From a virus: DNA of 28,326 nucleotides. The DNA lies in the IMG/VR virus record IMGVR_UViG_3300046048_000459, positions 1 to 28,326 of that record; one strand, 5' to 3'. Made by a program: the position numbers and the translations under genes. Each line of letters begins with the position of its first letter. Position 1 is the first letter of the stretch. Below are positions 1 through 28,326 of this stretch, piece after piece. Under the pieces are notes generated by a model. The model worked only from the letters and a program-made list of their open reading frames with translations, searched no databases and was not told where the DNA came from.

Positions 1-244
1 CCACGATTAGGTTGCGCGGAACGTCGAGCGTGTCAGTGAGCAATGTGATGGTCGTTGCAGCATCCGTTGCAACCGTTGTTCCGTCACAGATGGCATCGGT
101 ATCGGCCGTATCGGGGGCACCAAGATTCACCGCTACCAGGTGAGACAGTAAAGCGCCTCGCCGCCCGTCCGGACTGTAGCCGGCGTAGGCAACGTCGCCA
201 TGATAGATTTCGTCTGCGTGAGTAATCGTGTGTCGCGTGGTCAT
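1..244 (-). CDS. Phage structural-type protein, N-terminal part (cut by left edge)
   Basis: The ATG is at 244 and the frame stays open to the window edge, giving 81 residues beginning MTTRHTITHADEIYHGD. It is the next gene after the major capsid gene on the same strand. Its Thr/Asp/Val-rich stretch (DTLDVPRNLIV) resembles beta-rich virion proteins found next to capsid genes. That resemblance and the position suggest a head-decoration or structural role, but no domain is certain from the fragment. Confidence 0.6.
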   Translation of the reverse strand, partial: MTTRHTITHADEIYHGDVAYAGYSPDGRRGALLSHLVAVNLGAPDTADTDAICDGTTVATDAATTITLLTDTLDVPRNLIV

Positions 245-256
245 TGCGTAAACTCC

Positions 257-289
257 GTCTCAGGTTGAGACGCCCTCACGAGGAGGGCG
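257..289 (-). other. Two adjacent hairpins between capsid gene and next gene
   Basis: GTCTCA (257-262) pairs with TGAGAC (266-271) around a 3-nt loop. CGCCCTC (271-277) pairs with GAGGGCG (283-289) around a 5-nt loop. They fill the gap between the capsid stop and the next start. No T-run follows on the minus strand, so this is not a classic terminator. RNA processing or 3'-end protection of the capsid message is possible. Confidence 0.4.
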
Positions 290-310
290 GAGCTGTTGCG
301 TTGCGGTTGA

Positions 311-1225
311 TTATGCCGCCATGGAGCCGTAGAAGGCGCGCGGATCGGTCCAGCCGAAGCTGTAACGCTCGCGGCCCTTGTACTGCGCATTGCCGGTGCT
401 GAAGTCCTCCTGCATGCCGCGCTGGAGCGCGATGCGCTTCATGTGCTTCAGGCCCTCGGGACAGTCGGTCTTGATGCCCCAGGCGTCTGCATCGGTCATG
501 CGGGTGACGATGACCGGCTCGGCGCTGTAGAACGAACCACGGCGCGACTTGACGGCGTTGACATCGTTGTCGGCGGTGCCTGGACGCATAGTGCTCGCGC
601 GCAGGCGCTCGAAGGCATACTCGGCTTCCGGAGGGCCGATGAGCTTCATTGGGCGCAGGGCGATGGGCTGGCCGCGGTCGTCCTTGGCCTTACGGATCAT
701 CACCAGCACGTCCTCGATGGCTGCCTCGGAGACCTGTGCGGCCGTCGCCAGGACATTGCTGAACGTTGAGCCGTTAGCCATCGGATGGGCCGTCGACAGC
801 AGAGATACGCCGTCGCCGCCGAGATAGGACCCGCTGCGGGCGTTGTTCAGGACGGAGGCGCCATAGGTCTCCTTGGTGTTGAAGAAGGCGCGGGCGAGAG
901 CGGACGAGAACTTCGGGCCGAGGCGCTGATAGCGGTTGTCCTCGATGGCCTGCTGCGTGATCTCGAAGCCCAGCGCCACCTCGATGTGGGTGTAGCGCTT
1001 GGTCCACGCCTGCCCACCCTCGTCGTAGCTCAGGGCCTGGCCCTCGCCACGCTCAGGAGCGAGACCGAAGCCGTATTCGAGTACGTCTTCCTCGAAGGCG
1101 CGCGTCGAACTCTCGGTGTCGAACACGTCGCTCCACTCGGGAGACAGTTGGTTGTAGGCCATCCCGAAGTGGGCGTTGAGCCCGTCTTCCAGGTCGGCCG
1201 GGAAGCTGGCGCGATTCATGGGCAT
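311..1225 (-). CDS. Major capsid protein
   Basis: This 304-residue protein would form the icosahedral shell of the head. The length is typical of phage major capsid proteins. The sequence has an acidic N-terminal arm (residues about 30-65), a region FEITQQAIEDNRY, a loop LLSTAHPMANG, and an Arg/Trp-rich C-terminal end (RERYSFGWTDPRAFYG). These are features I associate with the HK97-fold/Mu gpT-like capsid group. Position supports it: scaffold and portal lie upstream in the same leftward operon. An AAGGGG Shine-Dalgarno lies 8 nt before the ATG at 1225, and a second Met follows two codons later. The exact capsid family is inferred, not proven. Confidence 0.85.
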   Translation of the reverse strand: MPMNRASFPADLEDGLNAHFGMAYNQLSPEWSDVFDTESSTRAFEEDVLEYGFGLAPERGEGQALSYDEGGQAWTKRYTHIEVALGFEITQQAIEDNRYQRLGPKFSSALARAFFNTKETYGASVLNNARSGSYLGGDGVSLLSTAHPMANGSTFSNVLATAAQVSEAAIEDVLVMIRKAKDDRGQPIALRPMKLIGPPEAEYAFERLRASTMRPGTADNDVNAVKSRRGSFYSAEPVIVTRMTDADAWGIKTDCPEGLKHMKRIALQRGMQEDFSTGNAQYKGRERYSFGWTDPRAFYGSMAA

Positions 1226-1264
1226 GATGGTTTCCCCTTAGACGAAAAATTCGTTGCCGATCCG

Positions 1265-1831
1265 TTAGACGCCGCCGACGCCGGAGACTGACTGCTGGAT
1301 TTCGTGCTCGACGAACATGACCTCGGCCTTGGCATAGGCGCCATAGGCGTTGTCGGCGCGGGGCACGAGGCGCAGGAGCTTCAGGCTCTTGCCAGTGCCC
1401 GCGACTGAGCTTCCCACGACGTTCATGTTGGCGTTGCCAGTGGCGGTCGATCCGGCTGGGGTATCCCAGTCAGCCAAGTTGCCGATGTCGGCTGCGGCGA
1501 GGGTGTCGCACTGGCATTCGTAAATCGTCTGCGGGGCACGTACCACGTAGGCCACGATGTCGGTGCAGTTGGATTCGCCAGTCCAATAGCGGGAAAACTG
1601 CTGCTTGCCGTCGGAATCGACGTAGCGGCAGCCGACGAAGACGCCGATGTTGTTTACGTTGCCCGCCTCGGCAACAGCGATGTTGGTGCCGGTGCCGGTC
1701 ATCTGCACGGGATAGCCGTAGTAAATGGCCGTGCTGTAATCGGCCGCCATGCTCATCTCTTCGACAGGCGGGGTGCCGCCGGTCTCCAGACGGAGCGGAC
1801 GAAGCCCGAACGGGGTGTTCTCGTTGGCCAT
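1265..1831 (-). CDS. Small capsid-associated structural protein (possible decoration protein)
   Basis: A protein of 188 residues. It begins MANENTPFGLRPLR, an opening I recognise from phage virion proteins encoded next to capsid genes. The rest is rich in Gly, Ala, Thr and Val, with no transmembrane segment or catalytic motif, as expected for a beta-rich structural protein. It sits directly upstream of the major capsid gene, separated by about 40 bases. A head-decoration or vertex role is inferred from position and composition. It is preceded by the largest gap in the head operon, which contains a stem-loop. Confidence 0.6.
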   Translation of the reverse strand: MANENTPFGLRPLRLETGGTPPVEEMSMAADYSTAIYYGYPVQMTGTGTNIAVAEAGNVNNIGVFVGCRYVDSDGKQQFSRYWTGESNCTDIVAYVVRAPQTIYECQCDTLAAADIGNLADWDTPAGSTATGNANMNVVGSSVAGTGKSLKLLRLVPRADNAYGAYAKAEVMFVEHEIQQSVSGVGGV

Positions 1832-1875
1832 GTTATAGCCCTCAAAAGCGATTAACAGAAACGATGAAAATTCGT

Positions 1876-1912
1876 GTGCGGATAGCCTAGCACTATTGCT
1901 TGACTACCGCAC
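1876..1912 (-). promoter_or_regulatory. Structured intergenic element before the capsid genes
   Basis: GTGCGG (1876-1881) pairs with CCGCAC (1907-1912), and TAG (1883-1885) with CTA (1904-1906) around a bulged A. An inner hairpin has AGCA (1889-1892) pairing with TGCT (1897-1900). There is no T-run and no good sigma70 promoter. It may be an RNA processing or expression-level element that separates capsid genes from upstream genes. Confidence 0.35.
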
Positions 1913-1940
1913 AACATTTTGTTACCCGCGCGACGGAAAG

Positions 1941-2600
1941 CTACCCATCCGCATCCAACGGGGCCTGCCGCCGCCCGCGCTCGACCTGAACTCGCGGCTC
2001 GAACCGATCCAGCTTCACGCCGCCACGGTCTTCGCGCGACCGGGTGCCGTACAACCTCCGTTTGACTTCATCCATCTGCCCTTGCGCCGCCTTGCGCCGC
2101 GCCCGGATCGCCCGCTCGTGGACCTCGATGGGCCGCTGCATCAGCACCGCACCATGCACGCCGATGACCTGCTGATCTCGGAAATCGACCTCCAGAATTC
2201 CACGCAGCTCCTTCGGCAAGGAATCCGCCAGCACCGGGGTCCAGCCCTGGTTCATCGACTTGAACACGTTGCCTTGGTACGGTTGACCGGCGAGATGGGT
2301 TGTCACCCACAGCAACGCCTGCCCCGGCAACGCATCCCTGAACACCTTGGCGTCGAGCAGCGCCGGCTCTTCCCAGGCGTCGGCATCGGTGTCCTCGTGG
2401 ATCGAATCGGCCGCGCGCAACTCCTGGTCGCGGGATGTGCGGTACATCGATTCCTCGCGACTGCGGAACTCTTCGAGCTGCTTGCGCATCATTGCCAGCT
2501 CTTCCCGCATGTCGCGCACATCATCCGATAGGCGCTGCTTCACGTTCAGCCGGCGGGCGTCGTGCTCGAACGGCGAGCCTTCGTCGAATTCTTCTGTCAT
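1941..2600 (-). CDS. Hypothetical head-module protein between scaffold and capsid genes
   Basis: A 219-residue protein. Residues about 20-60 are heptad-like and strongly charged (RDMREELAMMRKQLEEF), predicting a coiled coil. The middle part (GNVFKSMNQGWTPV, then IGVHGAVLMQRPIEVHE) is compact and recurs, as far as I recall, in proteins of phage head operons. The C-terminus is Arg-rich. It lies 15 bases after the scaffold gene and before the capsid-associated gene, so a role in head assembly or as a minor virion protein is likely. No catalytic motif is visible. Confidence 0.6.
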   Translation of the reverse strand: MTEEFDEGSPFEHDARRLNVKQRLSDDVRDMREELAMMRKQLEEFRSREESMYRTSRDQELRAADSIHEDTDADAWEEPALLDAKVFRDALPGQALLWVTTHLAGQPYQGNVFKSMNQGWTPVLADSLPKELRGILEVDFRDQQVIGVHGAVLMQRPIEVHERAIRARRKAAQGQMDEVKRRLYGTRSREDRGGVKLDRFEPRVQVERGRRQAPLDADG

Positions 2601-2615
2601 TTCATTCTTCCTCTG

Positions 2616-3419
2616 TCAGTTCAGATCGGCATCACGGTTGCGCCAGTTACGCACGTCCTGCGGCTTTCTTGGGTCGAATCCCCAACGCGCCATGCTCGCC
2701 GCCTCGTCCTTGCTCGGGCGCGCCAGCGACCCAGGTCCGCGCCGCTGCGATCGTCCGGATACGCGCGAATCCCCGGCAACGTCGGCGCCCGTGCCCTGCT
2801 TGCGGTTCAACCTCGCGTCGATCTCGTCGTACAAACGCCGGTTGTTGCGCCCGAAACGCTGCTCCAGTTCGGTGGCGATCTGCTTGGCCTTGCGTGCCCG
2901 CACGCTGTCGTAGTTCGGCGAGCCCTCGTCGAACCAGTCCATGTTGCGATCTACCCACGCCTGCGCCTCGGGGGCCAGCGCCACCCGCTGCTGTTCGTGC
3001 GCCGCCGCTTCCTGCTCACGCTGCGGCTTGGCCGCCTCCGCCGACCGCTGCTCAATGACGAACCGCTTGCGCTCCAGCGCCCTAAGCGCCTTGTCGGCCG
3101 CGTCGAACACGTCCATGTCGTCCTCGTCGAGAGCCTTACGCCGTTTCGCCATCAGCTCGGCTTCCTGCTGCTCCAGCGCCGTCAGCTCGGCTTCCTGCGT
3201 ACCCTGTGCGGCGGCCTGCTCGCGCTCCTTCAGCGCCAGCTCGGCGGCAGCAAGTCGCTCCTCCATGCGCCGAATGGCCTCAGTACTGTCGTCAGTCGAT
3301 TGATCGGCCGGCCGCTCCTCATCGGTGTCGGCATCGGTATCGACGAAAGCCTCGTCCTCGTCGGTGAAATCGTCTTCGTCAACGAAATCTGCTGATTTTC
3401 CCATCGTGTCGTCCCCCAT
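2616..3419 (-). CDS. Scaffolding protein (probable)
   Basis: This protein of about 267 residues probably directs procapsid assembly and then leaves the head. The evidence is architecture rather than a motif: a very acidic, low-complexity N-terminus (many D/E, residues 5-40), a long Ala/Glu/Gln/Arg-rich helical region predicted as coiled coil (about 50-150), and a basic C-terminal end (ARWGFDPRKPQDVRNWRNRD). It lies between portal and capsid genes, the usual scaffold position. I chose the ATG at 3419, which overlaps the upstream TGA as TGATG. A GTG one codon earlier (3422) and an ATG at 3404 are alternatives. Confidence 0.7.
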   Translation of the reverse strand: MGDDTMGKSADFVDEDDFTDEDEAFVDTDADTDEERPADQSTDDSTEAIRRMEERLAAAELALKEREQAAAQGTQEAELTALEQQEAELMAKRRKALDEDDMDVFDAADKALRALERKRFVIEQRSAEAAKPQREQEAAAHEQQRVALAPEAQAWVDRNMDWFDEGSPNYDSVRARKAKQIATELEQRFGRNNRRLYDEIDARLNRKQGTGADVAGDSRVSGRSQRRGPGSLARPSKDEAASMARWGFDPRKPQDVRNWRNRDADLN

Positions 3420-3805
3420 CACATCACCAGCGCTTCCGGAGTGCTGGCCCGCGCCAACACCTCGTCGTCGTTCAGGACGCGGATGTCGATTGGCATCCCG
3501 TCGGCGTCCTTGAGCTTGAAGCTCATACCGCTGTACTGGCGAACGAGCACCCAGTCACCGACCTTGCACCAGGGCTCGGCGCCCATAAACTTGGGATGCG
3601 CGTAACAGTCCGGGCCAACCGCCAACACTTCTGCCACGAACTGGACATGCCGCCCAAGCTCCAAGGTCTCGTCCACCATCACGATGCCGCCCGCCGTCTT
3701 CTGGGCGATCTTCGCTGGGTGGACCAGTAGCCGATACCCAACCGGCTCCGGAAGCGTCCCAGGAACGATCTTCGGTCGTTCTATTTCAAGCACTATGGTT
3801 GACAC
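3419..3805 (-). CDS. GroES-like co-chaperonin (Cpn10 family)
   Basis: A protein of 128 residues with the Cpn10 pattern: PVGYRLLVHP near residue 22 (the strand that opens GroES), KTAGGIVMVDET at about 36-47, which matches the mobile loop that docks on GroEL, then AEVLAVGPD and a CKVGDWVLVRQYSG segment like the GroES core. It carries about 20 extra N-terminal residues and is longer than bacterial GroES (about 97). It is embedded between scaffold and portal-side genes. By analogy with T4 gp31, it may adapt the host GroEL to fold the phage capsid. The family call is strong. The capsid link is inferred from position. Confidence 0.85.
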   Translation of the reverse strand: MSTIVLEIERPKIVPGTLPEPVGYRLLVHPAKIAQKTAGGIVMVDETLELGRHVQFVAEVLAVGPDCYAHPKFMGAEPWCKVGDWVLVRQYSGMSFKLKDADGMPIDIRVLNDDEVLARASTPEALVM

Positions 3806-3808
3806 ACG

Positions 3809-4024
3809 TCACCTCTCGTCGTTGTCGTCGTCATCACGCAGATAATCGCGATAGATGCTGTCCAGCAACTTCGCGCACCGTTTGTAGGCCGCTATCTGGG
3901 CCACAGTCGCCTGGTATGACGCCCAATCCTTTGCGCTACCGCCACCAAGTTTCTCCTCGGCGGCACGCACCTCGTCGCGTACCGCCGCCATGAAGTCGTC
4001 TCGGATGCCCATTCGTTCAGACAT
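3809..4024 (-). CDS. Small conserved-type head-module protein
   Basis: A 71-residue charged, helical protein containing the segment AKDWASYQATVAQIAAYK followed by an acidic tail (YLRDDDDNDER). A small protein with a similar 'KDWxxY…VxxIxxLxxA' helix is common next to portal or scaffold genes in podovirus-like phages, to my recollection. No function is known to me. It overlaps the preceding gene by 8 bases (TGTCTGA junction) and lies 3 bases before the GroES-like start, so translation is probably coupled. Confidence 0.65.
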   Translation of the reverse strand: MSERMGIRDDFMAAVRDEVRAAEEKLGGGSAKDWASYQATVAQIAAYKRCAKLLDSIYRDYLRDDDDNDER

Positions 4025-4328
4025 TGGTTGTCCCCATCACTGCTTCATCGATGCTCCAGGGATAGATGCTTACACCGTATCGCTGCATACGCCTAAACGC
4101 CCGGCGTTGCCGATTGAGCGCGTATTCAAACGCCGGAGACCATAACCCATCGCTTCCTAGTTGCTCGTCCCACCAGAAAAATTGCGCCCTTAGCTTGTCT
4201 GCTAACAGCCAATCTTTCAGATCTCGCGCCGCAGTCCAATCAACAAAAATGCGACGCACATCCTCGCGCTCTTCAGGCAATAGCCTGTCCAAATTACGGA
4301 TTTCATCGACCGTTGGTGTCACGCTCAT
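4017..4328 (-). CDS. Hypothetical protein, Trp-rich, head operon
   Basis: A 103-residue protein with seven Trp residues, including FFWWDEQLGSDGLWSP, and many charged residues. There is no signal peptide or transmembrane segment. I do not recognise the family. Its end overlaps the next gene by 8 bases and its start overlaps the upstream zinc-ribbon-like gene by 26 bases, so it belongs to the co-translated head operon. Its base composition is more AT-rich than the portal gene, which may mark a recently acquired gene. Confidence 0.6.
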   Translation of the reverse strand: MSVTPTVDEIRNLDRLLPEEREDVRRIFVDWTAARDLKDWLLADKLRAQFFWWDEQLGSDGLWSPAFEYALNRQRRAFRRMQRYGVSIYPWSIDEAVMGTTNV

Positions 4329-4515
4329 TGTAGGTCACTTCTCCAGACGGAATCTGGACACATGGGCAGCGCATTGAATGCGGAGAATTTCCACCTCCAC
4401 ATACCGGGCACACCCATCCATAAGTCCCAACCAGCAACCCGGAATTGTCTTCTTCGTCAGGAAGGCAGTACTTGTATCGGTCGTCCTCGTACTGGTCATC
4501 TAACGGCTTAGCCAT
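4303..4515 (-). CDS. Small zinc-ribbon-like protein
   Basis: A 70-residue protein. The acidic N-terminus (DDQYEDDRYKY) is followed by WVCPVCGGGNSPHSMRCPCV, where CPVC and CPC can supply four zinc ligands. The start codon overlaps the portal stop (ATGGCTAA), and a GGAGG Shine-Dalgarno lies inside the portal's last codons, so translation is coupled to the portal. The function is unknown. A zinc-stabilised binding module is the only inference the sequence supports. Confidence 0.65.
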   Translation of the reverse strand: MAKPLDDQYEDDRYKYCLPDEEDNSGLLVGTYGWVCPVCGGGNSPHSMRCPCVQIPSGEVTYNERDTNGR

Positions 4516-6910
4516 TCATTACCTCCGATCCGGAGTTGCCGGCTGACTTGGCGTTTCTCGTCCCGCCCGGCTCGGTCGCGTTCATCACGTCCAGCGCTCG
4601 GCTCATGCCAGCCTTCTGCATCAGATCGGCGGCAATCGAGTCGGCCAACTCGCGCTCCATCTGCGCCTGCGCCTTGCGGTCATCGCGCATGATGTCCGCC
4701 GACGCCACCGCGTCCTTGCGCGCGATCTCGGCTTGGGTCGACTCGGCCTTCATCGCGATGTCGGCCCCGGTCCCCGCCGCCTGCTCGCCACCAAATCCAA
4801 ACTCAGGCATCGGGACCACGGCAACCTGCGCCGCCATCTGCGCCAACTGGTTCTCGACCTCCGGCGCCAACTCCTGCCCGTCCATCGGCAACTGAATCCC
4901 CATCGCCTGCGCCATCTGCGCCCGGTACAACGCCGCGTAGTGCTCTGCCACATGCGCCTCGACCATCGGCCCGATCTTCTTGCGCATCTCCTGCGGCACC
5001 ACGCGCCACCACGCCGCATGTACCGCCAGGTGCGCCCCATGATCCTGGTCGGGATACACACGCACCGGCTGCCCGCCGAGCAGCGCCGAGCCCTCGGATA
5101 CCGGGTCACGTCGCGGGATCTCCGCCGGCTGCGGCAAATACTCGTCGACGTTGGCAATCCGCATGACCTTCAACATCTCGGCATGGGCCTTGCGCCTGTC
5201 GTAGATGTCCGGGTTCGCATCCGCCAACTGCACCACGCTCTGCGCGCGCGCAATGCGCTGCGTGTTAGTCACGGTGTTCGGGTCGCTCACCGGCACCACA
5301 TCGACACGCCCGTCAAAGTCGCTCGCCATGATGTAGCGGTCTCCACCCTCGACTGCATACGGGTATTCGTCGGCCATGCGCTCGGAGATCAGTTCGGCGA
5401 CCAAACGAAACTCCTGTCGTGCCGCCTCGTGCATCCGCTTGTGAATTGCCGTGATCGGTTCCAACCCCTGCTCGATCAACGCCAACGTCGTGCCTACCGG
5501 GGCGTTGTTGTTGGCATCGCCAAGCAAGTTGTCCATCGTGCTGCCAAGCTGCCCGCCAAGGTTCTGGATCAACTCCAGGAGCTTGACCAGGGCATCGGAT
5601 GGGGGCGAATAGATGAACTCGTGGAAGGCGGTCTTCAGGTCTTCCGAATTCAGATCGGTCTCCGTCCATTTACCCATCTGGATCTCAATATTGCCCGTCC
5701 GCATCGCCGCATCCCGCGACACCAGCCCGCCCTTCATGTTGTGCAGATAGGCCGCATCGAGCAGCGACCGCAGCGCCGCAGTCGCCGCCGACGATAGGCC
5801 GCCGATCAGGTGGTACAGCCCCCAGCCGAAGAAGCCGTAGCCCTGAGAGAAGCGATAGTGGATCAGGTGAACGCGCCGCTGCTTGCGCTCGTCGTCGTAG
5901 CGCCAGTTGCGCGAGATCCGCAACACCCGCTGCGAGTCCTTGTCAACCGTCACCAGGTACGGCAGGCCAACCCCGGTTGCCTCGCCTTCCGCGTCCTCGT
6001 CCTCGAAGCCCGGCAAATCTAGGAAACACGCGCACTCGTAGCGCGTATAGGTCGCGTCCTCGTCGTCGGTGTCGACAGGCGAAGTTCCCTGCGCGTCGTC
6101 TATCGCTTCCTCGGTCGAGTTGCGATCTCCGGCCAGGTCCATCGGAGCCTGTAGCGTCACCCGGTCCTCATCCAGGTAAAAACCGCTCGACTGCTTGCGG
6201 CGCGTGTCGTTCGCGCTTTCCTCGAACTCGTAGGTGAACCGCTTGGCGGTTCTCAAATCGGTCGTTCGGTGCGGCACATAGACACGCGATGGTTCGATAA
6301 CGCGGCGCACAATGCCGCCCTCAACCGGACAGAAATAGGCGCGCACAAAGACGCTCCCGGAGAGCGGCAACCGCTGCAACAGCCGGTCCTGCTCTTCGAA
6401 CGCCCCTGGCATCAGCTCCGTGTAGGCATAGTTCAAAAACCCTTCAACCCGCTCCGCTTGGTCGGCTCTCTCCTGCGTGCGCTCGCCAAGGACGATGGTC
6501 TTGACCGGACCGCCTGCCGGCCAGGTCTCCTTGAGCGCCCGACTTGAGAACTGCACCATGGCGAGGGCGAGCATCGGATGAACCACGCGAGACGCGCCGG
6601 GGAAATCCGCGCCCCCCTCTACCTTGTCGGACACCCCGAGGAGACGGATGCCCCTGGCCTCGCGCTCTTCCCAGTCCTTCCTCGTCTGCTCGTCCGTGTC
6701 CACCCACTCGCATACGTCCTGCGCAAGCCGCCCGAGGTAGGCATCCGTCTGAAGTTCGGCAAGATTCGCGTGAAAGTCGATCTCCGGCATGGCATCCAGG
6801 TCGTCAATGCCCGCGCCATACTCCTCATCGGCGAATTCCTCGCCCATGTCGGTGCCCAGTTCCGCGTACATGCCTTCTGCTTCTCTCATCGCCGCCTCTT
6901 GCTCAGCCAT
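4508..6910 (-). CDS. Portal protein
   Basis: An 800-residue protein expected to form the dodecameric portal ring through which DNA is packaged and ejected. It directly follows terL (overlap ATGGCTGA), the classic terminase-portal order. The size and sequence fit the large podovirus/P22-like portals: an acidic N-terminal 50 residues, FPGASRVVHPML at about 100, a central helical wing and stem region (ALIEQGLEPITAIHKRMHEA at about 470), and a C-terminal Ala/Gln/Glu-rich helical barrel-like extension after residue about 650. No catalytic motifs are expected. It is the longest gene of the head operon, and the overlaps on both sides suggest translational coupling. Confidence 0.9.
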   Translation of the reverse strand: MAEQEAAMREAEGMYAELGTDMGEEFADEEYGAGIDDLDAMPEIDFHANLAELQTDAYLGRLAQDVCEWVDTDEQTRKDWEEREARGIRLLGVSDKVEGGADFPGASRVVHPMLALAMVQFSSRALKETWPAGGPVKTIVLGERTQERADQAERVEGFLNYAYTELMPGAFEEQDRLLQRLPLSGSVFVRAYFCPVEGGIVRRVIEPSRVYVPHRTTDLRTAKRFTYEFEESANDTRRKQSSGFYLDEDRVTLQAPMDLAGDRNSTEEAIDDAQGTSPVDTDDEDATYTRYECACFLDLPGFEDEDAEGEATGVGLPYLVTVDKDSQRVLRISRNWRYDDERKQRRVHLIHYRFSQGYGFFGWGLYHLIGGLSSAATAALRSLLDAAYLHNMKGGLVSRDAAMRTGNIEIQMGKWTETDLNSEDLKTAFHEFIYSPPSDALVKLLELIQNLGGQLGSTMDNLLGDANNNAPVGTTLALIEQGLEPITAIHKRMHEAARQEFRLVAELISERMADEYPYAVEGGDRYIMASDFDGRVDVVPVSDPNTVTNTQRIARAQSVVQLADANPDIYDRRKAHAEMLKVMRIANVDEYLPQPAEIPRRDPVSEGSALLGGQPVRVYPDQDHGAHLAVHAAWWRVVPQEMRKKIGPMVEAHVAEHYAALYRAQMAQAMGIQLPMDGQELAPEVENQLAQMAAQVAVVPMPEFGFGGEQAAGTGADIAMKAESTQAEIARKDAVASADIMRDDRKAQAQMERELADSIAADLMQKAGMSRALDVMNATEPGGTRNAKSAGNSGSEVMNG

Positions 6911-8657
6911 AGCCGTATCTCCACTCGGTGTTGTCCGCTGTCCGGCTTTGCGCCGCGAGGCGGTCCTCTAGGTAGTCGTCTTCGTGTGCCCGCAATCGGT
7001 CTCGCCTATCGTCAGGCTCTAAATCATCGTCTGGATGGTGTACCCAGTGCTTGCGCTCCAGGTACAGGATGGCCTGCGTCACCGTGTCGGCTAGGTCTGC
7101 ACTTGGCGGTTCGCCAGCGGGGAACGTCGCCACGCGGTCGATAAGGTCTTGCGCCCAGCGCAGCGGGACACGCTCGTTCCCCTCCTCGCGGCTCGGGACC
7201 CAGATCAGACCGGCCTTGAGCAGCCGTTGGGCCAGATAAGCGCGGGACACCTTGTCGCCATCGGGTTTCGGGTCGTAGGTGCGGACGTAGATTCCTGGGA
7301 TGCGGCCGAGGGTCTGGCGCATGGAGATCCCGCTTGCCTTCGCCTCGATCAGGTGGGCGTCGCCGGGGTGCGTGAGCTTGTCCTTGCTCTCCGCCTTGGC
7401 TGCCTCGATCAGTTCTGGATAGGCGCATCGCTCGTACCATCGGCCGAGGAGCATAAGGCAATGGCGCTGGAGGTCTTCGTGATAGAACACGCCCCAACGG
7501 GTCTTCGCGCTGTAGGCATTCGCCTTTAGGTCTTTCTCGGAGAGCGCCGTATCCCATGACGCGAAGCAGTGCAGCATCCGAGGGAAGGCCATGTTCGCGG
7601 TCTTGCCGTCCTTACCCCAGACGCGCCACCACTGCGACTTGAGGATGCCGCCAGATAACGGGGCCGGCCGCTGCTGGAGCTGCCCGGCCGTGCCGTATTC
7701 CCCGAGATCCTCTTTGAGCGCGTTGACTGCGGCGCGCGGGAATCGCTGCGGGTCCATCAGTTCGCCCAGCTTGCGGCGCGGGTCGGCGAGGTGGGCAGCT
7801 TCCGGGCCGATGTCGGCGACCGGGTTGTAGCCTGGCTCCCCCTCGTACTCCATCGCGATTGAGAGATGCACCCACGCCTGTTTCTTCTTCGCGAGCACGT
7901 GACCAGCCAGGTCGTTGGTCCGCAGCCGCTGCATGATGATGATGCGCAGCGAGTCGCGTAGCGAGTTGACGCGCGTGCTCAGGCTCTGATCCCACGCCCG
8001 GAGCGTCGATTGGATCTCCACGTCGGAGAATGCGCGCTTAGCATCGTGCGGGTCGTCAACGATCAGGATGCCACCGCGCTTGCCTGTCACTGCTCCATTA
8101 ACCGTGACCCCGAGGCGGTAGCCCTTTCTGGACGTCTGGAAGAAGGTCTTCTCCCATTGCCGCGGATCTGGGACGACAGCTAGGCCCCACAGCGACCGAT
8201 ACCAGTCTGATTCGACGATGGCGCGGTGCTTCAAGTTGTCGCGAATGACCAGCGAATCCTCGTTACTTGCTGCTAGGAATCGTTCGCCAGGGTCGCGAGC
8301 CCAGATCCACGCTGGCCACATCACGGACGTGAGCAGGGACTTAGACGAGCCAGGAGGGACGGTAATCAGCAGGTATGGACTGCGCAGCCGGCGTTCGTAT
8401 GCAGCTTGGAGGTAGCCGCATATCGTCGTCATATGCCACGACCATTCGAGCGTTGTGCTTGGCTCCAGCACCGGCCAGGCCGCTCGAACGAACGCTTCGA
8501 ACGACTTTTCAAGCCGCTCGCACTCGGCGCGGCGTGCTAGCTCAGCCTTGATCGCGGCGCGTTCGGCCCAGGCTTCGGGCGTCATCTGCCGGCGTAGCAG
8601 CTCCTCGCGGATCTGCTCGCGTTCGTCCAGGGCGGCATTGCCGGGCGCGTCATTCAT
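6903..8657 (-). CDS. terL: Terminase large subunit (packaging ATPase-nuclease)
   Basis: This 584-residue motor pumps DNA into the prohead and cuts it. In the ATPase domain, Walker A is PPGSSKS (about 101-107), a deviant P-loop usual for terminases. Walker B is GILIVDDPHD (about 196-205), and the coupling motif follows at IIMQRLRTNDLAG (240-252). The segment YGTAGQLQQRPAP (321-333) is typical of TerL proteins. The nuclease domain starts with FASWDT (Asp 369 as a likely metal ligand), and a late acidic stretch, PPSADLADTVTQAILYLERK, fits its last catalytic region. It overlaps the portal gene by 8 bases. The length is normal and no motif is missing. Confidence 0.95.
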   Translation of the reverse strand: MNDAPGNAALDEREQIREELLRRQMTPEAWAERAAIKAELARRAECERLEKSFEAFVRAAWPVLEPSTTLEWSWHMTTICGYLQAAYERRLRSPYLLITVPPGSSKSLLTSVMWPAWIWARDPGERFLAASNEDSLVIRDNLKHRAIVESDWYRSLWGLAVVPDPRQWEKTFFQTSRKGYRLGVTVNGAVTGKRGGILIVDDPHDAKRAFSDVEIQSTLRAWDQSLSTRVNSLRDSLRIIIMQRLRTNDLAGHVLAKKKQAWVHLSIAMEYEGEPGYNPVADIGPEAAHLADPRRKLGELMDPQRFPRAAVNALKEDLGEYGTAGQLQQRPAPLSGGILKSQWWRVWGKDGKTANMAFPRMLHCFASWDTALSEKDLKANAYSAKTRWGVFYHEDLQRHCLMLLGRWYERCAYPELIEAAKAESKDKLTHPGDAHLIEAKASGISMRQTLGRIPGIYVRTYDPKPDGDKVSRAYLAQRLLKAGLIWVPSREEGNERVPLRWAQDLIDRVATFPAGEPPSADLADTVTQAILYLERKHWVHHPDDDLEPDDRRDRLRAHEDDYLEDRLAAQSRTADNTEWRYGYG

Positions 8658-8660
8658 CTG

Positions 8661-8879
8661 CTAGGAGCCATGAATACGAAATCTGCATCTTGTCTTAAAC
8701 ATACCGTCCTCCTCCCTTGTCTCTGGTCGCTTTCTCCAGACGAATGTAAAAGAATCGTATTTGTTCATGGCTTCCGTGAGCTTGCGGTATATTGTTTCTT
8801 TTATGGCGTCCTCTACCATCTCTTTATCAAAGGCCCCTAATTCATAGGTTTCATATTCTGTACTCTGTTCTTCCGGCAT
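8661..8879 (-). CDS. Small AT-rich hypothetical protein upstream of terL
   Basis: A protein of about 72 residues, MPEEQSTEYETYELGAF…CRFRIHGS, acidic in its first half and basic in its second. I chose the ATG at 8879 because AAGAGG lies 8 nt upstream. Met codons at 8900 and 8903 and a start at 8939 lack such a site. It is visibly richer in AT than terL or terS, which suggests separate acquisition. I do not recognise it. It ends 3 bases before terL and separates the two terminase genes together with the next small gene. Confidence 0.6.
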   Translation of the reverse strand: MPEEQSTEYETYELGAFDKEMVEDAIKETIYRKLTEAMNKYDSFTFVWRKRPETREEDGMFKTRCRFRIHGS

Positions 8880-8994
8880 GACTTTTGCCTCTTTCGTCAT
8901 CATGGAAAAACAATGGCGAAGCCGGCCGGGATGCCACACCGGTTAACAGCCTGTTGGCTCTGCGCGTGCACGCGCCGGCTGATCCTGATGGGCT

Positions 8995-9303
8995 TCATTG
9001 TTTCATTGCTTCGCGGCTACGGCATGGCACCGAAGCAGGTCCAATCGGAACGCGCGCTTGCCGCGCGGTAATCAGTGCTTCACGTAGCCAATCGGGCGGT
9101 TCGTATTCGCCGTTCTGGTCTTTAGCGTGTATCTCAGCTATCCAGATGAGGGCTTGCCCGAGTTGTTTGCGGTCCACTAGCAGGCGCCCAAGGGCCGCGT
9201 AACAGTACGCGAGCAGGTCATTGGCATCGGCTAATGCGTTGCGCCCGCCGACACCGATGGCGCATTGATGCTGGAGGGCCTCTATTTCAGCGTCAGTCCT
9301 CAT
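8995..9303 (-). CDS. Hypothetical helical protein between terS and terL
   Basis: A protein of about 102 residues, mostly alpha-helical by composition (LADANDLLAYCYAALGRLLVDRKQLGQALIWIAEIHA). The repeated Leu/Ala spacing suggests a TPR-like or helical hairpin fold, but no family is certain. I chose the ATG at 9303, which lies inside the 3' end of terS (11-base overlap), rather than an in-frame start at 9336 deeper in terS. The overlap suggests co-translation with the small terminase. Confidence 0.6.
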   Translation of the reverse strand: MRTDAEIEALQHQCAIGVGGRNALADANDLLAYCYAALGRLLVDRKQLGQALIWIAEIHAKDQNGEYEPPDWLREALITARQARVPIGPASVPCRSREAMKQ

Positions 9304-9964
9304 CGCCGTTGTCCTCGACGAGCTCCGCCTGGCCATCGATCAGTGCGCCAGCGGATTGGCGCTCCAGCTCCGCGAGGCGAGCCGCTAACTGATCGCTCGA
9401 CATTGCCGCTAGCTGCACGGGGCCGCCACCAGGTCCAGATAACTCGACCTGCTCTCGGAATACGCCCAGGTTGCGCGCCATTAACTCAAGGGCTTTTCCT
9501 TGTCCGGCGACGGCTGGGCGGTAGACCGGCACGTCCACTACCTGAGCTTCCAGTTCGCCGTCTTCTCCCTCAGAGACCTTCACTTGGCTCTCAAGGACGG
9601 GGATCTCGCCGCTTGACTGCGCTAATAAGCGACGCACACCACGGTAATACTCGGTGATGCTGAATTGAGATTCGCGCGCGGCAACCTCTCTGCGGTGCGC
9701 AATCGCGGCTGCTACGGCGGGTTCCGCGAGGATTTTGCTTGCGTAGGAATGCGATGTGCCGCGCGCCATCGGCTTCATCCCTGTCTCTGCGCGGGCCGTT
9801 ATCAGCGCTTGAACCGCAACCTCTCCGTTCGTGAGAAACGCTTTAACGAACGCTTGGCGCAGCAAATCAAGCCCCTTTCCGGGATCGTTCTTCACCGACA
9901 CCCGCCGCGCGGTATAGCGCCGCGGCTTGTGATCGGTTTCGCCTATCGCTAAAGCGTCGGTCAT
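9293..9964 (-). CDS. terS: Terminase small subunit (DNA recognition)
   Basis: This 223-residue protein recognises the packaging site and loads DNA onto TerL. The N-terminal half has an HTH-like helical region ending in SHSYASKILAEPAVAAAI, a hallmark of Terminase_2-type small subunits. The middle contains the conserved SITEYYRGVRRLLAQ, and a later helix, GKALELMARNLGVF, is also typical. The C-terminus is acidic (ELVEDNGDED). It is the first gene of the leftward head operon and starts at the control region. No good Shine-Dalgarno is visible in front of the ATG, so translation may depend on leader structure. Confidence 0.85.
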   Translation of the reverse strand: MTDALAIGETDHKPRRYTARRVSVKNDPGKGLDLLRQAFVKAFLTNGEVAVQALITARAETGMKPMARGTSHSYASKILAEPAVAAAIAHRREVAARESQFSITEYYRGVRRLLAQSSGEIPVLESQVKVSEGEDGELEAQVVDVPVYRPAVAGQGKALELMARNLGVFREQVELSGPGGGPVQLAAMSSDQLAARLAELERQSAGALIDGQAELVEDNGDED

Positions 9965-10003
9965 CGGTCAATTCTACTATTTTTCTAACAGATCAATCGG
10001 CAC

Positions 10004-10034
10004 AACCTATGGCACATTTCGTGCCAATCGTCAA
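10004..10034 (-). promoter_or_regulatory. Candidate leftward promoter with operator-like palindrome before terS
   Basis: Read on the minus strand, TTGACG (10029-10034) is a possible -35 box, and TAGGTT (10004-10009) or ATAGGT (10005-10010) is a weak -10 box with 18-19 nt spacing. Between them lies the palindrome TGGCAC-5 nt-GTGCCA (10010-10026), well placed for a repressor or activator. It would start a leader of about 30 nt for terS. The poor -10 box suggests the promoter needs an activator. Confidence 0.35.
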
Positions 10035-10051
10035 CATCTATCGCTCTGCGC

Positions 10052-10089
10052 AAAAAAAACCCGCGGGAGGGGAGTGACTCGACCGCGGG
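10052..10089 (-). terminator. Rho-independent terminator reading leftward, upstream of terS
   Basis: On the minus strand, a 7-bp GC stem, CCCGCGG (10083-10089) with CCGCGGG (10060-10066), is followed by eight T (complement of the A-run at 10052-10059). This is a complete intrinsic terminator for RNA entering from the right. No T-run exists on the plus strand. Its position in front of the late genes suggests either insulation or an antitermination target. Confidence 0.75.
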
Positions 10090-10144
10090 CAACTGCTTTG
10101 ACTACCAGGAAGGAGATGGGCAGTAGAGGACCAGATGAGCCTAG

Positions 10145-10174
10145 AGTGTACCTCTGACCTGCTCGCGCCATCAA
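10145..10174 (-). promoter_or_regulatory. Candidate leftward promoter upstream of the terminator
   Basis: On the minus strand, TTGATG (10169-10174) and TACACT (10145-10150) are spaced 18 nt. RNA would start near 10138 and meet the terminator about 50-85 nt later, before reaching terS. The match is moderate. Its main support is that a promoter is needed to give the terminator something to stop. Confidence 0.3.
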
Positions 10175-10316
10175 CACAATCCGACATGCCCCACAACGCC
10201 CCTAAACGCCCCGTAGCGCCATCGTCTACCGACCCGCTACCGTCGCCTTACTTCCACTCGCAGTCGCCTCCTGCGCCCGTTTAGGCACACTGGCGCCCGC
10301 GCGTGTGCTGCATGGC

Positions 10317-10376
10317 AGATCCCCCGTGTGATGACCAACCCGGGATGCGTCCATCCAGGGGGGGGATCTCCCTGGA
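10317..10376. repeat. Nested inverted repeats in control region
   Basis: AGATCCCCC (10317-10325) is inverted as GGGGGATCT (10361-10369). A competing pair is TCCAGGG (10354-10360) with CCCTGGA (10370-10376). The two hairpins share sequence, so they are mutually exclusive folds. No gene with a credible start lies here. Confidence 0.45.
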
Positions 10377-10550
10377 CAGCAGGGGTCCCGTCGAGCTGGA
10401 GAGCGGCTGGGCAGCGGTCCATACAGGGGTTTTTGAGGCGTTTCCTTAAAAATCAATCACCTAACAGTGCGTTATGTGGCTGTTTACTAGAACCCCTTTA
10501 AAATCAACCGCCTAACAGAACTTACGAAAAAACGCTAAAAATGCCTCACC

Positions 10551-10609
10551 TATGCGCACGCGCGCACGCGCGAGGGAGGGGGCCGGAAAAAAAATTCTAG
10601 GGGAGGGGG
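10551..10609 (+). other. Alternating purine-pyrimidine tract followed by G-runs (Z-DNA / G4 potential)
   Basis: Positions 10551-10572 alternate purine and pyrimidine without a break and are mostly CG and CA steps. G-runs follow at 10574-10576, 10578-10582, 10600-10603 and 10605-10609, which could in principle make a quadruplex on the plus strand with one long loop. Both lie just upstream of the rightward promoter candidate. Confidence 0.4.
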
Positions 10610-10619
10610 TACCGTTATT

Positions 10620-10648
10620 TTGTTAGGTTGTTGTAGTCCCTCTATATA
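10620..10648 (+). promoter_or_regulatory. Candidate rightward promoter (distal)
   Basis: TTGTTA (10620-10625), a 17-nt spacer and TATATA (10643-10648) give a reasonable sigma70 match. The -35 box overlaps an inverted CCTAACA motif (TGTTAGG, 10621-10627), so the iteron-binding protein could also control it. It would drive the plus-strand operon with a leader of about 225 nt. Confidence 0.4.
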
Positions 10649-10746
10649 TCCTTATTTTTCAGTATGTTGTGTGTGTGTTGCGCCTAACACTGGCCTAACA
10701 ACGTGAAACAAACGTCAGATCTGGCATGGAAACAAACGAAAAAAAA

Positions 10747-10775
10747 TTTACACGTAGGAAAAGATGTCCTACACT
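10747..10775 (+). promoter_or_regulatory. Candidate rightward promoter with operator palindrome in the spacer
   Basis: TTTACA (10747-10752), a 17-nt spacer and TACACT (10770-10775) match sigma70 consensus at 5 of 6 and 4 of 6 positions. The spacer holds the perfect inverted repeat GTAGGA (10754-10759) and TCCTAC (10767-10772), overlapping the -10 box as a repressor operator would. RNA would start near 10782, about 100 nt before the first plus-strand gene. Confidence 0.5.
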
Positions 10776-10879
10776 TAAGTTGCACGGAGAGATCAGAAAC
10801 CGACCAACCAACCCAAAACCACGGGTGTCAGATTTGACGAAAATCTGTTTGGCGCCCCTTGAGCGACCTGGAGAGCACC

Positions 10880-11122
10880 ATGAACGAGCGGAAGAAAATG
10901 ACCGAATCTGATCTCCGCGCCGTCCTCGCGGCCGAGGGATTCTCGTGGGAGATCGACGCCGAAATATCCCTGCTCGGAGCAGACACGATTATCGCGGCCA
11001 TGGAAGGGGACGGCGATCTAGCGACCGACGCAGGATGGGACGAGAACATCGTCAACGATGTGATCTCCAGAGCCCGCGCGATGGGATTCCGCGCCGTCTT
11101 CCGTGACGACTACCATCCCTAG
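10880..11122 (+). CDS. Hypothetical protein, first gene of rightward operon
   Basis: An 80-residue protein. I chose the ATG at 10880 because GGAGAG lies 4 nt upstream. The TTG at 10859 is in frame but has no site. The sequence is compact and mixed: MTESDLRAVLAAEGFSW reads like a helix, followed by an acidic region (AAMEGDGDLATDAGW) and the end FRAVFRDDYHP. There is no signal peptide or membrane segment. The family is unknown to me. As the promoter-proximal gene it may be among the first phage proteins made. Confidence 0.65.
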   Translation: MNERKKMTESDLRAVLAAEGFSWEIDAEISLLGADTIIAAMEGDGDLATDAGWDENIVNDVISRARAMGFRAVFRDDYHP

Positions 11123-11137
11123 AGACCAGAGAAACCG

Positions 11138-11344
11138 ATGAAAACCATGACCACAGACGAACTGCTGGAGACCCTGGAAAACTGCCAATACAGCTACGGG
11201 GATGGCAAATGCCGAATCGTCAACGACTCCTCCGAGATCGAGGCCGATGGCGAGATGTGGGCTGTGGTCAACGATCACGGCAACGTCGAGATTGGCTACA
11301 AGGGGCGCAACGGGCGCCTGTACTGGGTCGGCGGGCTCGTGTAG
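11138..11344 (+). CDS. Hypothetical small protein
   Basis: A 68-residue protein. It looks like a small beta-rich domain: acidic helix first (TTDELLETLENCQYSYGDG), then alternating short strands (EMWAVVNDHGNVEIGYKGRNG), ending YWVGGLV. It lies 15 bases after the previous gene. The upstream AGAGACCAGAGA is a loose Shine-Dalgarno of the kind used in this operon. I cannot assign a function. Confidence 0.65.
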   Translation: MKTMTTDELLETLENCQYSYGDGKCRIVNDSSEIEADGEMWAVVNDHGNVEIGYKGRNGRLYWVGGLV

Positions 11345-11368
11345 CCCACATAACAAGAGGATCAGACG

Positions 11369-11605
11369 ATGAAATACCAAGGCCACACAAACAAAACACA
11401 CTGGAATGTTGCGTTGTGGATCGGAAACGATGAACCACTGTATCGCATGGCTCAGAGCTACATCAGGATATACCGCAACAACGGAGGGCGGAAAGCGGCG
11501 GCAACCGCAATGCTCAACGATCTGCACGACAATGGAATTACCGAAACGCCCGACGGGTATCGGTACAGCGCGAGCGCCATCCGCGCAGCAATGGTTGGAA
11601 TGTAG
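11369..11605 (+). CDS. Small phage protein with WNVALWIGNDE motif (DUF7249-like)
   Basis: A 78-residue protein. The motif HWNVALWIGNDEPLYRMAQ (residues 11-29) is a recognisable signature of a family of small phage and plasmid proteins, often annotated as DUF7249. The family often ends with a 'TPDG…' turn, seen here as ITETPDGYRYS. The molecular function is unknown. It lies in the small-gene operon after an AAGAGGATC site. The domain name is from memory and is less certain than the motif. Confidence 0.7.
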   Translation: MKYQGHTNKTHWNVALWIGNDEPLYRMAQSYIRIYRNNGGRKAAATAMLNDLHDNGITETPDGYRYSASAIRAAMVGM

Positions 11606-11683
11606 CGCCAGAGTCCTAGCCATGGCGTCCCGCGGGGCGCCAGAACGAGGGCGCTACCGCCCCGGACAACCAGGAGAGACAAA

Positions 11684-12013
11684 ATGAAACCGATCACCAA
11701 ATACGAAGCCGTTGACGAGACCCTCGAACAGGTCGTCTGGGCACAGAAGCGCAGCTGGGGCGGGGCCGTCATCCCGTCCATCTCCATCCTCGATGTCGCC
11801 AACCGCATCGCCCGCGTTGACGCCCTCGGCAAGACTTCCAAGCGCGACCTGGAGACCATCCGCTCTGCGTTCGCCGAGGTGGCCGAGGAGCATGGGCTGA
11901 CGTTGCATCGTTACTTCGACGGCGACTGGCAGCTCGTGGTTCCCTTCGAGCCGCTCAGGCTGAGCGTACCGCAGGGTGACGAGTGGTGCGAAGGGACTTC
12001 CAACCAGTGGTGA
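11684..12013 (+). CDS. Hypothetical protein
   Basis: A 109-residue protein with a helical first part (KRDLETIRSAFAEVAEEHGLTLHRY) and a mixed C-terminal half (WQLVVPFEPLRLSVPQG). No motif is recognised. It starts 5-6 nt after AGGAGAG, in a context (CCGCCCCGGACAACCAGGAG, 11657-11676) that looks like a degenerate form of the stem-loop cassette found before later genes. A short GC hairpin also sits in the 78-nt gap before it. Function unknown. Confidence 0.65.
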   Translation: MKPITKYEAVDETLEQVVWAQKRSWGGAVIPSISILDVANRIARVDALGKTSKRDLETIRSAFAEVAEEHGLTLHRYFDGDWQLVVPFEPLRLSVPQGDEWCEGTSNQW

Positions 12014-12031
12014 GCGACAAGTCTCAGCGTC

Positions 12032-12051
12032 GAGGGCTGCGTGCAGCCCTC
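12032..12051 (+). other. Strong GC hairpin in gap between genes
   Basis: GAGGGCTGC (12032-12040) is perfectly complementary to GCAGCCCTC (12043-12051), with only GT between them. About four central nucleotides must stay unpaired. There is no T-run, so termination would be inefficient. It could protect or process the upstream message. Confidence 0.45.
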
Positions 12052-12095
12052 CGCGATGCGCCTGCATCAGATAAAAGAAGAGGACCAGACAATGA

Positions 12096-12120
12096 CCCTA
12101 GGGACGGGGCCAACCGGAGA
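12096..12120 (+). repeat. Stem-loop/SD cassette copy 1 (degenerate)
   Basis: The core GGGACGGGGCCAACCGGAGA (12101-12120) is identical to copy 2. The left arm is changed to CCCTA, leaving a weaker stem. The SD GGAGA lies 6 nt before the ATG at 12127. A 12-codon reading frame from 12091 crosses this copy and ends on the next start, but other copies have no such frame. Confidence 0.7.
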
Positions 12121-12126
12121 AAGCGA

Positions 12127-12333
12127 ATGAGCATTCAATACGCAAAAACCGCATACGTGGACGGATGGGGAAGCGACCGGAACGCCCGCCGAGTGCATGG
12201 GCTCACTGAGGATGAGCGAAAAGCCATCCGGAACGGCCAGGAAATTAGGCTGACCGGGTGCCCTGTGTATCATGGCGAGACTGAAAGGAAAATCGTTGAG
12301 ATCGGCGGCCGGTTTTACTGCCGCATGCCCTGA
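12127..12333 (+). CDS. Hypothetical small protein
   Basis: A 68-residue protein beginning MSIQYAKTAYVDGWGSDRN. The first cassette copy provides its ribosome-binding site. It contains a helical LTEDERKAIRNGQEI followed by a short strand-rich end (VEIGGRFYCRMP). It could be a small nucleic-acid or protein-binding domain, but nothing specific is recognised. The frame is open upstream to 11983, but only the ATG at 12127 has a proper Shine-Dalgarno. Confidence 0.65.
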   Translation: MSIQYAKTAYVDGWGSDRNARRVHGLTEDERKAIRNGQEIRLTGCPVYHGETERKIVEIGGRFYCRMP

Positions 12334-12346
12334 AATCCAGAACAAC

Positions 12347-12375
12347 CCGCCCCAGGGACGGGGCCAACCGGAGAG
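12347..12375 (+). repeat. Stem-loop/SD cassette copy 2
   Basis: Stem GCCCC (12349-12353) pairs with GGGGC (12360-12364) around the loop AGGGAC. CCAAC and the SD GGAGAG follow. The start codon of the next gene is at 12381. This copy is closest to the consensus. Confidence 0.85.
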
Positions 12376-12380
12376 ACAAG

Positions 12381-12743
12381 ATGAAGAGGCACGGTAAAAT
12401 TATCAATGCAGCGAAGGTCCGGAAGGGCCGGAAAGCCCTGAGGGAAATAGCGCACGGAAAGGATCTTCTCGCTGTTAGAGCCCGTCACCTCATTTCCCGT
12501 GGGGCAGTATTTGCAGAGGGATTCGGCAGTCTGCTTGAACAAGCAGGGGCGCCACTATCCTTCGCCGTGAAGGCGGAGCTGATATGGTCGGCCGCATATC
12601 CTGAAGCGGCCGAATTGGCCGCTCGGGAGTGGGAAGATGCTGCGGAGAATCATGAGACCGACAAGTGCTACTGCATTGCCGAGCTGATCAGGGAAGCCGC
12701 CCAACTGGAGAAACTCGATGAAAATTATTCACAAAATCGGTGA
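12381..12743 (+). CDS. Hypothetical protein, helical
   Basis: A 120-residue protein with a very basic start (MKRHGKIINAAKVRKGRKALRE) followed by Ala/Glu-rich helices (AELIWSAAYPEAAELAAREWEDAAENHE). The basic N-terminus could bind nucleic acid. I recognise no family. Its last 26 bases overlap the next gene in another frame, so the two are likely co-translated. Confidence 0.65.
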   Translation: MKRHGKIINAAKVRKGRKALREIAHGKDLLAVRARHLISRGAVFAEGFGSLLEQAGAPLSFAVKAELIWSAAYPEAAELAAREWEDAAENHETDKCYCIAELIREAAQLEKLDENYSQNR

Positions 12744-12942
12744 GATCACTTTCGTACAAACCCACGAAACTGACGGCTGGATTTGGGCGCATGTTGGGCA
12801 GATCTCCATGCCGCTTGCCCGATTTTACGACGATGAAGGGAACCTATATTCCTTTTACGACGAAGTCCACCCATACCGCGAAGTGCGCTTGGCGCATGCG
12901 TCAGGAGCGACATGGGAAGCCCTCGACGATTTTCAGCAGTGA
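12718..12942 (+). CDS. Hypothetical small protein, aromatic-rich
   Basis: A 74-residue protein, MKIIHKIGEITFVQTHETDG…, rich in aromatic residues (WIWAHVG, ARFYDDEGNLYSFYDEVHPY) and acidic at the end. It is probably a small beta domain. The start lies within the previous gene, with CTGGAGAAACTCG just upstream as Shine-Dalgarno. No stem-loop cassette precedes it, consistent with expression by coupling. Confidence 0.65.
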   Translation: MKIIHKIGEITFVQTHETDGWIWAHVGQISMPLARFYDDEGNLYSFYDEVHPYREVRLAHASGATWEALDDFQQ

Positions 12943-12954
12943 CAGCCGATAAAC

Positions 12955-12983
12955 CCGCCCCTGGGACGGGGCAAACCGGAGAG
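12955..12983 (+). repeat. Stem-loop/SD cassette copy 3
   Basis: GCCCC and GGGGC arms are conserved. The loop differs by one base (TGGGAC), and CAAAC replaces CCAAC. The SD GGAGAG precedes the ATG at 12990. Changes are in the loop and linker while the stem is kept. Confidence 0.85.
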
Positions 12984-12989
12984 AGAAAG

Positions 12990-13292
12990 ATGAGCATGAC
13001 AGCAGCCTTCGAGGCCGCCAGCCGCTACCCGAGCGGACTGACCCAGGAGCAGGAAAAGGCGGGAGCCGCCCTGTACAGGGTAGCCTGCGATTCGGTGGAT
13101 GGGTTTTCGAGATACGAACGGTCCCTGGCCAAAAGCCCGGTGCCCGATGGCAACGGATACTTCGACACCATGCGAAGGAACGCGATCATCCACGCCCGCA
13201 AGGAGCAGGATGCCGCATTCTGGTCCGTCATCCGGGCCGAGAAGGATGCTTCGGTGCGCGCATACGCCATCGCCATGGCGAATGATACGTAG
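12990..13292 (+). CDS. Hypothetical protein
   Basis: A 100-residue protein, MSMTAAFEAASRYPSGL…, mostly helical with scattered charges (RNAIIHARKEQDAAFWSVIRAEKDASVRAY). No signal peptide, membrane segment or known motif. The start at 12990 is set by the cassette SD. The frame is open further upstream (to 12912) but crosses the cassette and the end of the previous gene. Confidence 0.65.
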   Translation: MSMTAAFEAASRYPSGLTQEQEKAGAALYRVACDSVDGFSRYERSLAKSPVPDGNGYFDTMRRNAIIHARKEQDAAFWSVIRAEKDASVRAYAIAMANDT

Positions 13293-13301
13293 TCACTTAA
13301 T

Positions 13302-13330
13302 CCGCCCCAGGGACGGGGCCAACAGGAGAG
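13302..13330 (+). repeat. Stem-loop/SD cassette copy 4
   Basis: Stem and loop match copy 2. The linker is CCAACA and the SD GGAGAG, with the ATG at 13336. Confidence 0.85.
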
Positions 13331-13335
13331 CACAA

Positions 13336-13545
13336 ATGAGCGTTCAGATTTATCACATCGAAGGTTACTCCAGGGTCGATCATTTCGGCCAGGAGATCGT
13401 CAGACGAGCTGGTGAGCATCATCAAACGGTAGCGGAAGCCAGGCAAGCGGTTCGCGGGGTTATCGCGAGCTTGCCGAACTTGTGTCGCGATGCCGGTGCC
13501 CCGCGAATCGGCTGGTCGCGCGGCGACCGGCATGGAGTTATCTGA
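13336..13545 (+). CDS. Hypothetical small protein
   Basis: A 69-residue protein starting MSVQIYHIEGYSRVDHFGQ. A short strand region is followed by a helix (HHQTVAEARQAVRGVIASL) and a basic end. This beta-alpha pattern fits a small binding domain, but no family is recognised. The cassette provides the ribosome-binding site 6 nt before the ATG. Confidence 0.65.
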   Translation: MSVQIYHIEGYSRVDHFGQEIVRRAGEHHQTVAEARQAVRGVIASLPNLCRDAGAPRIGWSRGDRHGVI

Positions 13546-13555
13546 GCCAAACAAC

Positions 13556-13584
13556 CAGCCCCAGGGACGGGGCCAACTGGAGAG
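13556..13584 (+). repeat. Stem-loop/SD cassette copy 5
   Basis: GCCCC-AGGGAC-GGGGC is conserved and the linker is CCAACT. The SD GGAGAG lies 4-5 nt before the ATG at 13589. Confidence 0.85.
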
Positions 13585-13588
13585 ACCA

Positions 13589-13756
13589 ATGAAAACCGAA
13601 TACAACGACAATACCCTGACCGTTATCGACGAAGATGGCGGGATCTGGTGGCCTAGCGAAGAGGCTCAAGAAGAAATCGAAGCGAGCGAAAACCCAGAAC
13701 TCGCGGCGATGCTGATTTGCGAATATCAGCCGATGCGCGGACGCTGGGCGCAGTAA
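13589..13756 (+). CDS. Small acidic hypothetical protein
   Basis: A 55-residue protein with many Asp and Glu (MKTEYNDNTLTVIDEDGGIW, then EEAQEEIEASENPE). Small acidic phage proteins are often inhibitors that mimic DNA or bind host enzymes. Here that is only a possibility suggested by charge. The start is fixed by cassette copy 5. Confidence 0.6.
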   Translation: MKTEYNDNTLTVIDEDGGIWWPSEEAQEEIEASENPELAAMLICEYQPMRGRWAQ

Positions 13757-13774
13757 CAACAGCGGAGAGCAGAC

Positions 13775-14269
13775 ATGATTTATGAAGCATTATACGGAAA
13801 GGACGGCTATGATGCCGCGCTGAAACAGGTTAAGCACTGGATCTCAAGTGACGGTTACTACCGAGCTCCGCATGGAAGTGGAGCGGCTTCGCTGGCGGAA
13901 AAGAAGTACGGTTGGCCGGCCGGATGTCGTGGTAAGAAGGCAAAACCAGATCCGTTTTGTCCGATAGCGAAGCCGGAGGAATCGCAAATAGATGAATTTG
14001 CCGAAATCCAATGGATGTCTTGTACCGGCAACATCGCAAGGTTGACTTTCGACCATGCGCAAAAGTCGGTTACGCTGCTGATTGATTCGCGCCGGCACGG
14101 GATTCCATCCGTGTTTTATTTCTGCGGCAATGATTCTCCGACACCCCAAAGTGTGCTTCGCTACGAAACGCAGCAACCAACATGGCAGTGGTGGGAGAAC
14201 GCAGACATGAAGAGGGAAGGGGCGGAAAGGGGGGCGGAAAGGCGGAAAGGGGCCAGGCTCAAACGTTAG
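13775..14269 (+). CDS. Hypothetical protein with low-complexity basic tail
   Basis: A 164-residue protein. The N-terminal part includes YDAALKQVKHWISSDGYYRAP and the motif YGWPAGCRGKKAKPDPFCP, with two Cys. The middle is strand-rich (ARLTFDHAQKSVTLLIDSRR). The last 20 residues (MKREGAERGAERRKGARLKR) come from a G/A-rich DNA stretch that looks like repeat expansion. GGAGAG precedes the ATG without the stem-loop cassette. Codon use is more AT-rich than its neighbours. Not recognised. Confidence 0.6.
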   Translation: MIYEALYGKDGYDAALKQVKHWISSDGYYRAPHGSGAASLAEKKYGWPAGCRGKKAKPDPFCPIAKPEESQIDEFAEIQWMSCTGNIARLTFDHAQKSVTLLIDSRRHGIPSVFYFCGNDSPTPQSVLRYETQQPTWQWWENADMKREGAERGAERRKGARLKR

Positions 14270-14279
14270 TAACGAACAT

Positions 14280-14308
14280 CCGCCCCAGGGACGGGGCCAA
14301 CAGGAGAA
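14280..14308 (+). repeat. Stem-loop/SD cassette copy 6
   Basis: It is identical to copy 4 except that the final base gives GGAGAA. The ATG of the next gene is at 14314. This is the last copy: following genes overlap and do without it. Confidence 0.85.
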
Positions 14309-14313
14309 CGACA

Positions 14314-14496
14314 ATGAACGAATCCATCACGCAGGCAGCTCAAACCGCCGACCTGCTCTGCCGTGAGTTGACGGACGCGCTCTGCGACGCGTCACCAATC
14401 CTCGTCTTGCTCCTGATGGAGCGACTCGAGGAGGCCGCGAACCTCCGCCGGGAGCTTGATCTGCTGAAAAAGGCAGCGGAGGAGGATGACGAATGA
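14314..14496 (+). CDS. Small helical hypothetical protein
   Basis: A 60-residue, almost wholly helical protein (SPILVLLLMERLEEAANLRRELDLLKKAAEEDDE). Leu and Ala spacing in the second half suggests a short coiled coil, with an acidic tail. LVLLLM is too short and too surrounded by charge for a clear membrane span. The end overlaps the next start (ATGA). Confidence 0.6.
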   Translation: MNESITQAAQTADLLCRELTDALCDASPILVLLLMERLEEAANLRRELDLLKKAAEEDDE

Positions 14497-14732
14497 ACAC
14501 CATCGGCGGCACGCCACTGTCCGAGGAGCGCGCTGAGAGGCGCGCGGACGCCATTGAATATGCGATGGATCGCGAGGTAGACCGGATGCTTGACGAGATG
14601 ACGCTCGCCGAAGCGTGGAGCTCCATGGACCTGGACAACGCCGAGGTCGGGGACACGACAATCGGTATCCTGCTGATGGACAAGCTTTATGAATTGGCGG
14701 CCTGTCGGCTCGCGGAAGGAGGCGTAGCGTGA
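14493..14732 (+). CDS. Hypothetical small acidic protein
   Basis: A 79-residue helical and acidic protein (RRADAIEYAMDREVDRMLDEMTLAEAWSSMDLDNAEVGD). It overlaps the preceding gene by ATGA and the following one by GTGA, so these three plus the Ala-rich gene form one coupled unit. No recognised family. Confidence 0.6.
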   Translation: MNTIGGTPLSEERAERRADAIEYAMDREVDRMLDEMTLAEAWSSMDLDNAEVGDTTIGILLMDKLYELAACRLAEGGVA

Positions 14733-14926
14733 AATCCCCAAGTTCGACCGAGCTGCGCGCGTACATGCGCAGGCACCGGCTCCAGGGGCAGGTTGTCGCT
14801 GATCTGCTCGGGGTGAGTAGGCGCACTGTTTACCGGTGGACGGCACCGGAAGGCACTGCGGCGCACACGCCGATGCCGGAGGCGCAATGGTTTGTGCTAA
14901 CGAAGAGGAATTACAATGAGCGTTGA
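14729..14926 (+). CDS. Small helix-turn-helix protein
   Basis: A 65-residue protein. Residues about 8-33 read as a helix-turn-helix: LRAYMRRHRLQGQVVADLLGVSRRTVYRWT, where GQVVADLLGVS is helix 2 plus turn and RRTVYRW the recognition helix. It resembles XRE/Cro-type or MerR-like small regulators. It may regulate phage promoters, for example the palindromes in the control region, but no link is shown. The start is GTG with a strong AAGGAGG site, overlapping the previous stop. Confidence 0.7.
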   Translation: MKSPSSTELRAYMRRHRLQGQVVADLLGVSRRTVYRWTAPEGTAAHTPMPEAQWFVLTKRNYNER

Positions 14927-15638
14927 AGCATGGCACTTCCTGCCAGACGACGGACGTTTGCGGTTTGGCAATAGGCAGAAGGTTGTTGTCGGAGAAACAC
15001 TAAGCATCAGCGAGCGCCCGATTCTCTGCGAACGCGGTTTTCACGCATCGAGATCGGCGCGTGATGCGCTGTCGTATGCGCCTGGAGGGCTCCTATGCCG
15101 AGTGAGCGTAGGAGGAGAGATCATAGAGGATGATAACAAATTGGTAGGGCAGGAGCGCACCGTTATTTGGATGCGCGATGCGACCAACATGCTGCGCGCG
15201 TTTGCTAGAGAGCAGGCTCTATCGGTGTCCCATTTATGGGACGCGCCGCAAGTGGTCCACGAATATCTGATCGGGGGTAACGAATCGATAAGGAGAGACG
15301 CTCGGGCCGCCGCTTGGGACGCTGCTTTGGCCGCCGCTTGGGATGCTGCTTGGGACGCCGCTCGGGCCGCCGCTTGGGCCGCCGCTCGGGACGCCGCTCG
15401 GGACGCCGCTTGGGACGCCGCTTGGGACGCCGCTCGGGGCGCCTCTCTGGGCGCAGCTCGGGCCTCCGTCCAGGCCGCCGCTCGGGGCGCCTCTCTGGGC
15501 GCAGCTCGGGCCTCCGTCCAGGCCTCCTCTATGGACGGCTCTGTGAACGCCGCTTGGTACGCCGCTTTGACCGCATCTCTGGACGCCGCTCGGTGGCGGT
15601 TTGAGGACCTTTGCCTCGCGATGGAGCATGCAGCATGA
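14916..15638 (+). CDS. DUF7666-like protein with Ala-rich tandem repeats
   Basis: A 240-residue protein. The N-terminal domain (about 1-125) shows AWHFLPDDGRLRFGN, ILCERGFHASRSARDALSYA and GLLCRVSVGGEI, a pattern I associate with phage proteins annotated as DUF7666. From about residue 127 to 205 it becomes a repeat region of four-residue units A-A-W/R-D, then a 16-residue unit present twice (RGASLGAARASVQAAA type). A short C-terminal helix (RWRFEDLCLAMEHA) ends it. The repeats probably form a long helix or solenoid. The role is unknown. It overlaps the HTH gene by 11 bases. Confidence 0.7.
   Translation: MSVEAWHFLPDDGRLRFGNRQKVVVGETLSISERPILCERGFHASRSARDALSYAPGGLLCRVSVGGEIIEDDNKLVGQERTVIWMRDATNMLRAFAREQALSVSHLWDAPQVVHEYLIGGNESIRRDARAAAWDAALAAAWDAAWDAARAAAWAAARDAARDAAWDAAWDAARGASLGAARASVQAAARGASLGAARASVQASSMDGSVNAAWYAALTASLDAARWRFEDLCLAMEHAA
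15297..15524 (+). repeat. 12-bp tandem repeats and a perfect 48-bp duplication inside the Ala-rich gene
   Basis: From about 15300 to 15440, 12-bp units of the form GCCGCTYGGGMC follow each other in frame. Positions 15429-15476 are then repeated exactly at 15477-15524. All units are multiples of three, so gain or loss keeps the frame. The near identity at DNA level suggests recent expansion. Confidence 0.85.
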
Positions 15639-15703
15639 CCCCTCTGCGGTGCTGGATCGGAGACAGGCGCCGCGATTATCAGGCGGAAGCGGCTGGATAC
15701 TGA
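15635..15703 (+). CDS. Possible 22-residue peptide at operon end
   Basis: The ATG overlaps the preceding stop as ATGA and the frame reads MTPLRCWIGDRRRDYQAEAA plus GY. It ends 20 bases before the terminator stem. The coupling and arginine-rich content are suggestive, but the size alone cannot prove coding. It may be the remnant of a longer gene. Confidence 0.35.
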   Translation: MTPLRCWIGDRRRDYQAEAAGY

Positions 15704-15722
15704 GACCGCCCCGTTTTACCCC

Positions 15723-15752
15723 AAAAAGCCCCCGGAAGGGGGCTTGTTTTTT
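15723..15752. terminator. Bidirectional rho-independent terminator between convergent operons
   Basis: AAGCCCCC (15726-15733), tetraloop GGAA, GGGGGCTT (15738-15745), with T-runs on the right (15747-15752) and A-runs on the left (15723-15727). It can stop both the rightward operon and the leftward operon whose last gene ends at 15756. Confidence 0.92.
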
Positions 15753-15755
15753 GGG

Positions 15756-15926
15756 CTAAAGGAACGGGTTTTGGTCGGTCAGTTCTGCCTCATCGCTCCC
15801 TGGCTCGTAGTCGAAGCTAGGGCACTGATCGCCAAGGTCGCCAAGCATGAAATCGGTCAACTGAAGATCGCATCGACCCGGCAGAAAGTGGACGCAACTC
15901 CAGCACCCCAGGTGCTCAGTCGCCAT
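15756..15926 (-). CDS. Small Cys-rich protein, last gene of leftward operon
   Basis: A 56-residue protein starting MATEHLGCWSCVHFLPGRCD and ending near FDYEPGSDEAELTDQNPFL. Four Cys (C-x2-C, then two more spaced) suggest a zinc-binding knuckle. The pattern 'CxxC…PGRC…CPSFxYEPG' recurs in small phage proteins, to my recollection. It starts inside the end of the upstream gene (11-base overlap) and stops next to the terminator. Function unknown. Confidence 0.65.
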   Translation of the reverse strand: MATEHLGCWSCVHFLPGRCDLQLTDFMLGDLGDQCPSFDYEPGSDEAELTDQNPFL

Positions 15927-16116
15927 GCGCGATGCGCTCCAGGATCTCGCGCTGCCGCTCTGTCAGGTACATCTCGTCTCCATATTCGTCGAAGCGGTCG
16001 CGCAAATCGGACGTGAAGCCCATCTCCCAGTTCGTTGTGGCCTCATCCTCGGCCCTGGACAGCAGGTCATCGAAGTCGCCGGAGCTGTCGTAGAGGTCAA
16101 TGATGCGTTCGCTCAT
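15916..16116 (-). CDS. Small acidic phage protein
   Basis: A 66-residue acidic protein (MSERIIDLYDSSGDFDDLLS…). Its C-terminal half, WEMGFTSDLRDRFDEYGDEM plus YLTERQREILERIA, is a helical pair that I have seen in small phage proteins of unknown role. A GAGG site 7-8 nt upstream supports the ATG at 16116. It lies 2 bases after the previous gene. Confidence 0.65.
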   Translation of the reverse strand: MSERIIDLYDSSGDFDDLLSRAEDEATTNWEMGFTSDLRDRFDEYGDEMYLTERQREILERIAHGD

Positions 16117-16118
16117 GA

Positions 16119-16337
16119 TTATGCCTCGTGAATATCCAAAAGCGCCCCGTCGGCCATCACATGCACGTCGCCATGCGTGGTGGTAATCGTGATGTCAGGG
16201 TCGCAGTTGCAAATACCGCCCGACAGGAATGCGCAATCGTCGTCATGAGAAACAATTGCCAACCCGGCAGATCCTTTGTCTATCGCCCCGTTCCTTAGCG
16301 CAATAGTCAGACGCCTCTCCCATTCGTGCATGGTCAT
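16119..16337 (-). CDS. Small phage protein with DDDCAF…CNCDPDI motif
   Basis: A protein of about 72 residues. The central motif SHDDDCAFLSGGICNCDPDI has Asp and three Cys in a pattern common to small phage proteins that probably bind zinc. The rest is strand-rich (TITTTHGDVHVMADG). I chose the ATG at 16337, which overlaps the upstream stop as ATGA. A longer frame reaches 16364 but runs into the upstream gene. Confidence 0.65.
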   Translation of the reverse strand: MTMHEWERRLTIALRNGAIDKGSAGLAIVSHDDDCAFLSGGICNCDPDITITTTHGDVHVMADGALLDIHEA

Positions 16338-16498
16338 AGGTCCACCCTGAATCCGGCTGCACAACGGTGTCCGCCGCCACCGAATTTTTCGGCGATATCG
16401 GCGACGTATTCGGCATCGTCGCCAAGGCTCAGATAGGCCGCGAGTGCCGCGCAGGAGCCGTCAGCGCAGTGTTTGTGGTAGAGAACGAGGTTTTTCAT
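16334..16498 (-). CDS. Miniature DHH-phosphoesterase-like protein (internal deletion remnant)
   Basis: A 54-residue protein, complete from ATG to stop, with SD GAGGAA upstream and ATGA coupling to the next gene. Residues 3-31 (LVLYHKHCADGSCAALAAYL then GDDAEYV) match the opening of DHH-family phosphoesterases. Residues 36-52 (AEKFGGGGHRCAAGFRV) match the closing GGGH motif of their DHHA1 domain. The roughly 250 residues usually between them, including the DHH metal centre, are absent. Catalysis is therefore unlikely. It is either a neat in-frame deletion relic or a repurposed mini-domain. Confidence 0.7.
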   Translation of the reverse strand: MKNLVLYHKHCADGSCAALAAYLSLGDDAEYVADIAEKFGGGGHRCAAGFRVDL

Positions 16499-16503
16499 TG
16501 CGG

Positions 16504-17022
16504 TTATTCCTCGCTAGATTGGTTGCTTACGGGCGGAGCCCAGGGGGCAGGTGGATTCCACGGTATTTTGATAATTTTCACATCCGGCGGGTAGGTTCTG
16601 TAACGCACGTCTAGGCAAATGCACAGGCCATCGTCAACCATGTCCCGGCTGATCGCATACCCAAGCATGTCTGCTGGCATGTAGGAACATGCCGAAAGCA
16701 CCATCTCCGCGGCAATTGTGTTGCCGCAGATCACTGTTGCAATTGGCGTTCCAGGTTCTCCCTTGCCCATGACCAAATCAGGGAGTCGCACAGTGCGCAA
16801 GCCTGCTGGAGGATTGTCGATCTCGTCGTCTGGTAGGTACGTCCGGCTGACAATAGCAATTTCGTTGCCCTCAAGCCGCTTATCCCAGACGCAGGCTCTA
16901 TCGGCGATGAAGCCGTGGTCTAAGCGCCGGTAAATATCCCAAGGTAAAGACCCGAGTGAATATGTCCGGCAATTGAACAACGAGGCAAAGTATTTCTGGC
17001 CAAACTCTCTGATGATTGGCAT
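16504..17022 (-). CDS. Hypothetical protein
   Basis: A 172-residue protein beginning MPIIREFGQKYFASLFNCRT. It has a mixed alpha/beta composition, a Cys-containing ICGNTIAAEMVLSACSYMPA stretch, and a Pro/Trp-rich C-terminus (IPWNPPAPWAPPVSN) that is probably disordered. No family recognised. The ATG at 17022 overlaps the upstream stop (TGATG), with AGGG 8 nt before it. A GTG at 17031 has no usable site. Lower GC than neighbours. Confidence 0.65.
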   Translation of the reverse strand: MPIIREFGQKYFASLFNCRTYSLGSLPWDIYRRLDHGFIADRACVWDKRLEGNEIAIVSRTYLPDDEIDNPPAGLRTVRLPDLVMGKGEPGTPIATVICGNTIAAEMVLSACSYMPADMLGYAISRDMVDDGLCICLDVRYRTYPPDVKIIKIPWNPPAPWAPPVSNQSSEE

Positions 17023-17183
17023 CACAGCCACCCTGCCCGCGCGAGCGCCGCGCCGATAGCGATCATGGCTATGGTCCAGATGGCGAAAACGGAGATCGTT
17101 TTTAACCTAAGATCGCGCTCGGCCTTACGCCTCTTGCGTATGGAGAAGTTTGAATGCTGGAGCAGTTCGTTGTCTTGTCTCAT
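17022..17183 (-). CDS. Small single-span membrane protein
   Basis: A 53-residue protein. It starts MRQDNELLQHSNFSIRKRRK, a strongly basic stretch that should stay in the cytoplasm, then has a hydrophobic span (ISVFAIWTIAMIAIGAALA, about residues 30-48). By the positive-inside rule it would be N-in. The ATG follows TAGGTGAG by about 8 nt, and its stop overlaps the next start. Superinfection exclusion or a lysis accessory role would be typical for such proteins, but neither is shown. Confidence 0.65.
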   Translation of the reverse strand: MRQDNELLQHSNFSIRKRRKAERDLRLKTISVFAIWTIAMIAIGAALARAGWL

Positions 17184-17201
17184 GTTCGTTATCTCACCTA
17201 G

Positions 17202-17384
17202 TTACGCATAGTATTTTTTCTGTTTATCGAATATCGCGACCCCTTCGCGATAGCCGACGCGGATCAGCACTCTGCACATCAGCTCGTCCATTTCTCTGTG
17301 CGCTGCCTCACTGTCGTCTCCAATATCATCGTATATCTGCTGCATTTGCTTGGCGAATTCCGCTGGTGTCATGGCTGATGCCAT
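17202..17384 (-). CDS. Small helical phage protein
   Basis: A 60-residue protein: MASAMTPAEFAKQMQQIYDD, then EAAHREMDELMCRVLIRVGY and a Tyr-rich end (FDKQKKYYA). This MTPxEFAxxM…HxxMDxLMCxxLxxxGY…F layout is common in small phage proteins of unknown role. I chose the ATG at 17384, 10 nt after GAGG. A GTG at 17429 lacks a site. Confidence 0.65.
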   Translation of the reverse strand: MASAMTPAEFAKQMQQIYDDIGDDSEAAHREMDELMCRVLIRVGYREGVAIFDKQKKYYA

Positions 17385-17432
17385 AGATGTAAGCCTCAAT
17401 TGTAGTTTCTTGGCAAATATGCCTGTCACCTG

Positions 17433-17831
17433 CTAACCGCAGCGATTCCTTATCCACGCATGATCCTCCCACGTCGTCGCCAGCGCGGACGGCGGCTTCG
17501 GCCACTCAGGCCACTGCGAGATCAGTCCTTCCTCGGACCGCACCAGCGGTAAGTGCGGCTCTAGGACCGTGACCTTCACGCCGGATTTTTGCCGGTTGGC
17601 TTTCGATCTGCGCGTACACGCCTGGCACATAGCCACGGACTTGCCGAGGGCGATCATCGCCTCGCCTCTACGGATGCGCTTGCGGATAAGCTCGTGACTG
17701 ACGATTTCTGTGCGCTGGCAGCAAGCGAAGAGCACCGAATACCGGGTAGACTCCAGCGTGGCGCCGAGATAGACATCCAAAACGGTCAGTGCCGCTTCGC
17801 GGATGCGCCCGATGTGGAAGATGGTTTGCAC
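17433..17831 (-). CDS. Hypothetical protein
   Basis: A protein of about 132 residues starting at a GTG (17831) about 10 nt after AGGAGG, inside the junction with the upstream gene. It has an Arg/Lys-rich centre (RTEIVSHELIRKRIRRGEAM) and KSVAMCQACTRRSKANRQKSG, which contains C-x2-C next to basic residues and could contact nucleic acid. The C-terminus is Trp-rich (ISQWPEWPKPPSALATTWED). No family recognised. A longer frame to 18128 overlaps two other genes and is not used. Confidence 0.6.
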   Translation of the reverse strand: MQTIFHIGRIREAALTVLDVYLGATLESTRYSVLFACCQRTEIVSHELIRKRIRRGEAMIALGKSVAMCQACTRRSKANRQKSGVKVTVLEPHLPLVRSEEGLISQWPEWPKPPSALATTWEDHAWIRNRCG

Positions 17832-17833
17832 GG

Positions 17834-18055
17834 TCAGCACCCCTCCTGGTGGAAGGATGACCGCTCGGCCTGGTAGCGCGCCACGAGGCGTTGCGCGGCC
17901 GGGAACTGCCTGAGCGACGCTAGGGATTCGGCCATCTCGTCGGCGATGTCGATCAGTCCGGTCTGACTGTGGTCGGTACGGGAGAGGGTCAGGATGGAGC
18001 AGCAGACGAACCCCGCAAGTGTTCCGATCAGGAACGCGATTGTTATCTCGAACAT
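17834..18055 (-). CDS. Small membrane-anchored protein
   Basis: A 73-residue protein. Residues 2-23 (FEITIAFLIGTLAGFVCCSIL) form one hydrophobic span, and the rest is a charged helical tail (ADEMAESLASLRQFPAAQRLVARY). GGAGGAATCGAC gives an excellent ribosome-binding site for the ATG at 18055, which lies inside the end of the upstream gene. The shape (short N-terminal anchor plus helical tail) resembles small phage inner-membrane proteins such as spanin-type subunits, but no lysis genes adjoin it. Confidence 0.65.
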   Translation of the reverse strand: MFEITIAFLIGTLAGFVCCSILTLSRTDHSQTGLIDIADEMAESLASLRQFPAAQRLVARYQAERSSFHQEGC

Positions 18056-18546
18056 GTCGATTCCTCCTCGCGCAGTATCGCGCCGTTTCCAACGATTTTC
18101 GTAATGGCCTCGACCGGAGATTTCGCATGCACGCCGGCCACGGTAGCGCGCTCGTAAACGTCGTGAATCGCGGCTAGTTGAACGGTCGGCATGCGGTGCA
18201 GTCGCCCCGCTAGGCCGCATGCGTCGGTCATCGTCGTGCCAGTAAGATCAAGCAGATCAGCCCGTTGCCCTGAGCACACGATGTCGAGCGCTCCTGACAG
18301 AATATTCGGGTCACGGTTGCGCACCGAAGACCACTCTTGCATTGCCGGGATGCTGGCGAGCAGCAGCCGCCAGTGTGAGAGCGGCACACACGGCAGCGAA
18401 GAGCGCAGCACCGCCTCGTGGCGTGCAATGAGCGTGTAAATGATCTCAGATACAGAGTTAAACACGTCGTCGCCGTTCTTCTTTGTAGTCCTGGCTGCGA
18501 TTGCGCGCTCAAGGTCTGGCGTGGTGTAGATGGTGCGGCGGTTCAT
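18043..18546 (-). CDS. Possible ribbon-helix-helix DNA-binding protein
   Basis: A 167-residue protein. The N-terminus RRTIYTTPDLERAIAART followed by NSVSEIIYTLIARHE reads like a ribbon-helix-helix: a short strand, helix A, turn and helix B. The remaining 120 residues are mixed helical without a motif I know. RHH proteins are usually dimeric repressors, so this may be a regulator. The fold is inferred by eye only. It overlaps its neighbours at both ends (ATGA with the upstream gene). Confidence 0.55.
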   Translation of the reverse strand: MNRRTIYTTPDLERAIAARTTKKNGDDVFNSVSEIIYTLIARHEAVLRSSLPCVPLSHWRLLLASIPAMQEWSSVRNRDPNILSGALDIVCSGQRADLLDLTGTTMTDACGLAGRLHRMPTVQLAAIHDVYERATVAGVHAKSPVEAITKIVGNGAILREEESTCSR

Positions 18547-18755
18547 GATAGTTGACCAAACACGTAGTCCTTCGCGTCGTTTTTGGTAAGCATGAACGGT
18601 CGTGAAAGACCGCTAACCAAGAACCCGCCGCGCGGTGTTTCGTCTCCGCATAGGTAGGCGTGCAGATCGCATATCGCGCCTGCTGAGTATGTGGTCGGCC
18701 CGCCGTGCTGAAAGCCAGCGGCTTCGATACATTCTCTGCAAACGTACATGGCCAT
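18543..18755 (-). CDS. Small Cys-rich protein
   Basis: A 70-residue protein, MAMYVCRECIEAAGFQHGGP…, with CREC near the N-terminus and a second pair (ICDLHAYLCG) that could complete a zinc site. The end, SRPFMLTKNDAKDYVFGQLS, is helical. The start overlaps the upstream stop as TAATG. An upstream extension of the frame to 18881 lies wholly inside the previous gene and is not supported. Confidence 0.65.
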   Translation of the reverse strand: MAMYVCRECIEAAGFQHGGPTTYSAGAICDLHAYLCGDETPRGGFLVSGLSRPFMLTKNDAKDYVFGQLS

Positions 18756-18946
18756 TATGATTCTTGCGTCCCGACCTGAAGATAATCCTCGCACCTGCGC
18801 TTGAACCCTTCTCCGAGGTAGAAGCGCGGGACGTGGCCGATGTTGCACGACCCAAAACGCCAGTGATGGCACTGGTTGCACTGCTTGGCAGGCTTGAGCT
18901 GCGCCGGCCGGTAGACGCCGATGCGAACGCCGGATCGGCTAGGCAT
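18755..18946 (-). CDS. Small Cys-rich protein starting inside the 63-bp repeat
   Basis: A 63-residue protein, MPSRSGVRIGVYRP…, containing KQCNQCHHWRFGSCNIGHVP and a later RRCEDYL, four Cys arranged as a compact zinc-binding module. Its first six residues are encoded by the direct repeat shared with the methyltransferase gene start (20670-20732). In this copy GGAGG stands 9 nt before the ATG, a good ribosome-binding site. Function unknown. Confidence 0.7.
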   Translation of the reverse strand: MPSRSGVRIGVYRPAQLKPAKQCNQCHHWRFGSCNIGHVPRFYLGEGFKRRCEDYLQVGTQES

Positions 18947-18992
18947 TGGTATGGTCCTCCACGATTCCAGGTGCGCCGGCCCGTTCAGCGGC
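18930..18992. repeat. 63-bp direct repeat, left copy
   Basis: 62 of 63 bases are identical to 20670-20732, exactly 1740 bp away. On the minus strand it encodes the C-terminus AERAGAPGIVEDHTNA of one gene, its stop, and the start MPSRSG of the next, so it spans a gene junction. The single difference is at 18957 (C here, A in the other copy). Confidence 0.95.
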
Positions 18993-19442
18993 CTTCTTCA
19001 GGTCCGCCATGAACTCCTCGTGGTCAACTCTCGGGTGTTCAAACCACGCATTCACGACGGCGCCAGAGACCTTGTACGACAGTTCCCTCTGTCCTTTTTC
19101 CATGCTCCATCGCCACAGGATGTTCCGCCCGGTCGCGTCTGGCTTGCGATCCATCGCCTTCTTCCACTCCTCCCTGTTTCTCTTGGACGCCTCTGCCAAG
19201 GTCATTTGCTCGGACCTGGGCCACGGCTTCTCGTCCCTGAGCAACCTGAAGGTGTAGATGACGTGGTGCATGCACCACGTTTTTGCGCAGTGAGAAATGT
19301 TCTGCCGCTTCTTCCGGTAGTCGTCGCGGTCGGATAACGCCTCATTGCGCGCGATAATCGATGCGGATCTGAGTTCAGAATTGAACCCAGTGGTGTGGCC
19401 GGTGTAAGCGATGTGGCGGTTGGATGCGTATTTGGTTGCCAT
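18939..19442 (-). CDS. Hypothetical protein within repeat-bounded cassette
   Basis: A 167-residue basic protein, MATKYASNRHIAYTGHTTGF…, with paired Cys and His in NISHCAKTWCMHHVIYTF and a charged helical middle (LAEASKRNREEWKKAMDRKP). Its last 16 residues are encoded by the direct repeat and are nearly the same as the C-terminus of the 80-residue protein at 20679. GAGGAG 7 nt upstream supports the ATG. No family recognised. It may be part of the methyltransferase/HNH block, for instance a partner or cargo gene. Confidence 0.6.
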   Translation of the reverse strand: MATKYASNRHIAYTGHTTGFNSELRSASIIARNEALSDRDDYRKKRQNISHCAKTWCMHHVIYTFRLLRDEKPWPRSEQMTLAEASKRNREEWKKAMDRKPDATGRNILWRWSMEKGQRELSYKVSGAVVNAWFEHPRVDHEEFMADLKKAAERAGAPGIVEDHTNA

Positions 19443-19446
19443 CAGT

Positions 19447-19560
19447 TCACTCCTCGCTTGCTAGGATTCGCCAGGCTTCGGCGGCGCATTGCGGCACCTG
19501 TCCGTTGCCAATGGCTTTAAGTCGGTCCACGCGGGCAGTCACGCCCACCGCAACGCGGCT
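19447..19560 (-). pseudogene. Displaced C-terminal motif (IX/X) of the cytosine methyltransferase
   Basis: Translated in the frame +1 to the methyltransferase, this stretch reads RVAVGVTARVDRLKAIGNGQ then VPQCAAEAWRIL and a stop. VDRLKAIGNGQVP is the conserved last motif of C5-cytosine methyltransferases, where the chain returns to the SAM-binding core. The catalytic part (19856-20698) ends about 300 bases earlier, and the HNH gene occupies most of the gap. A reading frame is open from 20661 through this remnant, so rejoining by a +1 frameshift is formally possible. A fossil left after HNH insertion is the simpler reading. Confidence 0.6.
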
Positions 19561-19859
19561 GATCGTCTCCCCTTCTCGCTCAGGCATTGCGCAGACCCGC
19601 AAAGCGTCGCCCTCCTGCTGCGTTTCGGCTGAAACTCCGAGCCGCAAATCTCGCAAGTCGTTGGCTTGATCTTCCTGTGCTCCTTCGCATGGCAGTTCAC
19701 GCACAAAAGCGCAATATTGTTCGTCGCGTTGTTCATCGGATCGTGGTCTATATGGTGTCTCTGAAGGGTCGTCATCCCACCACAATGGTCGCACTTGTCG
19801 TCTTCCGCTATCGGGTACGCCCGCTGCGCTCTTTTCCTTCCAGTCTCTAAAATGTTCAT
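19539..19859 (-). CDS. HNH endonuclease with second zinc motif (homing-type)
   Basis: A 106-residue protein. C23-x2-C26 (CDHC), the HH of LQRHHIDHD (35-36), NNATNNIALLCVNCHAKEH with C53-x2-C56 and His 57 form a complete HNH nuclease with its structural zinc. A second group, C69-x2-C72…C87…C92, adds a probable DNA-binding zinc finger, as in free-standing phage HNH homing nucleases. Its ATG overlaps the methyltransferase stop (ATGA), and its 3' end overlaps the displaced methyltransferase motif. This places it inside the methyltransferase gene, as expected for an invading nuclease. All HNH residues look intact. Confidence 0.85.
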   Translation of the reverse strand: MNILETGRKRAQRAYPIAEDDKCDHCGGMTTLQRHHIDHDPMNNATNNIALLCVNCHAKEHRKIKPTTCEICGSEFQPKRSRRATLCGSAQCLSEKGRRSAALRWA

Positions 19860-20698
19860 GTTTCATTGGCTCCAATGATGTCCAATTGATCGGCCAATTC
19901 ATCAGCCACTCGACCCACGTCGGGTTCAATCTCCCACCAGCCGGAATAACAAGGCACGCTGGATCCGTAAGTTGCCCACGTCGTTGACCTGCCCGCGATG
20001 CAGTTTTCCAATCCGTCGCGCAAGGTGTCGGAATCATCCAGACCACCTTCGCAATTTGGACATCCATACTTTCCGAGCATGCCATGGTCAAAGACGTATC
20101 CGCAAAACATACACTCCTTGTATTGACAATTTGCATCTTCGGCAACGATCCAGATCCTCTCTCGAAGGTGGGGAGCTCCGACATCGGCAGCTCCCAGCAC
20201 TCCCCATCGAGCATCGAACCCCATCGCGGCCAGGTCTCCGAGAACCACTCCGAGTCCTCGAACAGTGAGCATTGGCGAGTTTTCCACGAACGCATAGCGT
20301 GGTCGTACTTCACCGATGATTCGCGCCATTTCCACCCAGAGTCCGGAGCGCTCGCCGGTGATTCCGGCGCCCTTTCCGGCGGCGCTGATGTCCTGACAGG
20401 GAAAGCCGCCAGAAACCACGTCAACACGGCCGCACCACGGTCGTCCGTCAAAGCTCCGAACGTCATCCCATATCGGGAAAGGCGGGAGAAGGCCGTCATT
20501 CTGTCGGGCGACAAGTACGCTCGCGGCATAGGGGTCGTACTCGACGGCGCAGACGGTGCGCCAGCCGAGGAGGTGTCCTCCGAGTATGCCTCCACCTGCC
20601 CCGGCGAACAGGGCAAGTTCGCGTAGCCCTCCATCATCGCTCGGCTGATAAGCCATGACATTCTCTAGCCCGGATCGGCTAGGCATTGGTATGGTCAT
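19856..20698 (-). CDS. DNA C5-cytosine methyltransferase, lacking its own final motif
   Basis: A 280-residue protein that would transfer a methyl group from SAM to cytosine C5. Motif I is ALFAGAGGG (29-37), motif II VEYDP, motif IV GGFPCQDIS with catalytic C101, motif VI VENSP and motif VIII GAPHLRERIWIVA (174-186). The target-recognition region contains an apparent zinc ribbon (CMFC…CPNC, about 196-215). The C-terminus (PDVGRVADELADQLDIIG) begins like the run-up to the final motif, but VDRLKAxGNGQVP is missing and lies downstream in another frame. It may be inactive or depend on the displaced piece. The start at 20698 is uncertain, with Met at 20686 and 20656 as alternatives. Confidence 0.85.
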   Translation of the reverse strand: MTIPMPSRSGLENVMAYQPSDDGGLRELALFAGAGGGILGGHLLGWRTVCAVEYDPYAASVLVARQNDGLLPPFPIWDDVRSFDGRPWCGRVDVVSGGFPCQDISAAGKGAGITGERSGLWVEMARIIGEVRPRYAFVENSPMLTVRGLGVVLGDLAAMGFDARWGVLGAADVGAPHLRERIWIVAEDANCQYKECMFCGYVFDHGMLGKYGCPNCEGGLDDSDTLRDGLENCIAGRSTTWATYGSSVPCYSGWWEIEPDVGRVADELADQLDIIGANET

Positions 20699-20732
20699 CC
20701 ACGATTCCAGGTGCGCCGGCCCGTTCAGCGGC
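20670..20732. repeat. 63-bp direct repeat, right copy
   Basis: This is the partner of 18930-18992. Here it joins the end of the 80-residue gene (AERAGAPGIVDDHTNA) to the start of the methyltransferase gene. The one changed base (A at 20697) turns the GGAGG ribosome-binding site of the left copy into GGATG, creating an earlier ATG. Confidence 0.95.
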
Positions 20733-20921
20733 TACGTCATCCTGAATAAAAGCTGGGCACCCGTCGGTCACGACAGAGTGCGTCTCGAACGGGAAGCATG
20801 ATGGGGCAGAGACTAGACGTGAGCCGCCGATGTCGCGTTGCGTCCAACGCAGGCAGTGCTCGCGTTCCGGGCAGTCGGCGTCGCGGCAGCGGCAGATGTC
20901 GTTTGGGAGGCGTTGGTTCAT
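20679..20921 (-). CDS. Small Cys-rich phage protein
   Basis: An 80-residue protein. The opening NDICRCRDADCPEREHCLRW has four Cys in a CxC…C…C array typical of a group of small phage proteins with this 'CxCxDxxCPEr..CLR' start, probably zinc-binding. The last 16 residues are shared with the protein at 18939 because both are encoded by the direct repeat. It is the first gene after a good leftward promoter. Function unknown. Confidence 0.7.
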   Translation of the reverse strand: MNQRLPNDICRCRDADCPEREHCLRWTQRDIGGSRLVSAPSCFPFETHSVVTDGCPAFIQDDVAAERAGAPGIVDDHTNA

Positions 20922-20954
20922 GTTGGGGCTCTGCTGTGTATTACCGTTCGCATA

Positions 20955-20983
20955 TCTATATCACACACTGGGGCGCATGGCAA
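20955..20983 (-). promoter_or_regulatory. Leftward promoter between prim-pol gene and accessory block
   Basis: On the minus strand, TTGCCA (20978-20983), a 17-nt spacer and TATAGA (20955-20960) give a good sigma70 match, preceded by TG-rich spacer sequence. RNA would start near 20948, about 27 nt before the ATG at 20921. It would drive the methyltransferase cassette and the genes down to the terminator at 15723. Confidence 0.55.
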
Positions 20984-20989
20984 CGCCTG

Positions 20990-23617
20990 CTACTCCTCGC
21001 GCTCAAAATATCGGATCGGCACGAGCACGGCGCGGGAGACGGCCCCGGCGAACCAGACGGGATGCTCGGACGGCGTGGCGCCGTCGATGCGCTTTAAAAT
21101 CTGTGACCAGCCGACACCCCAGGCGGTATCCCGCAGCAGCCGGTGGACGGCGCGGTGTGTGTTGGAGATGGCGACCGAATGGCCTAGATACCGGATGCCG
21201 TGCCGTCCGAGCGCAGACTCAGCGGAAACCTTGTCGATGACGCCGGTATCCCACGATGGTTTGTGACAAATCTGGATCAGCTCGCCAACGGTTGCCGTGG
21301 TGTTGGTGCGCTCAACCGGAACCTGGACGTGCGCCTCCAGGATCGCGGCGAGGAGTTGCTCTTCGTCGCGGGCCTCGGCCAGGTCGACCTGATCGGAGAG
21401 GTCGAGCCCCCTGACCCATTTGTCAGCCGTTGGTCTGCTAATCTTGGCGGTGCTCGCCAAGAGTGCGGCCCCGGCCAGCATCGGCCCGAGCTGGTCGCCG
21501 ATGCGCGCGTTGCCCAGCAGCTCGCCAGCGGCATCCGCGAACACCAGGGCGTTGGCGCGCAGCGTCTCGGCGTTGAGGAGCACGCGGGCGCGGAACCGGG
21601 CGGCCCACTCCGGCGTGCGTAATCGGTTGGCGAGCGGGAGGGTCTCTTCGCGCTGGCGTTCCCGGTCGGCCTCGGCGTTGCGCCGCAGACTGAGCACGGT
21701 GACGCGGGATTTGTCCGCAGACCCCTTCATAGGCACGCGAATCGCGGACAAGAGAAAGGAGGTTTTGACGGTGTAGCTCTGCGCGTTTCCACCCTCGCCG
21801 CCCTTCAAGATCTTGCCGCCGATGTCGGCGCTGGCCTGCCGCATGAGCCCGAGCACCCGGTCCAGGTTCGCCATGGTGCGCGGGTCTTCGCCCTCGGCCT
21901 CGTCCCACGTCACCGGCAGCGCGTCATGCTGGACGGTCTGGCGGATGCCGGCTTCGGTAGTCTCGCCGGTCGCCGCAATCATCCAAGGGCCAAGCAGTTG
22001 CTGGAAAAGTTCTCCAGTCCACGACTTTCCGCACCCTGACGGCCCCGTGATGATCCCGTGTGGTCGCCAGCGCAGGCACCCGCAGATCAGAGCCGAGGTA
22101 ATCCAGCCGGCCGCCAGAATGGCGTGCAGCGGGCGCTCCCAGGAGAGGAGCTTGCACAGGTCGAGCAGTTTGATTGACTCACTGTCAGAGAGCGGGTCAG
22201 ACAGATCCGCCGGGAGTGCGCGCTTGGCCTCGTAGACGAAAACGGTATCGTGAAATTCGCCAACCTCGTAGAACTCGCCGTTGACGTAGAGTCGGTCCCC
22301 GAGGTGGATGACGATCCGGCCGTCGTCATACCATGCTCCTCGGCCCCTGAGCTGGTCATAGGAGAAGACCCCTGACCGGTAGGCCGCCGCGATCAGGGCG
22401 TTGGCGGCTTGTGCGAGGGCCTTCCCCTTGAATCCGGTTTCTGATGGGTACTCGCGCTCCCACCATTGCAGCGGAGCGAGTTGGAGCAGTGGCGCCACCC
22501 GGCCAAGGTCTGACGGCCTCAGCCGCACAACCTGTTTGGCGCGTTTCGGAAGGAAGAAAAAACTGCCTTGGTCGTGGCCCAGCACTTGGAAGTGGTCCTC
22601 GGCGGAATCCGGCGGGGCATGGGGTATGCTGATGTCGTCGCGGATCGGCGTGATGTTGTTGCGCCCAGCGCCGGACGTTCCCGCCGGTTTGTTGGCGGCG
22701 CTCTTCGCGGTCGCCTTTACCTCATGCTCGGGCAGTGGAGGAACGCAACGCTCGGCATTCTCTGCCAGCAGTGCCGCCTCGATGGCCGCTTCTCCGCACC
22801 CCTTCGCGCGCAGACTGCGCCCGAGCCGAAACAGGTGGTCGTTGCGCTCGCCAGTGGCAATCGGCTGAATGCCTGAGCCTCCCTCTGCGGCAGCGGCGGG
22901 CGTCGTCTCGTGCTCGTCATGGGCAACCAGCGCCAACAGCCACTCGGGGGCATCAGCGACCTTAACGCCCTCGTCAGGATCGCTTGAGCCTTCCCATTCA
23001 TAGCGTCGGCCATCGGCCATGATGGCGCCGGCAACGATGACGTAACCGCCGTCTCCGCGTATGTCTAGATCGGGGACAATCAGATGCCCAGACGTATCGG
23101 TAGAGAAAGGGACTTCTGGGAACCCACCCGCCCCCCAGGTCTCGGCGCCAGACCCCAGCCGAGATGCTCGGTTGTGGATGATTCGCCCGTCGCGCGGATG
23201 GCGAAAGTACAGGTGCGATCCGCCGGACGCGGTGATGGTTTCGACGGTTTCGGGAAGCGCCCCGAATGTGTCTTCCAGCATCCCCAGGGTATCGCGGCCA
23301 TGCTTGCCGGGCTTCTCATCCACGTCGAGCACCCACACGCCAGTCTGCGCTCCAGTCGGCATGCCGGGCACCGCGTCTGGGTAGCGTGCCCACCAGGCGC
23401 GGATCTTAGTCTCGTCGGTCGTGGCGTCCTTGAACCCCTTGCCGCCGTCTCGGGCCGCAATTACGGGTCGCTTGTCCTTCGGCGAACACGGGAACACGGG
23501 GCGCCCGGAACGCGTATGGTAGAGGGCGACGGAGAGGTTTGGTGGTTCTGGTCTCTGCTGTGAGCGGTTATCGTGAGATTTGGTGGGCGGCGTTCTTGGT
23601 GGTGTTGTCATTGGCAT
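20990..23617 (-). CDS. Primase-polymerase / helicase fusion (replicative)
   Basis: An 875-residue protein. The N-terminal prim-pol (AEP) domain has DVD at 98-100 for metal binding, SGGSHLYF at 131-138 and DIRGDGGYVIVAG at 185-197. A PriCT-like helical domain follows (GERNDHLFRLGRSLRAKG, about 256-305). The C-terminal helicase/ATPase has Walker A GPSGCGKS (525-532) and Walker B VTWDEAEGE (569-577), in the D5/DUF927-like group. It probably makes primers and unwinds the fork. The start at 23617 overlaps the upstream gene, and an ATG at 23611 (ATGA overlap) is equally possible. All key motifs are present. Confidence 0.9.
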   Translation of the reverse strand: MPMTTPPRTPPTKSHDNRSQQRPEPPNLSVALYHTRSGRPVFPCSPKDKRPVIAARDGGKGFKDATTDETKIRAWWARYPDAVPGMPTGAQTGVWVLDVDEKPGKHGRDTLGMLEDTFGALPETVETITASGGSHLYFRHPRDGRIIHNRASRLGSGAETWGAGGFPEVPFSTDTSGHLIVPDLDIRGDGGYVIVAGAIMADGRRYEWEGSSDPDEGVKVADAPEWLLALVAHDEHETTPAAAAEGGSGIQPIATGERNDHLFRLGRSLRAKGCGEAAIEAALLAENAERCVPPLPEHEVKATAKSAANKPAGTSGAGRNNITPIRDDISIPHAPPDSAEDHFQVLGHDQGSFFFLPKRAKQVVRLRPSDLGRVAPLLQLAPLQWWEREYPSETGFKGKALAQAANALIAAAYRSGVFSYDQLRGRGAWYDDGRIVIHLGDRLYVNGEFYEVGEFHDTVFVYEAKRALPADLSDPLSDSESIKLLDLCKLLSWERPLHAILAAGWITSALICGCLRWRPHGIITGPSGCGKSWTGELFQQLLGPWMIAATGETTEAGIRQTVQHDALPVTWDEAEGEDPRTMANLDRVLGLMRQASADIGGKILKGGEGGNAQSYTVKTSFLLSAIRVPMKGSADKSRVTVLSLRRNAEADRERQREETLPLANRLRTPEWAARFRARVLLNAETLRANALVFADAAGELLGNARIGDQLGPMLAGAALLASTAKISRPTADKWVRGLDLSDQVDLAEARDEEQLLAAILEAHVQVPVERTNTTATVGELIQICHKPSWDTGVIDKVSAESALGRHGIRYLGHSVAISNTHRAVHRLLRDTAWGVGWSQILKRIDGATPSEHPVWFAGAVSRAVLVPIRYFEREE

Positions 23618-23811
23618 CTCGATAGTGATTCGCAGAAGATCTGCGCTGCCGCGTTCAGCGCATCCTCGCGCGTTTCGCGCGTCTCCGCCCTTGTGGAGTA
23701 ATGGCCAAACCGAGCGACCGCCGTCCAGGTGCCGTCACCGTTATCCTGCACTTCTGCGCACAACAGGACGGCCACCGTGGTTCTTTCCGGCGGTTTTCTT
23801 GATGGCTTCAC
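23608..23811 (-). CDS. Hypothetical small basic protein
   Basis: A 67-residue protein, MKPSRKPPERTTVAVLLCAE…, basic at the start, then strand-rich (NGDGTWTAVARFGHYSTRAE) with a final helix (TREDALNAAAQIFCESL). It looks like a small alpha/beta domain. It overlaps the VRR-NUC gene (4 bases) and the prim-pol gene (10 bases) within the replication operon. Function unknown. Confidence 0.6.
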   Translation of the reverse strand: MKPSRKPPERTTVAVLLCAEVQDNGDGTWTAVARFGHYSTRAETRETREDALNAAAQIFCESLSRCQ

Positions 23812-24170
23812 TTCGGATTGCCTCGCAGCACCAGGCCCTCGCCGCCGGACGCCACGAGGATTTCGCGAAAATGCCGCTGTGCTTCGGACTCGCGGCCTCG
23901 TTGCGCCTTGACTTCAGCGCCGACGAACATGGCGATGCGTTGACCCACCATGTCCTGAGTAACCTCGACCGAGCGCCAGCCGATCAGGTCGGACGAACCC
24001 CGGCAGAGCCCGCAGTGCAGTGGGCGCGGGTTGTGGATAAGGATGTCGCCTCCAGGGAGTCGCTCGAACTTCCCGACCCAGCCGGTGCCGACGTTGTTGC
24101 GGAACAGCGTATATCCCTGTGCGCTCAGGCGCAGGAGCCAGCGCTGCATGATGGCGGTTTCGCGGTTCAC
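23808..24170 (-). CDS. VRR-NUC domain nuclease
   Basis: A 120-residue protein with the virus-type replication-repair nuclease layout: YTLFRNNVGTGW (20-31), GSSDLIGW (58-65) with the catalytic Asp, and IAMFVGAEVKAQRGRESEAQ (79-98) with the E-x-K pair and the trailing Gln, ending in a GG turn. VRR-NUC proteins are small PD-(D/E)XK nucleases acting on branched or structured DNA, often beside phage helicases, as here. The start is GTG, next to the stop of a tiny upstream gene. The length is typical for a stand-alone phage form. Confidence 0.9.
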   Translation of the reverse strand: MNRETAIMQRWLLRLSAQGYTLFRNNVGTGWVGKFERLPGGDILIHNPRPLHCGLCRGSSDLIGWRSVEVTQDMVGQRIAMFVGAEVKAQRGRESEAQRHFREILVASGGEGLVLRGNPK

Positions 24171-24245
24171 TCAGCACCCCACCATCGGCACCCACATGAA
24201 CCACCAATAGGGCGCGGTTGCGGTCAGAAGTGGATACCAGAGCAT
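24171..24245 (-). CDS. 24-residue hydrophobic micropeptide
   Basis: MLWYPLLTATAPYWWFMWVP plus MVGC. AGGAG lies 7 nt before the ATG at 24245, and the stop is immediately followed by the GTG of the VRR-NUC gene. The composition (four Trp, hydrophobic, no charges) suggests a membrane-inserted peptide or a translational leader for the nuclease. The size limits certainty. Confidence 0.45.
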   Translation of the reverse strand: MLWYPLLTATAPYWWFMWVPMVGC

Positions 24246-24259
24246 GGGTGGACTCCTAT

Positions 24260-24382
24260 TCATGTGCTGGTTAAATACGCTTCGCAGTGATCGAAGACCA
24301 TTAGAGGAGGGGCCATGTAGACCACGCGCTCGCGGTTATTCGGAGGCGCCAGCCTGCGAGCGCATGTCTTGCACTGGTCCAT
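24260..24382 (-). CDS. 40-residue Cys-containing protein
   Basis: MDQCKTCARRLAPPNNRERV, then VYMAPPLMVFDHCEAYLTST. C-x2-C plus a third Cys gives a partial zinc knuckle like those of other small proteins in this window. The frame is the same as that of the 22-residue gene upstream (24413-24481), interrupted only by one TGA, so the two may be one broken gene. AGGGAC near the ATG is a weak ribosome-binding site. Confidence 0.45.
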   Translation of the reverse strand: MDQCKTCARRLAPPNNRERVVYMAPPLMVFDHCEAYLTST

Positions 24383-24412
24383 CCAGTCCCTAGCCGTGCA
24401 GACGCCAGCACA

Positions 24413-24481
24413 TCACGCTACGTCATCTGGCAACCTAACAAGCTCCTCAGCCTGACCAGCGCATTCAATATTGTCGCTCAT
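24413..24481 (-). CDS. 22-residue ORF, possible N-terminus of a gene broken by TGA
   Basis: MSDNIECAGQAEELVRLPDD plus VA, then TGA. The ATG lies 2 bases after the previous stop with a GGAGTAGAG site. Beyond the TGA the same frame continues without another stop through the 40-residue Cys-containing protein. This suggests a nonsense mutation or readthrough of a protein of about 73 residues. Confidence 0.4.
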   Translation of the reverse strand: MSDNIECAGQAEELVRLPDDVA

Positions 24482-24483
24482 CT

Positions 24484-24693
24484 CTACTCCGTGTCGGGAG
24501 CGGCCGGGCTAAGTTGGTCTTTAGAACAGTTCAATAACTCCGCAATGCGGAAAGCCAATTCAGGAAAATCACCATCCACTTGTATTGCTGCGAACTTCTG
24601 CCCATCAGAGAATCGGCATTCAATATCAAACACAGGGAAGCCGTTGTCGTCTTCGCTATCTCTCACTCCGGAAAAAATCACTTGTGGTTCCAT
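24484..24693 (-). CDS. Hypothetical small acidic protein
   Basis: A 69-residue protein, MEPQVIFSGVRDSEDDNGFP…, with strand-like segments (VFDIECRFSDGQKFAAIQVDGD) and a helix (PELAFRIAELLNCSKDQ). It is probably a small beta-plus-helix domain. It overlaps the upstream gene by 38 bases. AT content is higher than in the replication genes. Function unknown. Confidence 0.6.
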   Translation of the reverse strand: MEPQVIFSGVRDSEDDNGFPVFDIECRFSDGQKFAAIQVDGDFPELAFRIAELLNCSKDQLSPAAPDTE

Positions 24694-24928
24694 GTCTCAC
24701 CTCGTCATCATCAATTGGCTCGTCTGCGCGTATTGGCGTCCATATCGCAAATAGACCGCAACCAGGGCAACATCGCGCTCTGTGCGTTTTTTGCATTTCG
24801 TCAGCCCATGCGTGCCATTGTAAATAGCCGTCAGGGCAGTCAGTATGCTCAGAATAGTTAGGGCACCGCTCCGGGTTGTCTACGAAATACAGAATCCGAG
24901 CTATGACGTGCCAGTTGTGAATATCCAT
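24656..24928 (-). CDS. Small zinc-finger-like phage protein
   Basis: A 90-residue protein. The core CPDGYLQWHAWADEMQKTHR followed by CCPGCGLFAIWTP pairs Cys and His in an arrangement I recognise from small phage proteins with a 'CPxGxxxWHxWAxxMxxTHxQxxCPxCGlfxIW' theme. Zinc binding is likely and the role unknown. The end (DDDEVRHGTTSDFFRSER) runs into the next gene. The N-terminus includes NPERCPNYSEHTD. Confidence 0.65.
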   Translation of the reverse strand: MDIHNWHVIARILYFVDNPERCPNYSEHTDCPDGYLQWHAWADEMQKTHRARCCPGCGLFAIWTPIRADEPIDDDEVRHGTTSDFFRSER

Positions 24929-24934
24929 GGCGCC

Positions 24935-25267
24935 CTACTCCTCCAGATTAGCCAGTTCTAGCAGCACGTCAGCGTGGCACGGACTGCCTTCTTTGCAGTA
25001 GCACGCAAGGTTCTTTCCGCGCAGTTCTGGCAGTCCGTCTAGTATTCGCTGTTTCCGGTCTGGCATGTTGGCGTGGCAACTGTCCACCGTAAGCCATATG
25101 CGGAATGCGGTAATAGCCTCTGCCTGCGTGCGGTCTTCAGTCACGACGAACGGATTGCCGAATTTTCCTGGCCTGCAAACGCTCACGGTATTTTCTGGCA
25201 TCCGCCAGCCGCGAGTCCTGCGCCGCTGGATGCGGCGAGGCCAACTATCTTTCTGCTCGGTTTTCAT
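24935..25267 (-). CDS. DUF4326 domain protein
   Basis: A 110-residue protein. The sequence RRTRGWRMPENTVSVCRPGK followed by FGNPF, then AITAFRIWL, and the C-terminal ELRGKNLACYCKEGSPCHAD with C-x-C…C-H match DUF4326, a domain of unknown biochemical function common in phages. The conserved Cys/His cluster may bind metal or serve catalysis. It overlaps the helicase gene by ATGA. Confidence 0.85.
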   Translation of the reverse strand: MKTEQKDSWPRRIQRRRTRGWRMPENTVSVCRPGKFGNPFVVTEDRTQAEAITAFRIWLTVDSCHANMPDRKQRILDGLPELRGKNLACYCKEGSPCHADVLLELANLEE

Positions 25268-26673
25268 GCTGCCTTACTGTTCCTCGCCTGCCAGACATAC
25301 CAGGCCCAGCCTGGCTTGTGGCCCAGCCTGCGCCCGACTTCTTGCAATTCCTCCAGGGTCTTGGCCCTCGCTACCATACGCCTGCGGTCGCGCTTGAGCA
25401 TCTCGGCGGTGATTTGCTCAAGCTCGCCGTCCACCTCCTCGACTTCACGCCCGGTGGTCTCGTAGACGTGCCCGCACTTGGGGCAGGTCGGCGCCGGGTC
25501 GTGGCAGTGGTAGCACTCCGGGCACTGCTTGACGCGGACAACCTCGCCAGTAGCTTTGCCCTTGCGTGCCTCCTTGCCGTCCAGGCTCCACTCCCGCTTC
25601 TCGGTCGGTAGCCCGTGGCGATGGACGTTACCGACATGATCCAGGATCACGGCGCGGGCCTTCCCTGGGTAGATTCTCAGCGCCCGCCCAACCTGCTGGA
25701 GGAACATGACAAGGCTCTGCGTCGGGCGTAGCAGGATGGCGCCAGCGACAATTGGGATGTCGGTGCCCTCGCTGACTATCTCGCAGGAGGTCAGTACGTT
25801 CAAGCGCCCGTCTCCGAGTGCCCGGATGCGATCTGCCCGCACGGTATCGTCAAGCGTTCCTTCGATAGACTCAGCAGCATAACCCGCCCCGCGAAACGTG
25901 GCCGCGACCATCCGAGCATGGTCCACGCTGACGCAGAACGCAATCGCAGGAGACCCGTTGAGCTGACGACGGTAGTGCCTGACTACATCGCCGTGGATGC
26001 GCGCGGCGGTGCTGGAGCGCTCGGCGAACAATTCTCCGACCGCGTGCTTGTCGTAGTCGCCGGCTACGGTACGCACGCCCGACAGGTCCAGCTCGGACGG
26101 GGCATAGTATTCGATGGGCGAGAGGTAGCCGCGCGCGATCAGGTCGGCGGTGCTGGGACCTTCCACCAGCGCCTCGAAGTAGCCCTTCGCGTGCGCCCCA
26201 AGGCCCTTGCCGTCCAGTCGCTCAGGCGTTGCCGTGACCCCGAGGATGTGCGCCTCGGGGTAGTGCGACAGGATCTTGCCCCACGTATTTCCGACACACG
26301 CATGGTGCGCCTCGTCGATCACGATCAGGCCAGGGTTGAGCCGGTGCATCCTACTCACGCGGCGGACTAGAGTCTGCGCTGAAGCTACATGCACCCGGCA
26401 CGAAGGATCGTAGATCCCGCGCGCGGCGATCAGCGAGTGCTCGACGCCTAGCTCGTCCAGCGCCCGCGATGTCTGCCGTAGCAGCTCGGCGCGGTGAACC
26501 AGGATGACCACCTCGCGCCCTCGGGCGGCAGCGGATTCGGTGATGTGACTGAACATCACGGTCTTGCCGGCCCCGGTTGGCGCCGTCAGCAGCACAGCGC
26601 GGGCGCCCTGACGATAGGCCGCGCGAGCGGCCTCGATGGCGTTGATTTGGTAGTCGCGGAGGGAGAGTTTCAT
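25264..26673 (-). CDS. Superfamily 2 DEAH-type helicase
   Basis: A 469-residue helicase. Motif I is APTGAGKT (31-38), motif II IDEAHH (119-124) and motif III TATP (147-150). The second RecA domain ends with motif VI QQVGRALR (326-333). A zinc ribbon follows: C384-x2-C387 and C397-x2-C400. It probably unwinds DNA or remodels forks and recombination intermediates. The nearby VRR-NUC nuclease and Rad50-like ATPase fit a replication-recombination role. It is complete, of normal length for stand-alone phage SF2 helicases, and shares an ATGA with the DUF4326 gene. Confidence 0.92.
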   Translation of the reverse strand: MKLSLRDYQINAIEAARAAYRQGARAVLLTAPTGAGKTVMFSHITESAAARGREVVILVHRAELLRQTSRALDELGVEHSLIAARGIYDPSCRVHVASAQTLVRRVSRMHRLNPGLIVIDEAHHACVGNTWGKILSHYPEAHILGVTATPERLDGKGLGAHAKGYFEALVEGPSTADLIARGYLSPIEYYAPSELDLSGVRTVAGDYDKHAVGELFAERSSTAARIHGDVVRHYRRQLNGSPAIAFCVSVDHARMVAATFRGAGYAAESIEGTLDDTVRADRIRALGDGRLNVLTSCEIVSEGTDIPIVAGAILLRPTQSLVMFLQQVGRALRIYPGKARAVILDHVGNVHRHGLPTEKREWSLDGKEARKGKATGEVVRVKQCPECYHCHDPAPTCPKCGHVYETTGREVEEVDGELEQITAEMLKRDRRRMVARAKTLEELQEVGRRLGHKPGWAWYVWQARNSKAA

Positions 26674-26682
26674 GGCAGCACG

Positions 26683-26919
26683 TCAAACAGGCAGCTCACC
26701 TTCTGGCAGCACGGGGGTCCCATCAAAACGAGAGAGTCCGCGATCTCTGAGCCACTGCGCGCTCTCGTGGCGTAATTTTGACGGCAGGTTGACAACCTCG
26801 TAGCGCGCCTTGTGCATCGTGATAAGACGCACGAGATCATCGCTGGCTTCAGGCATCAGGCGTCGCGCAAAATCCATGTCGAGATTGGCAAGCGCGGCGT
26901 CGCGTTCGGCGATGTTCAT
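26683..26919 (-). CDS. Small conserved-type phage protein
   Basis: A 78-residue protein: MNIAERDAALANLDMDFARR, then LVRLITMHKARYEVVNLPSK and a basic WLRDRGL segment. The MHKARYE…LRHESAQWLRxRG pattern recurs in phage proteins of unknown function next to helicases. I chose the ATG at 26919 because of the GGAGG site 7 nt upstream. A longer frame to 27012 runs into the upstream gene. Confidence 0.7.
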   Translation of the reverse strand: MNIAERDAALANLDMDFARRLMPEASDDLVRLITMHKARYEVVNLPSKLRHESAQWLRDRGLSRFDGTPVLPEGELPV

Positions 26920-26935
26920 TGCAATCCTCCAACGA

Positions 26936-27163
26936 TCAGTTTGATTCTGTTGCGTCACGCACTGAAATAAATGGCCTCCTGTAATCAAGGTCGCCTTTGT
27001 CCCATACGACAACCGCGCTCTTTCTGGTTTTCATCCCGCAAGGACCACGCGCGCCGCAATTAACGCATTCGACCTGATAGCCTTTTCCTTGCGTAGATTC
27101 AGGTGGACCGATTATCTGGGTGCTGTGGTATCCGCAAAACGGGCAAGCATTCTTTGTTTTCAT
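26936..27163 (-). CDS. Lar-like zinc-ribbon protein
   Basis: A 75-residue protein. ACPFCGYHS near the N-terminus and VECVNCGARGP at about 32-42 form a two-knuckle zinc ribbon, followed by a K/R segment and VVVWDKG. This order (CPFCG…CxxCxAxGP…A…W) is that of Lar-family restriction-alleviation proteins, which in Rac prophage modulate type I restriction. Whether this one does so is not shown. It overlaps the upstream gene by ATGA at its start. Confidence 0.7.
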   Translation of the reverse strand: MKTKNACPFCGYHSTQIIGPPESTQGKGYQVECVNCGARGPCGMKTRKSAVVVWDKGDLDYRRPFISVRDATESN

Positions 27164-27402
27164 GTTTCTTTGATTCTCTCAAGAATCAGGTTCGTAAGTC
27201 GGTCGCGATACTTCTTGCGAATCGCTGCAATGCGCCGCGCTCGCGTTTCCGGAGAGTGCTTGCACTCCAGCAGCCAGGCGACGCCTTGCTCGATGATCCT
27301 GGCGTCATGGCGCGCCAAGCATTCAGCCTTTTCTCGCGCCCAGATGGCTTCCTGCTCGGCGTCCACGTTCCCTGCTGGTCGCCCGTCAGGGAGTCGTTTC
27401 AC
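27160..27402 (-). CDS. Hypothetical small basic helical protein
   Basis: An 80-residue protein, MKRLPDGRPAGNVDAEQEAI…, with a long charged helix (WAREKAECLARHDARIIEQG) and a basic C-terminal helix (ARRIAAIRKKYRDRLTNLIL). It could bind DNA or a partner in the replication module. No family recognised. It ends on an ATGA overlap with the Lar-like gene. Confidence 0.6.
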   Translation of the reverse strand: MKRLPDGRPAGNVDAEQEAIWAREKAECLARHDARIIEQGVAWLLECKHSPETRARRIAAIRKKYRDRLTNLILERIKET

Positions 27403-27417
27403 GGTGGGGACGGGCGA

Positions 27418-27663
27418 TCAGAACGGAATATCGTCGTCGAAGTCCTGCTGCTTTCCGTTACCGGAAGCCGGCGCGTCGTCCTTGCACTTGACCGCCAGCG
27501 ACACCCATCGTCCTGCCTTGTCGCTTTCGCGGGTCCAGCCGGACAGTTCGTACTCCACCCCGGCGATGATCACGTAGCCGCGTGAGTTTGGGGCCTTCTC
27601 GTTCCCCTTTTTGTTGTTGCGGAACAGTGCTCCGCTCATATCGCGTTTCTCGAAACCACTCAT
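27418..27663 (-). CDS. Small phage protein with SSB-like acidic C-terminal tail
   Basis: An 81-residue protein. Residues 1-60 (SGALFRNNKKGNEKAPNSRG, then VEYELSGWTRESDKAGRWVS) match a family of small phage proteins with a beta-rich DUF736-like core. The last residues are DFDDDIPF, like the C-terminal tip by which bacterial SSB recruits repair proteins. It may therefore act at replication forks, as an SSB-like protein or an SSB mimic. The start overlaps the end of the Rad50-like gene (ATGA). Confidence 0.65.
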   Translation of the reverse strand: MSGFEKRDMSGALFRNNKKGNEKAPNSRGYVIIAGVEYELSGWTRESDKAGRWVSLAVKCKDDAPASGNGKQQDFDDDIPF

Positions 27664-28326
27664 CGTAGGTTCTCCATCTCGATAACGGCGTCGGCGGATG
27701 CCCACGCCTCGGGGTTGTGGCTCACGAAGTACAGCCGGCGGTATCCGCCCCTCTCCATGGTCGAGCGCTGCATCCGGTAGTACATGGTTTTGCGCTCGGC
27801 GGTCAGGCCGTCTTCTACCTCGTCGCCAAACAGGGTCTCGTAGCCGTGGCCGCTCACCGACTGGTGATACAGCCCAACCGCGTCGGTCAGGGCCTTGTCG
27901 AGCCAGACGCTCTCGCCGCCGCTCTTGTGGACGATGCTCGCGCGCTGCCCGGAATCGGCGTCGTACACCTCCACGTCGAAGGTCTCCACGAGATCGCCCT
28001 GGGCGTTCGTTCGCTGCGTTGTGATCGCCAACGTGAATCGCGGCCCATAGGACGCTTCGAGCAGGTCGTTCGCGGTTGCAGCTATCGCCGGGCCGGCGTC
28101 CTCGATGGTCAGGTCGATGACGCCGCGCAGCGCCGACGCCAGCAGGTTGTACAGAGCCAGCTCGTCGGCAACATGGCTGGCATAGCGTTCGGCATCGGCG
28201 GAGCGCCGGACGGTTTCTTCCTTGCTGGCGATCTCGGCACGGATGGCACTCAGTATTCCGGCGCACTGGTCCGCAAGCCGCTCGGTCGCGGCATGATTGT
28301 TTCTCGCTATTCGCAGCGCTTCCGTT
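27660..28326 (-). CDS. Rad50/SbcC-like ATPase, C-terminal part (cut by right edge)
   Basis: The frame is open to the window edge, giving about 221 residues. The first 60 are a coiled-coil end (ASKEETVRRSADAERYASHV). They lead into LIEDAGP-like ASALRGVIDLTIEDAGPAIA and ANDLLEASYGPRFTLAITTQ. Then HKSGGESVWLDKAL carries the ABC signature (SGGE), DEVEDGLTAER fits the Walker B/D-loop, and LYFVSHNPE supplies the switch His. These belong to SMC/Rad50-type ATPases, which work with an Mre11/SbcD-like nuclease on DNA ends. The N-terminal lobe and any nuclease partner would lie to the right of the window. Confidence 0.8.
   Translation of the reverse strand, partial: TEALRIARNNHAATERLADQCAGILSAIRAEIASKEETVRRSADAERYASHVADELALYNLLASALRGVIDLTIEDAGPAIAATANDLLEASYGPRFTLAITTQRTNAQGDLVETFDVEVYDADSGQRASIVHKSGGESVWLDKALTDAVGLYHQSVSGHGYETLFGDEVEDGLTAERKTMYYRMQRSTMERGGYRRLYFVSHNPEAWASADAVIEMENLR

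Follow-up and report, generated by a model that had tools for sequence, protein, structure and literature searches.

The window, the 28,326-nt stretch of DNA from an uncultivated phage that was analysed here, carries six near-identical + strand cassettes of the form GCCCC-NGGGAC-GGGGC-NAAC-N-GGAGA, each followed by the ATG of a small gene. Our preferred reading, to which we give a probability of about one half, is that the cassette is an RNA-level standard translation-initiation leader, repeated between cistrons and copied from junction to junction. The cassette is real, yet it is not a new kind of system: it is a multi-copy case of a leader layout that many unrelated phages carry in front of single genes, with loops of other sequence.

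Matches to the cassette 25-mer start at 12096, 12350, 12958, 13305, 13559 and 14283, all on the + strand and with 0–2 mismatches, and 100 shuffles gave no match, which confirms the six copies described in the earlier note, their positions and their placement before an ATG. The distance from the hairpin (GGGGC) to GGAG is exactly 5 nt and that from GGAG to ATG is 6–8 nt in 6/6 copies. The leaders occupy 12091–12126 (copy 1), 12345–12380 (copy 2), 12953–12989 (copy 3), 13300–13335 (copy 4), 13554–13588 (copy 5) and 14278–14313 (copy 6), and the + strand genes that begin at the ATGs behind them lie at 12127–12333 (68 aa), 12381–12743 (120 aa), 12990–13292 (100 aa), 13336–13545 (69 aa), 13589–13756 (55 aa) and 14314–14496 (60 aa). 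No family match was obtained for these proteins (no significant one for that of copy 4), and paralogy of the six genes was ruled out, the operon proteins being without significant mutual similarity. The genes had been called successive; all six lie on the + strand, but gene 12718, with an overlapping start, and gene 13775, behind a gap of 18 nt, intervene without a cassette.

Sequence identity between the copies ends sharply at the cassette borders, as seen in alignment column counts. The changes had been said to fall mainly in the loop and linker, and some variable sites are indeed there, namely loop position 1 and linker position 1 (one copy each; A to T and C to A, both in copy 3). However, the loop GGGAC and the linker AAC are invariant in 6/6 copies, and the left arm varies, with two changes that both fall within copy 1; the hairpin of this copy is weakened and its right half intact. 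The remaining variable sites are the base preceding GGAG (C, A or T) and the base following GGAGA.

The distribution of the cassettes follows the architecture of a + strand operon of 15 small genes, in which they occupy six of the seven long gaps (≥40 nt). No cassette was found at the overlapping or short-gap (15–24 nt) junctions of this operon; the next genes after the last cassette gene (14493, 14729 and 14916) have overlapping starts and lack it too. One of them, 14729, encodes a small HTH protein. All seven gaps of ≥40 nt contain a perfect hairpin of ≥5 bp, compared with a mean of 0.86 in shuffles. In the seventh gap, a degenerate seventh leader (11645–11683, + strand) precedes gene 11684; its hairpin is a different one, GGGCG-CTAC-CGCCC (GGGCG-CUAC-CGCCC in RNA), followed by CGGACAACCAGGAGAGACAAAATG, a ACAACCAGGAGAGA tail that resembles that of the six cassettes and is of the same AAC-AGGAGAGA type. 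This junction retains hairpin, AAC and Shine-Dalgarno sequence (SD) despite another stem sequence. At the five clean cassette junctions the hairpin begins 11–15 nt past the preceding stop codon, while the copy 1 junction has a 113-nt gap and the weakened stem. Strong SDs precede most genes of the + operon; most − strand genes are without one.

These features suggest how the leader might work. Set between cistrons of one polycistronic transcript, a 5-bp GC hairpin, a linker of constant 5-nt length and a strong SD would together allow ribosomes to load separately on every non-overlapping small gene. A ribosome that terminates on the upstream gene would sit just short of the hairpin, and the SD with the unpaired AAC linker before it would present the 30S subunit with a defined landing site. 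The copies would be nearly identical because the leader, by itself or along with a gene, was copied within this phage lineage rather than arising six times independently. In addition, a weak hairpin extension, in which CC, UCC or CCA pairs with the SD bases GG(A), may modulate hairpin strength; an upstream UCC can pair with the SD GGA in copies 4 and 6, as can CCA with UGG at the SD in copy 5.

GC hairpins soon after stop codons, with one at each long junction, could also belong to RNA processing or stability. They would then mark or protect the 5′ ends of the monocistronic fragments that arise when the message is cut between cistrons (e.g. by RNase E). The single-stranded stretch of 11–15 nt ahead of the hairpin is just loosely A-rich, though, and the 5-bp stem is far below the length requirement of RNase III. 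A similar hairpin in the IMG/VR record L012 would occupy the extreme 5′ end of its transcript, which agrees with a protective role, but on balance we regard processing as unlikely.

As claimed earlier, the stem is kept in five of the six copies; copy 1 retains 4/5 pairs, one of them U-G. Among the six copies no pair has changed on both sides, and loop and linker are conserved as much as the stem, so that the copies alone are not proof of RNA structure. The folding energies of single leaders were no better than those of shuffles (z +1.0 to −1.4), and the predicted SD accessibility was the same as in controls with a shuffled hairpin. Exposure of the SD by the hairpin thus gained no support from the folding test, and passive insulation of the SD is likewise unsupported, because accessibility was not raised over these controls.

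The invariance of the GGGAC loop and AAC linker exceeds generic hairpin needs and agrees with either specific recognition of the sequence or copying in the very recent past. In the former case, an RNA-binding protein of phage or host, or a small RNA, would read the AGGGAC loop and linker and jointly repress or activate translation from all six leaders. Besides loop and linker, the spacing is invariant in 6/6 copies, the SD is within reach of the element, and UCC or CCA can pair with it in three copies. However, recent copying accounts for the identity equally well, the loop is free in other phages (GNRA or otherwise), and the proteins scanned from this partial contig, many of them without a family, include no candidate RNA-binding protein. 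Such a regulon therefore appears rather unlikely. A shade less probable still is its post-transcriptional form with one phage-encoded factor, lying outside the partial genome or unrecognised in it, that reads the AGGGAC hairpin and switches the six genes jointly. The earlier proposal of one phage factor controlling all six genes is not established: no regulator was identified, covariation is absent and predicted SD accessibility equals that of the shuffled-hairpin controls. For a dedicated trans-acting regulator, though conceivable, we see no support.

An argument for a generic leader comes from other phages, in many of which a stop codon, a short GC hairpin, an AAC linker, an SD and an ATG precede single unrelated genes in the same order. 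We favour it over a dedicated regulon because this layout recurs there with other loops and mostly in single copy. After deduplication, ATG was enriched about 6-fold at 4–9 nt past GGAG (12/33 clusters; 2.0 vs 0.33 per offset). One of the queries prescribed stem, NAAC and GGAG, so that in its matches independent evidence comes from position and loop alone. The loops are often GNRA tetraloops, and GGCCCC/GGGGCC stems with such loops (GCAA, GAAA, GCGA) are kept right before SD and ATG in unrelated phages. Carriers of hairpin and SD leaders include the Klebsiella phages HJK1, KA1-2 and KOX1, the Cronobacter phages CR3 and CS01, Pectobacterium phage P7_Pc, Escherichia phage PTXU04, and a group of enterobacterial IMG/VR records formed by L139 and its relatives. 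Like the present phage, these have a stop, a short gap, GGCCCC-GNRA-GGGGCC or GCCCC/GGGGC, a mostly AAC-initial linker, an SD and an ATG; the HJK1 leader, for example, reads AATCCGGCCCCGCAAGGGGCCAACTGGAGGAAAACATG, compared with AATCCGCCCCAGGGACGGGGCCAACAGGAGAGCACAAATG here. They differ in having a tetraloop and often a 6-bp stem, whereas the present phage has one near-identical loop, and in carrying 1–3 leader copies per genome where counted, as opposed to six. Outer UCC/GGA pairing is preserved in 7/8 distinct upstream contexts of GGCCCC-N4-GGGGCC leaders (mostly of the L139 group); since it is absent from most other enterobacterial leaders compared, we do not claim it as general. In L012, a predicted promoter (TTGACA-16-TAATAT) would put the transcript start within 2–4 nt of the hairpin, so that the leader would form the entire 5′ UTR. 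If a descriptive class of hairpin-linker-SD intergenic leaders is defined on this basis (4–6 nt linker), five of the six copies fully belong to it, and copy 1 does so with its weaker stem and a gap of 113 nt.

None of the other records searched contained the exact cassette. Among INPHARED phages and PLSDB plasmids, the exact or near cassette gave chance-level matches only; the full pattern had 0 matches in IMG/VR, where looser patterns mostly returned in-gene coincidences, with L012 as the exception, and GTDB genomes yielded a single in-gene coincidence (L023). The search for the consensus, as suggested in the earlier note, thus places the cassette itself in no further record of these collections, but a similar layout does precede start codons in other phages. 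Searches with the terminase, the primase or the concatenated small proteins revealed no close relatives. With a portal profile, at least 597 relatives were obtained, identity being 34–40% for the best 80, and the cassette was present in 0/33 records of relatives (portal, plus terminase/primase matches).

Another suggestion is that the cassette is mainly a recombination joint, a homology block for gain, loss and shuffling of gene-plus-leader modules. Near-identical leaders ahead of unrelated genes, a GC3 that spans 0.56 to 0.78 across the six genes, and copies that end sharply at the cassette are consistent with it. However, blocks of 25–30 bp are near the lower limit for homologous recombination, and precise placement relative to SD and start codon requires an additional reason. 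No relative with a rearranged gene order was found. The suggestion is not established; it would moreover explain the spread of the copies and not their function, and we consider it quite improbable.

Descriptions of start-associated repeats in a few phages go back to 2011. In cluster K mycobacteriophages, the start-associated sequence (SAS) is a short SD-containing repeat near the starts of many unrelated non-structural genes, lying a few nt from these starts and mostly in one orientation (PMC3203893). The cassettes likewise contain an SD and sit a few nt from many unrelated starts outside the structural module. Their sequence is unrelated: the 13-bp SAS consensus GGGATAGGAGCCC (≤2 deviations) has one match in the window vs 0.7 expected, away from the cassettes, and the earlier comparison with cluster K as a sequence-unrelated analogue was fair. 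The accompanying ESAS, upstream of the SAS, are 17-bp inverted repeats that contain predicted promoters, and support for hairpin formation by them was considered poor (PMC11373665). The cassette arms, only 5 bp long, do not form 17-bp imperfect inverted repeats, and no promoter-like site was found at the cassettes. Multi-copy analogues closer than those of cluster K occur in Citrobacter phage Mordin and in Roseobacter phages. Mordin has a 26-bp SAS-like repeat that terminates in AAACTGGAGA ahead of a run of small genes (PMC4611695). We counted 16 copies of its 11-mer core and, by folding, observed a hairpin usually upstream of the repeat; the core differs in lying in the linker/SD, with hairpins variable in sequence and position. 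The present case, with a compact hairpin, constant hairpin-SD distance and six copies, ties start-associated repeats to the single-copy hairpin-AAC-SD layout that recurs across unrelated phages. This link makes a simple reporter test of the hairpin role worthwhile, and the leader could be a portable part for multi-gene expression from one message.

Start-associated repeats were rare among the relatives examined. Roseobacter phages CRP-901/902, which by terminase and portal are the nearest relatives sequenced (37–38% identity), have one, identified in this analysis, which in CRP-901 is found in four copies before the small + strand genes gp24, 25, 27 and 29. It is AT-rich and unrelated in sequence to the cassette, with a TGACA-NN-TGTCA palindrome flanked by TTGTAA and TATATA-like hexamers; because of these elements and of terminator-like hairpins upstream of some copies, it is probably transcriptional, at least partly. 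By analogy with it and with the predicted promoters in the ESAS of phage Adephagia (PMC11373665), the cassette could be a DNA-level site, i.e. an operator, roadblock or promoter for each gene. GCCCC-N6-GGGGC is palindromic, and the operon products include a small HTH protein (14729). This is nevertheless very improbable: the cassettes lack a promoter-like site, conservation extends across the centre of the palindrome, the linker and the SD, orientation and SD distance are the same in all copies, and the preceding stop codon is just 11–15 nt upstream of the hairpin in 5/6.

Other element classes were compared as well. Structure at ORF boundaries has been proposed to keep neighbouring ORFs of E. 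coli operon mRNAs translationally separate (PMC5318159); the cassette similarly places structure at cistron boundaries, but the E. coli feature is a general genome-wide property without a repeated sequence cassette. Matches to lambda-type boxB hairpins (GCCCTGAARAAGGGC type) were at chance level, with none at cassettes. Integron attC sites, with inverted core sites GTTRRRY / RYYYAAC around a longer palindrome, do not fit either, as the aligned copies, read by eye, show no core of GTTRRRY type on the 5′ side of the hairpin. Rfam covariance models gave no gathering-level match in the window and none at cassettes up to E 5. The earlier view that the copies are neither terminators nor CRISPR is supported, as is their description as start-associated hairpin and SD leaders; no T-run follows them on the + strand, and none coincides with a + strand terminator call. 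The call at the operon end, an intrinsic-terminator-like hairpin with a GTTTTTT tail (15726–15745, + strand), follows the last gene of the operon. At the other end, a weak sigma-70 site (10747–10775, + strand; TTTACA-17-TACACT, 9/12) is taken as the candidate operon promoter because it is placed before the first + gene; sites of that grade number 3 in the window vs 3.5 expected in shuffles.

The virus record (IMG/VR, 28.3 kb, G+C content 60%) carries a terminase/portal/capsid block on the left and a primase/helicase block on the right, both on the minus strand, with a run of 15 small plus-strand genes (10880 to 15638) in between. This run is preceded by a weak candidate promoter (10747-10775) and followed by a good intrinsic terminator (15726-15745). 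Upstream of the operon, the heptamer CCTAACA occurs five times (four on the plus, one on the minus strand) in non-coding sequence at 10460-10700, while about one copy is expected in the whole window; these copies could possibly represent an operator or origin iterons.

The six copies of a hairpin and ribosome-binding-site cassette described in the earlier note proved to be a solid observation: the leaders have 25 nt in common with at most two mismatches, and no such match occurred in 100 shuffles of the window. Every copy shows the order GCCCC, loop NGGGAC, GGGGC, NAAC, N and GGAGA. GGGGC and GGAG are separated by 5 nt in 6/6 copies, GGAG is followed by ATG after 6-8 nt, and the hairpin lies 11-15 nt 3' of the preceding stop codon at five clean junctions, which establishes sequence, placement and spacing. 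The overlapping junctions at 12718, 14493, 14729 and 14916 and the short gaps ahead of 11138, 11369 and 13775 lack the cassette; the junction ahead of 11684 has a different hairpin with a similar tail, ACAACCAGGAGAGA. Altogether, 7/7 gaps of at least 40 nt contain a perfectly paired hairpin with a stem of 5 bp or more (shuffled: mean 0.86, maximum 4). Outside the cassette block, column counts put the likeness between copies at chance level. Leader copy 1 is also traversed by a 12-codon mini-ORF (12092-12130; ATG ACC CTA GGG ACG GGG CCA ACC GGA GAA AGC GAA TGA), which has its own SD-like GAGGA and overlaps the start of gene 12127 with its end; this could be why the left arm has diverged in this copy.

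Folding of the leaders, which the earlier note had proposed as a check, gave about -11 kcal/mol for the five intact copies, but GC-rich shuffles reached nearly the same values (z -0.5 to -1.4). In longer context, the stem probability ranged from 0.26 to 0.99. Accessibility of the Shine-Dalgarno (SD) sequence did not differ between native and shuffled hairpins, and three copies could lengthen the hairpin through UCC-GGA or CCA-UGG pairing at the SD, possibly acting as a weak lock. Since two-sided pair changes were not found among the six copies and the bases left unpaired, GGGAC and AAC, do not vary, these copies alone show a conserved sequence that is incidentally self-complementary. In this one genome, selection for a recognised sequence and recent copying would each account for the conservation.

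The exact cassette was not found in INPHARED, PLSDB or Rfam, nor a full match in IMG/VR, including 0 of 33 related records searched, and the single match in GTDB genomes lies within coding sequence. A close variant (GCCCC-GGGGGAC-GGGGC-AAAC-A-GGAGA-UUGAGC-AUG) occurs in the otherwise unrelated IMG/VR contig L012, preceded by a predicted sigma-70 promoter (TTGACA-16-TAATAT). The predicted transcript start is 2-4 nt 5' of the hairpin, and the leader would therefore form the whole 5' UTR. By our estimate, the similarity alone is marginal for a database of such size, and the match is thus taken as suggestive only.

The layout of the leader, by contrast with the exact cassette, recurs in other phages. 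A relaxed pattern (GCCCC, a loop of 3-9 arbitrary nt, GGGGC, NAAC, N, GGAG) matched 61 viral loci; after removal of near-duplicates, ATG followed GGAG by 4-9 nt in 12/33 clusters, about sixfold the per-offset background. The largest cluster (22 members) has a GCAA, GAAA or GCGA tetraloop in 21/22, and its leader matched 44 INPHARED records. In 7/7 of those inspected (Klebsiella HJK1, KA1-2 and KOX1, Cronobacter CR3 and CS01, Escherichia PTXU04, Pectobacterium P7_Pc), it follows a stop codon and precedes the SD/ATG of the gene downstream, with two leaders within 350 nt in CS01. An unrelated IMG/VR phage (L164, 63.8-kb contig) has three hairpin-SD leaders in 1.5 kb (sites include 887-911 and 1263-1287; GCCCC-GCAA/GAAA/GATT-GGGGC), possibly an independent multi-copy case. 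GNRA loops are known RNA tetraloops, and their presence together with the kept stem makes RNA more likely than DNA as the acting level. We favour, at a probability of about 0.5, a generic RNA-level translation-initiation leader copied within the operon, whose hairpin would presumably form in the message and affect translation. Of the alternatives, a dedicated regulon and an RNA processing element are considered unlikely, a recombination joint improbable and a DNA site very improbable.

The cassette belongs to a kind of repeat already known and still unexplained. Cluster K mycobacteriophages have multi-copy, SD-containing start-associated sequences (SAS/ESAS) of unexplained role ahead of unrelated small genes (PMC3203893, PMC11373665, PMC12699233), and the repeat of Citrobacter phage Mordin is likewise multi-copy, with the SD inside, before unrelated small genes (PMC4611695). 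In contrast, cluster O repeats are a separate kind without link to starts (PMC4351075). The literature searched, with partial coverage, yielded no paper that treats the hairpin-AAC-SD leader as a class of its own, and no priority is claimed.

Roseobacter phages CRP-901/902 share 37-38% identity with the terminase and portal of the window, and their head module likewise includes a gene for a GroES-like co-chaperonin (Pfam Cpn10, 3419-3805 of the window, minus strand; so annotated in CRP-901, DSL-LC04 and HTVC027P). They carry their own start-associated repeat ahead of four small plus-strand genes, unrelated in sequence to the cassette, in which promoter-like hexamers flank a TGACA-NN-TGTCA palindrome. 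This repeat, TTGTAATCTGTGACA-NN-TGTCAC..TATATA..GAGAGAGAGGAAA, is absent from the record annotation; its copies in CRP-901 lie at 12016-12073, 12646-12702, 13265-13325 and 14278-14333, and CRP-902 likewise carries it. On the minus strand of Alcaligenes phage QDWS535, the perfect palindrome TCCTAATATTAGGA lies upstream of three candidate starts and looks like an operator.

Further repeats were seen within genes of the window. Gene 14916, whose product has a DUF7666 match in its N-terminal part, contains a 12-bp repeat array (15240-15617) encoding an alanine-rich AAWDAARDA-type protein repeat. A near-perfect (98%) direct repeat of 63 bp (18930-18992 and 20670-20732) corresponds to the common C-terminal end (AERAGAPGIV.DHTNA) of two genes differing elsewhere.
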